DNA from: Sphingomonas sp. EC-HK361
GTDB taxonomy: Bacteria > Pseudomonadota > Alphaproteobacteria > Sphingomonadales > Sphingomonadaceae
Length of the DNA stretch: 64,000 nucleotides
NCBI RefSeq assembly: GCF_902498785.1
Contig: NZ_LR701493.1
Location: forward strand, 481,459 to 545,458
Direction: 5' to 3'
A program made the translations under genes and the position numbers. The notes beneath the pieces were generated by a model, which saw only the letters and a program-made list of their open reading frames with translations, was not told where the DNA came from and ran no database searches. Below, piece after piece: positions 1 through 64,000 of the stretch (position 1 is its first letter; each line of letters begins with the position of its first letter).

Positions 1-107
1 CTTGCCGCCGCCGCGATCCGGTTCATCGGGATGGGCGGCGATCCGGCGGGCGCCTCGGCCAGGAAGAGCATCGCGCGGAGCGCGTAACGGGAACGCTGCG
101 TCAACAT
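1..107 (-). CDS. Rrf2 family transcriptional regulator, N-terminal fragment
   Basis: Only the first 35 codons are present; the gene runs off the left edge. The N-terminus MLTQRSRYALRAMLFLAEA has the form of the Rrf2/IscR winged-helix domain, whose members open with a similar basic, RYALRA-containing helix. An AAGGGG ribosome binding site lies six bases before the ATG. The gene is divergent from ssrA. The Fe-S cysteines that would separate an IscR-like sensor from other Rrf2 members lie outside the window, so the regulated genes cannot be named. Confidence 0.8.
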   Translation of the reverse strand, partial: MLTQRSRYALRAMLFLAEAPAGSPPIPMNRIAAAA

Positions 108-153
108 GATGGTCCCCTTATGGCCCTGCTTTGTGGCGAGCGAAAGGCGCCCT

Positions 154-182
154 TTGCGTTTATTGCGCGCAAGGCCTATATC
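154..182 (+). promoter_or_regulatory. Candidate sigma-70-type promoter of ssrA
   Basis: TTGCGT at 154-159 and TATATC at 177-182 are separated by exactly 17 bases and lie just before the tmRNA acceptor segment. The expected transcription start is near 189. This is a pattern match only. Confidence 0.5.
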
Positions 183-188
183 GGTCGG

Positions 189-465
189 GCAAGGGGCTTC
201 GGCCCTGGCTATGGCGATAAACGGCGGCGTATAATAGACGCAGCGGACCCGGGGGCAGTACCCGGCGGCTCCACCAAAGACCCTCGGCGACGGGGGCCTC
301 TGACGGGGCCGAACCAGGATCGACGTGTGTTGAACGGCGCTGCCTTTTGCTCGGAATGGGACCACCGTGACGGCCCATACACAAGTGCCAACGATAACGA
401 AGCACTCGCGATTGCGGCGTAACTGAGGGCCTCACGGCCTAAGGTTACTCCAAGATAGCGCGGTC
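189..465 (+). ncRNA. ssrA: Two-piece (circularly permuted) tmRNA, tag ANDNEALAIAA
   Basis: tmRNA rescues stalled ribosomes by acting as tRNA-Ala and as a short mRNA. The gene is permuted as in other alphaproteobacteria: the acceptor piece comes first and ends in CCA at 274-276, and the coding piece starts about 305. The T arm is a 5-bp stem (249-253 with 261-265) around the loop GGCAGTA. The acceptor stem is seven pairs between CGGCTCC (266-272) and GGGGCCG (305-311), with discriminator A273. A GGGGC-UUCG-GCCCU hairpin lies near the 5' end. The tag frame runs from the resume codon GCC at 387 to TAA at 420-422. The intervening piece 277-304 is presumably removed. The outer ends (about 189 and 465) are estimates. 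An open frame at 120-422 is simply this RNA read through. Confidence 0.93.
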
Positions 466-577
466 GGACCCCACCGGGCAACAGAAGGGGATTCCAGCGG
501 CCGCCGGGGGGGCCGGGCAACAGAACCCCCCGGACTTCCTCCGAAAAAGCGCGGAGCACCGGGCAACGGAAGCTCCC
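466..577 (+). repeat. Three tandem stem-loops with one shared 14-nt loop
   Basis: Three consecutive hairpins carry nearly the same loop, R-CCGGGCAAC-R-GAA. Stem 1 is CCCC/GGGG (469-472 with 487-490, extendable). Stem 2 is CCGGGGGG/CCCCCCGG (504-511 with 526-533). Stem 3 is GGAGC/GCTCC (553-557 with 572-576). The loops are 473-486, 512-525 and 558-571. The stems differ in sequence while the loops match, which suggests an RNA in which the loop is the functional part. They begin about 45 bases after the tmRNA tag stop, so they could be the 3' part of the tmRNA precursor or a separate small RNA. No clear uridine-run terminator follows. Confidence 0.6.
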
Positions 578-608
578 CACTTCTCTTAAGTCGACGCTCT
601 TGATTTGC

Positions 609-680
609 TCCGTTTGTGCTGAGCGAAGTCGAAGCACGCTCCGTGGCGTGTGCCCTTCGACTGCGCTCGGGGCGAACGCA
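609..680. repeat. Palindromic intergenic repeat, family A, copy 1
   Basis: Imperfect inverted repeat with the arm core GTGCTGAGCGAAGTCGAAG and a facing CTTCGACTGCGCTC arm. Two further copies in this window (about 1927-2010 and 27451-27526) share the layout. Such elements are scattered between genes in sphingomonads and can form long hairpins in transcripts. It sits between the hairpin array and the 3' end of the hydrolase gene. Confidence 0.75.
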
Positions 681-705
681 GGTTGGGGGAGCTAGGGCTG
701 ATACT

Positions 706-1860
706 CTAACGGTTTCGAGCCAGCCGCTCTTCCTCGCGACTAAAGGCAGACCTGCCCTTGCTGCCATCGGGCACGGCGGTCGCGAAGAAGGCGACGCCGC
801 GGCCTTTTGCGCGGTCGATCCACAGCCCCGATCGCACCGCATAAGCTTCCCCCGCATGGCCGACCCATGTCGCGTCGTCGCCGAACAGATCATCGGCGCA
901 GCCGTTCGCGGGGGTCGGCAGCGTCTGTGTGGCGAGGCCGTAGCGGCAATAGAAGCCGTGTGACGTGTCGCCATTGGTGCCGTCATACGTCCAGACGGGC
1001 GTCGTCAGTGTCGCCATCGATGCCGGTGAGAGGAAGCCGTCACCGTTCTTGAGGAACACCCTTCCGATCCGCGCCAGATCGCGCATCGAGGCGCGCACCC
1101 CGCCCTGCGGACTGAAGATCGCGCCGTTGTCGCCGAGCCGGTAGCTCGCCAGATCGCACCCGCCCGACGTGTTGACCGGGCAGGGCGGGGGTTGCCCGTG
1201 CAAGTCGTCTAGCGCGACTTCACCGGTCGCGCGGTAGAGGACGACATGGCGCGCGATCTTGGCTGGGCTGCATCCCGACCAGTTGAAGCACGCATCAAGC
1301 CCGAGCGGCTGGAAGACAATTCGGGTCATCAGCCGATCGAACCGCTCGCCCGTCGCCTTTTCCAGCACGCCTGCGATCACCGGAAAATTGAGGTTGGTGT
1401 AGGCGAACCAGGTGCCCGGCGCGTGGCGCTGGTCCCAGGCGCGGGGATCGGCGAGCACGTCCTTGAGCGATTTGCCGAGCGGGATGACGTAATCGGCACC
1501 GTCGGCCAGGCTCGATCGGTGCGATAGCAGCAGCCTGAGCGTGATCGGCGTGTCGGGAAAGGCCGGGTTACGCAGTCGGTAACCGAGCCAGTCCGACACG
1601 TCGCGATCGAGGGTGATCTTGCCTGCCTCGACCAGCCGCATGACGCCGAGCGCGGTCACGAGCTTCGATATGCTGGCGAGGCGGACGGGGGCGTCGGCGT
1701 TGACGCGGCGCTTCGTCGTGCGGTCGGCCAGACCGCGTGCGGTGACGCTTGTCACTCCGGTCGCATCGAAGCCGACGCGGACTTCGGCGGGGCGTGTCGC
1801 GCAGCCGGAGAGCAGGAGCGCGAACGCGGCGAGGGCGGTGCGGATCATGCGATCGAGCAT
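706..1860 (-). CDS. Serine hydrolase lipoprotein, class C beta-lactamase fold
   Basis: A 384-residue protein of the beta-lactamase/transpeptidase-like (class C, esterase/penicillin-binding) superfamily. The start chosen gives a lipoprotein signal with lipobox LLSGC (Cys20), so it is probably anchored to a membrane facing the periplasm. The catalytic SxxK is SISK at about 63-66, the YxN motif is YTN in FAYTNLN, and a C-terminal HAG resembles the KTG/HxG triad. A longer in-frame extension exists upstream, but it is translated from terminator and repeat sequence and is unlikely to be real. An ATG four codons inside (1848) is an alternative start. The substrate cannot be told from sequence; members include esterases and peptidases as well as beta-lactamases. 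Confidence 0.8.
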   Translation of the reverse strand: MLDRMIRTALAAFALLLSGCATRPAEVRVGFDATGVTSVTARGLADRTTKRRVNADAPVRLASISKLVTALGVMRLVEAGKITLDRDVSDWLGYRLRNPAFPDTPITLRLLLSHRSSLADGADYVIPLGKSLKDVLADPRAWDQRHAPGTWFAYTNLNFPVIAGVLEKATGERFDRLMTRIVFQPLGLDACFNWSGCSPAKIARHVVLYRATGEVALDDLHGQPPPCPVNTSGGCDLASYRLGDNGAIFSPQGGVRASMRDLARIGRVFLKNGDGFLSPASMATLTTPVWTYDGTNGDTSHGFYCRYGLATQTLPTPANGCADDLFGDDATWVGHAGEAYAVRSGLWIDRAKGRGVAFFATAVPDGSKGRSAFSREEERLARNR

Positions 1861-1884
1861 AAGCGGGCGCCCGCCGCGCACAAG

Positions 1885-1909
1885 AAAAAGGGCCCGGTTT
1901 CCCGAGCCC
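1885..1909 (-). terminator. Rho-independent terminator downstream of pnp
   Basis: On the minus strand an 8-bp stem GGGCTCGG/CCGGGCCC (one G-U pair) closes a short loop and is followed by TTTTTCTT. It lies about 120 bases beyond the pnp stop codon and just before the hydrolase start, so it separates the two transcription units. Confidence 0.85.
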
Positions 1910-1926
1910 CTTGGCAATCTCCCAAT

Positions 1927-2010
1927 TCCGTTTGTGCTGAGCCTGTCGAAGCAGTGTTCTACCGCTATCCGAAAGAAGAACGGCACTTCGACAAGCTCAG
2001 TGCGAACGGA
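1927..2010. repeat. Palindromic intergenic repeat, family A, copy 2
   Basis: Arms 1927-1956 and 1981-2010 are near-perfect inverted copies with the core GTGCTGAGCCTGTCGAAG. The element lies inside the pnp 3' untranslated region, upstream of the terminator, so the transcript would fold it into a long hairpin. Confidence 0.8.
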
Positions 2011-2028
2011 TTTGGGTTTATTCCGATC

Positions 2029-4383
<2,355 letters not shown>

Positions 4384-4398
4384 GTTTTTTCCTTTACG

Positions 4399-4419
4399 CC
4401 ACGCGCCCGATGCGCGTGG
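4399..4419 (-). promoter_or_regulatory. pnp leader hairpin
   Basis: A perfect 8-bp stem CCACGCGC/GCGCGTGG with a 5-nt loop lies just upstream of the pnp ribosome binding site. In Escherichia coli, pnp is autoregulated through RNase III cleavage of a leader hairpin; this one is in the equivalent place, though it is short for RNase III. The regulatory role is inference. Confidence 0.45.
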
Positions 4420-4480
4420 GGCCTATGAGTGAGCCAGTATCGGCTCCTGCCAGAGCACCGAATTGTGGTCTGGCGTTGCA

Positions 4481-4535
4481 TGTGCTCCCGCGAAGGCGGG
4501 AGCCCAGTCTGGACCCCGGCCTTCGCCGGGGTACA
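4481..4535. repeat. Palindromic intergenic repeat, family B, copy 1
   Basis: Contains GCTCCCGCGAAGGCGGGAGC followed by CCCCGGCCTTCGCCGGGG, two hairpins joined by CCAGTCTGGA. Copies 2 and 3 are at 29672 and 33127. It lies between the rpsO terminator and pnp. A mobile, genome-wide repeat is the likely nature. Confidence 0.8.
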
Positions 4536-4542
4536 TGATGCG

Positions 4543-4566
4543 AAAAGGGCGACCCGCAGGCCGCCC
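4543..4566 (-). terminator. Rho-independent terminator of rpsO
   Basis: On the minus strand GGGCGGCC-TGCG-GGTCGCCC (8 bp with one G-U) is followed by TTTT. It lies six bases after the rpsO stop and should end most transcription from the rimP-rpsO operon before pnp. Confidence 0.8.
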
Positions 4567-4571
4567 CCGAA

Positions 4572-4841
4572 TTATTTCCGAAGACCGAGCTTCGCGATGA
4601 GGGCGAGATACCGATCCCCGTCCTTGTGGCGGAGATAGTCGAGCAGCGAGCGCCGCTTGTTGACCATCATCAGCAGCCCGCGGCGCGAATGGTTGTCCTT
4701 CTTGTGACCCTTGAAATGCTCGGTCAGATTCTTGATCCGCTCGGTCAGGATCGCGACCTGGACTTCGGGAGACCCGGTGTCGCCCTCGGCGCGCGCATGA
4801 TCCTTGATGACTGCCTGGCGGCGTTCTGCGGTAATCGTCAT
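4572..4841 (-). CDS. rpsO: 30S ribosomal protein S15
   Basis: An 89-residue S15, the usual length. It binds 16S rRNA helices 20-22 early in 30S assembly. Typical stretches include [16 protein letters not shown] (near residue 20) and [19 protein letters not shown] (near 42), followed by [13 protein letters not shown]. The gene is 21 bases downstream of truB, the standard truB-rpsO order. Confidence 0.98.
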
Positions 4842-4862
4842 ATCGTGTCCTTCGACATCGTC

Positions 4863-5846
4863 TTACAGGTTGAAGCCGCGGACGACGCGGGCGTTGCCGC
4901 CCTCCACCTCGACCAGCGCGACCGGAACGTCGTCCAGCATCGCAAAGGCAAGGCCATCGTCTGTGGCGATCCCGGCCAGCACACGCCCCTGTCGGAGCGC
5001 TCCTGCCTGGTCGGGGGTGAGGGGGAAAGCCGGGATGTCGTCCAGCCCCGCCCTCAATGGCAGAAGTATCTGTTCAAGGGTGCGCGCCTTAGCGTGTTCG
5101 TCCAGTTTGTCCAGCGATATCGCCGAATCGAACCCGAACGCCCCGGCCCTGGTGCGGCGAAGCATGGTGACATGTCCCACCGTGCCGAGCGCCAGCGCGA
5201 TGTCGCGCGCGAGGCTGCGGATATAGGTCCCCTTGGAGACATGCGCGGTAAGGGTGATTTCCTCTAGTTCCTCCCCGGCACGGGGAGGGAGACCAGCCGC
5301 AGGCTGGTGGTGGGGTATCCCGCTATCGATAGGGGGACACCCCTCCGTCGCGCTTTGCGCGCCACCTCCCCTTCCAGGGGAGGAGCAGAGACTATGTATC
5401 GTCACGCTGCGCGTCGCGAGCATGACCTCTTCACCCGCCCGTGCGAGATCATACGCCCGCGCGCCATCTACCTTCAGCGCCGAATAGGCCGGCGGCACCT
5501 GTTCGATCGAACCGGTGAAGCGCGGGAGAACCGCTTCCAGCGCTCGCATAGAGGGCCGAACATCACTCGTCGCGATCACCGCGCCCTCGGCATCCAGCGT
5601 ATCGGTCTGCTCTCCGAAGCGAATGGTGAAATCATAGACCTTGTCGCTATCGAGCATCCGCCCCGCGAGCTTCGTCGCCTCGCCGATCGCGATCGGGAGG
5701 ACACCGGTCGCCAGCGGATCGAGCGTCCCGCCATGGCCGACCTTCCACTTGCCATATCCGCCCTGCCGCAGCGCGCGCTTCACCGCGCTCACGCCCTGCG
5801 TCGAGGCAAGCCCCAGCGGCTTGTCTAGGATGATCCAGCCGTGCAC
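4863..5846 (-). CDS. truB: tRNA pseudouridine-55 synthase TruB with an in-frame repeat insertion
   Basis: Makes pseudouridine 55 in the T loop of tRNAs. The catalytic motif GHGGTLDPLATGVL places the nucleophile at Asp43; the KGTYIRSLARD motif is also present. The chosen GTG start lies five bases after the tdk stop and gives the usual N-terminus VHGWIILDKPLG; the upstream extension is out of frame with tdk and not homologous. Length is 327 residues. About residues 154-193 (SSPGRGGGAQ onward to AAGLPPRAGE) are encoded by a GC-rich palindromic repeat and replace a short loop between two strands just before EITLTAHVSKG. The frame stays open through it, so the enzyme is probably still made. Confidence 0.95.
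   Translation of the reverse strand: MHGWIILDKPLGLASTQGVSAVKRALRQGGYGKWKVGHGGTLDPLATGVLPIAIGEATKLAGRMLDSDKVYDFTIRFGEQTDTLDAEGAVIATSDVRPSMRALEAVLPRFTGSIEQVPPAYSALKVDGARAYDLARAGEEVMLATRSVTIHSLCSSPGRGGGAQSATEGCPPIDSGIPHHQPAAGLPPRAGEELEEITLTAHVSKGTYIRSLARDIALALGTVGHVTMLRRTRAGAFGFDSAISLDKLDEHAKARTLEQILLPLRAGLDDIPAFPLTPDQAGALRQGRVLAGIATDDGLAFAMLDDVPVALVEVEGGNARVVRGFNL
5268..5386. repeat. Palindromic repeat, family C, inside truB
   Basis: The element opens with CCTCCCCGGCACGGGGAGG (5270-5288), contains ACCAGCCGCAGGCTGGT, and closes with CCTCCCCTTCCAGGGGAGG (5365-5383). This is an intergenic-type repeat, related in layout to the 7520-7660 element, but here it is wholly inside coding sequence and read in frame. 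Confidence 0.8.
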
Positions 5847-5851
5847 GCGCG

Positions 5852-6430
5852 TCAGCCGTTCAGTGCTTCGACGAAATGGCGGCGACACAACGCAACGTAG
5901 CGGTCGTTGCCGCCGATCTCGGTCTGCGCGCCCTTGGCGATCGGGCGGCCGGTGCCGTCGACGCGCAGGTTCATCGTCGCCTTGCGCCCGCACTGGCACA
6001 CCGACTTGATCTCGATCAGCGCGTCGCCGAGCGCAAGCAGCCGTGCCGAGCCGGGAAAGAGCTGTCCCTGGAAATCGGTGCGCAGGCCGTAAGCGAGCAC
6101 CGGAATGCCCCCGCTATCGGCGATCGCCGCCAGCTGGTCGACCTGCGCCTCGCTCAGGAACTGCGCCTCGTCCACGAGCACGCACGCAAGCGATGTGTCG
6201 GCATGGCGCGCGGCGACCGCGGCGGCGATATCGGTCGCGGCGTCGAACATCGTCGCCGGCGCCGACAGCCCGATCCGCGACGCGATCGTCCCGCTTTCGA
6301 ACCGGTCGTCGATCGCTGCGGTGAACAGCATCGTCGCCATGCCGCGCTCACGGTAATTGAAATCGGCCTGGAGCAGGTTGGTCGATTTCCCGGCGTTCAT
6401 CGAGGCGTAGTAGAAATAGAGCTTGGCCAT
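5852..6430 (-). CDS. tdk: Thymidine kinase (type II)
   Basis: A 192-residue enzyme that phosphorylates thymidine in pyrimidine salvage, in the cytosol. The P-loop is ASMNAGKST (about residues 9-17), the Walker B/DEAQF motif is LVDEAQF, and zinc-binding cysteines occur in CQCGRKAT and the C-terminal CRRHF. The ATG overlaps the vapC stop by one base (TGATG), so translation is probably coupled; a longer upstream reading is only vapC in another frame. A salvage enzyme at this place in the translation operon is unusual. Confidence 0.95.
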   Translation of the reverse strand: MAKLYFYYASMNAGKSTNLLQADFNYRERGMATMLFTAAIDDRFESGTIASRIGLSAPATMFDAATDIAAAVAARHADTSLACVLVDEAQFLSEAQVDQLAAIADSGGIPVLAYGLRTDFQGQLFPGSARLLALGDALIEIKSVCQCGRKATMNLRVDGTGRPIAKGAQTEIGGNDRYVALCRRHFVEALNG

Positions 6431-6819
6431 CAGTCGAGCGTCTCGACCGGCACCGGCGCGCCCGGGCCGGCATCGCCCACCACCGCACGATCGAATGTCG
6501 CGAAGCCGACCGTCGACGTCGAGGACGCGAGATGGATCATGTCCGCGATATCCGCTCCGGCTGCGTAGCGCGACAGCACCCATCGCATAAGAGGCGCGTC
6601 GGCCACAGTGACTGAGGGCAGGTCGATGATCCCAGCCAGTGTGTCAGCCACGACCTCGCGTGACTGGCGATATCGCGATTGCAGAAGCCAAGAGAGTTCG
6701 AGCAGGACGGTAGCCGGGACGAATACGCCTGCGGCTATCGTTGCGGCTGCTAACTCCGACTGCTTTTTGTCATCGTTGAGAAGATATCGCGCGAGAACAT
6801 TAGTGTCGATCGCGCGCAT
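6430..6819 (-). CDS. VapC-like PIN-domain toxin
   Basis: A 129-residue PIN-domain ribonuclease. The acidic residues fit the family: Asp5 in AIDTNVLARYLL, Glu41 in LLELSWLL, Asp90/Asp93 in GADIADMIHLA and Asp110 in FATFDR. VapC toxins cut tRNA or rRNA and are held inactive by a co-expressed antitoxin. The ATG at 6819 has GGAG six bases upstream; a GTG two codons earlier is possible. It overlaps the antitoxin gene by 20 bases, the usual antitoxin-first layout. Confidence 0.88.
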   Translation of the reverse strand: MRAIDTNVLARYLLNDDKKQSELAAATIAAGVFVPATVLLELSWLLQSRYRQSREVVADTLAGIIDLPSVTVADAPLMRWVLSRYAAGADIADMIHLASSTSTVGFATFDRAVVGDAGPGAPVPVETLD

Positions 6820-7096
6820 GGTCACTCCGTCCTGCCGAGTCTGCCCAAGCTTCGCGAATCGTGAGATTCATCTCTTCGATCGAAACAGGCGGCCCATCGT
6901 ATTTGATGCGGGCACGGATACTGTCCGTGATCTCTTCGAACGACCGGCCACTTTTTTGGGTCACCGGCCGCAGCAGGACGCCCCCCGCCGTTTGGGTGAC
7001 ATCCAGCGCTTGGCCGGGCTTCAGCCCAAGAGCATCGCGAACATCCTTGGGGATGACGACCTGGCCTTTCGCCGAAATAGTGGTCCGTGCGTTCAT
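6800..7096 (-). CDS. AbrB/MazE-type antitoxin (VapB-like)
   Basis: A 98-residue protein. The swapped-hairpin AbrB DNA-binding domain is at the start (ARTTISAKGQVVIPKDVRDA, then LGLKPGQALDV), and the C-terminal half (SFEEITDSIRARI, VSIEEMNLTIREAW) would wrap around the toxin. The ATG at 7096 is preferred because a perfect inverted repeat, a likely autoregulatory operator, lies just upstream; a GTG at 7141 overlapping the end of rbfA is the alternative. The pair lies inside the translation operon between rbfA and tdk. Confidence 0.88.
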   Translation of the reverse strand: MNARTTISAKGQVVIPKDVRDALGLKPGQALDVTQTAGGVLLRPVTQKSGRSFEEITDSIRARIKYDGPPVSIEEMNLTIREAWADSAGRSDHARDRH

Positions 7097-7099
7097 GTC

Positions 7100-7117
7100 G
7101 GTAAGATACGTCTTACC
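7100..7117 (-). promoter_or_regulatory. Perfect inverted repeat upstream of the antitoxin gene, candidate operator
   Basis: GGTAAGA-TACG-TCTTACC, two perfect 7-bp arms, ends three bases before the antitoxin ATG. AbrB-type antitoxins with their toxins repress their own promoter through such repeats. There is no good ribosome binding site in the gap, so the message from an internal promoter might be leaderless. Confidence 0.6.
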
Positions 7118-7127
7118 CAGTTTGCGG

Positions 7128-7517
7128 TCAATCACCGTCACCGAGGTCCCGCGCGACCTGCGGCGCGCGTAGCAGCGTGTCGATGTGGCTGCCCTCGTCG
7201 AAGCTCTCGTCCGCCAGGAACTTCAGCTTCGCGGCATATTTCATCTTCACGCGGTGCGCGACTTCACGCTGAAGATAGGCGGTGTTGGTCCTGAGCGCCT
7301 TCAATACCGCCTCCTCGTCCCGCCCGAGCAGCGGCTTTACGAAGACGGTGGCGTGGCGCAGATCGGGCGACATGCGCACTTCGGTGACGCTCACCATATG
7401 GCTGGCCAGCACCGGGTCGTGCACGTCGCCGCGCTGGAGGATCTCGGACAGGATGTGACGCACCTGCTCGCCGACGCGCAGCGTGCGGACCGATTTTTCG
7501 GGTTGTTCGGTTTTCAT
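7128..7517 (-). CDS. rbfA: Ribosome-binding factor A
   Basis: A 129-residue KH-like cold-shock factor for 30S maturation and 16S 5'-end processing. Recognisable segments are [17 protein letters not shown] near residue 19, the strand [19 protein letters not shown] near 43, and [19 protein letters not shown] near 97. It follows infB in transcription order, the common nusA-infB-rbfA arrangement, but the two are separated by a 141-bp repeat. Confidence 0.96.
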
Positions 7518-7519
7518 GT

Positions 7520-7660
7520 TCCCTCTCCCGGCGGGAGAGGGAGGGGCCCGCTCGGCATAGCCGAGTGGGAGGGTGAGGGCAGCTTTGGCCCATCATCCCT
7601 GTCCTCACCCTTCCGCCGCTCTTCGAGCGGCTCCCTCCCTCTCCCAAATGGGAGAGGGAA
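7520..7660. repeat. Palindromic intergenic repeat, family C, between infB and rbfA
   Basis: Hairpin CCCTCTCCCGGCGGGAGAGGG at the rbfA side, inner GCTCGGCATAGCCGAG, then CCGCTCTTCGAGCGG, and CCCTCTCCCAAATGGGAGAGGG at the infB side. The whole infB-rbfA spacer is this element, so it is transcribed in the operon message. Confidence 0.8.
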
Positions 7661-7666
7661 AAGTCC

Positions 7667-10384
7667 CTATAGCGTGCGTTCGCGCAGTTCGACCTCGAAG
7701 GTTTCGAGATAATCGCCGGCCTTGATGTCGGTGAAGTTCTGCGTGAACGTCACACCGCATTCCAGCCCTGCGCGCACTTCCGCCACATCGTCCTTGAAGC
7801 GGCGCAGGCTCGCGATCTCGCCCTGGTAGATGATGACGTCCGCCCGCGTGATACGCGCCTTGAGTGCCTTGCGGATGATGCCGTCGGTGACGAGCAGACC
7901 TGCCGCCTTGCCATGCTTGCCGGCGGAGAACACCTCGCGGATTTCGGCGCGGCCGACGACCGTCTCGAACGCCTCGGGGCCGAGCTCGCCCGCCATGCCG
8001 GCGCGGATCTCGTCGATCAGGTCGTAGATCACGTCGTAATATTTCAGCGCCACCTTCTGCCGTTCGGCGATCTCGCGCGCCTTCGCGTTGGCACGGACAT
8101 TGAACCCGATGATCGGCGCGCCCGATGCGCCCGCGAGCGTCACGTCGCTTTCGGTGATGCCGCCGACGCCCGAATGCAGCACCCGCGCCTTGATGTCGTC
8201 GGTCGAGATCTTGTTGATCGACGCGACGATCGCCTCCACCGTGCCTTGCGTGTCGGCCTTGACGACGAGCGGATATTCGATCGCCTGGTTGGCCTTCAGC
8301 GCGGAGAACATCGTCTCCAGGCTCGCCGGCGCCGTAGTCGTGCGCTTCTGGGTGAGCACGCCCTGACGGTAATCGGCAACCTCGCGTGCGCGCGCTTCGG
8401 TTTCGACGACCTGGAGCGCATCGCCCGCCGACGGCGTGCCCGAAATGCCGAGGATCTCGACCGGCATCGACGGGCCTGCTTCCTTCAGCTGGCGCCCCTT
8501 GTCATCGACGATCGCGCGGACCTTGCCGCTTTCCGCGCCGACGACGAAGATGTCGCCGACCTTCAGCGTGCCGCGGTTGACGAGGATCGTCGCGACGGGC
8601 CCGCGCCCCTTGTCGAGCTTCGCTTCGATCACCGTGCCTTCGGCATCGCGATCGGGGTTCGCCTTCAGCTCGAGCAGTTCGGCCTGGAGCTGGATCTTTT
8701 CGATCAGCGTGTCGAGCCCGGTCTTCTTGAGCGCCGACACCTCCACGTCCTGAACCTCGCCGCCCATGTCCTCGACGATCACCTCATGCTCGAGCAGGCG
8801 CTCGCGCACCCGCTGCGGGTTCGCGCCGTCCTTGTCGACCTTGTTGATCGCGACGATCATCGGGACGCCCGCCGCCTTGGTATGGTTGATCGCCTCGATC
8901 GTCTGCGGCATCAGCCCGTCATCGGCAGCGACGACCAGCACGACGATATCGGTGACGTCGGCCCCTCGCGCACGCATCTGCGTGAACGCCTCGTGGCCCG
9001 GCGTGTCGAGGAAGGTGACCTTCGACTTGTCCTTCAGCGTGACCTGATAGGCGCCGATATGCTGGGTGATGCCGCCGGCCTCGCCCTTCACCACGTCGGT
9101 GCCGCGCAGCGCGTCGAGCAGGCTCGTTTTGCCGTGATCGACATGGCCCATGATCGTGACCACAGGCGCACGCGGCTGGAGCTGATCGGCCGAATCTTCG
9201 GTCGTGTCGAGCGCGAGGTCGATGTCCGAATCGGAGACGCGGACGATGTTGTGGCCGAACTCGGTCACCAGCAGCTCGGCGGTGTCCTGATCGATCGTCT
9301 GCGTCATCGTGACGGGCATGCCCATCTTGAACAGCGTCTTGACCAGATCGGCGCCGCGTTCCGCCATGCGGTTGGCGAGCTCCTGGACGGTGATGGCCTC
9401 AGGCACCTGCACGTCGCGGACCTGCTTGGCCTGCGGTTCACGCGGGCCGCCAAAGCCGCGCTTTTCCTTTTCGCGCGCGCGCTTGAGCGCGGCGAGGCTG
9501 CGCGCACGGGCGCCGCCGTCCTCGTTGAGCGCGCGGTTGACGGTCAGCTTGCCGCCACGCCGCTCGTCACCCTTGCGGTCACGCTGCTGCGGACGGGCGG
9601 GCGTGTCGGTGCGGCGCGGCGTCGCCTGGCCGCTGGGAAGCGCACGCGTGCCTGGTGCGGACGCGCTTGCCGCCGCTGCCGGAGCAGGGGCGGCCTTTTC
9701 GACCGGCTTGGGTTGCGGCCTGGGAATGTCGGGACGCGCGACCGGCGAGAAGCGGCGCGGCGCGGGCATCGCCGGATCGCGGGCGAGTTCGACGATCGGC
9801 GGCGGTGCGGCGGGTGCCGGCGCCTCGACGGGAGCTGCTTTCGCTGCGACCCTGGCGGGCGCGTCTGCCGTCGATGCGGGCGGCGCGGCTTCCACCGGTG
9901 CCGACTCGGTTACGGCCGGCTGGCGATCGACTGCAGCAGGCGCCGGCTGTGGCGCGGTTTCGGGCTTGCTTGCGCGTTCCTCGGCGCGGCGTGCCTCCTC
10001 TTCGGCCGCGCGCTGGCGATCGGCTTCCTCGCGGCGCCGTGCATCTTCCTGCGCGTGCATGCGCTGCTCTTCGGCTTCGCGCAGCAGCCTGGCCTGGCGC
10101 TCCTGCGGAGTCAGCGCCGCATCGGACGGTGTCGCGCGCGGCGCGGCGGTGCGCTCGACAGGCGCCTCGGCGGCGGGGGCGGGCGCAGGCTCCGCCACGG
10201 CCGGCGCTGCCTCGGGCGCACCGCCCTGCGGCCCGAGCACGCGGCGACGCTTCACCTCGACCACCACCGTGTTCGAACGGCCGTGGCTGAAGCTCTGCTT
10301 CACCTTGCCGGTCTCGACCGTGCGCTTCAGCCCCAGGGGCGCACGCATTCCGAGCTTCGGCTTGTCGTTTTCGGTCTCGCTCAC
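7667..10384 (-). CDS. infB: Translation initiation factor IF-2
   Basis: A 905-residue GTPase that brings initiator tRNA to the 30S subunit. The first 300 residues are a long Ala/Pro/Glu/Arg-rich low-complexity region with a short IF2 N-terminal box at the start ([20 protein letters not shown]). An IF2_N domain lies near residues 325-375 ([19 protein letters not shown]). The G domain has G1 GHVDHGKTS (about 410), G3 DTPGHEAF and G4 NKVDKD. Domain 2 and the C-terminal fMet-tRNA-binding domain follow. The start is GTG and overlaps the ylxR stop as GTGA, so translation is coupled. Confidence 0.98.
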
Positions 10385-11124
10385 TCAAAATCCTCTTGGG
10401 CTATCGTCGGCCTGAGCTCGGTGGCCTGGGCGGCGGCAATGCCGGTCGCCGATGCGCCTTGCGAGGCCGTTTCGCAAGGTGCGTGCTTCAGGTCGGATCC
10501 GATAAAGTGCAGCCACCGATCGAGCGCGTCGCCCAATCGCATGGCCGCCAGACGGTCTGTAACGCCGATATGTACCACATTTTCGCGGCCCAGCGCCATC
10601 GCCAATATGGTGCGCGAGGCTGGCAACGCCAACCCCTTCAGGTCGCTGCCTTCGCGGTCGCTGCCGACCCGCCACGCCTGGGCAAGCTTGCGCGCACCAT
10701 CGGCGGCGGCATCGGCCGCGTGGTAAAGCGCATGAAGCTTGCCGCTGCGCGCCGCGTCCTCGATCCGGTCGGACCCGGTCAGCAGATTGCCCGATCGCGA
10801 TTCCAGCCCGAGCCGGTCGAGTGCGTTGCGTTCCAGCGCGGCGGCGATCCTGGCGGGCAGATCGTCGGGCAGCGCGAAATCATTGGCCTTGAACGCGCGC
10901 GCCAGGGCGCCGCGAAGCTTGCCCTTCGCCAGCGCCGACTCGAGCGCGGCACGGTCCACCCCGATCCACGCGCCCCGCCCCGGCGCCCTGGCGCGCACGT
11001 CGGGCAGCACCTGCCCGTCGGGCGCCAGCGCCAGCCGTACAAGTCGATCCTGCCCGCTCCGCTCGCGGGTCAGGATGCAGGAGCGTTCGGGGCCTTCTAC
11101 CGGCTCATTGTCCCGGGACCGCAT
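10381..11124 (-). CDS. YlxR-like RNA-binding protein with C-terminal L7Ae-like domain
   Basis: A 247-residue protein. The first 90 residues match the YlxR (DUF448) family: ERSCILTRE near 13 and PGRGAWIGVDR near 48. The second half (DRLGLESRSGNLLTGSDRI onward, HALYHAADAA, GRENVVHIGV) resembles the L7Ae/YlxQ RNA-binding fold. In Firmicutes these are two genes, ylxR and ylxQ, beside nusA and infB; alphaproteobacteria often carry the fusion. The function is not settled; RNA binding in ribosome or RNase P biology has been proposed for the family. Confidence 0.85.
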   Translation of the reverse strand: MRSRDNEPVEGPERSCILTRERSGQDRLVRLALAPDGQVLPDVRARAPGRGAWIGVDRAALESALAKGKLRGALARAFKANDFALPDDLPARIAAALERNALDRLGLESRSGNLLTGSDRIEDAARSGKLHALYHAADAAADGARKLAQAWRVGSDREGSDLKGLALPASRTILAMALGRENVVHIGVTDRLAAMRLGDALDRWLHFIGSDLKHAPCETASQGASATGIAAAQATELRPTIAQEDFE

Positions 11125-11359
11125 GCGCGTCTCCCCGGGGTTCGGTGGCAGGGACCGGGGCGGGCGGGTTCGCGCCGCGGTCGGCGATCAGGATGCCGCC
11201 GGCGCCGTAATTTTCCGTCGAGACTTCCTCGATCACGATCTGCACCGCCGCCGGGTTCTTGCCCAGCCGCGCGACCAGCGAGGCCGTGACGTCTGCCACG
11301 ATCCCCGCCTTTTGCGCCTTGGTGGCGGTGCCCGAAATCCTGATCGAGACGAACGGCAT
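11105..11359 (-). CDS. 4-oxalocrotonate tautomerase-like protein
   Basis: An 84-residue protein starting MPFVSIRISG, with Pro2 as the catalytic base typical of the tautomerase superfamily, and KAGIVADVTASLVARLGKNP and VQIVIEEVSTENYGAGG in the expected helix-strand order. The last 20 residues go beyond the usual 60-70 and overlap the next gene by 20 bases. The ATG overlaps the nusA stop (TGATG). A small-molecule tautomerase between nusA and ylxR is not part of the classic operon; its substrate is unknown. Confidence 0.85.
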   Translation of the reverse strand: MPFVSIRISGTATKAQKAGIVADVTASLVARLGKNPAAVQIVIEEVSTENYGAGGILIADRGANPPAPVPATEPRGDAHAVPGQ

Positions 11360-12981
11360 CAGGCCTCCTCGCCCTCCGCGTCAGCGGTTGCCGCCGCCGG
11401 CTCGTCCTCGAACCAGTGCGCGCGGGCGGCCATGATCATCTCGTTGCCCTGCTCCTCGGTCAGGCCGTATTCCTGCAGAACGCCGCCCTTGTGCTCGGGG
11501 CGCTTGGGGGCATCCTCGCTGCGGCGGCGCGGCTCGATGCGCTTCTTCTCGATCAGCTCGTCGGTCGCCAGATCGGCGAGGTCGTCGAGCGTCTTGATAC
11601 CCGCCTTGCCGAGCGTGACCAGCATCGCCTCGGTCATATACGGCAGGTCCGCGAGCGCATCCTCGACGCCTAGGGCCGTGCGCTCCTCGCGGGCGGCCTG
11701 TTCGCGGCGTTCGAGCGCTTCCTGCGCGCGGCTCTGCAACTCCTGCGCGAGGTCTTCGTCGAAGCCCTCGATCCCGGCCAGCTCGTCGAGCTCGACATAG
11801 GCGACCTCTTCCAGCGCGCCGAAGCCTTCGGCGACCAGCAGCTGCGCCAGCGTCTCGTCGACGTCCAGCTCGGTCTGGAACATCTCGGTGCGCTCGGTGA
11901 ATTCCTTCTGGCGCTTCTCCGACGCATCGGCCTCGGTCAGGATGTCGATCGCCTTTGCGGTCAACTGCGAGGCGAGACGGACGTTCTGCCCACGCCGCCC
12001 GATCGCGAGCGACAACTGATCGTCGGGAACGACGACCTCGATCCGGTCCTCTTCCTCGTCGATGACGACGCGGCTGACGTTCGCGGGCTGGAGCGCGTTC
12101 ACCACGAAGGTCGCGGTATCGGGCGACCACGGAATGATGTCGATCTTCTCGCCCTGCATTTCCTGCACGACGGCCTGCACGCGGCTGCCCTTCATGCCGA
12201 CGCACGCGCCGACCGGATCGATGCTGCTGTCGTGCGAGATGACGCCGATCTTGGCGCGGCTGCCGGGGTCGCGCGCCGCGGCCTTGATCTCGATGATGCC
12301 GTCGTAGATCTCGGGGACTTCCTGCGCGAACAGTTTCTTCATGAAGTCGGGATGCGCGCGGCTGAGGAAGATCTGCGGGCCGCGGTTCTCGCGGCGCACG
12401 CTGAAGATCAGGCTGCGGATGCGGTCGTTGACGCGCACGACTTCGCGGGGAATCTGCTGGTCGCGGCGGATGACGCCTTCCGCGCGGCCGAGATCAACGA
12501 CGATATGGCCGAACTCGACCCGCTTGACGACGCCGGTGATGATCTCGCCGGCACGGTCCTTGAACTCCTCGAACTGGCGCTCGCGCTCGGCATCGCGGAC
12601 TTTCTGGAAGATCGTCTGCTTCGCCGCCTGTGCCTGGATGCGGCCGAACTCGATCGGGGGCAGCGGATCGACGAGGAAGTCGCCGACGACTGCGCCCGCC
12701 TGCAGCTTCTGCGCGCCTTTCACGTCCACCTGCTTGTAGATGTCGTCGACCAGCTCGACGACCTCGACGACGCGCCACAGGCGCAGGTCGCCGTTATTCG
12801 CGTCGAGCTTGGCGCGGATATCCATTTCCTGGCCGTAGCGGGTGCGCGCAGCGCGCTGGATCGCGTCCTCCATCGCCTCGATGACGATCGCCTTGTCGAT
12901 CATCTTCTCGCTCGCGACCGAATTCGCGATCGCGATCAGTTCCGCGCGGTTCGCGGTAACGCCGGAAGTCGCCGTGGCCAT
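11359..12981 (-). CDS. nusA: Transcription termination/antitermination factor NusA
   Basis: A 540-residue RNA polymerase-binding elongation factor. An N-terminal polymerase-binding domain (SEKMIDKAIVIEAMEDAIQ) precedes S1 (FKDRAGEIITGVVKRVEFG, about 143) and two KH domains (GVISHDSSIDPVGACVGMKG, then LSLAIGRRGQNVRLASQL, about 315). The acidic C-terminal part has helix-hairpin-helix repeats typical of proteobacterial NusA (LLVAEGFGALEEVAY, LAGIEGFDEDLA). Start and rimP stop overlap as TGATG. Confidence 0.98.
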   Translation of the reverse strand: MATATSGVTANRAELIAIANSVASEKMIDKAIVIEAMEDAIQRAARTRYGQEMDIRAKLDANNGDLRLWRVVEVVELVDDIYKQVDVKGAQKLQAGAVVGDFLVDPLPPIEFGRIQAQAAKQTIFQKVRDAERERQFEEFKDRAGEIITGVVKRVEFGHIVVDLGRAEGVIRRDQQIPREVVRVNDRIRSLIFSVRRENRGPQIFLSRAHPDFMKKLFAQEVPEIYDGIIEIKAAARDPGSRAKIGVISHDSSIDPVGACVGMKGSRVQAVVQEMQGEKIDIIPWSPDTATFVVNALQPANVSRVVIDEEEDRIEVVVPDDQLSLAIGRRGQNVRLASQLTAKAIDILTEADASEKRQKEFTERTEMFQTELDVDETLAQLLVAEGFGALEEVAYVELDELAGIEGFDEDLAQELQSRAQEALERREQAAREERTALGVEDALADLPYMTEAMLVTLGKAGIKTLDDLADLATDELIEKKRIEPRRRSEDAPKRPEHKGGVLQEYGLTEEQGNEMIMAARAHWFEDEPAAATADAEGEEA

Positions 12982-13580
12982 CAGTTCGTTTCCTCTGCTT
13001 GCGCCGCGTCGGACGCGTCGCCTGTGTCTTCGTCTATGTCTTCGAATTCGTCGGCGCCCTCGGCCGAGAGCGGCGCGGTGGCGGCGAGCAGCCGGTCAGT
13101 GAAGACGAGCTTCGCCTCCTCGATCCGCGCGAACGGCAGCATGAAGGTCGCGCCGGCCGCGGAGCGGAGCATCACGACGCCGCCCTTCTCGTCAACGCCG
13201 GCGAGATCGCCCTTGAACGTCCGCTGTCCACCCAGCTTCTCGACGAGCGTGATCCGCGCCTCGTGCCCCGCCCAGTCGGTAAAGTCCTTCAGCCGGGTCA
13301 GCGGCCGGTCGATGCCGGGGCTCGACACCTCAAGCCGGTAGGCGTCCTCGATCGGGTCACGGTCTTCCGCCTCCAGCGCGTCGAGCCTGTCGGACACCCG
13401 GCGCGACAGGTCGGCGCAGTCGTCGATCGTCAGCTGGCGGGTATCGGGGCGCTCCGCCATGATTTGCAGCGTGCGCTCGTCGCCGCGCCCGAACAGCTTC
13501 ACGCGCACCAGGTCGAAGCCCAGCGCGCGCGCCTCGGGCTCGATCAGGTCGGTCAGCTTGGCGATATCGGCCACGGGCAC
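12981..13580 (-). CDS. rimP: Ribosome maturation factor RimP
   Basis: A 199-residue factor for 30S assembly. It has the conserved N-terminal alpha/beta part (LTDLIEPEARALGFDLVRVKL) and LEVSSPGIDRPLTRLKDF near 107, then a SH3-like barrel and an acidic tail (EGADEFEDIDEDTGDASDA). Two GTG codons two residues apart can start it; the second (13574) has AAAGG at better spacing. It is the first gene of the leftward operon. Confidence 0.96.
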   Translation of the reverse strand: MPVADIAKLTDLIEPEARALGFDLVRVKLFGRGDERTLQIMAERPDTRQLTIDDCADLSRRVSDRLDALEAEDRDPIEDAYRLEVSSPGIDRPLTRLKDFTDWAGHEARITLVEKLGGQRTFKGDLAGVDEKGGVVMLRSAAGATFMLPFARIEEAKLVFTDRLLAATAPLSAEGADEFEDIDEDTGDASDAAQAEETN

Positions 13581-13660
13581 CTTTCGGACATGCGTTTCTT
13601 GCCGCCGCGGAGCCGGGCCCCGCAGCCTCCTTCACCTGGCGATGTAAGAGATGCGAGAGC

Positions 13661-13689
13661 GCTATAGCGCCGACGCCCCGATCGCACAA
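13661..13689 (-). promoter_or_regulatory. Candidate promoter of the rimP-nusA-infB operon
   Basis: On the minus strand CTTGTGC (TTGTGC at 13684-13689) and CTATAGC (TATAGC at 13661-13666) are 17 bases apart, close to the alphaproteobacterial CTTGAC/CTATAT form. It lies about 80 bases upstream of rimP in the divergent spacer. The -10 is embedded in the palindrome GCGCTATAGCGC. Confidence 0.5.
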
Positions 13690-13752
13690 GCGCTTGCCGC
13701 ATCCATTGCGGCGCCGATACGTTCATGCCGTTGTCACGACCGGGAGATAGTG

Positions 13753-14949
13753 ATGCGTTCTTCGATCCTTGCCGCCCTGCCGATCATCCTCGTCGCCTGT
13801 TCGAGCAGCGGCACCATGGCCGAGTCCCCGGCCCCAGCACCCAGCGAAGACGGACTGGTGGCGCAGGCGGACAGGGCGGACCAGCGGCCGTTCGCGACCA
13901 GCGTCATCGCGGATTTCGAGGCGCCCTGGGCGATGACCTTCCTGCCCGACGCGCGCATGCTCGTCACCGAAAAGGCGGGTCAGATGCTGCTCGTCTCCGC
14001 CGACGGCACGCAGCGACAGACGATCGCGACGATTCCCGTCGATTCGGCCGGACAGGGCGCGTTGATGGACGTCGTCCTCGCGCCTGATTTCGCGACGTCG
14101 AAGCGCGTGTATTTCAGCTATGCCGCGGCCGGCGAGGGCGGCAAGGGTGTCGTCCTGGCGCGCGGGGTGCTGGAGGAAAGGCAGGTCCAGTGCATCAAGG
14201 CGCCGTGTCCGCCGGTCGCGCGGCTGTCCGGCATCGAAACACTGTTCCGCGCGCATCCGCTCGTGGACGGAGACGGGCATTATTCCGGCAGGATCGCTTT
14301 CTCGCCGGACGGCAAATATCTGTTCTTCACCAATGGCGAGCGGCAGAAATTCACGCCTGCGCAGGACCCCAAGGTCACGCTGGGCAAGGTGCTGCGGCTG
14401 ACGCTCGACGGCAAGCCGGCGCCCGGCAACCCGCTTGCCGCGAAGGGCTTCGATCCCGCCATCTGGTCCTACGGCCACCGCAACCTGCTCGGCATCGCGT
14501 TCGATTCGGCGGGCAATCTGTGGGAGCAGGAAATGGGGCCGAAGGGCGGCGACGAGATCAATCTCATCAAGCCCGGGCTGAACTATGGCTGGCCCAGGGC
14601 ATCGAACGGCAGCAATTACGACGACACCGACATCCCCGATCACCGCGCCGGCGACGGCTATGAACCGCCCAAGGTCTGGTGGAACCCGTCGATCTCGCCT
14701 GCGGGGCTGATGATCTATTCGGGCAACCTCTTCCCGCAGTGGAAGGGCGATGCCTTTGTCGGCGGGCTGTCGTCGAAGGCACTTTTGCGCATCGATCTTG
14801 ACGGCACCAATGCAAGGAAGGGCGACCAATGGGACATGGGTGCGCGTATCCGCGAGGTGGAGCAGGGGCCGGACGGCGCGATCTGGCTGCTGGAGGATGG
14901 CGGGCGGGGCTCACAGGGGCGGCTTCTCAAGCTGACGCCGCGGTCATGA
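13753..14949 (+). CDS. PQQ-type sugar dehydrogenase lipoprotein, first of a tandem pair
   Basis: A 398-residue member of the soluble glucose dehydrogenase/YliI six-bladed propeller family, which oxidises aldose sugars with PQQ. The lipobox IILVAC gives a lipidated Cys16. Family motifs are APWAMTFLPD near the start, GRIAFSPDGKYLF, SYGHRNLLGIAFD, EMGPKGGDEINLI and LNYGWP. The start has GGGAGA upstream; earlier in-frame codons give no signal peptide. The gene overlaps the next by ATGA. Whether it uses PQQ depends on supply; no pqq genes are in view. Confidence 0.88.
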   Translation: MRSSILAALPIILVACSSSGTMAESPAPAPSEDGLVAQADRADQRPFATSVIADFEAPWAMTFLPDARMLVTEKAGQMLLVSADGTQRQTIATIPVDSAGQGALMDVVLAPDFATSKRVYFSYAAAGEGGKGVVLARGVLEERQVQCIKAPCPPVARLSGIETLFRAHPLVDGDGHYSGRIAFSPDGKYLFFTNGERQKFTPAQDPKVTLGKVLRLTLDGKPAPGNPLAAKGFDPAIWSYGHRNLLGIAFDSAGNLWEQEMGPKGGDEINLIKPGLNYGWPRASNGSNYDDTDIPDHRAGDGYEPPKVWWNPSISPAGLMIYSGNLFPQWKGDAFVGGLSSKALLRIDLDGTNARKGDQWDMGARIREVEQGPDGAIWLLEDGGRGSQGRLLKLTPRS

Positions 14950-16115
14950 TCCGCCGCGCGCTCACGCCGCTTGCGCTGCTGCTCGTCGCTGCGTGCGGTG
15001 GCGAAGGGGGCGGCACGATCGGCTCCGCTCCGACACCCACACCCACACCTACACCGACGCCCGCCCCCTCGCCGACGCCGGCGCCAACGACGACGGCGGT
15101 GACCCGCACACCCGTCGCGTCGTTCGACAATCCCTGGGCGATGGTGTTCCTGCCCGACGGACAGCTTCTGGTCACCGAAAAGCCGGGGCGGCTGCAACTC
15201 GTCACCCAGGCGGGCGTGAAGACGCCGGTCACCGGCGTGCCGGCCGTTACCTATTCGGGCCAGCTGGGGTTCCAGGACGTGATCCTCGATCCCGGGTTCG
15301 CGACCAACCGCGTCGTTTACCTGAGCTATGCGGAGCCGGCGTCGGGCGGTCGATCCGCGCTGGCGGTCGCGCGTGCCACGCTGGCCACCGGTTCGGCGCC
15401 GCGGCTCGACAGCCTCAGCGTCATCTGGCGCGCGGTGCCCGCCACCACCGGCGGCCAGCTCGGCGCACGGCTCGCCTTTTCACCGGACGGGCATCTGTTC
15501 GTCTCCACCGGGGAGCGCCAGCAGGGCGCGCCGGCGCAGGACATGGGCGGGACGCTCGGCAAGATCGTGCGTCTCAATGCTGACGGCTCGGTACCGGCGG
15601 GCAATCCCTTTGCGGCGACGTCAGGCGCGCGGCCGGAAATCTGGACGCTCGGCCACCGCAATCCCTACGGCCTCGTCTTCGCCCGCGACGGCCGTCTGTT
15701 CGAAAGCGAGATGGGTCCGGCGGGTGGCGACGAGTTCAATCTCATCACGGGGGGAAAGAATTACGGCTGGCCCAACGTGTCGGAGGGCGACAATTACGAC
15801 GGCACGCCGATCCCGCGCCACGCGACCAATCCCGCCTACACCCCGCCGCTGACAAGCTGGACGCCGGTGATCGCGCCGGGCGGAATGATCGAATATCGCG
15901 GCACGCGCTTCAGCGGGTGGGACGGCGACTTCATCCTGGCCGGGCTGGCGGCGCAGGCGATCGTCCGGGTGCGCGTCAGCGGCACCACCGCGAGCGAAGC
16001 GGGGCGGATCAGCCTCGGCGCGCGCATCCGCGAGGTCGAGCAGGGGCCGGACGGCGCGATCTGGGTGCTGGAGGATGGCGGCGGCGGCCGGCTCATCCGG
16101 CTTGATCCCGCCTGA
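14946..16115 (+). CDS. PQQ-type sugar dehydrogenase lipoprotein, second of a tandem pair
   Basis: A 389-residue paralogue of the preceding gene. A lipoprotein signal (lipobox VAAC, Cys17) is followed by a Thr-Pro repeat linker, about residues 28-50, which would hold the propeller away from the membrane. The propeller has NPWAMVFLPDGQLLVTEK, LGHRNPYGLVF, EMGPAGGDEFNLI and KNYGWPN. Both proteins end in the same REVEQGPDGAIW-L/V-LEDGG block, showing duplication. The ATGA overlap indicates co-translation. Confidence 0.88.
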   Translation: MIRRALTPLALLLVAACGGEGGGTIGSAPTPTPTPTPTPAPSPTPAPTTTAVTRTPVASFDNPWAMVFLPDGQLLVTEKPGRLQLVTQAGVKTPVTGVPAVTYSGQLGFQDVILDPGFATNRVVYLSYAEPASGGRSALAVARATLATGSAPRLDSLSVIWRAVPATTGGQLGARLAFSPDGHLFVSTGERQQGAPAQDMGGTLGKIVRLNADGSVPAGNPFAATSGARPEIWTLGHRNPYGLVFARDGRLFESEMGPAGGDEFNLITGGKNYGWPNVSEGDNYDGTPIPRHATNPAYTPPLTSWTPVIAPGGMIEYRGTRFSGWDGDFILAGLAAQAIVRVRVSGTTASEAGRISLGARIREVEQGPDGAIWVLEDGGGGRLIRLDPA

Positions 16116-16121
16116 CGTAAA

Positions 16122-17372
16122 TCAGGCGGCAAACAGTTCGAGCTGCTCGCGCTTCGGCACCACCATCGGTTTCAGATCGGCGCGGTCGGTCAGCGCCACC
16201 GGTCGCCAGTCGTTAGTGACGATGAACGGCCGCATCTTGGCAACCGACACCGTCAAGCGCCCCACATCGGCCAGCGACAGCCTTCGCCAACGCCGCGCGC
16301 CAAGGATCGCGTTCACCGCTTTCACGCCAAGCCCCGGGACGCGCAGCAGCATCTCGCGCGGCGCGCGGTTGATATCGATCGGGAAGGACGCCCGGAATTT
16401 CAGCGCCCAGGCGAGCTTGGGATCGATGTCGAGCGGCAGCATCCCCGTCGCATCGTCCGCCGCCGCGACGACCTCGCGTGGCGCAAAACCGTAGAAGCGC
16501 ATCAGCCAGTCGGACTGATAGAGCCTGTGTTCGCGCATCAGCGGCGGGCGCTGGAGCGGTAGCACCGCGCTGGCATCGGGAATCGGGCTGAACGCCGAAT
16601 AATAGACGCGCTTCAAGGTGAATCGGTCGTAGAGAGTCGCGGCCTTCGTCACGATATCGCCGTCCGTCGCCGCATCCGCGCCGACGATCATCTGGGTCGA
16701 TTGGCCGGCAGGTGCGAAACGCGGCGCGGAGCGGTATTTCTTCCGCGCGTCGGCGGTATCGACGATCGTCGCCTTCGTCTCCCCCATCGCACTCTCGATC
16801 CGCGCGCCGTCCTTTTCGGGCGCCAGCCGCTTCAATCCGCCGGCGGTCGGAAGCTCGACGTTGATCGACAGGCGATCGGCGTGAAGTCCCGCCTGCCGCA
16901 CCAGCTCCGGATCGGCGTCGGGGATCGTCTTGAGGTGAATATAGCCGCGGAAATCATGATCCTCGCGCAGCGACCGCGCGACCTCGCCGATCTGCTCCAT
17001 CGTGTAGTTGGACGTTCCGATGATGCCCGAGGACAGAAACAGCCCCTCGATGTAGTTGCGCTTGTAGAAGGCGAGGGTGAGATCGACGACTTCCTTCGCG
17101 GTAAAGCGCGCGCGCCGCACGTTCGAGCTCTTGCGGTTGATGCAGTAATGGCAGTCGAAGATGCAGCTGTTCGTCAGCAGGATTTTCAGCAGGCTGATGC
17201 AACGGCCATCGGGCGCATAGGCGTGGCAGATGCCCATGCCGGCATCGGTCGATCCCAGCCCCTTGCCGTCGCGCGAGGTGCGCTTCACCGATCCCGACGA
17301 GGCGCACGACGCATCGTATTTCGCTGCGTCGGCAAGGATTTCCAGCTTCTGTCGGACATCGAGCTGCGCCAT
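16122..17372 (-). CDS. Radical SAM protein, putative DNA modification/repair type
   Basis: A 416-residue protein. The Fe-S site is Cx3Cx2C in NSCIFDCHYCINR (about residue 86 onward), with a preceding SDAG-like segment (GLGSTDAGMGICHAYAP). A C-terminal helix-hairpin-helix (MLLRVPGLGVKAVNAIL) would bind DNA. This is the layout of the family named putative DNA modification/repair radical SAM protein, which usually sits beside a uracil-glycosylase-like partner. No such partner is adjacent here: on one side is the sugar dehydrogenase pair, on the other a divergent glycosyltransferase. The start MAQLDVRQKLEIL was chosen because the upstream extension is basic and non-homologous. Confidence 0.88.
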   Translation of the reverse strand: MAQLDVRQKLEILADAAKYDASCASSGSVKRTSRDGKGLGSTDAGMGICHAYAPDGRCISLLKILLTNSCIFDCHYCINRKSSNVRRARFTAKEVVDLTLAFYKRNYIEGLFLSSGIIGTSNYTMEQIGEVARSLREDHDFRGYIHLKTIPDADPELVRQAGLHADRLSINVELPTAGGLKRLAPEKDGARIESAMGETKATIVDTADARKKYRSAPRFAPAGQSTQMIVGADAATDGDIVTKAATLYDRFTLKRVYYSAFSPIPDASAVLPLQRPPLMREHRLYQSDWLMRFYGFAPREVVAAADDATGMLPLDIDPKLAWALKFRASFPIDINRAPREMLLRVPGLGVKAVNAILGARRWRRLSLADVGRLTVSVAKMRPFIVTNDWRPVALTDRADLKPMVVPKREQLELFAA

Positions 17373-17428
17373 GCGTTCCTTATATGTTCGGCGTGGCCGA
17401 AAGCCAAGCGCTCGATTATGGCGAGGGA

Positions 17429-18661
17429 ATGGACAGGCTGATGCGCGACCGTGCGCCCTACGCATTGCTGGCGCTGACCTGCCTCGCGGGCTGGCTCTTC
17501 AAATGGCATTGCGGCGCCTTCTGGGTCGGCAACGTCCAGTATGTCACCGGCTGCTATAGCGACGCGGTGCCATTCTGGGGGTTGCGCGGGGTGGCGGCGG
17601 GACAGGCGCCCTATTTTCAGGCGCGGATGGAATATCCGGTGCTGACCGGCGCGCTGATCTGGGTCGAGGGCGGGATCACCCGGTTGGGCGGTGCGCGCGC
17701 GGATGCGGCGGACTTCCTGACGATCGTCAGCGGGGTGAACGCCGTGCTCGCCTTTGTCGTGCTGGCGATGATGCGCGGCGCCGGCGTCGATCGCGCGCGG
17801 CAGTTTGCGTGGAGCCTTTCCCCGCTGCTCGTCCTGTATCTGGGGCATAATTGGGACATGCTGGCGGTCGCGTTCGCGGTCGGCGCGCTGCTGGCGGCGC
17901 GGCGGGGGCGGGATGCGACCGCGACGGCGCTCGCCGCGCTCGGCACCGCGGCGAAACTCTTTCCCGTGCTCATGCTGCCCCTATTCGGGCTTGGCGCCCT
18001 GTTCAAGCGGGGCGAGCGGCTGCCGCAGCGCCTCGCCAGCGCAGCCACGCTCGTCGCGGTCGCGGTTCTGGCATGGGGAGTCGTCAACCTGCCGGTCGCG
18101 ATCGGTGCGTTCCAGAACTGGTCGGAATTCTACCGCTTCTCGGGCGAACGCAGCGGGACGGCGGGGTCGGTGTGGGAGCTGGCGTCGATGCTCGGCGTGG
18201 CGCAGATCGATGTGCCCACGCGCAACCTCTGGTCGTTCGCGGCCTTTGCCGCCGGCGCGGTGGCCATCGTCGCGGCGGGATGGCCGCGCCACCGCGACCG
18301 GTTGTGGCTGCTCTTTACGCCAGTCCTCGCGTGGTTCCTTTTGACCAGCAAGGTCTATTCGCCGCAATTCGACCTGTGGCTGTATCCCTTCGCGATCCTG
18401 ACGAGCCGGCGGCTCTGGCCGGTCGCGTGGTTCGCGCTTGGTGACGCGCTCGCCTATTTCGCGGAGTTCTGGATCTTCGCCGGGCTCGCAACGCCGAAAA
18501 TGCTCGCGGTCGCTGCGGTAATCCGGGCAGGCGCGATGCTGTGGATCATCGGATCGGCGCTGACCGAACCGCCGCCCGCGTGGATCAGCCGAACAGACCC
18601 CAGAGATAGCGCAGCAGATCGACCGCGCTCCCCAGACTTATCGGCATCAACAGCAATATGA
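17429..18661 (+). CDS. GT87-like (DUF2029) membrane glycosyltransferase
   Basis: About 410 residues with roughly nine to ten membrane spans. The pattern (YPVLTGALIWVEG, LSPLLVLYLGHNWDMLAVAF, AAKLFPVLMLPL, TSKVYSPQFDLWLYPF) fits GT87 family polyprenol-phosphate-mannose-type transferases. The start is uncertain: ATG codons at 17429 and 17441 are both possible, and an in-frame ATG at 17384 lies too close to the divergent radical SAM gene. The hydrophilic C-terminal 25 residues overlap a small antisense gene. Donor and acceptor are not predictable. Confidence 0.75.
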   Translation: MDRLMRDRAPYALLALTCLAGWLFKWHCGAFWVGNVQYVTGCYSDAVPFWGLRGVAAGQAPYFQARMEYPVLTGALIWVEGGITRLGGARADAADFLTIVSGVNAVLAFVVLAMMRGAGVDRARQFAWSLSPLLVLYLGHNWDMLAVAFAVGALLAARRGRDATATALAALGTAAKLFPVLMLPLFGLGALFKRGERLPQRLASAATLVAVAVLAWGVVNLPVAIGAFQNWSEFYRFSGERSGTAGSVWELASMLGVAQIDVPTRNLWSFAAFAAGAVAIVAAGWPRHRDRLWLLFTPVLAWFLLTSKVYSPQFDLWLYPFAILTSRRLWPVAWFALGDALAYFAEFWIFAGLATPKMLAVAAVIRAGAMLWIIGSALTEPPPAWISRTDPRDSAADRPRSPDLSASTAI

Positions 18662-18767
18662 AGGCGTAGATCAGCAGCAGCCGGCTGACGACGCGCTCGC
18701 GCTGCGACCGCGGTGTCGGCGCGGGTTCGTCGCGGCGGGGCCAGGTCGTGCGTTCGTCGAGGAACAT
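18585..18767 (-). CDS. Small single-span membrane protein, unrecognised
   Basis: A possible 60-residue protein 18 bases downstream of smc and on its strand. An Arg/Pro-rich N-terminus (TWPRRDEPAPTPRSQRERV) precedes one strong hydrophobic helix (LLLIYAFILLLMPISLG). Charge and helix are what a real inner-membrane peptide would show, but its 3' end overlaps the converging glycosyltransferase gene by 77 bases, so it could be chance. Confidence 0.45.
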   Translation of the reverse strand: MFLDERTTWPRRDEPAPTPRSQRERVVSRLLLIYAFILLLMPISLGSAVDLLRYLWGLFG

Positions 18768-18785
18768 GCGCGCAAGTTTGCGCTT

Positions 18786-21700
18786 TCATTCGGCGGCGAT
18801 CAAGCGCTCCGCCCCGCCGAGATCGACCGAGACCAGCCGGCTGACCCCGCGCTCGATCATCGTCACCCCGAACAGCCGGTGCATCCGGCTCATCGTGACG
18901 GCATTGTGGGTGACGATCAGATAGCGCGTATGCGTTTCCACCGTCATCGCGTCGAGGAGATCGCAGAACCGCTCGATATTGGCGTCGTCGAGCGGGGCAT
19001 CGACCTCGTCGAGCACGCAGATCGGCGCCGGGTTGGTCAGGAACAGCCCGAAGATCAGCGCGACCGCGGTCAGCGCCTGCTCGCCCCCCGACAAGAGGGT
19101 CAGCGACTGGAGGCGCTTGCCCGGCGGCTGCGCCATGATTTCCAGCCCGGCCTCGAGCGGATCGTCCGAATCGACGAGCTCCAGATGCGCCTGCCCGCCA
19201 TCGAACAGCGTCGCGAACAGCCGCTGGAAATGTCCGTTGACCGCCGCGAACGCCGCAAGCAGCCGCTGGCGGCCCTCGCGGTTCAGCGTGCCGATCGATC
19301 CGCGCAACCGGTTGACCGCCTGACCCAGCTCGTCGCGCTCGGCGGCGTTGGACAGCGCGCCCGTTTCCAGCTCGGCCAGTTCCTGTTCCGCCACGAGATT
19401 GACCGGACCGATGCGTTCGCGATCGACCGTCAGCCGATCGTGCGTGGCCGATTCCTCCGCCGGCGCCCGGACGGAGTCGCTGTCGAAGCCGATTTTCGCG
19501 GGAAGGACCGGCGCTGGGCATTCGAACCGCTCGCCGGAGACGCGGCCCATCTCGACCCGGCGAAGCTCCTGGTGCTCGGCGCGCGCGATCGCCCCGGCGC
19601 GCAGCTCACGCGCCTGCGACAGCGCTTCGCCCGAAATCCGCGCACTGTCCTCGGCCGCGCGCAGCGTCGATTCGGCGGCGCGCTCCGCCGCGGCAAGGTC
19701 GTCGGCGGCACCGCGCGCGGTCTCGTGATCGGCCGCGATCCGCGCGATGTCGGCGTCGAGCACCCCCGGCCGATCGGCGAGCGCGCTCGCCTCGCGGGCC
19801 AGCTCCTCCGCGCGCTTGTCCATGTCGGCGATTCGGCGCGCGGCATCGCCCGCGCGCGCGCGCCAGCTCTTCGCCTCCACCTGCGCGCCGGCAAGCCGCT
19901 CGCGTTGCGCGGTCAGGCCGCGGTCGATCGCCGCGCGCTCGGTGCGCGCCTGTGCCACCGCCGTGCGTTGAAGATCAGCTGCACGCTGCGCCTTCTCGAC
20001 TGCCGCTGCCGTCGCGGTCGTATCGGGAAGTGCGGTTATGGCAGCGGTCGCCACTCCGGCCTCGCGCGCGGCCTCGTCATGCTCCGTTTCAGCCCGCGCG
20101 GCGCGCGCGTCGAGATCGGTGCGTTGACCCGAAAGCCGCTCGATCTGCGCGGTGGCGCGGTCCTCGCGCTGGCGGGCGTCGCGGGTCGCTGCCTCCGCCT
20201 GTGCCATTGCTCCACGCCCCGCCTGCGCCCGTGTCCGTGCCGCGGCGATCGCGCGCTCGGCCTCGTCCAGCGCGGCGTCGCCCTGTGCCACGGCGTCGCG
20301 CGCGGCGGGCAAGGCTGTTTCGATGGCGGCGAGCCGATTCATCCGCTCCAGCCGCTCCGCCGCCGCCGCGCCCCCGGTGCGCGCGACAAGCCCGTCCCAA
20401 CGCCGCATCGCGCCGCCTCTGGTCACGATCCGCTGGCCGGGCAGGAGCGCGCGGCCGTCATCGGTGTCGACGACGATAATTTGCGCAAGACGACGGCCAA
20501 GCACGTCGGGCGCGCTGACGTGGCGGGAAAGCGGATCGCCCGCCACCGCCGCGTCGCCGGATGCGCTGGCGCCCGCCCAATGCGCGTCAGCCGAAGGATC
20601 GATCCCGATCTCCAGATCGTCGCCAAGCGCCGCGGCGAGCGCGCGCTCATAGCCCGGCGCGGCGCGGACATGATCGAGCAGGCGGTCGCGCCCCGACCGC
20701 TGTGTCGCCCGGGTCAGCGCGGCGGCTTCGCTTTCCAGCGCGGACAGGTCGGCGCGGGCGGCGGCGCGTGTGGCCTGCGCGGTGTCGCGGCCGGCGGCCG
20801 CCGCGCGCTCGGCCGCGTCGGCATCGGCGATGTACCGGCGGGCTGCGTCGAGCGCGACCGTGCCCATGTCGCGGTCTTGAATCGCGCGGCGGCGTTCCGC
20901 CTCGATCGGGGCCGGGTCGCCGATCGCCGCGATGGCCTGCGCGACCTGCGCCACTTCGCGCTCGGCGCGCTCGAGCCGTGCGCGTGCAGCGTTGAGCGCC
21001 GCGTTCGCCACGCGCGCATCGGCCGCCTCGCTCGCCGCCCGCGCGATCGTTTGCGCCAGCGCGACCTCGGCGTCGCGCGCGCTGCGTTCCGCCCCGGCCA
21101 GCGCGGCGTCCAGCGTCGGCAGCGCATCGCCGCCCCGCGCGATCTCGCGCTCCAGCAGCCTCGCTTCGTCGGTCAGCCGCCCGATCGCGTCCGCCGCGTC
21201 GTTGGCGAGCGCGCCTTCGCGGTCGCGGTCGGCGACGATCCGCGCGCTCGCCTCGGCAAGGTCGCGCAACCGTCGTTCCGCTGTGTCCCGTTCGCTGCGC
21301 AACGCCGCCAGCCGGTGTCCGGCCTCGCTTGCACGGTCGCGCGCGGACAGCGCCGCGGCGCGCGCGGTCGCCAGCGCGTCGGTCGCCTGCGCCTGATACG
21401 CCGCCGCCGCCGTCTGCGCTTCGTGCGCCGCGGTAACCTTCACCCCCGCGCTCGCCGCCTCGGCCTTGGCGGTGTCCGCCGCCGCCGCCGCCTCGCGCCA
21501 GCGGGCGAAGATCATGCGCGCTTCGGCGACGCGGATCTGTGCGGAGAGCGCGCGATAGCGCTCCGCCTGCCGTGCCTGACGCTTCAGCGCGGCGGCGCGC
21601 GCATCCTGATCGGCGATCACCTCGTCGAGCCGCGCCAGATTGGCCTCGGTCGCGCGCAGCTTCGCCTCCGCGTCCTTGCGGCGCACGTGCAGCCCCGCGA

Positions 21701-22178
21701 TCCCCGCCGCTTCCTCCAGCATCGCGCGCCGCTCGGCGGGCTTGGCCGCGATCACCGCGCCGATCCGGTTCTGGCTAACGAGGGCAGGGCTGTGCGCGCC
21801 GGTCGCGGCGTCGGCGAACAGCAGCGCCACATCCTTCGCGCGCACGTCGCGGCCGTCGATCCGGTAGGCGGAGCCAGCGCCGCGTTCGATCCGGCGGACG
21901 ACCTCGGTTTCCTCTCCCGCGATCTCGGCGAGCAGAGAGACTTCGGCGAAGTCGCGCGGCGGGCGCGTCGCGGTGCCGGCAAAGATCACGTCTTCCATGC
22001 CGGCGCCGCGCATCGACTTCGGACTGTTCTCGCCCATCGTCCAGCGCAGCGCCTCGAGCAGGTTCGATTTGCCGCAACCATTGGGGCCGACGACGCCGGT
22101 CAGCCCCGGTTCGATCCGCAGGTCGGCTGCGTCGACGAAGCTCTTGAAGCCCGACAATCGCAGCCGCTTGATCTGCAT
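18786..22178 (-). CDS. smc: Chromosome segregation ATPase SMC
   Basis: A 1130-residue SMC, the normal length. The Walker A GPNGCGKSN is at 31-39, two long Ala/Arg/Glu-rich coiled coils flank a hinge (about 500-610, with RDRLLDHVRAAPGYERALAA), and the C-terminal head has signature LLSGGEQAL (about 1029) and Walker B ICVLDEVDAPLDD. It loads on the chromosome and organises the arms with ScpAB. The coding strand has very high GC, which leaves an equally long open frame on the other strand; that one has no homology. Confidence 0.98.
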   Translation of the reverse strand: MQIKRLRLSGFKSFVDAADLRIEPGLTGVVGPNGCGKSNLLEALRWTMGENSPKSMRGAGMEDVIFAGTATRPPRDFAEVSLLAEIAGEETEVVRRIERGAGSAYRIDGRDVRAKDVALLFADAATGAHSPALVSQNRIGAVIAAKPAERRAMLEEAAGIAGLHVRRKDAEAKLRATEANLARLDEVIADQDARAAALKRQARQAERYRALSAQIRVAEARMIFARWREAAAAADTAKAEAASAGVKVTAAHEAQTAAAAYQAQATDALATARAAALSARDRASEAGHRLAALRSERDTAERRLRDLAEASARIVADRDREGALANDAADAIGRLTDEARLLEREIARGGDALPTLDAALAGAERSARDAEVALAQTIARAASEAADARVANAALNAARARLERAEREVAQVAQAIAAIGDPAPIEAERRRAIQDRDMGTVALDAARRYIADADAAERAAAAGRDTAQATRAAARADLSALESEAAALTRATQRSGRDRLLDHVRAAPGYERALAAALGDDLEIGIDPSADAHWAGASASGDAAVAGDPLSRHVSAPDVLGRRLAQIIVVDTDDGRALLPGQRIVTRGGAMRRWDGLVARTGGAAAAERLERMNRLAAIETALPAARDAVAQGDAALDEAERAIAAARTRAQAGRGAMAQAEAATRDARQREDRATAQIERLSGQRTDLDARAARAETEHDEAAREAGVATAAITALPDTTATAAAVEKAQRAADLQRTAVAQARTERAAIDRGLTAQRERLAGAQVEAKSWRARAGDAARRIADMDKRAEELAREASALADRPGVLDADIARIAADHETARGAADDLAAAERAAESTLRAAEDSARISGEALSQARELRAGAIARAEHQELRRVEMGRVSGERFECPAPVLPAKIGFDSDSVRAPAEESATHDRLTVDRERIGPVNLVAEQELAELETGALSNAAERDELGQAVNRLRGSIGTLNREGRQRLLAAFAAVNGHFQRLFATLFDGGQAHLELVDSDDPLEAGLEIMAQPPGKRLQSLTLLSGGEQALTAVALIFGLFLTNPAPICVLDEVDAPLDDANIERFCDLLDAMTVETHTRYLIVTHNAVTMSRMHRLFGVTMIERGVSRLVSVDLGGAERLIAAE

Positions 22179-22212
22179 CGGTTCAGCGCCCCCCGACGCC
22201 CGTTTCCAGCGC

Positions 22213-22938
22213 TCAGGCGCCCGCGTTCTTCAGCGCCTTCTCGACCTCGTCCCAGCTGACCACATCGAGCTTCTTGCCGTTCAGGAAGAACGTCGGCGTG
22301 CCGGTCACGCCCTGGTCGGTGCCGCCCTGCATGACCTTGGTGATCTCGTCGATCGCCTTCTTGTCGGTGATGCACGCGCGCGCCTGCGCCTCGGGAATGC
22401 CGCGCTGCTTCACGAAATCGATATAGCCGAGCTGTTCGGCCCAGGCGGTGAACATCTGCGCCGGCGGGAGGCTCGCGACCTTCTGCTGGAAGGCGTTCGC
22501 GTTCTCCATCTTCGGCAGGATCGTCGGCTGGGCCGCGAACATGTCCTCCAGCAGCGGGAAGAACGGCGCGGTGCCGGCACAGCGGCCGAGCAGCGCAGGC
22601 GCGAAGTCGGGCGCGCCGTGGACCATGAATTCGCGGAATTCGTAACTCACCTTGCCGCTCGCGACATAGGTGTTCTCCAGCGGCTTCATGCCGGTATTGG
22701 CGAACGCACCACAGGTCGGGCACAGCCGCGAGCCATATTCGACGAGCTTGATCGGCGCGTTCGGGTTGCCCATCACATAGCCGTTCTCCGGCGTCTTGGA
22801 GACGATTTCGGTCCACTTCTGGCCGGCGGGTGCGGCCTGCGCGGCGACGGGCGCCGATGGCGTCGTCGAATTGCCGTCGCCCGAGCCGCAGGCAGCGAGC
22901 GCCAGCGGCAGCAGGGCGAGAAGGAAGCGCGTTGTCAT
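22213..22938 (-). CDS. DsbA-like thiol oxidoreductase, lipoprotein
   Basis: A 241-residue protein of the thioredoxin_4/DsbA family. The lipobox LALAAC gives Cys17, so it is membrane-anchored and faces the periplasm. The active site is CPTC (Cys73, Cys76); the cis-Pro region is GVTGTPTFFLNG. It lies 34 bases upstream of smc and follows a second member of the family, the CPHC protein, by 21 bases. Confidence 0.9.
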   Translation of the reverse strand: MTTRFLLALLPLALAACGSGDGNSTTPSAPVAAQAAPAGQKWTEIVSKTPENGYVMGNPNAPIKLVEYGSRLCPTCGAFANTGMKPLENTYVASGKVSYEFREFMVHGAPDFAPALLGRCAGTAPFFPLLEDMFAAQPTILPKMENANAFQQKVASLPPAQMFTAWAEQLGYIDFVKQRGIPEAQARACITDKKAIDEITKVMQGGTDQGVTGTPTFFLNGKKLDVVSWDEVEKALKNAGA

Positions 22939-22959
22939 CGAATAGGTCTCCGAAATGGG

Positions 22960-23634
22960 TTATTTGGCGCCGGCGGCGCGTAATTGCGGTTCGAGCTGTG
23001 CCCAGCCGACATTCTCGACAAGCTTGCCATTGATCTCGAACGCCGGCGTGCCGTTGATCTTCTGCGCGGTCGCGTTGGCGACGGCGAGGGTCTTGGCGAG
23101 GACCGCGGGGTCCGCAAGGCAGGCATCGACCGCCGCGCTCGTCATGCCGTTCGCCTGCGCGATCGCGGTGAGGCCCGAGCCCTTGGCGAGCGCCTTCAGC
23201 TGGTCCGCTTGCGGGTAGAGCCGCATCCGCGACGCGTTCGCGCTGTCGTAATCGGCACCCGCCGAAACCCAGTCTTCCTGCTGTGCATAGACCGCGTCGT
23301 GGAAGCGCGGGAAGTTCGCCGCACCCGAGCAGCGCGCGAGCAGCGCCGCGACGAGATCGAGCTTGTCGTGAACGGCGTTGCGGATCTCCAGGCTCGTCGA
23401 GCCGGACCGGATCATCCTGCCCTTCAGCGTCGCGGCCGATTCCTCGCCGAAATGCCGGCAATGCGGACAGGTATAGCTCGCATATTCGACCAGCTTCACC
23501 TTCGCCTTCGGGTTGCCGATGACATAGCTGCCGTTCGGCGCAGGCGACGCCACGCTCGCCCAGTCGCGCGGTGCCGCGCTGGCGAGAGTGCCCGCGCCGA
23601 TCAGCGCGAGCGCGAAACCGAGAATCCGCTTCAT
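22960..23634 (-). CDS. DsbA-like thiol oxidoreductase, secreted
   Basis: A 224-residue paralogue with a cleavable signal peptide (MKRILGFALALIGAGTLASA). The active site is CPHC (Cys56, Cys59), as in classical DsbA; the cis-Pro loop is INGTPAFEINGK. The ATG overlaps the upstream DUF721 stop (ATGA). With its lipoprotein neighbour it forms a soluble/anchored pair; the CPHC versus CPTC difference implies different redox potentials (inference). Confidence 0.92.
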   Translation of the reverse strand: MKRILGFALALIGAGTLASAAPRDWASVASPAPNGSYVIGNPKAKVKLVEYASYTCPHCRHFGEESAATLKGRMIRSGSTSLEIRNAVHDKLDLVAALLARCSGAANFPRFHDAVYAQQEDWVSAGADYDSANASRMRLYPQADQLKALAKGSGLTAIAQANGMTSAAVDACLADPAVLAKTLAVANATAQKINGTPAFEINGKLVENVGWAQLEPQLRAAGAK

Positions 23635-24140
23635 TTGACCTGGGGCACTCCACGCGTGGCGGCGACGCCGGCGGCAAGCGCCTCCAGCACGGCCTTCAAT
23701 TCGGGATCGGCGATCGTCTTCAGGCTGTTGCCGAGCTCGACCGGCACCACTTTCAGCGACGGCGGCGCGCGGCGTTCGGGACGCACCGCGACCTCGCCCT
23801 GACGGATCACCACGCGCTCGACCGCGACGTAGCCGAAGAAGCGGTTCACCCGCTCGACGATTTCCGGGGTGATGTGCTGCATCATCGGCGCGTGGGCACC
23901 GCGAACCGTCAGCGTCAGGATACCGTCCTGCTTGCGGCCGACGGGGAAGCGGATCGATTCGGGCGTGCTGACCCGCGACAGCTTCTCGCCGACGATTTCG
24001 CCCCAGCGGCTGACGATCGACGACTGGACGAAGCCGAACTTGCGGAACGCGGCCCGGCCGACATCGGGCAGCAATTCCGCCACCTGGCGCGCGCGGTTGG
24101 CGCGCGGCGCATCGGTCGTGGAGGTGGGACGCTTGCTCAT
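23631..24140 (-). CDS. DUF721/DciA-like protein
   Basis: A 169-residue protein of the DUF721 family, which includes the replicative-helicase loader DciA. The core is AFRKFGFVQSSIVSRWGEIVGEKLSRVSTPE then GRKQDGILTLTVRGAHAPMMQHITPEIVERVN, with WxxIVG the family hallmark. The start MSKRPTSTTDA is 26 bases from divergent mutY. The C-terminal third is less conserved. The DciA role is inference from the family. Confidence 0.85.
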   Translation of the reverse strand: MSKRPTSTTDAPRANRARQVAELLPDVGRAAFRKFGFVQSSIVSRWGEIVGEKLSRVSTPESIRFPVGRKQDGILTLTVRGAHAPMMQHITPEIVERVNRFFGYVAVERVVIRQGEVAVRPERRAPPSLKVVPVELGNSLKTIADPELKAVLEALAAGVAATRGVPQVK

Positions 24141-24166
24141 CACGCCACCCATGCCATAGCGCGGCC

Positions 24167-25198
24167 ATGTCCGCCAAGCGCCCTTCGATCGCCGATCTGC
24201 TGCTCGCCTGGTATGATGCGAACGCGCGCGTGCTGCCGTGGCGCGCGCCGCCCGGCGAGACGGCCGATCCCTACCGCGTCTGGCTGTCCGAAGTGATGCT
24301 CCAGCAGACGACGGTCGCTGCCGTCCGCCCGCGATTCGCGGCGTGGGTCGCGCGCTGGCCCGATCTCGCGAGCCTGGCCGCGGCGGACGAGGCCGACGTG
24401 ATGGCGGCATGGGCGGGGCTCGGTTACTATGCCCGCGCGCGCAACCTGCTCGCCTGTGCGCGGGTGGTTTCGGCGGATCATGGCGGCGAATTTCCGCGGA
24501 CCGAGGCCGCGTTGCGCGCGCTGCCGGGGCTCGGCGCCTACACCGCCGCCGCCGTCGCCGCGATCGCGTTCGGCGCGCGCGCGGTGGTCGTCGACGCCAA
24601 TGTCGAGCGCGTCGTCGCGCGGCTCTTCGCGATTCCCGACAAGGGCGCCGCGATTCGCGCCGCGGCGGAGGCGATCACGCCCGATGCGCGATCGGGCGAC
24701 TTCGCGCAGGGGATGATGGACCTGGGCTCGGCGATCTGCACCCCGCGCGCACCCAAATGCCTGCTCTGCCCGCTCGCCGACCGGTGCGACGGACGGCTGG
24801 CTGGCGATCCCGAGGCCTATCCGGCAAGGAAGGCGAAGGCGGCGAAGCCACAGCGTTACGGCACGGTCTTCTGGCTGGAGCGTGGCGGCGCGGTGTGGCT
24901 CGTTCGCCGCCCGGCCAAGGGACTGCTCGGCGGAATGCGCGCGCTGCCGACGGGCGCGTGGAGTGATGCGCCGCCCGGTCTTGTGGATGCACCGGCCCCC
25001 GCCGGGTGGCGCGTGCTGGATATGACGGTCGCGCACGGCTTCACCCATTTCGATCTGCAACTGGCGCTTGCGATGGCGGATGCAGGGGCGCATCAACCCG
25101 CCGGCGAGGGGGAATGGTGGCCGGTCGATGCGCTTGATTCGGCAGGGCTTCCGACCGTCTTCGCCAAGGCTGCCATGCGGATGAGGAGCGAGCGATGA
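24167..25198 (+). CDS. mutY: A/G-specific adenine DNA glycosylase
   Basis: A 343-residue glycosylase removing adenine opposite 8-oxoguanine. Catalytic Glu42 is in SEVMLQQTTV, the helix-hairpin-helix is LPGLGAYTAAAV (about 119-130) with Asp143 in VVVDANVERVV, and the 4Fe-4S ligands are Cys191, Cys198, Cys201 and Cys207 (C-x6-C-x2-C-x5-C). The C-terminal third is the Nudix-like 8-oxoG-recognition domain. It overlaps the following hydrolase gene by ATGA. Confidence 0.97.
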   Translation: MSAKRPSIADLLLAWYDANARVLPWRAPPGETADPYRVWLSEVMLQQTTVAAVRPRFAAWVARWPDLASLAAADEADVMAAWAGLGYYARARNLLACARVVSADHGGEFPRTEAALRALPGLGAYTAAAVAAIAFGARAVVVDANVERVVARLFAIPDKGAAIRAAAEAITPDARSGDFAQGMMDLGSAICTPRAPKCLLCPLADRCDGRLAGDPEAYPARKAKAAKPQRYGTVFWLERGGAVWLVRRPAKGLLGGMRALPTGAWSDAPPGLVDAPAPAGWRVLDMTVAHGFTHFDLQLALAMADAGAHQPAGEGEWWPVDALDSAGLPTVFAKAAMRMRSER

Positions 25199-26547
25199 AG
25201 CGGGTGGGGAAACGAACGGCGATGACGGCGATCGCGCTGGTCGCGCTGATGGGCGCAGGCGCGGTGGCGCGAGAGGCGAAGGTCCAGCCGCAGGCCGCCC
25301 CAGCCACGACCCCTCCGGCTCCGAGGAACCTCGCCCTGCCGACGACGCAGGCGCTGTTCGACGGCTATGTCCGCGACGGCAAGATGCCGGGGATCGTCGG
25401 CGCCTTCGGGTTCGGTGACCGGCCGACCCAGTTCGTCTCCGCGGGCCGGATTGCCGACGATGCCGGCGCCCCCGCGGCCGGCCCCGATTCGCTGTGGCGC
25501 GTCTATTCGATGACCAAGCCGATCACCGCGATGGCTGCGATGGTGCTCATCGACGACGGCAAGCTCAGGCTCGACCAGCCGGTCAGCGATTTCTTCCCCG
25601 GCTTCAAGACGATGAAGGTGCTGACCGGCGAAACCTCGCTCGAAAGCGTGCCGGCAACCCGCGAGATCACGATCCGCAACCTGCTGACCCATACCGCCGG
25701 GCTCGGCTACAACATCATCACCAAGGGTCCGCTGCTCAAGGAGTATGAGCGGCTCGGCATCCTGCCGGGTGCGGTCAATCCGCAGATCGAGGCGCAGATG
25801 CGCGCCGTCCGCCCGAAGACCCTCGCCGAGTTTGCGGAACGCGTCTCGACGCTGCCGCTCATCGCGCAGCCGGGGACGAAATGGAGCTATTCGATCGGGC
25901 TCGACGTGATGGGCGCGGTGATCGAGAAGGCGAGCGGGATGCCGTTCGACCGGTTCGTCCAGACGCGGCTGCTGACCCCGCTCCGGATGACCTCGACCTA
26001 TTGGACGGTCCCGGCGAGCGAGGCCGGACGGCTGGCAACGAACTACGCGTTCGTCGGTGAGACGCGGACCCCGCTCGATACCGGCGCCGGCTCGGTCTGG
26101 CTCAGCCCGCCGAGCTTTCCCTATGGCGGCGCCGGGCTCGTGACCTCGGCGCGCGATTACGACCGGTTCCTGCACATGCTCCAGGATGGTGGCACACTCG
26201 ACGGCGTGCGGGTGCTGAAACCGGAGACGGTGGCGCTTGCCATGTCGAACCTGCTGCCGCCGGGGGTGTTCTTCCAGGGTGTCGGCGGCGGCACCGGGGG
26301 CACGCAGGCGGAGGTGCCGATGGGGTTCGGCGCGGGCGGATCGGTGTATCTCGCCGACAAGCCGGGCGGGCCTTCGAAGGGCACCTATGGCTGGGGCGGT
26401 GCTGCCGGCACGATCGCGTGGGTCGATCCGGTCAAGCACGTGCGCGGGACGGTGATGGTCAACTATTTCCCGGCCGAGAAATGGCCGCTGCGCGCCGATA
26501 TCCCGCCGGCGCTCGCCCGCGACGCGATGCGCATGACCGCGCGGTGA
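25195..26547 (+). CDS. Serine hydrolase, class C beta-lactamase/esterase type
   Basis: A 450-residue exported protein (signal MKRVGKRTAMTAIALVALMG...AVA). SxxK is SMTK at 105-108; the tyrosine motif is KWSYSIGLD; the third box is a WGG-type sequence in YGWGGAAGT, as in EstB-like esterases. The TRE-I-TIRNLLTHTAGLGY segment is typical. It is translationally coupled to mutY upstream and nudC downstream. The substrate is unknown; an esterase is more likely than a true beta-lactamase. Confidence 0.88.
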   Translation: MKRVGKRTAMTAIALVALMGAGAVAREAKVQPQAAPATTPPAPRNLALPTTQALFDGYVRDGKMPGIVGAFGFGDRPTQFVSAGRIADDAGAPAAGPDSLWRVYSMTKPITAMAAMVLIDDGKLRLDQPVSDFFPGFKTMKVLTGETSLESVPATREITIRNLLTHTAGLGYNIITKGPLLKEYERLGILPGAVNPQIEAQMRAVRPKTLAEFAERVSTLPLIAQPGTKWSYSIGLDVMGAVIEKASGMPFDRFVQTRLLTPLRMTSTYWTVPASEAGRLATNYAFVGETRTPLDTGAGSVWLSPPSFPYGGAGLVTSARDYDRFLHMLQDGGTLDGVRVLKPETVALAMSNLLPPGVFFQGVGGGTGGTQAEVPMGFGAGGSVYLADKPGGPSKGTYGWGGAAGTIAWVDPVKHVRGTVMVNYFPAEKWPLRADIPPALARDAMRMTAR

Positions 26548-27419
26548 TTCGCGCAGGGTTCACCGGCAGCGTCCTCGACCGCGCCGACCATCTGCGCCAC
26601 GATGCCGACGCGCTCGCCGGCGTGACGGACTGGCGCGCGCGGCTGTTGAAGCTCGATGGACTGCATCCCGAGGTTTCCGACGATGGTACCCTCGGCTGGA
26701 CGACGCTCGCCGAGGCGGACGAGGATGCGCAGCTTATCCTTCTCGGCGTCCACGAGGGGCGCGCGCACTTCGCCGCCTATCGGCCCGGCACCCGCGCGGC
26801 GGAGGCGACGCCGATGCGCTCGCCCGCGATGATCCACGCGCTCTCGACGCTCCGGCCGGAGGAAGCGGCGACCTATGCCGCCGCGCGCAGCGTCATCGAC
26901 TGGCATTCGCGGCACGGCTTCTGCGCCAATTGCGGCGCCGGGACGCAGCCGTTCCGCGCCGGCTGGGGCCGCACGTGCGACGCGTGCGGGACCGAACATT
27001 TCCCGCGCGTCGACCCGGTCGTCATCATGATCGCCGAACATGACGGCCGCGCGCTGCTCGGGCGGGGAAAAAACTGGCCGGCGGGGCGCTATTCGGCGCT
27101 CGCCGGTTTCCTGGAGCCTGGCGAATCGATCGAGGAAGCGGTGGCGCGGGAGATTCGCGAAGAGGCGGGGGTGCGGGTCGGCGAGGTTCGCTATGTCGCG
27201 AGCCAGCCCTGGCCCTTCCCGTCCTCGCTGATGATGGCGTGCGTCGGGGTCGCGCAAGATGACGCGCTGACGATCGATCGCAACGAGCTGGAAGACGCGA
27301 TCTGGGTGCCGCGCGAGATGGTGCGGCAGGTGCTGGCTGGCGGCGAGGGGCCGTTCATCGCGCCGCCGCCCTATGCGATCGCGCATACGCTGCTGACCGA
27401 GTGGGCGCGCCGCGCCTAG
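26544..27419 (+). CDS. nudC: NAD(+) diphosphatase / NADH pyrophosphatase (NudC)
   Basis: A 291-residue Nudix enzyme that hydrolyses NADH to NMNH and AMP and can de-cap NAD-RNA. A zinc ribbon (CANC and CDAC, about residues 128-150) precedes the Nudix box GFLEPGESIEEAVAREIRE-EAGV, and the NudC signature SQPWPFPSSLM follows it. The start is GTG, overlapping the previous stop as GTGA; a longer reading upstream would run through the hydrolase gene. Confidence 0.95.
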   Translation: MIRAGFTGSVLDRADHLRHDADALAGVTDWRARLLKLDGLHPEVSDDGTLGWTTLAEADEDAQLILLGVHEGRAHFAAYRPGTRAAEATPMRSPAMIHALSTLRPEEAATYAAARSVIDWHSRHGFCANCGAGTQPFRAGWGRTCDACGTEHFPRVDPVVIMIAEHDGRALLGRGKNWPAGRYSALAGFLEPGESIEEAVAREIREEAGVRVGEVRYVASQPWPFPSSLMMACVGVAQDDALTIDRNELEDAIWVPREMVRQVLAGGEGPFIAPPPYAIAHTLLTEWARRA

Positions 27420-27450
27420 CGCGAAAAGGAGCCGGCTGGGATCACAACTT

Positions 27451-27526
27451 CCGTTCGTTTCGAGCGAAGTCGAGAAACGCCGGACTGCGCCTGGAAACGT
27501 TTCTCGACTAAGCTCGAAACGAACGG
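27451..27526. repeat. Palindromic intergenic repeat, family A-like, copy 3
   Basis: Arms CCGTTCGTTTCGAGCGAAGT... (27451-27479) and their inverted copy (27498-27526) enclose 18 bases. The arm core differs from copies 1 and 2 (TTTCGAG instead of GTGCTGAG) but the layout is the same. The rest of the 293-bp nudC-ctrA gap holds a perfect 11-bp hairpin at 27605-27627 (CGAAGCGAGCG/CGCTCGCTTCG) and the ctrA terminator. Confidence 0.75.
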
Positions 27527-27642
27527 GCGGATCAAGGTTCAACACGCTCGAAGCCGCGCCGTCGGTCGGCGCTTGTGCGCCGCCGGCCGGTCGCGCCTTG
27601 AGCGCGAAGCGAGCGACGCTCGCTTCGGCGCCGGCGCGACGC

Positions 27643-27677
27643 AAAAGAGGCCGCGGCGCCCCCCGACGCCGCAGCCT
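27643..27677 (-). terminator. Rho-independent terminator of ctrA
   Basis: On the minus strand GGCTGCGGCG pairs with CGCCGCGGCC (one G-U) and is followed by TCTTTT. It lies 36 bases past the ctrA stop. Confidence 0.75.
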
Positions 27678-27712
27678 CCTCCCGGATACGCGGGTGACTG
27701 TCTGTCAAAAGC

Positions 27713-28414
27713 TCAGGCGACGGCGGCCTTGGGCACTTCCTCGAGATCGCGCAGCACATAGCCGCGGCCCCAGACGGTCTCGATGTAATTCTCGCCTTCG
27801 CAGGCCAGCGACAATTTCTTGCGCAGCTTGCAGATGAAGACGTCGATGATCTTGAGTTCGGGTTCGTCCATCCCGCCATACAGGTGGTTGAGGAACATTT
27901 CCTTGGTCAGCGTCGTGCCCTTGCGGAGCGACAGCAGCTCCAGCATCGCATATTCCTTGCCGGTCAGATGGACCCGCGCACCATCGACCTCGACCGTCTT
28001 GGCATCGAGATTGACCGAGAGCTTGCCCGTCTTGATGACCGACTGGCTGTGGCCCTTGGACCGGCGGACGACGGCGTGGATACGCGCCACCAGCTCTTCG
28101 CGGTGGAAGGGCTTTGTCACATAATCGTCGGCACCGAAGCCGAAGCTGCGGACCTTCGAATCCATTTCACTGATGCCCGACAGGATCAGCACCGGCGTCG
28201 AAACGCGCGCAACGCGCAGCTTCTTCAGCACGTCATAGCCGTGCATGTCGGGCAGGTTCAGGTCGAGCAGGATGATATCGTAGTCGTAGAGCTTGCCCAG
28301 ATCGAGGCCCTCTTCGCCCAGATCGGTCGTGTAGACGTTGAACCCTTCAACCGCGAGCATCATCTCGATCGCCTTGGCGGTCGTCGGCTCGTCTTCGATC
28401 AGCAACACGCGCAT
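27713..28414 (-). CDS. ctrA: Cell-cycle response regulator CtrA
   Basis: A 233-residue OmpR-type regulator. The receiver domain carries phosphoacceptor Asp51 in [15 protein letters not shown] and Lys in [22 protein letters not shown]; the winged helix is the CtrA-specific [26 protein letters not shown] region with [13 protein letters not shown]. It ends in hydrophobic AAVA, like the degradation-prone Caulobacter protein. CtrA controls division, motility and DNA methylation genes in alphaproteobacteria. A CtrA box and a GANTC site lie upstream, pointing to autoregulation. Confidence 0.97.
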
Positions 28415-28507
28415 TGGCTTGTTCCCCCCAGGCGGCAGCGCTGCACCCCATTAGCAGCACGGTCCGACGCGAGATTTATTAACCAAACGGGGAATGAAGG
28501 CAAAAGG

Positions 28508-28542
28508 TTAATTTGGATTTAAGCGCGCGATTTCCGTGAGTC
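28508..28542 (-). promoter_or_regulatory. CtrA box and GANTC site upstream of ctrA
   Basis: TTAA-TTTGGAT-TTAA (28508-28522) is an exact TTAA-N7-TTAA CtrA recognition sequence, about 95 bases upstream of the ctrA ATG. GAGTC at 28538-28542 is a CcrM methylation site (GANTC). The surrounding spacer is markedly AT-richer than its flanks. In Caulobacter crescentus the ctrA promoter has both features; the same circuit is inferred here. Confidence 0.75.
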
Positions 28543-28560
28543 GTGACCGGTTCGGAGGGA

Positions 28561-29604
28561 TCAGTCCTGTTCGACGCGCGGGATATCCTCGCCGAGCACT
28601 TCACGTAGATAGAGCGTGCGAACAAGCGTGAAGATCACCACCAGCAGCGCCGCTGAAAAGAAGAGCCCGAAAATCCCGAAGACCGCACCGATGACGAGGA
28701 TCGCGAACAGCGTGACCGCAGGCGGAATCGAGATCACCCGCGCAGTGACGAAGGGGGTGATGAAGTTGGTCTGCACGATTCGCACGAGCGCGAAGGTGAC
28801 GAGCGTGCCGATGATCGCGGGCGTGCCGACCGTCGCCGCCAGCCCGAGCGCCGGCAGCATCGCGGCGACCGGGCCGATATAGGGGACGAATTCGCTGAGG
28901 CCGGTCAACAGCCCGAGCGCCGGGGCGGAGGGCACGCCCGCGATGGCCAGTCCGACGCCGACGAGCACCCCCATCGTCGTCATCTGGATGAGCTGCGCGC
29001 GCAGCCACAGCCTGAGCGTCGCGGCGACGTCCTCCAGCGAATCCTCGAAAGCGGGGCGCTTGGCGCGAGGGACGAGGAGCAGCAGCCCGCGTTCATAGAC
29101 CTTGGGATCGACCGCGAAGAAGATCGCGCCGACGACCAGCAGCAGGAAGTTGAGCGCGATCTCGCCGCCCCCCTGCACCAGCCCGCCGATGTCCTGTGCG
29201 ACCCGGCTGCCCGCGAAGGCCGCCTGCACCGCATCGACAACCTTCGCGCCGACCGCGGACTGCGATGCCCATGCGGCGAACTGATCGAGGATACCGGGAA
29301 GGCGCAGGACGAGCACGTTCAGCTGCTGGCGAAAGGCGACCCCGAACAGCCAGCCCAGAAACGCGATTCCCGCGAGAATGCTGACGACGCCGAGGATCAG
29401 CGCCGGGCGCTCAGGCACCCGCAGCTTGCGATGATAGAGCTCGGCGATGGCATGGATGGTGATCGCGCCGAGGACGGAACCGAAGGCGAGGATCAGCAGA
29501 TCGGACGCGAGAAAGATCGCGCCCGCGATGGCCAGCACGAGGAGCGCGAGGACGAGGCGGCGAACGAAACGCGTGTCGTCGGCGTCGGGGGTGAGGCGGT
29601 TCAT
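28561..29604 (-). CDS. AI-2E family transporter (PerM/TqsA type)
   Basis: A 347-residue membrane protein with about eight spans. The paired hydrophobic segments at the start (LALLVLAIAGAIFLASDLLIL), a central soluble stretch (FRQQLNVLVLRLPGILDQFAAW), and the C-terminal GLLTGLSEFVPYIGPVAAMLPAL are characteristic. Family members are permeases of varied substrate; quorum-signal export is one assignment. The start MNRLTPDADD was chosen because the upstream extension is translated from a palindromic repeat. Confidence 0.88.
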   Translation of the reverse strand: MNRLTPDADDTRFVRRLVLALLVLAIAGAIFLASDLLILAFGSVLGAITIHAIAELYHRKLRVPERPALILGVVSILAGIAFLGWLFGVAFRQQLNVLVLRLPGILDQFAAWASQSAVGAKVVDAVQAAFAGSRVAQDIGGLVQGGGEIALNFLLLVVGAIFFAVDPKVYERGLLLLVPRAKRPAFEDSLEDVAATLRLWLRAQLIQMTTMGVLVGVGLAIAGVPSAPALGLLTGLSEFVPYIGPVAAMLPALGLAATVGTPAIIGTLVTFALVRIVQTNFITPFVTARVISIPPAVTLFAILVIGAVFGIFGLFFSAALLVVIFTLVRTLYLREVLGEDIPRVEQD

Positions 29605-29671
29605 GGCATCAGGTGGAGAAAGTGGAGAGGGGCCATTGAGGTGGTCCGACCACCCCACGCCTCGATGCAAC

Positions 29672-29726
29672 TGTGCTCCCGCGAAGGCGGGAGCCCAGGC
29701 TGGATCCCCGCCTTCGCGGGGATACA
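29672..29726. repeat. Palindromic intergenic repeat, family B, copy 2
   Basis: Nearly identical to copy 1: TGTGCTCCCGCGAAGGCGGG, then a GGATCCCCGCCTTCGCGGGG hairpin ending in ATACA. It lies between the transporter and the SGNH gene. Confidence 0.8.
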
Positions 29727-29785
29727 AGAGAAGCGTAATTTCATACCGCCGAACCGTCGCACATCGCCGCCGTGTAGGACAGCCT

Positions 29786-30697
29786 TCAGCGTGTATCGCG
29801 CAGCGTCTCCCACGCCAGCGTCTGCAACCGAACGACCGTATCCGGGTTCAGCCCGAGATCCTGTGCGGCGCGTTCCTCGCGGCCGAGGACCCGCGGATCG
29901 GTGCCGGTGACGCGGCCGAAGGCGACGAGCGCTTCCAGATAATAGCCATAGGCGCTCGCGTGATACTGGTCCCACGTCCACAGGTTGATCTGGCCGTACG
30001 ACACCCCGTCATAGGGGTTTGGATCGGCGATCCCCGCCTGCATCGCGCGGTTCCACGCCTGCCCCGCCGGGATGATCATGGCGATATCGCGGGAGGACGC
30101 GCGGACGCGCGCGGCGGCGCGGGCGATATCGTCCGCCATCGCGGTGATCGGCCGCCCCGCCCAGGCGCCGCCGGCCTTGTAGGTCTGGTCGGCGCGGCTC
30201 CAGGTCGGCATCAGCGCGACGTTCACCCGCGGATTGCGCGCGGTGAGCATCTTCGCGATCGCGCCGGCGTAGCGCTGGTAGTTCTCCGGATTGCCGGGCC
30301 GCTGCGGGTCGAGCGTGGAATATTCCTGCAACACGACTGCGTCCCACCGCCGGTCGATGAGCGCGCGGCGCTGTTCGTAGTGGAAGCGCAGCGTCTGCCC
30401 GCCCTGCGTTTCCGAATAGACGCTGTAGTCGAGCCCGACCTGCGCGGTGAACGCCTTGAACAGCGCGGGCACCCCGCCGAAGCCCTGCCCGGTCAGGTCG
30501 ACGACGCTGCCGGGGCGAAAGCGCATGACCGGCGAATTGGCGCCGAAGGTGAAGCTGTTGCCCACGAACAGGATCGTGCGGGGTGATTGAGTCGGGGGCG
30601 CCTGGGTGCGCCGCACCTGCGGCGGCGCGACTTGCGGGGCGGCATTCTGCGCGGCGAGGGGAGCAGCAACGAAGGCGAGCAGGGCGAGCCACGTCAT
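29786..30697 (-). CDS. Exported SGNH/GDSL-like hydrolase (DUF4886-like)
   Basis: A 303-residue protein with a signal peptide (MTWLALLAFVAAPLAAQ) and Gln/Pro-rich linker. FVGNSFTFGAN is block I of the SGNH fold; the later YHASAYGYYLEA holds the C-terminal Asp/His region (WDQYHAS). Likely a periplasmic esterase or deacetylase of unknown substrate. Its ATG overlaps the LysR stop (ATGA), so the two genes form one unit. Confidence 0.75.
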   Translation of the reverse strand: MTWLALLAFVAAPLAAQNAAPQVAPPQVRRTQAPPTQSPRTILFVGNSFTFGANSPVMRFRPGSVVDLTGQGFGGVPALFKAFTAQVGLDYSVYSETQGGQTLRFHYEQRRALIDRRWDAVVLQEYSTLDPQRPGNPENYQRYAGAIAKMLTARNPRVNVALMPTWSRADQTYKAGGAWAGRPITAMADDIARAAARVRASSRDIAMIIPAGQAWNRAMQAGIADPNPYDGVSYGQINLWTWDQYHASAYGYYLEALVAFGRVTGTDPRVLGREERAAQDLGLNPDTVVRLQTLAWETLRDTR

Positions 30698-31584
30698 CGG
30701 TCGCGCAGTCTTTCGGTCAGGAAGGCCATCAGCGCTTCGACACGCGCGGGACGCAGCGGGCTGGGCGGGGTCATCAGGTGGAGCCCGACGGTCGATGGCG
30801 CCCATTCCTTCAGGATTTCGACCACGCGGCCGTCCGCGAGCGCGCTGCCGAGAATGAAGGTCGGCAGCCGGGCGATGCCGAGCCCGGCGATCAGCGACGG
30901 CAGGATCGCGTCGCCGCTGTTGGCGCTCAACTGCCCGGTCGCGCGGACAGAGATGTCGCTGCCGTCGGCGCCCCGGAAACGCCACGGCCCGGTGATGTTG
31001 GTATAGCCGAATAGTTTGTGCTCGCCGAGCTGCGCCGGGTGCGTGGGCGTGCCGTGACGCTCCAGATAGGCGGGCGCGGCGACGATGTGCGCGGTGATGT
31101 CGCACAGCCGCCGCGCGCGCAGCGAACTGTCGGGCAGATCGGCGATGCGCAGCGCCACGTCGTAGCCCTCCGCGACGATATCGACGCGCGCGTCGGACAG
31201 ATGCAGCTCGATCTCGATCGCGGGGTTGGCGGAGAGGAAGTCGGCGATCAGCGGCGCGACGTGGGTGACGCCGAAGGTCATCGGCGCGGCCATGCGGATA
31301 CGGCCGGCGGGCAGCCCGGCGCTGTCGCGCGCGGCTTCCTCTGCGATGCGGGCGTCGGCGAGGATGCGTGCGGCGTGCTCGGCGAGCGGCTTGCCTGCCT
31401 CGGTCAGCGACAGGCGGCGCGAGGTGCGATGGAAGAGCGACTGGCCGAGGCTGGCCTCCAGCCGCGAGATCGCCTTGGAGACGGTCGCCTTGCTGACCCC
31501 GATCGCATCGGCCGCAGCGGAGAAGCTGCGATGCTCCACCACGCTCGCGAAGATCGCCCAGGCCTCGAGATCGGGGAGCCGCAT
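30694..31584 (-). CDS. LysR family transcriptional regulator
   Basis: A 296-residue regulator. The N-terminal helix-turn-helix is FASVVEHRSFSAAADAIGVSKATVSKAISRLEASLG, and the effector domain follows (GRIRMAAPMTFGVTHVAPLI). The start MRLPDLEAWAIF leaves a 128-bp spacer to divergent pirin and wrbA. LysR proteins commonly control the divergent gene, so pirin-wrbA is the likely target. Co-translation with the SGNH gene is noted. Confidence 0.92.
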   Translation of the reverse strand: MRLPDLEAWAIFASVVEHRSFSAAADAIGVSKATVSKAISRLEASLGQSLFHRTSRRLSLTEAGKPLAEHAARILADARIAEEAARDSAGLPAGRIRMAAPMTFGVTHVAPLIADFLSANPAIEIELHLSDARVDIVAEGYDVALRIADLPDSSLRARRLCDITAHIVAAPAYLERHGTPTHPAQLGEHKLFGYTNITGPWRFRGADGSDISVRATGQLSANSGDAILPSLIAGLGIARLPTFILGSALADGRVVEILKEWAPSTVGLHLMTPPSPLRPARVEALMAFLTERLRDR

Positions 31585-31633
31585 TGCGCACCGATAGGAC
31601 GGTCGCGCTGGCATCGCAATTGGCGGCCGAAAC

Positions 31634-31648
31634 GAAACAAAGGGTTTC
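31634..31648. promoter_or_regulatory. Candidate LysR-type operator
   Basis: GAAAC-AAAGG-GTTTC, a 15-bp interrupted inverted repeat, lies in the lysR-pirin spacer. It suits a LysR T-N11-A site in size; the match is weak because any short dyad would qualify. Confidence 0.4.
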
Positions 31649-31712
31649 AGACGTTTCCATTTACGAGGTGATCGGCGCGCCTATCTTCATCGCAACTCAA
31701 CAGGAGGTTGCA

Positions 31713-32450
31713 ATGACCACCGACACACTGACCAAGGGCGTCGAACGCCGGAGTTTCGAAAGTCTGGGCCATGCCGATCATGGCTGGCTCAACGCGCGGC
31801 ATCATTTCTCGTTCGCCGATTACTACGACCCGGCACGCATGGGCTGGGGTTCGATCCGCGTCTGGAACGATGACGAGATCGGCGCCAACAGCGGCTTCCC
31901 GCCGCACCCGCATCAGGACATGGAGATCATCACCTATGTTCGCTCCGGCGCGATCACCCACCAGGATTCGATGGGCAATCAGGGCCGCACCGGGGCGGGC
32001 GATGTGCAGGTGATGAGCGCGGGCACCGGCGTGCGCCATGCCGAGTATAATCTGGAAGGCGAGACGACGACGCTGTTCCAGATCTGGATCGAGCCGAAGC
32101 GCAAGGGCGGTGCGCCGTCCTGGGGCGCGAAGCCGTTTCCCAAGGGCGATCGCAGCGGCAAGTTCGTCGTGCTGGCGAGCGGGTTCGATGGCGACGTCCT
32201 CGATAGTGGAGGGGGCGCCCTGCCGATCCGCGCCGACGCCCGCGTCTTGGGCGTGACGCTGAAGGCCGGCGAGACGATCACCCACAGCGTCGGCGAGGGA
32301 CGTCATGCGTATCTTGTGCCTGCAACCGGCGCGATCGAGATCGACGGCACCCGCTTCAACGCGCGCGACGGCGCGGCGCTGTCCGGCGGCCAGACGGTGA
32401 CGATCACGGCACGCGAAGACGCCGAGGTCGTTCTGGTCGACGCCGACTGA
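31713..32450 (+). CDS. Pirin family protein
   Basis: A 245-residue bicupin. The iron site of the N-terminal cupin is [12 protein letters not shown] (the HPHxxxE pattern), with H in GVRHAEYN; the C-terminal cupin is more divergent. Bacterial pirins include quercetinases and regulators, so the function is open. A strong AGGAGG site precedes the ATG. It is followed 62 bases on by wrbA; pirin-wrbA pairs under a LysR gene recur in proteobacteria. Confidence 0.93.
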
Positions 32451-32512
32451 CGTTTCCCCCTGCCGCCCCGGTCTTCCCCCGCCGGGGCGGCTCCCCTGCC
32501 AAGGAGCATCCC

Positions 32513-33115
32513 ATGACCAAGGTTCTCGTCCTCTATTATTCGTCCTACGGCCATATCGAGCAGATGGCCGACGCCGTCGCCGAGGGCGCGCGCGCCGGCG
32601 GGGCGGAGGTGGATATCCGCCGCGTCGCCGAAACCGCGCCGAAGGAGGTCATCGAGGCGGCGCACTTCAAGACCGACACTGCGCACCCGCTGATCGAAGG
32701 GCCGGACGCGCTGGCGAACTACGACGCGATCATCGTCGGCGCGCCGACCCGCTATGGCCGGATGCCGAGCCAGATGGCGGCGTTCTGGGACATGACCGGC
32801 GGGGTTTGGATGCGCGGGGGCCTGATCGGCAAGGTCGGCGGCGCGTTCACCTCGACCGCGAGCCAGCATGGCGGGCAGGAGACGACGCTCTTTTCGATCA
32901 TCACCAACCTGCTGCACCACGGGCTGACGATCGTCGGGCTGGACTATGGTTTCCAGGGCCAGATGGGGGTCGACGAGGTACGCGGCGGGTCGCCCTATGG
33001 CGCGACCACGATCGCCGACAGCGACGGCTCGCGTCAGCCGCACGCGGAGGAGTTGGAGGCGGCGCGCTATCAGGGCAAGCGGATCGCCGAGACCGCGGCA
33101 AAGCTGAAGGGTTGA
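32513..33115 (+). CDS. wrbA: NAD(P)H:quinone oxidoreductase, WrbA type
   Basis: A 200-residue flavodoxin-like FMN enzyme reducing quinones by two electrons. Motifs are [47 protein letters not shown] and [25 protein letters not shown] is well placed before the ATG. Confidence 0.97.
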
Positions 33116-33126
33116 TCGGCTAGTCC

Positions 33127-33203
33127 GTATTCCCGCGCAGGCGGGAATCCAGGGTCACGGGCGCCAGCGCTCGCGACTCTGGATCCTTGCCTGCGCGGGG
33201 TGC
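33127..33203. repeat. Palindromic intergenic repeat, family B, copy 3
   Basis: ATTCCCGCGCAGGCGGGAAT, CCAGGGTC/GACTCTGG and TGCCTGCGCGGGG, a longer version of the family. It fills the gap between wrbA and the peptidase gene. Confidence 0.75.
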
Positions 33204-33210
33204 AGCGCCC

Positions 33211-34023
33211 TCATCGACGCTTCGCCTTCGCCACCTTGCACTTGCCCTTCTTGTTGCAGACCGGCGCAGGCAAATTCCCCATCCACACCGGCGGCGCCGG
33301 CACGCTCGCGATCACGATCACGTCGCGCACACCGGGATTCGCCGGAAACTCTCGCCGCGCCCGTGCGAACAGGAACCGCGCCCGCGCCGCGCCCGGCGTG
33401 GCGGCGGTCGCGCCGACCCAACGCCAGTGCCACGGCTCCCACTTCACATTCTGCGTGTTGCCCGCCGGAAACGACATCTCGAAGCCGTATTTCGGCGCGT
33501 TGGCGGCGAGCCATCTGAACGCGGGCGTTGCGGCCATGCAGGCTTCGGCATCCGGACAGCCATTCGCGGGCCGCACCGCGAAATCGAGCGCATAGCCGGT
33601 CGCGTGCTCGCTATGCCCCGGCGGCGCGACCGAGATCGCGCGGCCCGCGACTGCCAGGTTGATCCCCGGACGGCAGAACACCGATTGCTGGTAGCTGAGC
33701 GGCCGCTGGCACGAGAGCGCGCGGAGCTGGCCCGCGACCGCCGCATCGCCGTTCGCCGCCGCGAGCAGCCGCTGGAGATCGGCGACCACTTCGGGGCGCA
33801 ACAGGCAGGGATTGACGGTGAGTTCGCTCGGCACCGGCACGAGTTCGTCGCGCGGCGCGTCGCCATAGGGGAGGTGGCCGAAGACGCGACCGTCGACTTC
33901 TGCGCCGACCGAGCTTCCCGCGCAGATCTGCGCTTGGGCGGGGGCTGTCAGCAGTAGTGCGGCGAGCGCGAATGCCCGCGCGGGCTGGCGCCGGGGCGCG
34001 GGGAATGGCAAGGGCGGCGTCAT
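33211..34023 (-). CDS. D-alanyl-D-alanine carboxypeptidase-like (VanY/M15) exported protein
   Basis: A 270-residue exported protein. After a signal region (RAFALAALLLTAPAQA) come the zinc motifs of M15 peptidases: SEHATGYALDFAV (His and Asp) and KWEPWHWRWVG (His), with RPLSYQQSVFC before them. A basic, Lys-rich tail (CNKKGKCKVAKAKRR) follows. It probably trims peptidoglycan stem peptides in the periplasm. The ATG lies on CATG shared with the divergent pseudouridine synthase start. Confidence 0.85.
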   Translation of the reverse strand: MTPPLPFPAPRRQPARAFALAALLLTAPAQAQICAGSSVGAEVDGRVFGHLPYGDAPRDELVPVPSELTVNPCLLRPEVVADLQRLLAAANGDAAVAGQLRALSCQRPLSYQQSVFCRPGINLAVAGRAISVAPPGHSEHATGYALDFAVRPANGCPDAEACMAATPAFRWLAANAPKYGFEMSFPAGNTQNVKWEPWHWRWVGATAATPGAARARFLFARARREFPANPGVRDVIVIASVPAPPVWMGNLPAPVCNKKGKCKVAKAKRR

Positions 34024-34681
34024 GCTGGGTGATCGTGTCCTGTTCCTCGACGGCGAAGCGCTGGTGATCGACAAGCCCGCGGGCCTGCCGGTCGATAGCC
34101 CTCGCGATCGCTCCATCAGCCTTGAGAACCACCTGTCCTACCTGACCTTCGGGTTCAAGCGCTGGCCGCAGGCGGTCCACCGGCTCGACCGCGATACCAG
34201 CGGCTGTCTTCTCCTGTCGCGTAACCCGAAGGCGCACGCGCGGTTCCAGCAGGCGTTCGAACAGGGGCTGGTGGCGAAGCGCTATGTCGCGATTCTCGCG
34301 GGCGTGCCGAAGGACCGCGAGGGCGTCATCGACCTGCCGCTCGCGAAGGTGTCGACCCGAGAAACCGGGTGGCGGATGGCGCATGATCCAAAGGGCAAGG
34401 CGGCGCGGACCGACTGGCGACTGCTTGCGGAAAAGGACGGGCGCGCCCTCGTCGAGTTCCGCCCCGCGACGGGGCGGACACACCAGATCCGGGTCCACGC
34501 GCTGGAAGGGCTCGGCGTGCCGGTATTCGGCGATCCGACCTATGGCGCGGCCGACGCGCTCGGCATGATGCTCCACGCGGCACATCTGTCGGTGCCGCGC
34601 GGCGACAAGGCGCCGGTCGTCGCCGACGCGCCTTGGCCCGGACGCTTTGCCAAGGCCGGCTTCGATGCGCCCGATCCCTGA
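34022..34681 (+). CDS. RluA-family RNA pseudouridine synthase
   Basis: A 219-residue enzyme. The catalytic motif HRLDRDTSGCLLLSRN (about 59-74) and FLDGEALVIDKPAGLPV fit RluA-type enzymes; TGRTHQIRVHALEGLGVPVFGDPTYG is the second hallmark. No S4 domain is present, so RluA/RluE-like rather than RluB-like. The target uridine (rRNA or tRNA) is not predictable. AAGGGCGG precedes the ATG. Confidence 0.93.
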   Translation: MLGDRVLFLDGEALVIDKPAGLPVDSPRDRSISLENHLSYLTFGFKRWPQAVHRLDRDTSGCLLLSRNPKAHARFQQAFEQGLVAKRYVAILAGVPKDREGVIDLPLAKVSTRETGWRMAHDPKGKAARTDWRLLAEKDGRALVEFRPATGRTHQIRVHALEGLGVPVFGDPTYGAADALGMMLHAAHLSVPRGDKAPVVADAPWPGRFAKAGFDAPDP

Positions 34682-35063
34682 CGAGGCGATCGAGGAGAAG
34701 TTCCTCGCCGCATCGGGGCCTGGCGGGCAGAACGTCAACAAGGTCGCGACCGCATGCCAGCTGCGCGTCAACGTCTTCGCGCTTGGCCTTCACCCCGAAA
34801 CATGGCGCCGGCTGAAGGTCGTCGCGGGCAGCAAGCTCACCGCGAGCGGCACTCTCGTCATCACCGCGCGCCGCTATCGCACGCAGGAGATGAATCGCGC
34901 CGATGCCCGCCAGCGGCTGGCCGACCTGCTCGACAAGGCAGAGGAGCGCGAGGCGCGGCGGGTCAAGACCAAGCCATCGCGCGCGGCAAAGGCGAAGCGC
35001 GTCGATGCCAAGAAGGGCCGGGGCGCGGTGAAGGCGACGCGCGGGCGCGTGACGTTCGATTGA
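34665..35063 (+). CDS. arfB: Ribosome rescue peptidyl-tRNA hydrolase ArfB
   Basis: A 132-residue protein with the release-factor GGQ motif (AASGPGGQNVNKVAT) and the basic C-terminal tail (KTKPSRAAKAKRVDAKKGRG) that enters the empty mRNA channel of stalled ribosomes. No codon-recognition domain is present. The start MRPIPDEAIEEKFL overlaps the previous gene by 17 bases. It is a backup for tmRNA, which lies elsewhere in the window. Confidence 0.95.
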   Translation: MRPIPDEAIEEKFLAASGPGGQNVNKVATACQLRVNVFALGLHPETWRRLKVVAGSKLTASGTLVITARRYRTQEMNRADARQRLADLLDKAEEREARRVKTKPSRAAKAKRVDAKKGRGAVKATRGRVTFD

Positions 35064-35431
35064 CCGGGCGCGTAAAGCTCTATTTCGACGGCGGCTGGCG
35101 CCCTGCGACCGGCATGGAAATCGCGGTCGTCGTGCGCGGGGAGACGCGTATCACCCGCGACCTGAGGCAGGGCAGCAGCATGGCGGCTGAATGGCTCGCG
35201 CTGATCGAGGCGCTACGCACCGCGCGGGCAATGGTGCTCGAAGACTTCGTGCTGCTGGGCGATTCGCGTGCCGTCATCGATCAGGCGACGGGCCGTGTCC
35301 CGAGCCGCGGTGCGAACGCCCACCACCGCGCGACGTTCTGCGCGCTTGCCGGCGAGATGCCCCGCATCCGCCACATCGCGCGCGCGCAAAACCTTGCCGG
35401 CATCGCCCTCGCCGCGTTGCATCCGCGGTGA
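35060..35431 (+). CDS. RNase H-like protein
   Basis: A 123-residue protein of the RNase H fold. Acidic residues are placed as in RNase HI: Asp in LYFDGGWRP, Glu in AAEWLALIEAL, Asp in LLGDSRAVIDQA; the last Asp is less clear (HPR ends the chain). The only suitable start is TTG at 35060, overlapping the arfB stop as TTGA. The next ATG would remove the first catalytic strand. It may be a tRNA- or hybrid-acting nuclease; the family is not identified further. Confidence 0.75.
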   Translation: MTGRVKLYFDGGWRPATGMEIAVVVRGETRITRDLRQGSSMAAEWLALIEALRTARAMVLEDFVLLGDSRAVIDQATGRVPSRGANAHHRATFCALAGEMPRIRHIARAQNLAGIALAALHPR

Positions 35432-35513
35432 GGGGGATAGAGCCGGGCCTTGCGACGTTGAGGACTCGAATGCGCCAGGGGCTTCGACCCGCGGAGCGAG
35501 CTGAAGGACAAAG

Positions 35514-37175
35514 ATGACGTCAGGCACGATCACCCGCAGATCGTTCATCGCCGCCGCCAGCACCGGGTTTGTCGCCGCGGCGAGTCCGCGTGGGAGCGCT
35601 GCCAGCAACCTGCTGATTCGGAGCCCGGCAACGGTGACATTGGGCGCGCGCGGCGCAACGCTTTCCGGGCTGCGCGCCGCGGTGCAGGACATCGCCTCCG
35701 CTGGCGGTGGCGCGCTTCACATCAATGTCAGCTCGGTGGTAATCGATACCGTCGATCTCTGGCGGAACGGCCCGGTGGATTTGCCCGCATCGACCACGAT
35801 CGAAGGCAATGGTGCGACCTTGTCCTTCACAGGCTTGGGCATTGCGCATCCCCTCTTCGTTGGCCGTGACGTATCCGCGATCGCACTTCGAAACCTTGTA
35901 GCGAAGGGAAATAACAAGGCGCGGATCGGCGCCGATACAGGCGGATTCGCGCGCTTCGAACTGACGTCCACGGCGGTGGGGAACATGGACGACATAACCA
36001 TCGAGAACCTGCAGATTTCCGGATTCGCCGGCGAGCGTTGGGTTCAGTTCCTGCAGCGTAGCCCGGCTGGCACGATGTCGGGGCTGCGCGTTATCGATGT
36101 GAAGGCATGGGGAGGATCTTCGCTCTCGCCTGGCGCGATCGCCGTGTCTGCGGCGCCAATCTGGTTCTACGGCGTTGATGGCGCGATCGACGATGTGGCG
36201 GTTCGCCGGGTGAGCATCGACGCGATGGCGCTGAAGCAGGGGGTCGTGCTGTTCCACCGAATCGCCAACGCGACGCTGGATGCCGTGTCGGTGGCCAACG
36301 CCGGAGTCGCCGGTGCGCGTGACGATTCGGGGGCCTATGCGATCATGGCCTATGCCGATCCGGGAGAGATGTATGGAATTTCCATCATATCGCCCGTCAT
36401 CCGTGGACCGCGCAGCTGCGGCATTTATCTGCGCGGCGCAGACGACGTGCGAATCCGCAATCCCGTCATTGCCGGGCAGACCGACAAGGTTGCCGACAAT
36501 CTTCCGAAAGGCGCGATCGCGATGAACGGGTGTTCGGGTGTGACGATCGAAGGGGGGCGCTTGTCCGACAATGCCTTCGACCTCTCCGTCGCAGATGGCG
36601 GCAGGCCGCGGCTGAAGCTCGGGGTGCGCGATCTCACCACCGCCGCTTCGCGAACCTCCGTGATTCTCGCGCTGTCCCCAGGCAAGGGGGCCGTTACAGG
36701 GGTAAGCTTCGCCGGCTGTACGCTTTCCGGTGCCGATCGTGTCTTTCGCATCATGAACGACGAAGTCCGGGGGCGTTGCTACAATGACGTGGCGATCACC
36801 GGCAGCACGCTACACAGTGCGACAGCCGCGAACGTCATCGAGCTGACGCAGGGCACGCCGACGGCGGCAACCGGCTATCGCATCGAGGATGTGACCGTTC
36901 AGGCGAATTTCACCGGAATCATGGCGTCGGGTTTGCTGGGTTCGCTGGCGATCCATCGGGTGACGATCGAGGGGCTGGGGCGGCTCGACTACGGTATCGT
37001 CGCGGACGATTGTCCGAAGCTGGACTGGGAGGATGTCACCTTCCGCAACATGCGCAGCGGCTATGCGTTTGCAGCGCGATCGTTGACCCGGCAGGCCCGA
37101 GGCACGCTGCGGAAGCTTCGCTTCGAAGGCGTTGCCAATCCGAGTATCCGGGGTTCGCTCAAGGCGCTCGATTAA
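35514..37175 (+). CDS. Tat-exported right-handed beta-helix protein
   Basis: A 553-residue protein with a twin-arginine signal (TRRSFIAAASTGFVAAASP) and a body of short repeated strands and turns (ALRNLVAKGNNKARIGADTG, IENLQISGF, VRIRNPVIAGQTDKV, VTIEGGRLSDN) as in pectate-lyase-superfamily helices. The catalytic site is not visible in the sequence. It lies at the edge of the polysaccharide locus, so it may cleave or modify the polymer or bind it (inference). Base and codon use are somewhat less GC-extreme than in flanking genes. Confidence 0.75.
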   Translation: MTSGTITRRSFIAAASTGFVAAASPRGSAASNLLIRSPATVTLGARGATLSGLRAAVQDIASAGGGALHINVSSVVIDTVDLWRNGPVDLPASTTIEGNGATLSFTGLGIAHPLFVGRDVSAIALRNLVAKGNNKARIGADTGGFARFELTSTAVGNMDDITIENLQISGFAGERWVQFLQRSPAGTMSGLRVIDVKAWGGSSLSPGAIAVSAAPIWFYGVDGAIDDVAVRRVSIDAMALKQGVVLFHRIANATLDAVSVANAGVAGARDDSGAYAIMAYADPGEMYGISIISPVIRGPRSCGIYLRGADDVRIRNPVIAGQTDKVADNLPKGAIAMNGCSGVTIEGGRLSDNAFDLSVADGGRPRLKLGVRDLTTAASRTSVILALSPGKGAVTGVSFAGCTLSGADRVFRIMNDEVRGRCYNDVAITGSTLHSATAANVIELTQGTPTAATGYRIEDVTVQANFTGIMASGLLGSLAIHRVTIEGLGRLDYGIVADDCPKLDWEDVTFRNMRSGYAFAARSLTRQARGTLRKLRFEGVANPSIRGSLKALD

Positions 37176-37217
37176 CCCGGCAGCCCAATCTTAATCATAC
37201 CCCGCTAGGCCGGTGCC

Positions 37218-38270
37218 ATGCGCATCCTTGTCACCGGCGGCGCCGGCTTCATCGGGTCGGCCCTTGTCCGTCACCTCATCGCGGCGACGGCCCACCACGT
37301 GCTCAATCTGGATGCGCTGACCTATGCCGGGTCGCTGGCCTCGCTCGCCGGGGTAGAGGGGCATCCCCGCTACCGGTTCGTGAAAGCCGATATCTGCGAT
37401 CCCGATGCGCTGGCCGAGGCGTTCGCGGCGTTCCGGCCCGACATCGTCACCAACTTGGCGGCGGAAACGCATGTCGATCGCTCGCTCGATGGCCCGGAGG
37501 CGTTCATCGAAACCAATCTGGTCGGAACCTACCGGCTGCTGGTGGCGGCGCGGCGGCACTTCGAGACGCTGGCGGGCGATGCACGCGCAGCATTCCGCTT
37601 CCACCACATCTCCACCGACGAGGTTTTCGGGTCGCTCGGCGAAAGCGGGGCGTTCACCGAAGTCACGCCCTACGATCCAAGGTCGCCCTATTCGGCATCG
37701 AAGGCCGGGTCGGATCACCTCGTCAGTGCCTGGGGGCACAGCTACGGCCTGCCGGTTCTGCTCACCAACTGCTCGAACAATTACGGGCCATGGCAATTTC
37801 CGGAAAAGATGATCCCGCTGATGATCGCGCGCGCGCTCGCCGGCGACACGCTGCCCGTCTATGGCCGCGGCGACAACGTCCGCGACTGGCTGCACGTCGA
37901 TGATCATGTGCGGGCGCTTCGTTTGGTCTTCGAAGGCGGACGGCCCGGGCGGCGCTACAATGTCGGCGGCGGTGCCGAACGGCGCAACATCGACGTCGTT
38001 CACGCCATCTGTGCGGTGCTGGACCGGTTGCGGCCCCGACATGACGGCGCGTCCTATGCCGGCCAGATCGCGTTCGTCGCCGATCGCCCCGGGCACGACC
38101 GGCGCTACGCGATCGACGCGACCCGGATCACGCGGGAACTCGGCTGGAGCCCCGATCATGGATTCGAGAGCGGGCTTGAAGCGACCGTGGGCTGGTATCT
38201 CGACCATGCCGGCTGGTGGGAACCCATGGTTGCACAGCAGGCGTCCGTCCGGCGTGGGCTGGGGAGATAA
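37218..38270 (+). CDS. rmlB: dTDP-glucose 4,6-dehydratase
   Basis: A 350-residue short-chain dehydrogenase/reductase. The NAD motif is [16 protein letters not shown], the catalytic residues are in [11 protein letters not shown] and [11 protein letters not shown] (YxxxK), and the [19 protein letters not shown]-type segment reads [18 protein letters not shown]. The product is dTDP-4-keto-6-deoxyglucose. It is followed by rmlA. Confidence 0.96.
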
Positions 38271-38320
38271 CGGGCTGGGCAGCTAACGGGTTGTTCAACT
38301 TGCCGCGCTAGGCATGACGC

Positions 38321-39271
38321 ATGAAGGGCATCATCCTGGCAGGGGGGACCGGCAGCCGGCTGTATCCCGCGACCCTCGTCGTCAATAAGCAGCTGCTGCC
38401 CGTGTACGACAAGCCGATGGTCTACTATCCGCTGTCGGCGCTGATGCTCGCCGGCATCCGCGATATCCTGATCATTTCAACTGCGCAGGATCAGCAGCAT
38501 TACCGCACGCTGTTCGGCGACGGATCGGCGCTCGGCCTGTCGATCGCCTATGCCGTCCAACCAAGGCCGGAGGGGTTACCCCAGGCGTTCACGATCGGCC
38601 GCGAGTGGATCGGCGGCGATGCTGTCGCGCTGGCGCTCGGCGACAACATCTTCTTCGGGAACGGCCTGTCGGTCATGCTCCGCCGCGCGGCGGCCAGACC
38701 GAGCGGTGCGACGATCTTCTCCTACCGGGTCGACGATCCCGAACGCTATGGTGTGGTCGAGTTCGATTCCGCGGGGCGGGCGGTCGCGATCGAGGAGAAG
38801 CCGGCGGTCCCGCGCTCCAACCACGCGATCACCGGTCTGTATGTCTTCGATTCGCGCGTGTGCGATTTCGCCTCGCGGCTGAAGCCATCGGCCCGCGGCG
38901 AGCTCGAGATCACCGACCTCGCCCGCTGCTACCTTGAGATCGGGGCGCTCCACGTCGAGCCGATGGGACGCGGCTATGCGTGGCTCGATACCGGCACGCA
39001 CGACAGCCTGCTGGAGGCGGCCGAGTTCGTGCGCACCATCCAGCGGCGCCAGGGCATCCAGATCGCCTGCCTGGAGGAAATCGCCTATCTCGCCGGCTTC
39101 ATAACCGCCGACGCGGCACTTGCGCGCGCGCAGGCGCTCGGAAAGACGGCTTACGCCCGCGCGATCATGGCGGCGGTGGCGGATGCGCCACACCCCATAG
39201 CGGGCAATGCGCCTCAAGCCGCGGTTGCGGCTCCGGTCTCGCGCGCAACGACGTTCTCGCAATACCACTGA
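38321..39271 (+). CDS. rmlA: Glucose-1-phosphate thymidylyltransferase
   Basis: A 316-residue nucleotidyltransferase; the signature is [20 protein letters not shown] with [12 protein letters not shown] and [20 protein letters not shown]. It supplies dTDP-glucose to RmlB. The last 25 residues ([20 protein letters not shown] onward) go beyond the usual end and overlap the convergent fcl gene by 58 bases. rmlC and rmlD are not present in this window. Confidence 0.96.
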
Positions 39272-40179
39272 TAGACCCGCGCGACGCCCTGATCGAGACC
39301 GATCGACGGGCGCCAACCGAGCCCTTCCAGCTTGCGCGTGTCGAGCCGCTTGCGCGGGGTGCCGTCGGGCTTGGTCGCGTCGGTGTGCACCGCGCCCTCG
39401 AAGCCGACCGTGCGGGCGATCAGCCGCGCCAGATCGCCGATCGCGACCTCGTCACCGCTGCCGATGTTGACGATCTCGCCGTCCGAATAGTTTTTCGCGA
39501 GGAAGACGAGCGCGTCGGCGAGATCATCGACATGCAGGAATTCGCGAAGCGGCGTTCCGCTGCCCCAGATCGTGAAGCTGTCCGCCCCGGCCTGCTTCGC
39601 CTCGTGCGCCTTGCGCACCAGCGCTGGCAGGACGTGGCTGGAATTGAGGTCGAAATTGTCGAACGGGCCGTAGAGGTTGGTCGGCTGCGCCGAAATGAAA
39701 TCCAGCCCATATTGCTTGCGATACGCCTGGCACAGTTTGATGCCGGCGATCTTGGCGATCGCATACCACTCGTTGGTCGGCTCCAGCGGGCCGGTAAGCA
39801 GCGCGTCCTCCGAGATCGGCTGCGGCGCTATCTTGGGATAGATGCACGACGACCCGAGGAACACCAGCTTGGCAGTGCCCGCCTGCCGCGCCGCCTCGAT
39901 GATGTTCGTCTCGATCATCAGATTGTCGTAGAGGAATTCGGCCGGCCGCGTGTCGTTGGCGTGGATACCGCCGACCTTGGCGGCTGCCACGAAGACGAGA
40001 TCGGGGCGTGTCTCGTCCATCCATGCCTCGACCGCGGCCTGACGGCGCAGATCGATCCGCTCGCGCGGCGCCACGAGATCGCAGTTCTCGATTTGGAGGC
40101 GTCGCACCAGCGCCTGGCCGACCATGCCGCGATGGCCGGCGACCCAGACGCGCCGGCCGGTGAGATCGAACGCCGCCAC
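39214..40179 (-). CDS. fcl: GDP-L-fucose synthase
   Basis: A 321-residue enzyme that epimerises and reduces GDP-4-keto-6-deoxymannose. The NADP motif is [16 protein letters not shown], with [16 protein letters not shown] and [20 protein letters not shown] (YxxxK). The GTG start is six bases after the gmd stop; a longer upstream frame lies within gmd. With gmd it makes GDP-L-fucose. Confidence 0.95.
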
Positions 40180-40184
40180 CGCGC

Positions 40185-41282
40185 TCAGGCCGTGGTGCGC
40201 GGGCGCAGCGCGGATTCTTCGTCGATGCGGCGGTGCTGCGCCTCGCGCTCGACGGTCTTCAGATCGGCGACCATCATGTCGGTCACCAGCTCCTCGAAGC
40301 TGGTCGTCGCTTCCCAGCCCAGATCGGCCTTGGCCTTGGCGGGATCGCCGATCAGCAGCTCGACTTCGGTCGGGCGGAAATAGCGTGGATCGATCTCGAC
40401 CAGCGTGCGCCCCGTCTTCGCGCACACGCCGCGCTCCTCGACGCCCTCGCCCTGCCAGTCGAGCGTGATGCCGACATGCGCAAAGGCGCGCTCGACGAAC
40501 AGGCGGACGGTCTGCGTCTGGCCCGTCGCCAGCACGAAATCGTCGGCGCGGTCGTGCTGCAGGATGCGCCACATGCCCTCGACATAATCGCGCGCGTGGC
40601 CCCAGTCGCGCTGCGCGTCCATGTTGCCGAGATACAGCTTGTCCTGAATGCCCAGATGGATCGCCGCCACCGCACGGGTGATCTTGCGGGTGACGAAGGT
40701 TTCGCCGCGGATCGGGCTTTCGTGGTTGAACAGGATGCCGTTCGACGCGAACATCCCGTAGGCTTCGCGGTAGTTGACCGTGATCCAGTAGGCGTAGAGC
40801 TTCGCCGCCGCATAGGGCGAGCGCGGGTAGAAGGGCGTCGTCTCGCGCTGCGGAACTTCCTGGACGAGGCCGTACAGCTCGGACGTCGATGCCTGATAGA
40901 AGCGCGTCTTTTCGGTCATCCCCAGGATCTTGATCGCCTCGAGAATGCGCAGCGTGCCGATCGCATCGGCGTTCGCGGTATATTCGGGCGTGTCGAAGCT
41001 GACCTGGACATGGCTCTGCGCCGCCAGATTGTAGATCTCGTCGGGGGCGATTTCCTGGACGATCCGGATCAGGTTCGTCGAATCGGTCATGTCGCCATAA
41101 TGAAGGTGCAGCTTCGCGCCGCTTTCATGCGGGTCCTGATAGATGTGGTCGATGCGGCCGGTGTTGAACGACGATGACCGCCGCTTCAGGCCGTGCACCT
41201 GATAGCCCTTGGCGAGCAGCAGCTCCGCCAGATAGGCGCCGTCCTGTCCGGTGACGCCGGTGATGAGTGCGGTCTTGGTCAT
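40185..41282 (-). CDS. gmd: GDP-mannose 4,6-dehydratase
   Basis: A 365-residue enzyme converting GDP-mannose to GDP-4-keto-6-deoxymannose. Hallmarks are [41 protein letters not shown] and [19 protein letters not shown], with [10 protein letters not shown] for the YxxxK. GDP-mannose must come from genes outside the window. Confidence 0.97.
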
Positions 41283-41366
41283 GATGGTCCTGATTGCCGG
41301 GGGCCTGGTTGCCTGATGCCCCGTGGAATTTTGCAGCCGCCCTTAGCTTGAGGAACCGTGCAAGGT

Positions 41367-43304
41367 CTAGCCGTTAACCGCGACTTCCTCGCGGCGCAGC
41401 GCCACGAAGTCGACGACATCGGCCATGGGTTCGAACTCGACGACAAGCGTCATCAGCAGCGCGCGCGCCGCGTCCGCTTCGCCCGCGTCGATCATCGCCT
41501 GAAGCCGGTCGAGCGCGTCGCGGAGCGTTGCCCAGGGAATCAAGGGCTCATGCGCGCGGAGAATACGGGGGTGCGCCGACGGGCTGGGATCATTGCCGAT
41601 CAGCAGCTCTTCATACAGCTTCTCGCCCGGACGCAGACCGACATATTCGATGGCGACATCGCCGTCGGCCACGCCGTCCTCGCGAACCCGAAGCCCCGAC
41701 AGTTCGATCATCGAGCGCGCCAGATCGACGATTCTTACCGGCTCCCCCATGTCCAGCACGAACACGTCGCCGCCCTCGGCCATGGCGCCCGCCTGGATCA
41801 CCAGTTGCGCGGCTTCCGGGATGGTCATGAAATAGCGGGTGATCTCCGGGTGGGTGATGGTGATCGGTCCCCCGGCGGCGATCTGGCTGCGGAACAGCGG
41901 GACGACCGATCCGCTCGACCCAAGCACGTTGCCGAACCGCACCATCGAGAATTTTCCCGGGAGGCCATCCGCATTGAGCGCCTGCAGCACGATCTCGGCG
42001 AGCCGCTTCGTCGCGCCCATGACGTTGGTCGGGCGCACCGCCTTGTCGGTACTGATGAGGACGAAGCTGGCGACACCGTGCTCGCGCGCGGCGACCGCGA
42101 CGTTCAGCGTGCCGATGACGTTGTTCGCGACGCCTTCGAGCAGATTGTGCTCGACCAGCGGGACATGCTTGTAGGCGGCGGCATGATAGATCGTGTCGGG
42201 GCGCCAGGTGCCGACGATCTCGTCGATCCGGCGGCGGTCGCGCACCGTGGCGAGCAGCGGCACCACCGACCGTACCGTCGCGGTGCCCGCCGCCATCTCG
42301 GACAGCAGTTCCTGGTGGATGGCGTAGAGGTTATATTCGCTCGAATCGACCAGCAGCAGGATATCGGGCGCGATGCGCGCGATCTGCCGGCAGATCTCGC
42401 TGCCGATCGACCCGCCCGCGCCGGTGACGAGGACGACCTTGCCGGTGATGTTGCGCCGCAGGAGCGCGGCATCGGGCGGGATCGGCGACCGGCCGAGCAG
42501 ATCCTCGATATCGAGGTCCTTCAGATCGCTGAACGAAACGGTGCCGCGCGCGAGCTGATCGACGCCCGGCATCGCGCGGATATGAAGCCCCGATTTCTTG
42601 AGCTGCGCGATGATGTCGCCCCGGCGCGTGCGCGAGGCCTTGTTGATCGCCAGCAACACGTCGGAGACCGCGTGGCGTCCGATCAGCCGGGTGAGGTCGC
42701 GCGGCGCATAGACGCGCAGGCCGTCGATCGTCGCCTTCCACAGCGATTCGTCGTCGTCGAGGAAGCCGATCACGCGGACCTGTCCGCTGATCTTCAGGGC
42801 CGAGGCGACCTGACGGCCCGACGCGCCGGCGCCGTAGATGAGCACGCGCGGCAACTCGCCATCCGCGCCCGCCATGCGGTGGCTCCGTCCCAGCCAGGCG
42901 CCTGCAACCCCGCGCAGTCCGATCACCAGCAGCAGCAGGACGATCGGCTGGATCAGGCCGATGGTACGCGGCACGCCGGTCATCCCGACATAGGTGTAGA
43001 TCAGCGCGAAGGGGACCGCGTAGACCGCGACCGCCTGCGCGATCGTGACGAGCGATGCAAGCCCGGAGAACCGGAAGATCGCGCGATACAGCCCGAACAG
43101 GACGAAGATCGGCAACGCTAGCAGGATCGACACGATCGTCGGATAGAAAACCGGCCCGAAAACGTCAGGCCAGTCGTTGGTGCGCAGATAATAGGCGACG
43201 TGAACACTGCCGGCGCACAGCAATGCATCTGCCGTGAAGGCGATGGCGCGCTTCGCCGGGCGCGGCAGCGACAGGACCGCTTCAGAAACCGATGCTGCTA
43301 CCAC
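41367..43304 (-). CDS. FlaA1/WbpM-like nucleotide-sugar 4,6-dehydratase
   Basis: A 645-residue membrane protein. Four N-terminal spans and a nucleotide-binding domain (LIYGAGASGRQVASAL) precede the dehydratase domain (VLVTGAGGSIGSEICRQI, STDKAVRPTNVMGATKRLAE). The catalytic Tyr is replaced by Met in MxxxK, as in known UDP-GlcNAc 4,6-dehydratases of the WbpM/PglF group. The GTG start at 43304 follows a GGGGTAAG site. It likely makes the 6-deoxy-4-keto amino sugar used by the next-upstream phosphoglycosyl transferase. Confidence 0.9.
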   Translation of the reverse strand: MVAASVSEAVLSLPRPAKRAIAFTADALLCAGSVHVAYYLRTNDWPDVFGPVFYPTIVSILLALPIFVLFGLYRAIFRFSGLASLVTIAQAVAVYAVPFALIYTYVGMTGVPRTIGLIQPIVLLLLVIGLRGVAGAWLGRSHRMAGADGELPRVLIYGAGASGRQVASALKISGQVRVIGFLDDDESLWKATIDGLRVYAPRDLTRLIGRHAVSDVLLAINKASRTRRGDIIAQLKKSGLHIRAMPGVDQLARGTVSFSDLKDLDIEDLLGRSPIPPDAALLRRNITGKVVLVTGAGGSIGSEICRQIARIAPDILLLVDSSEYNLYAIHQELLSEMAAGTATVRSVVPLLATVRDRRRIDEIVGTWRPDTIYHAAAYKHVPLVEHNLLEGVANNVIGTLNVAVAAREHGVASFVLISTDKAVRPTNVMGATKRLAEIVLQALNADGLPGKFSMVRFGNVLGSSGSVVPLFRSQIAAGGPITITHPEITRYFMTIPEAAQLVIQAGAMAEGGDVFVLDMGEPVRIVDLARSMIELSGLRVREDGVADGDVAIEYVGLRPGEKLYEELLIGNDPSPSAHPRILRAHEPLIPWATLRDALDRLQAMIDAGEADAARALLMTLVVEFEPMADVVDFVALRREEVAVNG

Positions 43305-43375
43305 GCGAACGCTTACCCCGATCTTGTGATCTGCCGCGCTTGCGTTCGCGGAAAATCGGCACTCGTTCCGCGCTC

Positions 43376-43948
43376 TTAATGAGTAACGGTCTTGTCGCCA
43401 AGTAGCTTCGCAGCGGTAAGCACAATGATGCGCAGGTCGAACATCATCGAACGCCGGTCGTAATATTCGCGGTCGAGCGCGACCTTCGCAGGAATCGGCA
43501 GTTCGTCGCGCCCGTTGATCTGTGCCCACCCGGTGATGCCCGGGCGAAGATCATCGATGCTTTGCGTCTTGCGCAGCGCGATGAGATCGTCCTGGTTGAA
43601 CAGCGCGGGGCGCGGCCCGACGAAGCTCATGTCGCCCTTCAGCACGCTCCACAATTGCGGAATCTCGTCGAGACTTGTCTTGCGCAGAAAGCCGCCGATC
43701 GGCGTCAGCATCGCGCGCGCGTCGGCGAGCAGGTGCGTTGCCACCGCCGGCGTCCCGGTGCGCATCGTGCGAAACTTCGGCATGCGAAAAATACGTCCGC
43801 CGCGCCCGACCCGGTCGGACCAGTAGAGCGCCGACCCGGCGGAGGTCGCCTTGACCGCAATCGTGACTACCAGCGCGACCGGCAGCGCGATCGTCATCAC
43901 GATCAGCGCGAATATCACGTCGAACACCCGCTTTGCCATGTCGTGCAT
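43376..43948 (-). CDS. Monotopic phosphoglycosyl transferase (initiating sugar transferase)
   Basis: A 190-residue small (PglC-like) enzyme that moves sugar-1-phosphate from a UDP-sugar to the polyprenyl phosphate. The re-entrant helix RVFDVIFALIVMTIALPVAL and motifs MPKFRTMRTG, FLRKTSLDEIPQLWSVLKGDMSFVGPRP and LRPGITGWAQINGRDEL are present. It starts the repeat-unit lipid. M4 (43939) is an alternative start. Confidence 0.93.
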   Translation of the reverse strand: MHDMAKRVFDVIFALIVMTIALPVALVVTIAVKATSAGSALYWSDRVGRGGRIFRMPKFRTMRTGTPAVATHLLADARAMLTPIGGFLRKTSLDEIPQLWSVLKGDMSFVGPRPALFNQDDLIALRKTQSIDDLRPGITGWAQINGRDELPIPAKVALDREYYDRRSMMFDLRIIVLTAAKLLGDKTVTH

Positions 43949-43976
43949 GTATCGTTTCTCGTTCGGCGCGATGATA

Positions 43977-44726
43977 TCAGAACAGCATGTCGATGAGCTT
44001 GAGCGGATATTTCGTCATGATCATGGCAGGGTTGGTATACACCCCGTTGTCCCGGCACGCCCGCACGCACTCGCGGTTGATGAGCAGCTTCGACGAAAGG
44101 CCGGAGGTGCTGAGGCCGCCGGCGCGCATCCGGACGACCACCTCGGGCAGGTGCCGATAGCGGATCCGGGCCTTGGTGAAGGCGCGCACGGCATATTCGT
44201 AATCCGCGGCGAGCCGGAAGTCGGTGCGATACAGCCCGATCCGGTCATAGACGCCGCGCGCCAGAAACGTGCCGGGATGCGCGGGCATCCAGCCCCAGGC
44301 CAGCTTTCCGGGGGCAAATCGCGTGCTGCGATAGCGTCGCGTGATCCTGTCGGGATTGTCGCCGTCGAAATACACGACATCGCCAAGCACGGCCTCGAGC
44401 CCGGCATCGGCCGCGAACAGGGCCGCGACCTTCGAGAGCACCTGCGGATTCGCATAGGCGTCGTCGGCGTTCAGGATTGCGATGACGTCGCCGGTCGCCA
44501 GCTTCACGCCCTTGTTCATCGCGTCGAACAGCCCGGCGTCACGCTCCGACACGACGACCGCGCCGGGCATCGCCTCGCGCGCGATGATGCCCTGCGTGCC
44601 GTCGGTCGACAGCCCGTCGATCAGCACATGCTCGATATCTTCGTGGTCCTGCGCGCGCACCGACGCCAGCGTCTCGCTGATCGTCGCGGCGGCATTGAAG
44701 CTGACCGTGATAACGCTGATCTTCAC
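43977..44726 (-). CDS. GT2 family glycosyltransferase
   Basis: A 249-residue GT-A enzyme: VITVSFNAAATISETLASVR at the start, ILNADDAY as the DxD-type motif, and GDVVYFDGDNPDR, LAADYEYAVR after it. The GTG start at 44726 is preceded by AGGAAG at seven bases; the longer upstream reading overlaps the GT4 gene. Probable cytosolic, repeat-unit extension. Confidence 0.9.
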   Translation of the reverse strand: MKISVITVSFNAAATISETLASVRAQDHEDIEHVLIDGLSTDGTQGIIAREAMPGAVVVSERDAGLFDAMNKGVKLATGDVIAILNADDAYANPQVLSKVAALFAADAGLEAVLGDVVYFDGDNPDRITRRYRSTRFAPGKLAWGWMPAHPGTFLARGVYDRIGLYRTDFRLAADYEYAVRAFTKARIRYRHLPEVVVRMRAGGLSTSGLSSKLLINRECVRACRDNGVYTNPAMIMTKYPLKLIDMLF

Positions 44727-44770
44727 TCGAACTTCCTGCTTCGTGCGGCTGCGGTCGGGCGCCGGCGCCT

Positions 44771-45964
44771 TTAGCCGCGCGGGGCCGGCTTCACAATCCT
44801 GGCCGCAGCGGCGGTGCGAACGACGCCGCTGAGCGTTCGCGCAAACACGCGCTGGCGCTCCAGCGTCGGTGCCCGCGCCGCTGCCATCGCGGCGACGATC
44901 GTGTCCGGCGAACGCGGCGGAGCGGCGTCGATCGCGTCGGCCAGCGCACCCGCATCGTCGAGCGCGAAGAAGCGCGCGTCCGGCGCCTGCTCGCGGTGCA
45001 CGCGCAGGTCCGACAGGATCAGCGGCGTCCCGCACGCCTTGGCTTCCTCCACCGTCGTGCTCCAGCCCTCGAACCGCGACGGATTCACGAGGGCGTTCGC
45101 GCCGATCATCATCGCCTGCACCATCCGGTGCTCGACGCTGCCCAGCATGCGGAAGTGCGATTCGACGCCCGCTTCCGCCACCCGCGCCGCCAGTTCCGTG
45201 CCATAAGCCGGGTAGCGCGGATCGACGCCGTGCCCCGTCACCAGGATGCACCGCGTCGATCCGCGCGCGCGCAGGATCTTCGCCGCCTCGATCGCGACGC
45301 CGTGATTCTTGTGGACCCATAGCTGGTTGGGCAGGAAGACGAAGTCCTCCGGCACGCCGCCTTCGCGCAGCATCGCCCAGGCGGCTGCTGCATCGGGCCA
45401 GCTGTCGATCGGCACCGAAAAGCGCGCGACATGGGTGCGGCCCCTGGCACGCGGATAATATTCCAGGCAGTCGGCCTCGGCATCATGGCTGCTCAGCAGG
45501 ATCGCGGCGCTGGACGCGACCTGCGCGCGAAAGCCGATATCGCGCTTCCACCAGGTCGCGCGGCCGAACAGATGCGGCAGGCGGCGGTGCTGGAAATCGG
45601 GGATCCACGCGATCGACGGGATCTCGCTGCGCCAGCCAAGATAGATGGCGGGCGAAAACGCCGCGTCCACACCCTCGCGCGCATAGGCGGCGAGGAGCGG
45701 CGCGTTGCGTCCGGTCGCCAGCGCGCGCCCGATCCCGCCCCGCACCCGGTCCTCGGCGAACGCCGGATCGACGACGATGCGCGTGCGCGGCAGCGCTGGC
45801 AGGTCGCGGACATAGGGGTCGTCGGCGCGGTCCGGCCCCAGGAACAGCAGCGTCTCGATCTCCGCATCGCCGTGCTCGGCCATCGCCCGCACGAGGTTGC
45901 GCATATACATCCAGCCGCCGAACCAGCCCTTCCCGCCGATCGGCGGCACCGCGAAGCGGATCAT
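44771..45964 (-). CDS. GT4 family glycosyltransferase
   Basis: A 397-residue GT-B enzyme. FLPNQLWVHKNHGVAIEAAK is the linker region and NPSRFEGWSTTVEEAKACGTP is the E-x7-E donor motif. The ATG overlaps the epimerase stop as ATGA. It would add an internal sugar of the repeat unit. Confidence 0.92.
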   Translation of the reverse strand: MIRFAVPPIGGKGWFGGWMYMRNLVRAMAEHGDAEIETLLFLGPDRADDPYVRDLPALPRTRIVVDPAFAEDRVRGGIGRALATGRNAPLLAAYAREGVDAAFSPAIYLGWRSEIPSIAWIPDFQHRRLPHLFGRATWWKRDIGFRAQVASSAAILLSSHDAEADCLEYYPRARGRTHVARFSVPIDSWPDAAAAWAMLREGGVPEDFVFLPNQLWVHKNHGVAIEAAKILRARGSTRCILVTGHGVDPRYPAYGTELAARVAEAGVESHFRMLGSVEHRMVQAMMIGANALVNPSRFEGWSTTVEEAKACGTPLILSDLRVHREQAPDARFFALDDAGALADAIDAAPPRSPDTIVAAMAAARAPTLERQRVFARTLSGVVRTAAAARIVKPAPRG

Positions 45965-46908
45965 GCGCGCGGTTCCGGCATATCGTGCTGCGCCCGATAC
46001 CAGCGGACGTAATCCGCGATCCCGGCATCGACGTCGGTAGCGAAGCGGAACCCCGCGGCATCGAGCGCGCCCGGTGCCGCGACGAGGCTGAACGGGTCGC
46101 CCGCGCGGCCTTCGCCCGAAAAGGCGAGGCACGCCGGGTCACGCCCGAAGGCGCGCGCCACGCTTTCGGCGATCCGCCGCACGCTGCCGGCCCGGGTGGA
46201 GCCGGCATTGACCACCGGCATCGCCGGCGACGCGAGCGGCGCCGCGGTGACGAGCGCGCGCACCACGTCGCGCACATGCGTCCAGTCGCGCAGTTCCTCC
46301 CCCGTGCCGCCCAGCGTCACCGGGTCGGCGCCGCTGGCAAGCTTTCCGCACAGGTCCCACAGCAGCTGCTTGGCAAGCCCGGGACCATAGACCGAGAACA
46401 GCCGCACCGCGACGACGTTCAGCGCAAAGCTGCCCGCCCAGCCGCGGCACACCGCCTCCATCGCGAACTTGTGCGCGCCGTAGGGGCTGAACGGCGCGGT
46501 CGCCGCGTCCTCGGCGATGCCGGCGCGGTGCAGGTCGCCGTAAACCGCCGCCGACGACACGATCACCAGCCTTGCGCCCGGTGCGCGGGTGCGCAGCCAG
46601 TCGAGCAGCATCCCCGTGCCGCCCACTGTCGCGCTGAAATCGCGGTAGGGATCGGCCAGCGACGCCCCGACCGATGATCCCCCCGCCAGGTGATAGACGG
46701 TGTCGGGCACGCCGGTTTCGCCGGCCAGCGTATCCAGCCCCGCCTGCGACAGCGCGCCCGCCGACCAGCCGCAGGTGGCGTCATCCAGCGCGCAGCCGCC
46801 GGCATCGATCAGGTCCAGCCCGGCGACGCGCGTCCCCGTCGCGGCGAGATGCCGCACGAGATGCCGGCCGATAAAGCCGCCGGCGCCGGTGACGAAGGCG
46901 AGGGTCAC
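45961..46908 (-). CDS. NAD-dependent epimerase/4-ketoreductase
   Basis: A 315-residue short-chain enzyme with FVTGAGGFIGRHLVRHLAAT and YGAHKFAMEAV (YxxxK). Together with a WbpM-like dehydratase it could act like WbpV/WbpK, reducing the 4-keto group to a UDP-QuiNAc- or FucNAc-type sugar; that is context inference. The GTG start overlaps the methyltransferase stop (GTGA). Confidence 0.85.
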   Translation of the reverse strand: MTLAFVTGAGGFIGRHLVRHLAATGTRVAGLDLIDAGGCALDDATCGWSAGALSQAGLDTLAGETGVPDTVYHLAGGSSVGASLADPYRDFSATVGGTGMLLDWLRTRAPGARLVIVSSAAVYGDLHRAGIAEDAATAPFSPYGAHKFAMEAVCRGWAGSFALNVVAVRLFSVYGPGLAKQLLWDLCGKLASGADPVTLGGTGEELRDWTHVRDVVRALVTAAPLASPAMPVVNAGSTRAGSVRRIAESVARAFGRDPACLAFSGEGRAGDPFSLVAAPGALDAAGFRFATDVDAGIADYVRWYRAQHDMPEPRA

Positions 46909-47771
46909 GCGCGCGCGGCTTGCCGGGGCTTGCGCGCGACGAAGGAGGCGTGGCGCCCCGGCCGCTTGTCGATCCGCGAGGCGAGGCGGCGCACCATCCC
47001 GCCGACCCCGGGCAGACCCAGCACGGCCGCGCCGACCGGGCGCAGCGGAGCGACCGGAATCAGCTGCGTGGCGATTCGGCGATTGATCTCGCCGGCCGAT
47101 TGCGGGCCATAATTGATCGGGCTGTCCAGCGACCCGATCGTGCGCTCCAGCACCAGGCCCGACGCCCTGATCGCGTCTTCATACACCGCCAGCGGATGCG
47201 CGTTCTCGCCGCCATAGCGGTGATGCAGCGCGTGGGAGGCGAAGAAGGCGGGCAGGTCGGCCGAGCTGTTGACGACATGCTCGCGCGCCGCGACGAAGAC
47301 GCCGCCCGGCCGCAGCACGCGGTGAAATTCGCGCGCCGCGGCCGGCAGGTCGTCGATGTGGTGCAGCACCGCGCGCGCGAAGATGACGTCGAACGATGCG
47401 TCCGCGAACGGCAGCCGCTCGGACAAATTCTCCTCGACCCGGATCGCCAGACCGGCCTGCGCAGCAAGCGCGCGGATCGCGCCGCCGCCGACGAGATCGC
47501 TCGGGTCGGGCTCCAGCGCGGTCACCGTGAAGCCGTCCTTCGCCAGCGCATAGCTGGCGATGCCGCGCCCGGCGCCCGCGTCCAGCGCCTCGCCGGGGCC
47601 GGTGCCGACGATCTTGCGCACCGCTGCCCATTCGTTGCTGCGCCAGTAGCGATCGGCCGCCTCGATCAGCGGATCGTCATAATAGGCGTCGCGCACGATA
47701 TCCTCGCGGCCGGGCTGATCGCGCAGCCAGCGAACTGCGTCCTCCCAATTGCCGTGGTGGGTGTCTGTCAT
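46905..47771 (-). CDS. SAM-dependent class I methyltransferase
   Basis: A 288-residue protein. Motif I is [41 protein letters not shown] is the motif II/III part. It probably O-methylates a sugar of the repeat unit or chain end (inference from position). ATGA overlap with the acetyltransferase. Confidence 0.85.
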
Positions 47772-48343
47772 GAATCCGGTCCTGAAAGTGTGCGCAGGAC
47801 AACCGCCGGGTTGCCGCCGACGATCGTATAGGGCGCAACATCCTTGGTGACGACCGCCCCCGCCGCGACGATCGCGCCTTCGCCGATGGTGACGCCCTTT
47901 AGGATGATGGCGTTGAATCCGATCCACGCCTTATCGTCAATCCGTACCGGCGCGATTTTTACCGCGCTCCAATCCTTGGCGCCCCGTCCCCAGTCGAGGA
48001 CGTCTTGGGCGCGATCCTGCCACGCAATGCCATGCGAGTTGTGATCGACGACGGTCACGCCCCACGACATGACGACATCGTCACCCAGCGAGATTTCGCG
48101 CGCGAGGACGAAATGACTGGCGCCGACGTAACAGCGATCTCCGCACCGGAAGGACGCGTTGTCCCGGTCGAAGGATATTCGCGCGTTTATGATGCAGTCG
48201 TCACCGATGGACACGCGGCAGCCGAGTTTGGGCGCAACCTTGTCGAACCGCAGGCTCGACCGCGCACCGGTCACGCAATCGACGTGACCTTTCAGTCGAC
48301 GGCGGCCGAGCGCGTTTAGCGCTCGTTGCGCGATAGCCCTCAT
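47768..48343 (-). CDS. Hexapeptide-repeat acetyltransferase (WbbJ-like)
   Basis: A 191-residue left-handed beta-helix protein. Hexapeptide repeats run from [14 protein letters not shown] to [19 protein letters not shown], then [14 protein letters not shown], as in xenobiotic/maltose acetyltransferases; the loop VDHNSHGI holds the catalytic His. It would O-acetylate a sugar. The start at 48343 overlaps the next gene (ATGA). Its codon use is less GC-extreme than its neighbours. Confidence 0.88.
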
Positions 48344-49425
48344 GCGACGATTTCCACGAAGCGTTCCCACTGGCGCTGCTTGGAAAAACGGTCGGCGATC
48401 ATTGCGTGGCCTGCCCGCGCCATCGCCTTGCGCTGATCGTCATCGGCGTGAAGCGCGCGGATTCGATCGACGGCCTCTTGTGCGGATGCATAGGCGGCGA
48501 AGTGCTCACCCTGAACGATCCCGTCTGGATATCGCCCAATGTCGCTCACCAAGGCCGCGCCGCAGCCCATGGCCTCCCACACGCGCATGTTGCCGCGATC
48601 GCCGCCTGCCATGTCGATGGCGCCGTTCACGACGACCTTCGCCGTGCCGATCGCTTCGAGCAGGTCGAGGCCGAATACGGGACCACGTGCAACCGCACGG
48701 ATATCGCGATTGCGCCGATGCTTGGCGAGCGGCCCCATCCAGCCGAGCGGCGTCTCGGCAAGTCGGGTCAACCGGGAACGATCGAGGTGCATGACCACGT
48801 TCATGTCGAGGCGCAGCGCGGCAACCGCCTCGAGAATGAGCGCGCGACTGCGGTGATAACGGGAGTAGGTTCCGACGAACAGAACATCGATCGGACGATC
48901 GGTGCGATCCGCATAGCGATCCATTGCGGGGTCGTGCGCGGGCGCGAAATATTCGGCACGCGCGCCTTGTGCGCGGTATTGATCGAGCAGGCCGGGAAAG
49001 TTGTTGACGATCACGTCATGTTTCAGGAACCGACCGCCGGCAGATGGGGCCGCGCGCCATGCGACCGTCCGTTTCACGCTCCCCGGCAGCGTCGCCAGGA
49101 AGTCGTCGCCATATCGCATCGGATCGGTGTTGTAGAAGATTTCGGTGCGGTGATGCTCGATCTGCGCGCGCAGGATTTCCTCCAGCGTCGCGTTGGCGGG
49201 CAGGCCGTTCTCCTTCGCCCACAGCCGCTGCGAGAACTCGTCGTCGCCATTTGCGAAGAACGCCGTCTCCTCGACGTTCAGGATCGGCTGCAGGAAATGC
49301 GCCGCGCCGAACCGGTCGTCGAGAAACGCCGCCGTCGCGTCCGCGAAGCTGCGGCTGTCCTTCGTCAGCCGCGCGAGGCGCGGGCGATAGGACCGGTAGA
49401 CACCGCTGTTCTGGAAAATCCGCAT
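48340..49425 (-). CDS. Glycosyltransferase, GT-B (CgeB/GT1-like)
   Basis: A 361-residue protein. The Rossmann-like C-terminal half ([56 protein letters not shown]) has the GT1/CgeB layout; the N-terminal half is not recognised. Likely a further repeat-unit transferase. Confidence 0.75.
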
Positions 49426-49431
49426 GACGCT

Positions 49432-50811
49432 TCAATCACGATCGAGGGGGGCTAGGAATACCAGCGCGCAAAACAGCAGCCCGCCGCCCGTCACCAGCGA
49501 GGTCAACAGGCTGGTATTGGCGAGCGCCAGCATGAAGCCGGTGCCCCCTGCGACCATCAGCATCGTCCGCTCCTCCGCCACGAAGCGCGACATGATGCGC
49601 AGCGCGAATGCCCCGACGACGCTGGCCAGCGGCACGCCTACGATGCCAAGCGCCGCCATCCCGTCGGTCGCGAGGAAGTTGGCGTTCAGCTCTCCCAGCT
49701 CGAACGCGCTGCTCGGGATGAGGAACTGCTGCACCGTCTGGCCGACGCTCAGCGTGCCGTAGGGATAGGTGACGAACAGCGAAACGAGGCTGTTGTTCGA
49801 ATAATAGGTCAGCGGGAACAGGCTGAAGAACTGCTCGTACACGCCGTAGGTCGCGCCCGCGATCAGCAGCGTGCGCATGTAGAGCAGGGACACGAACTGG
49901 TTGATGCTGCCGCCCAGCGGATCATAGCGCATCAGCAGCGGCAGGGTGAGCACGAAGACGCCGATCAGCCCGACCAGCAGCAGCCGACCTCGCATCGCCG
50001 AATGCCCGTCGCGCAGGAAATACGCGCCAATGACGAACAGTGGCGAGAGCAGCACCGCCTTTGCGGCCAACGTGCCGTACAGGGTGATCTGGGCCAGCGC
50101 GCCCGCACCCGCGATCCAGTACCGCCGCGTGTGCAGTCCTGCCGCGACGAGGAAGGGATCGATCGCGCTCCCCAGAAGCGCGATCGAATAGCGAACGACC
50201 GGGTTCGTCGCCGCCTCGGCCGCGTCGAAACGCTGATTGTAGATGTCGTCCACGCCGACGAACTGGAACTGCGCACCGAAACTGACGACCACCATCACCA
50301 GCATCGCCAGCCACAGCGCGAACAGCGCGCCCCAGAACAGCTGCGACGGGATGACCGGTGCCTTGATCCGGCGCACGTCGCCGCGCACCAGCGCCAGGAA
50401 TGCGAAGCAGCCGGACAGCGTCGCGCCGAAAACCTGTGCCAGACGTCCCAGGTCGTCGGAAAACTGCATGACCGGGACCAGCAGGCAGGGCAGGAATATC
50501 AGGGCATAGACGAACCAGCCGGCGGCTTGCGCGAAGGTCGTCGGGCGAGCGACCAGCAGCAGCGCGGGGGTCGCCGCGACGATGCATGCGCCGTACAGCA
50601 GGACGTCGTTCGTCAGCCTGTAGGTGAAGCCGAAATAATCCCACCACAGCGACAGGACGTGATAGGCATAACACAGCGCGAACGCATAGATCAGCGCCAG
50701 CAGATACCTGCCGAGGCCGCCCGCCAGCATTGTGCCCGCCTGCGTGGAACCCGCATCCACGTCGGTTCGCATCTGCCTGTCAGGCGGGCTGTAGGCGGCT
50801 GTCAGGGGCAT
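49432..50811 (-). CDS. Wzy-like oligosaccharide repeat-unit polymerase
   Basis: A 459-residue protein with about 11 hydrophobic spans and one larger loop (about 170-220, GVDDIYNQRFDAAEAATN). No sequence motif identifies Wzy; the call rests on topology, size and position between AsnB and a glycosyltransferase in a locus with Wzx. The ATG at 50811 overlaps the asnB end by 10 bases; M14 (50772) is an alternative. Upstream longer readings lie in asnB. Confidence 0.7.
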   Translation of the reverse strand: MPLTAAYSPPDRQMRTDVDAGSTQAGTMLAGGLGRYLLALIYAFALCYAYHVLSLWWDYFGFTYRLTNDVLLYGACIVAATPALLLVARPTTFAQAAGWFVYALIFLPCLLVPVMQFSDDLGRLAQVFGATLSGCFAFLALVRGDVRRIKAPVIPSQLFWGALFALWLAMLVMVVVSFGAQFQFVGVDDIYNQRFDAAEAATNPVVRYSIALLGSAIDPFLVAAGLHTRRYWIAGAGALAQITLYGTLAAKAVLLSPLFVIGAYFLRDGHSAMRGRLLLVGLIGVFVLTLPLLMRYDPLGGSINQFVSLLYMRTLLIAGATYGVYEQFFSLFPLTYYSNNSLVSLFVTYPYGTLSVGQTVQQFLIPSSAFELGELNANFLATDGMAALGIVGVPLASVVGAFALRIMSRFVAEERTMLMVAGGTGFMLALANTSLLTSLVTGGGLLFCALVFLAPLDRD

Positions 50812-52649
50812 CGCCGGTCCAGATACCATTTCATGTTGATATAGGGCCATAGCCGGCCGACCGACGTCCAGTCCCAGCGCTTCGCCGCGGTCAGCGCGGT
50901 CACCCGCGCGCTCAGCGCCGTGCGGTCGACGATCGCGTCGAACGCGTCGTGCGGGGTCGCCAGCACCCGCGCGGCCCAGGTGCCGAGCGATCCGTTGAGC
51001 CAGGCGGGCATCTGCGAATTGAACCCGACCTTGCGGGTCGCGGTGCGGATCGATTCGGGCATGATTCCCGCCATTGCCGCGCGCGCCACCAGCTTCGAAT
51101 GCGTCGCGTCCGCCTTCATCGCGCCCGGCAGCGCCAGCGCGTAGGTGGCGAGCCGCCAGTCCATGAACGGCATCCGCACCTCGATCCCGTGTGCCATCGA
51201 CAGCCGGTCGAAATTGCGCAGGATCGTCGGCAGGACGCTGCCGTTGAACATCGCGTAGAGCCGCCGGTCGAATCCGGTGTAGCGATCGGGCAAGCGGTCG
51301 CCATAGGCCGCGATGGGCAGCCGGTCGGGCGGTGAGAGACCGGCGCCGCCGCGCAGGAAATAGCTGCGATCCATGCGCAGCGCGGCCAGCTTCGCGGTTT
51401 CGCTGATCCGCGCCGCCACGCGTCCGCCGCCGGCCTGGTCGCCGATCAGGTTGCGCAGCGCGAACGCCAGATTGCGCCCGCCCTGCCGGTATCCGCCGAT
51501 CATCTCGTCGGCGCCGTGCCCGTCCAGCGTCACGCGCACCCCGCCGCGCCGGACTTCCTGATAAATCCGCCACGGCGCGGTAGGCAGGCTGATATACACG
51601 TCGTCCAGCGCATCGAGCACGGTGTCGGCAAGCTCCGCCCCGTCATCGCCGCCCAGATCGAAGAAATGCGGGGTCACACCCGCATGGCGTGCCGCCTCGA
51701 TCGCCTCGGGCGTCTCGTCATGCGGCTGCCCGCTGAAGCTCGCGACGAAGGCGTGGCGCCAGTCGTCGCTCTCGCGTTCGTGCGCGCCGCCCGATCCGGC
51801 GATGTGCGCCATCGCGGATACGACCGCGGTCGAATCGAATCCCCCCGACAGGCAGCTGCCGATCGCCACGTCGCTGCGCATGCGAAGCCGGGTCGCATCG
51901 AGGAACAGGTCGCGGAAGCGCTCCGCTGCTTCCGGCATCGCCGCAGGTATATCGTCGCTCAGCGCCTCGGCGGTCACCCACCAGCGCGACACGGTCAGCC
52001 GGCCGTTCTTCAGCAGGGCGCTGTGCCCACCGGGCAGGCGTCTGATGCCGGTGTGTAGCGTGTATTCGGACCCCTCGACCCCGAACGGATCGAACAGCAG
52101 GCGGCGTGCGACCTCCGTCGCCGGGCTGCGATCGACGAAGGGCAGGGTCAGCAGCGCGCGCACTTCGGAGGCGAAGGCGAAGCGCGTCCCTGCCTGCGCG
52201 TAGACCAGCGGCTTGATGCCGAACCGGTCGCGCGCGAAGAAGACCTCGCCGCTGGCATTGTCGCGAATCGCTAGCGCCCACATCCCGTTGAGCCGCGGCA
52301 GCATCGCCGGTCCCCAGGCGATATAGCTCTGCAGCAGCACTTCGGTGTCGCCATCGGTGCGAAAAACGACCCCCTTTGCCGCCAGCTCGGCCCGCAGCTC
52401 AAGAAAGTTGAAGATCTCGCCATTGAAAACAATGGCATACCGGCCGTCCTCGCTGAGGAAGGGCTGGTCCGATCGTGCTTCGGTATCGATGATCGCCAGA
52501 CGGGCATGCACGAACCCGCATGCGCGGTCTTCGGAGAGCCACGTCTGCTGCCCGTCCGGTCCGCGGTGTGACAGGCACGATCCGAGCCCGGCGAGCAGTG
52601 CCTGCTCGACCGGGGCTGCGGTATCGATGATGCCGGCGATGCCGCACAC
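50802..52649 (-). CDS. AsnB-type glutamine amidotransferase / asparagine synthase-like
   Basis: A 615-residue protein. After GTG the second residue is Cys (CGIAGIIDT), the Ntn nucleophile of the glutaminase, with SHRGPDGQQT and IVFNGEIFNFLELRAEL. The synthetase domain has PP-loop SGGFDSTAVV and the DGHGADEMIGGYRQG motif. Inside a polysaccharide cluster such proteins (for example WbpS) are thought to amidate uronic acids. Start and wzx stop are four bases apart. Confidence 0.9.
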   Translation of the reverse strand: MCGIAGIIDTAAPVEQALLAGLGSCLSHRGPDGQQTWLSEDRACGFVHARLAIIDTEARSDQPFLSEDGRYAIVFNGEIFNFLELRAELAAKGVVFRTDGDTEVLLQSYIAWGPAMLPRLNGMWALAIRDNASGEVFFARDRFGIKPLVYAQAGTRFAFASEVRALLTLPFVDRSPATEVARRLLFDPFGVEGSEYTLHTGIRRLPGGHSALLKNGRLTVSRWWVTAEALSDDIPAAMPEAAERFRDLFLDATRLRMRSDVAIGSCLSGGFDSTAVVSAMAHIAGSGGAHERESDDWRHAFVASFSGQPHDETPEAIEAARHAGVTPHFFDLGGDDGAELADTVLDALDDVYISLPTAPWRIYQEVRRGGVRVTLDGHGADEMIGGYRQGGRNLAFALRNLIGDQAGGGRVAARISETAKLAALRMDRSYFLRGGAGLSPPDRLPIAAYGDRLPDRYTGFDRRLYAMFNGSVLPTILRNFDRLSMAHGIEVRMPFMDWRLATYALALPGAMKADATHSKLVARAAMAGIMPESIRTATRKVGFNSQMPAWLNGSLGTWAARVLATPHDAFDAIVDRTALSARVTALTAAKRWDWTSVGRLWPYINMKWYLDRRCP

Positions 52650-52653
52650 GTCG

Positions 52654-53943
52654 TCAAACTCCCTGGAAGCCGGCGGACGACGCGCCGCGCAGCTTGAATA
52701 GGCACAGGATGACGAACGCGACCCCAAGTGTGCAAACCGTCGCGGCATGTAGCGCCACAGCCGTATACAGGTTCAGGTGCAGCGTGACGACCGCGATCCA
52801 CGCGGTGCCGATGAAGATCGGCCAGCATATGTCCCAGGCTGACTGGAGCCGGAAAGCGCTGAGCGACACAAGTGTCTGGTTGACGATGCCTGATACCAGC
52901 GCGACCGCATAGCTGAAAATCAGGATTCGCGCGATGGCAATCGCCTGATCCCAGCCGGCGCCGAAAATGATCCGGAACGCCGTTGGAATGAGCAGATAGG
53001 CAATTGCAGCGCCCGTGCCCGATATCACGGCCGTAGCCAGCACGATTCGCAGCACGACCTTGCGCACGCCGGCGCGGTTGCCTTCGCGGATTTGCGCGGT
53101 GATCCGGCCGGCAAACACCTGGCTTCCAGCATTCACGACCATCGCCACCGGGACGCCCATGGCGCGGTCAACGAGGCCATACTGGCCGGCCGCCGCCGCG
53201 CCGAAGACGTGAAACACCATGAAGGGAGTCAGCATCGCGCCGCCCGAATTCGCGAGCGCGCCGGGCAGCGAGATCACCGCCATCTCCCAATGACGGCGGA
53301 CGAACTGCGCTAGGTTACGAAATCGTGCGCCCGGCTGCCCCTCCGGTTGACCGCTGCGAACGAAGCTGAGCGCGAGGGCCCCGCCGGCGATGCGTCCGAC
53401 GACGTCAGCGGTAATGAGTCCCCACAGAGTCGGCCTGGCCGCCGCGATCGTCAGGGCGACCACGGCATAGACCAGCACTTGGCTGACCTTCACGGCAGCC
53501 AGCCGCGAGAAGCTCTGGTCGCGGATAAGCTTGTAGGACGCGACCTGCGCAAAGCCATTACCGGCGAGGCCGAGACCGAGAAAGACTGCGGGAAATCCGA
53601 TCCCAGGCCCGACCAATCCGTAAATCGACAAGGCCGTCGCAACCACGACACTCGTCGCGAGAACGAGTCCGAACAACGACGCGACGGTGTGGTGCGCTTC
53701 GTCGTCCGGCTTCGACAGAAGCGTCAGTTCGATCCGCAGCGCCACGGCCACGGTCGCGAAGATCAGCAACGAGAGATAGAGCTGGAAGACGCCGAACGCC
53801 TCCGGCGCGAAGGTGCGTGCCAGAATCGGCAGGATCAGCAGGCCGATCGCCTGCGCGCCAGCCGTGCCGGACATGACCGTCAGCAGATCGCGAACCGTCG
53901 AACGCGGTCGCGTCGGCTTGTCCGCGACCGGGGCGCTCGTCAC
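52654..53943 (-). CDS. Wzx-like flippase
   Basis: A 429-residue membrane protein with about 12 spans, MATE/MVF-like. TVMSGTAGAQAIGLLILPILAR at the start and FQLYLSLLIFATVAVALRIELTLL are typical of polysaccharide biosynthesis proteins. It would turn lipid-linked repeat units to the periplasm. The GTG start overlaps the aminotransferase stop (GTGA). Base use is less GC-extreme than in infB or smc. Confidence 0.9.
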   Translation of the reverse strand: MTSAPVADKPTRPRSTVRDLLTVMSGTAGAQAIGLLILPILARTFAPEAFGVFQLYLSLLIFATVAVALRIELTLLSKPDDEAHHTVASLFGLVLATSVVVATALSIYGLVGPGIGFPAVFLGLGLAGNGFAQVASYKLIRDQSFSRLAAVKVSQVLVYAVVALTIAAARPTLWGLITADVVGRIAGGALALSFVRSGQPEGQPGARFRNLAQFVRRHWEMAVISLPGALANSGGAMLTPFMVFHVFGAAAAGQYGLVDRAMGVPVAMVVNAGSQVFAGRITAQIREGNRAGVRKVVLRIVLATAVISGTGAAIAYLLIPTAFRIIFGAGWDQAIAIARILIFSYAVALVSGIVNQTLVSLSAFRLQSAWDICWPIFIGTAWIAVVTLHLNLYTAVALHAATVCTLGVAFVILCLFKLRGASSAGFQGV

Positions 53944-55046
53944 GCCCCCGCCGCCTCCCGCACCGCTGCCGCGACGATATCCTGCTGCGCCGGCGTCAGC
54001 TCGGCGAAGATCGGCAGCGACAGGATGCGGGTCTGCGCGCGGTGGGCGACGGGGAAATCCGCAGAGGTGTGGCCGCGATCGGCATAGGCCGGCAGGAAGG
54101 GCAGCGCGCGGCGGTAGTTGATGACCGTCGGCACGCCCTTCGCCTTCAGCGCATCGGCCAGCGCGTCGCGGCTGTCGGTTTCGATCACATAGAGGTGATA
54201 CACATGCTCGCGACCCTCGGCCTCGGTGGGCGTCGTGATGCCCGGAATGCCGGCGAGAAGCGTGTCGTAACGGTGCGCGACGGCGCGGCGGCGTGCGGTC
54301 CAGTCGCGCAGGTGCGGCAGCTTCACCCGCAGGATCCCCGCCTGCAGCCCGTCGAGCCGGCTGTTGATGCCCTCGATCTCGTGATCGCCCTTCTTGATCC
54401 CGCCGTGGCGCGCGAAGCGGGCCATCTTGTAGGCCAGGTCGTCGCTGTTCGTGGTCGCGGCGCCGGCATCGCCCATCGCGCCGAGATTCTTGCCCGGATA
54501 GAAGGACCAGGACGCGATATCGCCGAAGGTGCCGACCTGGCGCCCCTCATAGGCGGCGAGATGCGACTGCGCGCAATCCTCGATCACCCACAGGCCGCGG
54601 CGGCGGGCGATCGCCATGATCGGGTCCATGTCGGCAGGCTGGCCGTAGAGATGGACCGGGATGATGCCGACGGTGCGGTCGGTGATCTTCGCCTCGATGA
54701 GCGCGGGGTCGATCGTGTGAGTCACGGGATCGATGTCGACGAACACCGCCTTCGCGCCGTGCTGGCCGACGGTTTCGCTAGTCGAGATCCAGCTCTGTGC
54801 CGGCACGATCACCTCGTCGCCGGGCTTCACGCCGAGCGCGTGCATGGCAATGTACAGCGTGTCGGTGCCGTTGGCGGCCGAAACGCAGTGCGTGGCCTGC
54901 ATCAGCTCAGCATATTCGGCCTCGAACGCCTCGACGTCGGGACCGCGCACGAAGCTGCTGTTGGCGATGGTGCGCGCGATGGCTGCGTCGATTTCGTCCT
55001 TCAGCGCAAGATACTGGGCATGCAGATCGACGAACGGGACGGACAT
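53940..55046 (-). CDS. DegT/DnrJ/EryC1 family sugar aminotransferase
   Basis: A 368-residue PLP enzyme. The PLP Lys is in SFYPGKNLGAMGDAGA, with IEDCAQSHLAAYEGR (Asp/Gln) and ARHGGIKKGDHEIEGINSRLDGLQAGIL. It has GGAGG before the ATG. With the acyltransferase and oxidoreductase it could make a 3-amino sugar (WbpE-like). Confidence 0.92.
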   Translation of the reverse strand: MSVPFVDLHAQYLALKDEIDAAIARTIANSSFVRGPDVEAFEAEYAELMQATHCVSAANGTDTLYIAMHALGVKPGDEVIVPAQSWISTSETVGQHGAKAVFVDIDPVTHTIDPALIEAKITDRTVGIIPVHLYGQPADMDPIMAIARRRGLWVIEDCAQSHLAAYEGRQVGTFGDIASWSFYPGKNLGAMGDAGAATTNSDDLAYKMARFARHGGIKKGDHEIEGINSRLDGLQAGILRVKLPHLRDWTARRRAVAHRYDTLLAGIPGITTPTEAEGREHVYHLYVIETDSRDALADALKAKGVPTVINYRRALPFLPAYADRGHTSADFPVAHRAQTRILSLPIFAELTPAQQDIVAAAVREAAGA

Positions 55047-55068
55047 GTGGCCTCCGGGCAAGAAAGAA

Positions 55069-55536
55069 TCAACCGTGGCGGCGCAAAAGGCGCGCCGGGT
55101 TGCCGGCATAGATGCCCGGCTGGGCGATGGATTTCGTGACGACCGATCCCGCGCCGATCACGACATCGTCGCAGATCGACACCGGCATGATCGTCGCGTT
55201 CGAACCGATCGAGACGCGGTTGCCGATCGCGGTCGATTCCCACTTGCTGGTGTCGCCGCGTGCCGGCCCGCCGCCCGCGAAGCGGTCGTTCACGAACATC
55301 ACGCCGTGGCCGATGAAGCAATCCTCGCCGATCGTCACCAGCTCGCACACGAAGCTGTGGCTCTGCACGCGCGTGCGCGCACCGATGACGACGCCCTTCT
55401 GCACTTCGCAGAACGGCCCGACGAACACGCCGTCGCCGAGGGTGCACTCATAAAGGTTGCTGGGTTCGACGATCGTCACGCCCTCGCCGGCGGCGACATC
55501 GCGCACGCTTGCGGTGTGGCGCTTCATTCCCGACAC
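55069..55536 (-). CDS. Hexapeptide-repeat N-acyltransferase (WbpD-like)
   Basis: A 155-residue beta-helix protein: YECTLGDGVFVGPFCEVQKG, RVQSHSFVCELVTIGEDCFI, then ICDDVVIGAGSVVTKSIAQP and GIYAGNPARLLRR. It would N-acetylate the amino group made by the neighbouring aminotransferase. GTG at 55536 or ATG at 55527 may be the start. Confidence 0.88.
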   Translation of the reverse strand: MSGMKRHTASVRDVAAGEGVTIVEPSNLYECTLGDGVFVGPFCEVQKGVVIGARTRVQSHSFVCELVTIGEDCFIGHGVMFVNDRFAGGGPARGDTSKWESTAIGNRVSIGSNATIMPVSICDDVVIGAGSVVTKSIAQPGIYAGNPARLLRRHG

Positions 55537-55539
55537 GCC

Positions 55540-56595
55540 TCAGCCGCCGAGCCGCGCGTGGCGCGAACGGAAGCGCAGCGGGACGTCGCGGCCGGTTTCG
55601 ATCGATTCATACAGCGCGGTGATGAGCTCGAGGCTCCGCCGCCCCTCCAGCCCGTCCACGAGCGCCGCGGCATCGTTTTTCAGGCAATCGACGACATGCT
55701 CGTAATAGGCCTGGTGGCCATAGCCATAGACGTTCGGCGGATTGACCGAGAAATCCTCGAGCACCTTCTCGTCGCCTGCCTGCGGATCGACGAAGTCCCA
55801 CGTCACCATCTTGTTGACCGCAAAACCGCCGATGACGACTGTGCCGCCCTCGCCCAGGATCGAGAGCGACCCTTCCAGATCGCGCGGCCGTGCGGCGTTG
55901 GTCGCCTCGACGACGCCCAGCGCGCCGTTGGCGAATTGTAGCGTGGCGATCGCGGTGTCCTCCGCCTCGATATCGACCAGCGTGCGCGAGGCGCGGGCGT
56001 GGACCGACACCACGTCGCCCATGAAATATTCGAGCAGATCGACATGGTGGCTGGCCTGATTGGCCAGCACGCCGCCATCCTGCGCCCAGGTGCCGCGCCA
56101 CGGATCCTGATCGTAATAACTCTGGTCGCGCCGCCAGCGAACCCGCACCGTGCCCAGGACCAGCTTGCCGAAACGCCCTGCATCCAGCGCCTCGCGTGCC
56201 TTCACGACGGGCACGTTCAGCCGGTTCTGCTTCACCACGAACAGCTTCACGCGCGCGCGGTCGCACGCGGCGATCATCGCGTCGGCATCTTCCAGGCGCA
56301 GCGCCATCGGCTTTTCGACGACGACATGCTTGCCAGCACGGGCAGCGGCAATGGCGTGCTCGGCGTGCATGCCGCTCGGCGTCAGGACGGTGACGACCTC
56401 GACCGCCGGGTCCGCGAGCATGGCATCGAGCGAATCATAGGCGGCGACGTTGTGACGCTGACGCGCGGCCTCCAGCCGGGCGGGATCGTTGTCACAGATC
56501 GCCACGAGCTCCGCGCCGTCGATTTCGCCACCCCCGAGCAGGTCGAGATGCCGCTTCGCAATCCGGCCACAGCCGACAACGCCAAACTTAATCAT
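55540..56595 (-). CDS. Gfo/Idh/MocA family nucleotide-sugar oxidoreductase
   Basis: A 351-residue NAD(P)-binding protein. FGVVGCGRIAKRHLDLL is the Rossmann start, EKPMAL the core EKP, and VVKQNRLNVPVVKAREAL resembles WbpB/WlbA-like enzymes that oxidise C3 of UDP-sugar uronates. It is the first gene of the leftward run. The ATG has an AT-rich tract (ATTATATTAGA) just upstream, so leader length may be very short. The group assignment is inference. Confidence 0.85.
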   Translation of the reverse strand: MIKFGVVGCGRIAKRHLDLLGGGEIDGAELVAICDNDPARLEAARQRHNVAAYDSLDAMLADPAVEVVTVLTPSGMHAEHAIAAARAGKHVVVEKPMALRLEDADAMIAACDRARVKLFVVKQNRLNVPVVKAREALDAGRFGKLVLGTVRVRWRRDQSYYDQDPWRGTWAQDGGVLANQASHHVDLLEYFMGDVVSVHARASRTLVDIEAEDTAIATLQFANGALGVVEATNAARPRDLEGSLSILGEGGTVVIGGFAVNKMVTWDFVDPQAGDEKVLEDFSVNPPNVYGYGHQAYYEHVVDCLKNDAAALVDGLEGRRSLELITALYESIETGRDVPLRFRSRHARLGG

Positions 56596-56828
56596 TCTAA
56601 TATAATGCCTTCGCTGGAGCCGATCGGATCAGCCGCCGGGCGCCGATAGAGGCTTTCGCGCGGTCATGCAATGCGCGCTGCCTGGGCATCCTTTTCAGCA
56701 TATCGGGGCAATCACCGGCCCTCGCACGCCAGCGGTCGAGAGCCGCGCCTTTCCACCGTGCGAACGCGCGGGAGGCGCATTGCCATGCCGCTTTGTTTTG
56801 GTGATCGGATGTCCTACGGGACGAAGCC

Positions 56829-58223
56829 ATGTCGTCGCATTCCCGCCCCTTGCCGCGCCTCGATGTCGGGCTGGGCTTCATTCTGCTCTGCGCCTTTGCC
56901 GCCGTGCTGTGGCTGGCGGGAGGCGCGTCGCGTGCCGATGCGATGGGGCAGGTGCTCGTGCGCACGGCCGCATTCGCGATTCTCGTCGCGCTCGCGCTGT
57001 TCGGGCCGCGTCCCGCATTCGCTTCGGCAAAGCCTGTCACATGGCTGCTCGCTTCGGCGATCCTGCTGGCCATGCTGCAACTTGTGCCACTTCCGCCGGC
57101 GCTCTGGCAGGCGCTGCCGGGCCGCGCGCTGTTCGGCCAGGCGGCGGAACTGACCGGGCAGTCCCAGCCGTGGCGACCGATCGCGATCGTCCCGGGCGCT
57201 GCCGCCAATGCGGCCGCATCGCTCGTCGTTCCGCTCGTCGTGCTGATCCTGTGGGGTTGCCTGCGCGAAGACGAGCGCCGGCGGCTGCCGGGCTTGTTGC
57301 TGATCCTGGTGACGGCGTCGATGGCGCTGGGCCTGTTGCAATTTACCGGTAGCGTCTTCGACAATCCGCTCATCAACGATTCGATCGACCAGGTCAGCGG
57401 GACCTTTGCCAACCGCAACCATTTCGCCGCCTTTCTGGCGATCGGGTGCGTGGTCGCGCCGGTCTGGGCGTTCGCGGAAGGGCGCAAGCCCGGCTGGCGC
57501 GCGCCGACCGCGCTCGGCATCGTCGCGCTGCTTGTGCTTGCCCTTCTGCTGACGGGATCGCGCGCGGGAATTCTGCTCGGCGTGATCGGCCTCGGCTTCG
57601 GCCTGCTGCTGGCGCGCGACGGCATCCGCCGCACGCTGCGCCACTATCCGCGCTGGGTATTCCCGGCGCTGATCGGCGCGATCGTTCTGCTCGTTGCGGG
57701 GCTTGCGGTGGCAAGCATTCTTGCCGACCGCGCGGTGTCGGTCCACCGCGTGTTCGAGAACGCATCGGTCGCCGACAGGCGCGAAAATGCGCTGCCCGTC
57801 GTGCTGGCGATGGTGAAGGCCTATTTCCCGTTCGGTGCGGGCTTTGGCGGGTTCGACCAGATCTTCCGCATCCACGAACCGTTCGACCTATTGACGTATA
57901 CCTATTTCAATCAGGCGCATGATGATCTGCTGGCGGTGGTGCTGGATGGCGGGCTTGCGGGGGCCGTCATCCTGCTGGCCGGACTCGGCTGGGCCGTTCT
58001 CGCCAGCATGCGGGCGTGGCGGACGGGCGCGCGAACCGGCGCCAGACAGACCGCGCGGCTCGGCTCGGTGATCCTGCTGATCGTCGTGCTTGCCAGCGCG
58101 GTGGACTATCCCGCGCGCACGCCGATGATGATGGCCGTCGTGATGCTCGCCGCGCTCTGGCTGGCGGACCAGCGGGATGCGGCCGGTCAGCGTCCTTTAC
58201 CCGCTACCCGCCAGCCGATATAG
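56829..58223 (+). CDS. O-antigen ligase-like membrane protein (Wzy_C)
   Basis: A 464-residue protein with about 11-12 spans. The conserved stretch LLTGSRAGILLGVIGLGFGL and the long periplasmic loop are typical of Wzy_C/RfaL ligases. Placed before wza and wzc it may be a ligase or a second polymerase for the locus. Divergent from the Gfo/Idh gene with a 233-bp spacer, in which only AT-rich short tracts and no clear -10/-35 pair are seen. Confidence 0.8.
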   Translation: MSSHSRPLPRLDVGLGFILLCAFAAVLWLAGGASRADAMGQVLVRTAAFAILVALALFGPRPAFASAKPVTWLLASAILLAMLQLVPLPPALWQALPGRALFGQAAELTGQSQPWRPIAIVPGAAANAAASLVVPLVVLILWGCLREDERRRLPGLLLILVTASMALGLLQFTGSVFDNPLINDSIDQVSGTFANRNHFAAFLAIGCVVAPVWAFAEGRKPGWRAPTALGIVALLVLALLLTGSRAGILLGVIGLGFGLLLARDGIRRTLRHYPRWVFPALIGAIVLLVAGLAVASILADRAVSVHRVFENASVADRRENALPVVLAMVKAYFPFGAGFGGFDQIFRIHEPFDLLTYTYFNQAHDDLLAVVLDGGLAGAVILLAGLGWAVLASMRAWRTGARTGARQTARLGSVILLIVVLASAVDYPARTPMMMAVVMLAALWLADQRDAAGQRPLPATRQPI

Positions 58224-58263
58224 CGCGCGATCTTCCCCTTAAGTCTGGAAGCGTTTCACAGGC

Positions 58264-58974
58264 ATGCGTAAAATCTTCTTCACCCTGCTGATCGCAGCGG
58301 CCCTCTCCGGGTGCGGCGGCAGAGAACCCCTGGAATCGACCCAGACCCTGACGGTGGTGAAGGACAGCGGGACGCTGCCGGCGCCCGATCGCAACGACCT
58401 GACCGCGCCCGATCGGCCCTCGCTGATCGGCCCGCTCGACACGATCCAGGTCGACGTGCTCAGCGTGCCCGATCTCAGCCGCGAGATGCAGGTCGACGCC
58501 AGCGGGCGCATCTCGATGCCGCTGGCCGGCGCGATCGATGCGCGCGGCAAGACGTCGGAGGAGCTGGCACGCCAGATCGAAACCGCGCTGCGCGCACGCT
58601 ATATCCGTGACCCGCAGGTGACGGTGAACATCAAGAGCTCCGTCAGCCAGGTGGTGACGGTCGACGGACAGGTTGTCGAGCCCGGCCTTTACCCGGTGAC
58701 CAACCAGATGACTTTGTTGCGCGCGATCGCGTCTGCCAAGGGGCTGTCCGAATATGCGCGGCAGGATGATGTCGTGATCCTGCGCACGGTGAACGGCCGC
58801 AAGCTTGCCGGGCTGTATAATGTGGGCGCGATCCGTCGTGGCGCCTATGACGATCCGCCGATCTACGCCAACGACCTCATCGTCGTCGGCGATTCGCCGC
58901 AGCGTCGCCTCTTCCGCGATTTCGTATCGCTGTCGCCCATTCTCGCCGCGCCGCTCATCGCGCTCGTGCAATAA
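58264..58974 (+). CDS. Polysaccharide export lipoprotein (Wza/GumB-like)
   Basis: A 236-residue outer-membrane auxiliary protein. The lipobox ALSGC gives Cys17. The Poly_export domain (LDTIQVDVLSVPDLSREMQVDASGRI) and a SLBB domain (TVDGQVVEPGLYPVTNQMTL) follow. It forms the export channel with Wzc. It is followed 14 bases on by wzc. Confidence 0.93.
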   Translation: MRKIFFTLLIAAALSGCGGREPLESTQTLTVVKDSGTLPAPDRNDLTAPDRPSLIGPLDTIQVDVLSVPDLSREMQVDASGRISMPLAGAIDARGKTSEELARQIETALRARYIRDPQVTVNIKSSVSQVVTVDGQVVEPGLYPVTNQMTLLRAIASAKGLSEYARQDDVVILRTVNGRKLAGLYNVGAIRRGAYDDPPIYANDLIVVGDSPQRRLFRDFVSLSPILAAPLIALVQ

Positions 58975-58988
58975 GGCTCCCGGACGTC

Positions 58989-61205
58989 ATGAACATGGTT
59001 TATCCTGATCGGCCCGCTGCCCTCGCACCGGCCGGCGCCGCATTCCCCACAGCGGGGGCCGCCCCGGCTGAAGGCTTGCCGATCATCCGGCAGTATCTGC
59101 GGATCGCGATGCGCTGGCGTTACGTGATCCTCGGCATCACTGCGGCGTGCGTGCTGCTGGGCCTCGTCGTCACCCTGCTGATGACGCCGAAATACATGGC
59201 GGTCACCACGGTCGAGATTTCGCGCGAATCGGACAAGGTCACCGACTTTCAGGGCGTGCAGCGTGACGCGGGCGTTGCCGATCAGGAATTCTACCAGACG
59301 CAATACGGCCTGCTGAAATCGCGGTCGCTGTCGGAACGGGTCGCGTTGCAGATGCGGCTGGTCGATGATCCGAAATTCTACGAGATGTTCCGCGTCAAAT
59401 CGAAGCTCGATGCCTTTCAGCTGGTCGACGGGCGATACCCCGCGGCAGGACGCGCGACGCGCCAGCGCATCGCCGGCGAGACGCTGCTCAAGAACGTCGA
59501 TGTATCGCCGACGCGTCTGTCACGGCTCGTCGATATCGGCTTTACCAGTCCGGACCCGGATTTTTCGGCGAAGGTCGCGAATGCCTGGGCCGACAATTTC
59601 ATCCAGACCAATCTTGAGCGCAAGATCCAGGCAACGTCCTATGGCCGCGACCTGCTGCAGAAGCAGCTGGCACAGCTGAAGGACAAGCTGAACGAATCGC
59701 AGCGGCAGCTGGTCGGCTATGCCTCGGCCGAGAAGATCATCAATCTTCCCTCCCAGTCCAGCGACGGGAAGACGACCGCCGAGCGCTCGATCGTGGCGGA
59801 CGATCTCGCGTCGTTGAACACCGCGCTTTCGCAAGCCACCGCAGACCGTATCCAGGCGCAGGCGCGCTTCGAACAGTCCGGGCGCGCCGGCGCCTCGACC
59901 GAGGCGCTGCGCAATCAGGCGATCAACGCCCTGCGACAGAAACGGGCGGAACTCGCTGCCGATTATCAGCGGATGATGGTCCAGTTCGAGCCGGGTTATC
60001 CGGCCGCCAAGGCGATCCAGGGCCAGATCGATCAGCTCGATCGCAGCATCGCGCGTGAGGAGGGCCGCGTTTCGGGTTCGCTCGCGGCGGATTTCCGTGA
60101 GGCCCAGGAGCGGGAATCGGCGCTCAAGGCCAAGGTCGAGCAGCTCAAGACCGGCTATCTCGACCTGCGCCGGCGCAGCATCCAGTACAATATCTACCAG
60201 CAGGAAGTGGACACCAACCGCGCACTGTATGACGGCCTGCTGCAGCGGTTCAAGGAAATCGGCGTTGCCGGCGGCGTGGGGGTGAACAACATTTCCGTCG
60301 TCGACCCGGCCGATGTGCCGCAGCGTCCATCGAGCCCACGCATGCTGGTGAACCTCGCGCTGTCGCTGCTGGCCGGGCTGGGGCTTGGTGCGCTCATCGC
60401 GATCGCGCTCGAGCAGATCGACGAAGCCATCGCCGATCCGGGCGAAGTCGAGCGGCGGCTCGGTCTGCCGCTGCTCGGCTCGGTTCCCAAGCTGGAGCAC
60501 GGCACGCCGACCGAGGCGCTCCTCGATCGCAAGTCGGAGATGTTCGACGCCTATCTGGCGGTGCAGACCAATCTCGGCTTTACGACCGAACACGGCGTGC
60601 CGCGCTCGTTCGCCGTCACCTCGACGCGGCCGGCGGAAGGAAAATCGACGACGGCGCTTGCGCTCGCTACGACGCTGGCGCGCGCCCACCGCAAGGTCAT
60701 CCTTGTCGACGGCGACATGCGATCGCCCTCGATCCATCATCTCGGCGGCGTCGATCACGATCACGGTCTGAGCAACTTCCTGTCGGGTCAGGACGATATC
60801 GCGACGCTTACCTTCCAGATGCGCGACCTTGGTTTCACCGCGATGTCGGCGGGGCCGATTCCGCCCAACGCCGCCGAGCTGCTGACCGGGAACCGGCTGG
60901 CACTGCTGATCGAGCGGCTGGGGGAGCAGTATGACCATGTCGTGATCGATTCGCCGCCGGTGATGGGCCTGGCGGACGCGCCGCTGATCGCGAGCCGGGT
61001 GGAGGGCGTGATCTACGCCGTCGAATCGCACGGCATCCGCACCAGCATGGTCAAGACCGCGCTGGCCCGCCTGACGAGCGCGAATGCGCGGATCATTGGC
61101 GGCGTTTTGACCAAGTTCGTCGCGCGCAAGGCCAATTACGGCTACGGCTATGAATATGGCTACGGCTATGGCCGGCAGGGCGACAAGTCCGCGTCGGACG
61201 CCTGA
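58989..61205 (+). CDS. Wzc-like tyrosine autokinase fused to Wzz chain-length domain
   Basis: A 738-residue inner-membrane protein. The Wzz domain spans two membrane helices (about 45-65 and about 455-475) with a periplasmic coiled coil. The BY-kinase domain has Walker A STRPAEGKSTTALAL (about 548), Walker A' VILVDGDMRSPSIHHLG and Walker B HVVIDSPPVMGLADAP. It ends in a tyrosine cluster (NYGYGYEYGYGYGRQG, about 716-731), the autophosphorylation site. It controls chain length and export. Confidence 0.95.
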   Translation: MNMVYPDRPAALAPAGAAFPTAGAAPAEGLPIIRQYLRIAMRWRYVILGITAACVLLGLVVTLLMTPKYMAVTTVEISRESDKVTDFQGVQRDAGVADQEFYQTQYGLLKSRSLSERVALQMRLVDDPKFYEMFRVKSKLDAFQLVDGRYPAAGRATRQRIAGETLLKNVDVSPTRLSRLVDIGFTSPDPDFSAKVANAWADNFIQTNLERKIQATSYGRDLLQKQLAQLKDKLNESQRQLVGYASAEKIINLPSQSSDGKTTAERSIVADDLASLNTALSQATADRIQAQARFEQSGRAGASTEALRNQAINALRQKRAELAADYQRMMVQFEPGYPAAKAIQGQIDQLDRSIAREEGRVSGSLAADFREAQERESALKAKVEQLKTGYLDLRRRSIQYNIYQQEVDTNRALYDGLLQRFKEIGVAGGVGVNNISVVDPADVPQRPSSPRMLVNLALSLLAGLGLGALIAIALEQIDEAIADPGEVERRLGLPLLGSVPKLEHGTPTEALLDRKSEMFDAYLAVQTNLGFTTEHGVPRSFAVTSTRPAEGKSTTALALATTLARAHRKVILVDGDMRSPSIHHLGGVDHDHGLSNFLSGQDDIATLTFQMRDLGFTAMSAGPIPPNAAELLTGNRLALLIERLGEQYDHVVIDSPPVMGLADAPLIASRVEGVIYAVESHGIRTSMVKTALARLTSANARIIGGVLTKFVARKANYGYGYEYGYGYGRQGDKSASDA

Positions 61206-61208
61206 CCG

Positions 61209-62438
61209 GTGGCGGGGCGCTCTCGCGTAGCGCGGCGATCGGGGGCCGAATGGAGCGTCCGTATCGGTCTCGCGCTGGCGACGCTCGTGCTCGGCTATCT
61301 CGTCGTCACCGCAACGCTCGCCTATGCGCTGCGGAACGGCGATCCCGAGCGTGCACACGCCATGGCGCCACATGACGGGCGGATCGCCGCGCTGCTGAGC
61401 GAAAAGCTGACGACCGACGCCGACGCGACGCCGCGGGATCGCGCGCGGGCCGTGGCGTTGGGCAAGCAGGCGCTACGCGACGATGCGACCGCGGTGATCG
61501 CCGCATCCTCGCTCGGACTCAACGCCGATATGGCCGGCGACCAGAGTCACGCGCGCGCGCTCTTTGGCTATGCCGAGACACTCTCGCGACGCGATCTCGC
61601 AACCCAGCTATGGGCGATCGAGGACGCGGTCGCGCGCGGCGACGTTCCGGGGGCGCTCAGGCATTACGACACCGCGCTGCGCACCTCGGCCAAGGCATCG
61701 ACCCTCCTCTTTCCCGTGCTGGCCTCGGCCATCGCGACGCCCGAAGTCCGCACGAATCTCGTCCGGACGCTGGCGCGGAAGCCCGAATGGAGCGTGCATT
61801 TCATCGGCTATGCGGTGGATGAGGGCAGCGATCCGCGCGCGACCGCGGCGCTGCTTGCGGGCCTGCAGCGCGCGGGTGTGCCGGTCGCGCCGAGCTGGCG
61901 TGCCGGGATGGTCAACCGGCTGCTCGATGCCGGTTTCGCGGCTGAAAGCTGGGCGGCCTATGCGAGGCTGCGTCCGGGTGCGCCGCGCAACGCTTCGCGC
62001 GATCCCGACTTCGCGCTGGATCCCGCCAACGCGTCGCGGTTCGACTGGCTGGCCGTGCAGGACAGTGGTTCGGCATCGATCCTGCCGCGCGCCAAAGGTG
62101 GCCTCGCGCAGTATTCCATGCCTTCCGGTTCGACCGGCGCCGTGTTGCAGCAGGTCCAGATGCTGCCACCGGGCAATTATCGGATCGACGGGCAGAGCGC
62201 GAACGTGACCCAGCCGGCGGGAGCCGGCCCCTATTGGTCGCTCGCCTGTCGCGGCGGACGCGAGCTCGGCCGGGTCGATGTCGGGCCCTCGGCGGCGTCC
62301 AACGGCGCGTTTTCCGGTCGGTTCAGCGTCCCTGCAGGATGCCCGGTCCAAACGCTGTCGCTGATCGTCCGCGCAACCGATGCGATCGGCGGCAGCGAGG
62401 GCGAGATTCACCGCGCCATCCTGCGCACGGCGGGATGA
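61209..62438 (+). CDS. Unrecognised membrane-anchored protein of the export operon
   Basis: A 409-residue protein. A short cytoplasmic N-terminus precedes one membrane helix (IGLALATLVLGYLVVTATLAY). The middle is helical and Ala-rich with paired repeats like tetratricopeptide units (LGKQALRDDATAVIAASSLG, ALFGYAETLSRRDLATQLWA). The C-terminal 120 residues (QDSGSASILPRAKGGLAQYS to the end) look like a beta-sandwich of a carbohydrate-binding type. The GTG start follows the wzc stop by three bases. It probably helps polymer assembly, but no family could be named. Confidence 0.75.
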   Translation: MAGRSRVARRSGAEWSVRIGLALATLVLGYLVVTATLAYALRNGDPERAHAMAPHDGRIAALLSEKLTTDADATPRDRARAVALGKQALRDDATAVIAASSLGLNADMAGDQSHARALFGYAETLSRRDLATQLWAIEDAVARGDVPGALRHYDTALRTSAKASTLLFPVLASAIATPEVRTNLVRTLARKPEWSVHFIGYAVDEGSDPRATAALLAGLQRAGVPVAPSWRAGMVNRLLDAGFAAESWAAYARLRPGAPRNASRDPDFALDPANASRFDWLAVQDSGSASILPRAKGGLAQYSMPSGSTGAVLQQVQMLPPGNYRIDGQSANVTQPAGAGPYWSLACRGGRELGRVDVGPSAASNGAFSGRFSVPAGCPVQTLSLIVRATDAIGGSEGEIHRAILRTAG

Positions 62439-62470
62439 GCGGGCATGATGGCGAACGAGGAGATCGTTGC

Positions 62471-62800
62471 GTGACGGCTTCGGGACGAAGGCTACCGATC
62501 GTGACGGCATGGGCAGCGGTGCTGGCGATGGCAGTGCCCGCGCCCGCGACCGCTCAGACGACGCCGAGCGGCCAGGTCGCCAAATCGTCGGTCGGCAAGG
62601 TCGGCGAGCGCGCGACCAAGGAACAGGCCGCGAGCGGGATCGAGCCGCTCGACCGGATCGACAGCCGTATTCAGAACCGCGTCCAGTCGCGAATCCGCAA
62701 CCGCATCGATCGTTATTACGATCCGACGGCCAACGCGGTGTCGCCGTTCAAGGTCGCCGAGGAAAAGACGCGCACCGCAGGCACGCCGCAAGTCCGCTGA
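62471..62800 (+). CDS. Small exported protein, unrecognised
   Basis: A 109-residue protein with a signal peptide (LPIVTAWAAVLAMAVPAPATA) and a short Arg/Asp/Gln-rich body (IEPLDRIDSRIQNRVQSRIR). The GTG start has GAGGAG eight bases upstream; the in-frame ATG at 62435 overlaps the previous stop (ATGA) and would give a longer, non-signal N-terminus. It is the last gene of the operon. Confidence 0.65.
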   Translation: MTASGRRLPIVTAWAAVLAMAVPAPATAQTTPSGQVAKSSVGKVGERATKEQAASGIEPLDRIDSRIQNRVQSRIRNRIDRYYDPTANAVSPFKVAEEKTRTAGTPQVR

Positions 62801-62824
62801 CCGCGCGGTTCGATGGAGGATCGA

Positions 62825-63811
62825 TCAGCCGGCGCTGGGCCGTGACGCGCAAGCGGGGGCGAGGCGGCAGGTCAGCCCGGTGTCGGTTTCGATCTGGATC
62901 GTCGTATGGTCGATCGCGAACCGCTCGCGAAGATCGTGTGCGGCCCGGTGAGTGAAGGCGTCTCCCGGATATCCTGAAGGCACAACAAGATGCACGGTCA
63001 GCGCGGTTTCGGTCGTGCTCATCGGCCAGACGTGAAGGTCGTGGATCCCGGTGACGCCCGCCCGCGCACGGAGATACGTCTCGATTCCCGGCAGATCCGT
63101 GCCGGGGGGCGCCGCGTGTAGCGTCATGTTCACCGAATCGCGCAGCAGTCCCCAGGTCCCGATCGCGATGACGACCACGATGGCAAGGCTCGTCACCGGA
63201 TCGATCCAGGTCTTGCCGGTGACCGCGATCAGCCAGCCTGCAACGACGACGCCGGCCGACACCACCGCGTCGGCTGCCATATGGAGGAAGGCGCCGCGGA
63301 TGTTGATGTCGTCATGTCGCCCGCGCATGAACAGCAGTGCCGTCGCGGTGTTTACCGCGATCCCGATTGCGGCGACGACCATCACCGTGCCGGTCTGAAC
63401 CGGCGTCGGGTTGGCCAGACGCGTGATCGCCTCGACCGCGATCGCGCCAATCGCGACGAGCAGCAGCAGCGCATTCAGGAAGGCGGCGAGGATCGACGAA
63501 CTCTTGAGTCCGTAGGTATAGCGCCCGCCCGGTCGCCGCGTCGCAAGCGTCGCCGCGCCCCACGCGATCAACAGCCCCGCGACATCGGACAGATTGTGCC
63601 CGGCGTCGGCGAGCAGCGCCATCGAGTCGGCGAGGAAGCCATACACCGCCTCGACGACGACGAAGCCCAGGTTGAGCGTGACGCCGATCGCGAAGGCGCG
63701 TCCGAACGACGCGGGGGCATGTGAGTGGCCGTTTGGCCCGTGCGAATGGTGCCCGCGCGTCGCGCTGACGTCCGCGGCGTGATCGTGATGATGGGCGTGC
63801 GTACCGGACAT
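62825..63811 (-). CDS. Cation diffusion facilitator metal exporter
   Basis: A 328-residue protein with six spans. A His-rich N-terminus (THAHHHDHAADVSATRGHHS) and the metal sites LLADAGHNLSDVAGLLIAWG (HNxxD) and FLHMAADAVVSAG (HxxxD) are typical of the zinc/cobalt CzcD-ZitB group. The C-terminal cytosolic domain (GVTGIHDLHVWPMSTTETAL) is complete. It faces the export operon tail to tail. Confidence 0.95.
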   Translation of the reverse strand: MSGTHAHHHDHAADVSATRGHHSHGPNGHSHAPASFGRAFAIGVTLNLGFVVVEAVYGFLADSMALLADAGHNLSDVAGLLIAWGAATLATRRPGGRYTYGLKSSSILAAFLNALLLLVAIGAIAVEAITRLANPTPVQTGTVMVVAAIGIAVNTATALLFMRGRHDDINIRGAFLHMAADAVVSAGVVVAGWLIAVTGKTWIDPVTSLAIVVVIAIGTWGLLRDSVNMTLHAAPPGTDLPGIETYLRARAGVTGIHDLHVWPMSTTETALTVHLVVPSGYPGDAFTHRAAHDLRERFAIDHTTIQIETDTGLTCRLAPACASRPSAG

Positions 63812-63912
63812 GCGACCTCCGCTGCCGGGATTTTCGCCCGGTTTCAGCCTGTCGCCGCCATGATCGAAGGGCCAGCGCGAGGCAACCCCTCCGCGCGCCG
63901 CCGTCGCCCCCT

Positions 63913-63999
63913 TTATTCTGCTGCCTGCGCCTCGTCGGGATCGCGCGCCACGTCGCCGGGCAGTGCCCAGATCAGGTCGTGCTTGCCAAGCACCCGTCC
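63913..63999 (-). CDS. C-terminal end of an unidentified protein
   Basis: On the minus strand an open frame enters from the right edge and stops at TAA (63913-63915). The last 28 residues (GRVLGKHDLIWALPGDVARD onward, ending DPDEAQAAE) show no recognised motif. The acidic tail is typical of a real C-terminus. It faces left; the spacer to the CDF gene (63812-63912) shows nothing clear. Confidence 0.6.
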   Translation of the reverse strand, partial: GRVLGKHDLIWALPGDVARDPDEAQAAE

Positions 64000-64000
64000 G

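Follow-up and report, generated by a model that had tools for sequence, protein, structure and literature searches.

Tandem pseudoknots with a shared loop, and a probable displaced remnant, in the coding-RNA tail of a permuted Sphingomonas tmRNA

A permuted ssrA gene and the hairpins of its 3' tail

The window analyzed is a stretch of 64 kb from Sphingomonas sp. EC-HK361, to which all positions refer. It contains, at 150–513, a permuted two-piece ssrA gene, delimited by two programs: the Rfam alphaproteobacterial model alpha_tmRNA (RF01849) matches the plus strand at 150–496 (205.3 bits, E 6.2e-58), and ARAGORN calls a permuted tmRNA at 181–513. A second Rfam model, RF04321, matches at 213–422 (124.4 bits). 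The tag reading frame, ANDNEALAIAA, occupies 387–422 of the plus strand, as given by ARAGORN and read from the letters, and closes with a UAA stop at 420–422. The 5' acceptor strand of the coding piece, GGGGCCG (305–311, plus strand), is paired in the RF01849 alignment with CGGCUCC (266–272) of the acceptor piece; the 5' end of the coding piece would be at this strand, but its exact position, like that of the mature RNA end, we infer.

Downstream of the tag stop, as the first-pass annotation had recognized, a constant loop is presented by three stems of different sequence. Loop 1 (ACCGGGCAACAGAA, 473–486) starts 51 nt past the last base of the stop and is closed by a stem of 7 pairs, 466–472/487–495, with a 2-nt bulge at 491–492; loop 2 (GCCGGGCAACAGAA, 512–525) is closed by 8 pairs, 504–511/526–533. 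The third hairpin, HP-C (553–576, plus strand), has a stem of 5 pairs, 553–557/572–576, and loop ACCGGGCAACGGAA at 558–571, where an A-to-G change at 568 is unique among the listed loops with at least four stem pairs. When CCGGGCAACRGAA is searched with up to 2 mismatches, the only matches in the 64 kb are the three tail loops; about 4 are expected by chance at this tolerance and 70 of 100 shuffled sequences reach 3, but the three observed are all exact and fall within 98 bases.

The same annotation had set the array after the tmRNA, knew of no described element with this loop, and considered that a tmRNA end does not need it. None of this is supported: the hairpins lie 3' of the tag stop within the permuted gene, and the RF01849 consensus itself ends in GGAGgcACCuGGCAACAGAAacCucCACU, which is the same loop on a stem. 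The three hairpins belong to an alphaproteobacterial tmRNA of the permuted two-piece kind, as the 3' tail of its coding RNA; the tail is thus a known RNA in variant form, no new RNA class being involved, and its structure may possibly have been described before (Keiler 2000; Gaudin 2002; Sharkady and Williams 2004; Mao 2009). Gene ends reported at this site should be read with care: in the window the RF01849 match stops short of the second pseudoknot described below, and the ARAGORN call ends inside it.

Two other repeats were observed in the window. Directly past the tail, at about 600–690, lies a palindromic repeat (GAGCGAAGTCGAAGCAC...), with copies in the loci L019/L196 and L088. In truB (4863–5948, minus strand), an apparent in-frame insertion of about 40 residues, at about 5265–5385, comes from a palindromic dispersed repeat; it is flanked by TruB_N and TruB_C_2 matches, and similar DNA is found in L087, L214 and L114.

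Crossing helices in the tail units

The first-pass annotation described plain hairpins. For the first two this proved too simple, as the first four loop bases find a partner in the four bases directly 5' of the stem. PK-A (461–495, plus strand) is composed of helix S1, 461–464 (CGGU) with 473–476 (ACCG); a connecting base L1 at 465; helix S2, which is the first stem listed above; and L3, 477–486 (GGCAACAGAA). In PK-B (498–533, plus strand), S1 pairs 498–501 (CGGC) with 512–515 (GCCG), L1 is 502–503, S2 is the second stem, and L3, 516–525, is again GGCAACAGAA. The stem of PK-B is of a type, indicated as B, found in 34 of 159 tree rows, the window included. The constant 14-nt loop thus consists of a 4-nt S1 strand followed by the 10-nt L3, which is unpaired in the model.

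The S1 partner was sought unit by unit, requiring the full 4 bp and allowing G-U pairs. A full partner is present in 341 of 343 distinct units from copies 1 and 2, while wrong 4-mers used as controls find one in 102, 0, 55 and 99 of 343. Loop base 1 follows the base after the upstream GG (A-T 225 and G-C 89, against G-T 11 and A-C 16), and loop base 4 follows the base before it; loci L001–L117, picked by a pattern in which loop base 4 is fixed as G, are uninformative at this position and were kept out of the mutual-information scan. In that scan, run on 237 distinct units, the top seven places all go to column pairs of the two helices, five from S2 and two from S1.

Five measures were run on 106 gapless units, a set from which one of 107 (L272:165–206) had been left out as a chance match. 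Pairing is found in 87.8% of cells, and 172 cells change on both sides; for S1 the share is 82.8%, units with stems of differing length bringing it down. The covariation score is 0.479; shuffles give 0.164, with none of 500 reaching the observed value, and sliding the structure gives at most 0.202. One measure carries no signal: pairs that show a double change anywhere number 8, and shuffles give 7.9 (378 of 500 reach the observed number). Neither of the two middle S1 pairs (G-C) switches to another standard pair, and the covariation of this helix sits in the other two. S1 helix types include ACCG/CGGU, GCCG/CGGC, ACCU/GGGU and GCCU/GGGC; rarer ones, recognized by eye, are AGCU/GGCU (L319, L324, L332) and ACGU/GCGU (L333). 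Seven two-copy tails (L319, L321, L323, L324, L332, L333, L337) carry AGCU, GCCU or ACGU in place of RCCG in the second loop, with upstream changes that preserve S1 pairing.

The two helices cross and covary, and the connecting segments have the expected proportions: L3 is 10 nt and L1 1–5 nt in 338 of 341 units, S2 being taken as the contiguous inner stem. The S1 partner, together with the covariation of both helices, identifies hairpins 1 and 2, on comparative sequence evidence, as compact H-type pseudoknots. HP-C has no 5' strand complementary to loop bases 1–4. Energy folding gives no clear signal for or against structure (z = 0.17 for 423–600; –1.9 to +0.3 for single units); the case for it is a comparative one. 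For the permuted tmRNA the outcome is a tail structure backed by covariation, which is not drawn in the Rfam model.

The earlier expectation of stems that vary and covary under a constant loop is thus borne out, with one qualification: the invariance of AAC and GAA in the alignment is by construction, because the search expressions used to find the units fix most of these bases. Independent support for their constancy comes from the class sample described below, where the motif is present in all 77 tails counted. The further idea that the loops do the work stands for the ten conserved, unpaired bases and falls for the other four, which form a strand of the pseudoknot.

It had also been suggested that the loops kiss through CCGG, tying the hairpins together. 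CCGG is self-complementary and present in all three loops of the window; yet 46 of the 237 distinct units read RCCU, not RCCG, while local upstream pairing persists: the CCUA, CCUG, AGCU or ACGU loops of relatives match their own upstream strand instead. Moreover, 76 of the 77 class-sample tails have a single loop. An array of kissing loops is, in our judgment, extremely improbable.

Distribution of the unit and number of copies

A covariance model of the unit was searched in 60 Sphingomonadales genomes with a score threshold and strict filters: 44 genomes feature one match each and 16 none. Of the 44 matches, 39 are at the 3' end of a listed ssrA, none is elsewhere, and 5 are in genomes without a listed ssrA place; the position next to ssrA, first noticed in a single window, is thereby the only one found wherever a match could be placed. 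In the window the model finds PK-A (34.9 bits) and HP-C (24.1 bits) and misses PK-B, whose stem is offset. A dispersed, REP-like repeat, which the first pass had named as the finding that would undo its proposal, was considered and rejected, because matches are single in each of the 44 genomes and lie at ssrA ends where placeable; in the window the copies are the three of the tail only, and the stems covary.

A double-loop scan of genome contigs gave at least 117 loci. Among the listed loci without an ARAGORN call, at least 14 show no sign of ssrA (L010, L021, L030, L033, L034, L047, L049, L051, L063, L064, L072, L085, L090, L105); 12 of these listed 14 fall within a stop-free frame of at least 239 codons, while the frames are of 115 codons for L063 and 79 for L033. 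Eight further listed loci were taken as tails cut by the end of the locus: Rfam confirms ssrA in L009, L071, L087 and L095, while L006, L057, L103 and L104, unconfirmed by Rfam, were read as tails from the letters only. L064, from a Rhizobiales metagenome-assembled genome, is among the 12 in long stop-free frames and also has the look of a hairpin: at about 3295–3361 of the minus strand, three 40-nt repeats form a hairpin-like unit with the same GGCAACAGAA stretch and give a weak match to the unit model (20.2 bits, E 0.0085). A tmRNA was looked for nearby and not found; the locus is possibly a look-alike of the unit outside ssrA.

In an evenly drawn sample of the class, RF01849 matches 107 of 115 genomes, 105 of them above the model cut-off. 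Tails were taken from 90 of the 107 (the best 30 plus 60 more, those omitted being mainly the lowest-scoring), and the 77 with an ARAGORN tag were counted, leaving out 13 without a call. The loop is present in all 77: one copy in 76, two in the remaining one. In the genus of Sphingomonas sp. Leaf412, RF01849 matches 244 of 250 genomes, and 70 were examined for tails. Among the 30 most similar to the window, 25 of the 28 correctly placed tails have two loops and 3 have three; chosen for their resemblance to the window, these genomes favor three copies. A further 40 genomes gave 39 tails with a tag, of which 38 have two loops and one has three. Two units are therefore the norm in the Sphingomonas tails examined, and one is the rule in the class sample.

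An exact three-loop pattern, searched in 396 Sphingomonadales genomes, has two matches: a tmRNA tail (G202) and a run of repeats (G329) which, by eye, reads like coding sequence. The pattern is blind to changed loops, as in L198. Three-copy tails being rare in these samples, the window is an uncommon case.

Loop counts are based on 291 of 339 sequences, those with an ARAGORN call. Counts of zero are explained by a wrong tag call in L212 and L218 and by a divergent loop in L333. The same genome can recur across locus sets (e.g. L019/L196, L096/L289); identical sequences were removed from the mutual-information, tree and per-unit S1 sets, and kept in the loop counts, third-copy counts and decay series.

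Extra copies were also observed in other settings. L022, L055 and L077 (Polymorphobacter/Sandarakinorhabdus-like) carry 3–4 copies of the loop, with a spacing of about 70 nt for the additional ones, and apparently represent an independent expansion; L133 and L241, of other lineages, have extra downstream copies in which no S1 strand is evident to the eye. In three genomes a weaker RF01849 match accompanies the main one (72.8 bits in G496, 20.5 in G426, 19.7 in G509); these are possibly duplicate or decayed ssrA genes, or chance.

These distributions bear on whether the array could be a small RNA of its own, or a platform with three identical loops that bind RNA or protein, adjacent to ssrA by chance or as a passenger. 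Near-identical loops on differing stems would suit such a platform, and so would the presence of L3 in all the class-sample tails counted. That the motif is within the RF01849 consensus and is carried by every one of the 77 tag-bearing tails, that model matches cluster at ssrA ends with none elsewhere and five unplaceable, and that loop bases 1–4 are occupied by S1, all weigh against a separate RNA, which we regard as very improbable.

The third hairpin and a model for the tail

Among three-copy tails with at least 3 contiguous stem pairs in the third copy (eight, window included; the weaker L007, L055, L073 and L077 fall outside), the third copy has a 5' S1 partner in none, while copies 1 and 2 both have one in all 8 tails. 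L022, a tail of four copies, has S1 in the third and lacks it in the fourth. When third hairpins were compared with the terminal pseudoknot of a two-copy relative, 5 of 10 pairs share 18–29 nt at 100% identity: 28/28 for L190 and L099, 26/26 for L190 and L296, 29/29 for L100 and L008, 25/25 for L306 and L081, 18/18 for L178 and L004. The shared stretch is the 3' half of the relative's terminal pseudoknot. The five other pairs, including the window versus L019 and L028, gave no separate shared stretch in this comparison; by eye, window positions 555–581 agree with the L045 terminal unit at all but one of 27 bases.

The third unit goes with the type of tail. Among deduplicated tree rows classified by stem, a third copy or relic is present in 14 of 34 of type B, none of 80 of type A and 2 of 45 others; relics (L046, L096, L289, L317, L192, L201, L073) were labeled by hand, L055, L077 and L133, with other extra copies, were labeled as two-copy, and L309 was dropped. 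Similarly, in a set that was not deduplicated, tails were scored for similarity to a third unit downstream of PK-B, against 40 shuffles each. Where the PK-B loop starts with G, 21 of 101 tails exceed every shuffle, although some of the 21 score weakly or have another architecture; where it starts with A, 0 of 75 do. Among relatives, the states of the third unit grade from intact to barely recognizable; its loop conservation is partly by construction, because the copies were picked by loop.

Taken together, the sequences suggest that HP-C is probably a displaced, truncated and decaying remnant of the former terminal pseudoknot. A type-B unit would have come to lie upstream of the older terminal pseudoknot, displacing it; HP-C would be its 3' half, having shed the S1 strand and part of the stem, with decay proceeding at different rates among relatives. 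A single such displacement is insufficient. The tree of the ssrA body has little length and poor resolution, 73 of its 155 inner branches being open, and gain and loss are indistinguishable on it. It requires 9 changes for the 9 rows that carry three or more copies, and types A and B alternate with 25 changes by the stem-based labels used (37 when assigned by loop base 1, which mixed tail types); repeated events or recombination are needed.

The displacement could in principle have come from integration: an element using the ssrA 3' end as attachment site would have carried in the type-B tail, while the old 3' fragment stayed in place beyond it. tmRNA genes are described in the text of PMC11915505 as frequent integration sites. 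The match of third copies to the 3' half of the other tail type fits such an event, as does L198, a three-copy locus that is about 1.25 kb longer than the near-identical type-A locus L045 before the shared downstream sequence resumes. But the extra stretch of L198 holds a long minus-strand frame, presumably phosphatase-like, as named from its motif; one regular expression for a tyrosine-recombinase motif found none in 176 loci (mean 2.6 kb downstream); similar DNA sought in phage records was not found; and only some 46 nt separate the leftover from PK-B, where a far end would have been expected. We think integration quite improbable.

HP-C could also be a working, plain 3'-terminal stem-loop that stops 3' exonucleases or sets processing, PK-B alone making a poor end. 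By eye, the stem outlives the loop in three distinct relics (L201, L317 and L096), and stems kept in this way could mean that HP-C is still functional. Third-copy stems, in addition, vary and still pair (GGAGC/GCTCC, GAGGC/GCCTC, GGGGC/GCCCC), and in the window the change at 568 would permit an extra CCG/CGG helix within the loop. Against a working hairpin, 20 of the 34 type-B rows, by the labels used, have neither copy nor relic, and a consensus scan of the plus strand at 1–1000 revealed no terminator-like site. A functional HP-C seems rather unlikely to us.

The reading we favor, and hold with considerable confidence, is therefore that of a coding-RNA tail with two working pseudoknots followed by the displaced, truncated former terminal one. 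PK-A and PK-B, each with a 4-bp S1, a short L1, an S2 of about 5–9 pairs and an unpaired 10-nt L3 facing S1, stand where other alphaproteobacteria have one terminal pseudoknot. By analogy with pk2–pk4 of one-piece tmRNA, they would assist folding and maturation of the RNA and form the arc away from the tRNA-like end; they would also protect the coding piece as a cap at its free 3' end. Contacts of L3 with the minor groove of S1 are usual in such pseudoknots, and the ten conserved bases might make such contacts here or bind a partner.

A broader proposal sees the alphaproteobacterial tmRNA tail as a modular array, in which a cassette with the near-invariant 10-nt GGCAACAGAA is repeatedly added, swapped and clipped; its GGCAACAGAA strand would be a docking site for a ribosome or SmpB partner, and tail length would tune ribosome seating or survival against exonucleases. 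Taken as a whole, we rate this proposal as unlikely. On the reading favored above, the tail evolves by the copying and clipping of one pseudoknot cassette, which is of use mainly to tmRNA specialists: close relatives with either tail type are a natural experiment, in which the roles of pseudoknots in folding, stability and tagging may be compared.

Several known systems offer points of reference. In E. coli, according to the accounts in PMC4236655 (also PMC3968760), interchanging pk2–pk4 costs little tagging, their disruption affects tagging and maturation differentially, and they are assigned to overall folding. Lengths are given for pieces of other two-piece tmRNAs: the 3' piece of the S. 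meliloti tmRNA is given as 204 nt in PMC2245857, and chain A of Caulobacter crescentus, given in PMC1168896 as 213 nt with the stop at 121–123, therefore has a tail of about 90 nt in the mature RNA.

Among models, tmRNA_permuted (RF04321), as presented in PMC11915505, recognizes the gene of the window. RF01849 is matched over its full length (model 1–355); it contains a single unit, with no pairs drawn in the tail by its structure line, whereas the window has two pseudoknots and a third hairpin, and its match leaves PK-B and HP-C outside. Pk2 and pk3 of Caulobacter chain A (Burks et al. 2005) resemble the present pseudoknots in being small and in following the tag within the coding chain; the parts of PMC1168896 on which this comparison of descriptions draws make no mention of copy-number variation in alphaproteobacteria. 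The cyanobacterial one-chain tmRNA described there, in which one pseudoknot is replaced by two smaller tandem ones (pk4a/pk4b), provides a parallel in another lineage and for another pseudoknot; the Sphingomonas copies differ from that pair in sharing an identical L3, and the third copies counted are without S1.
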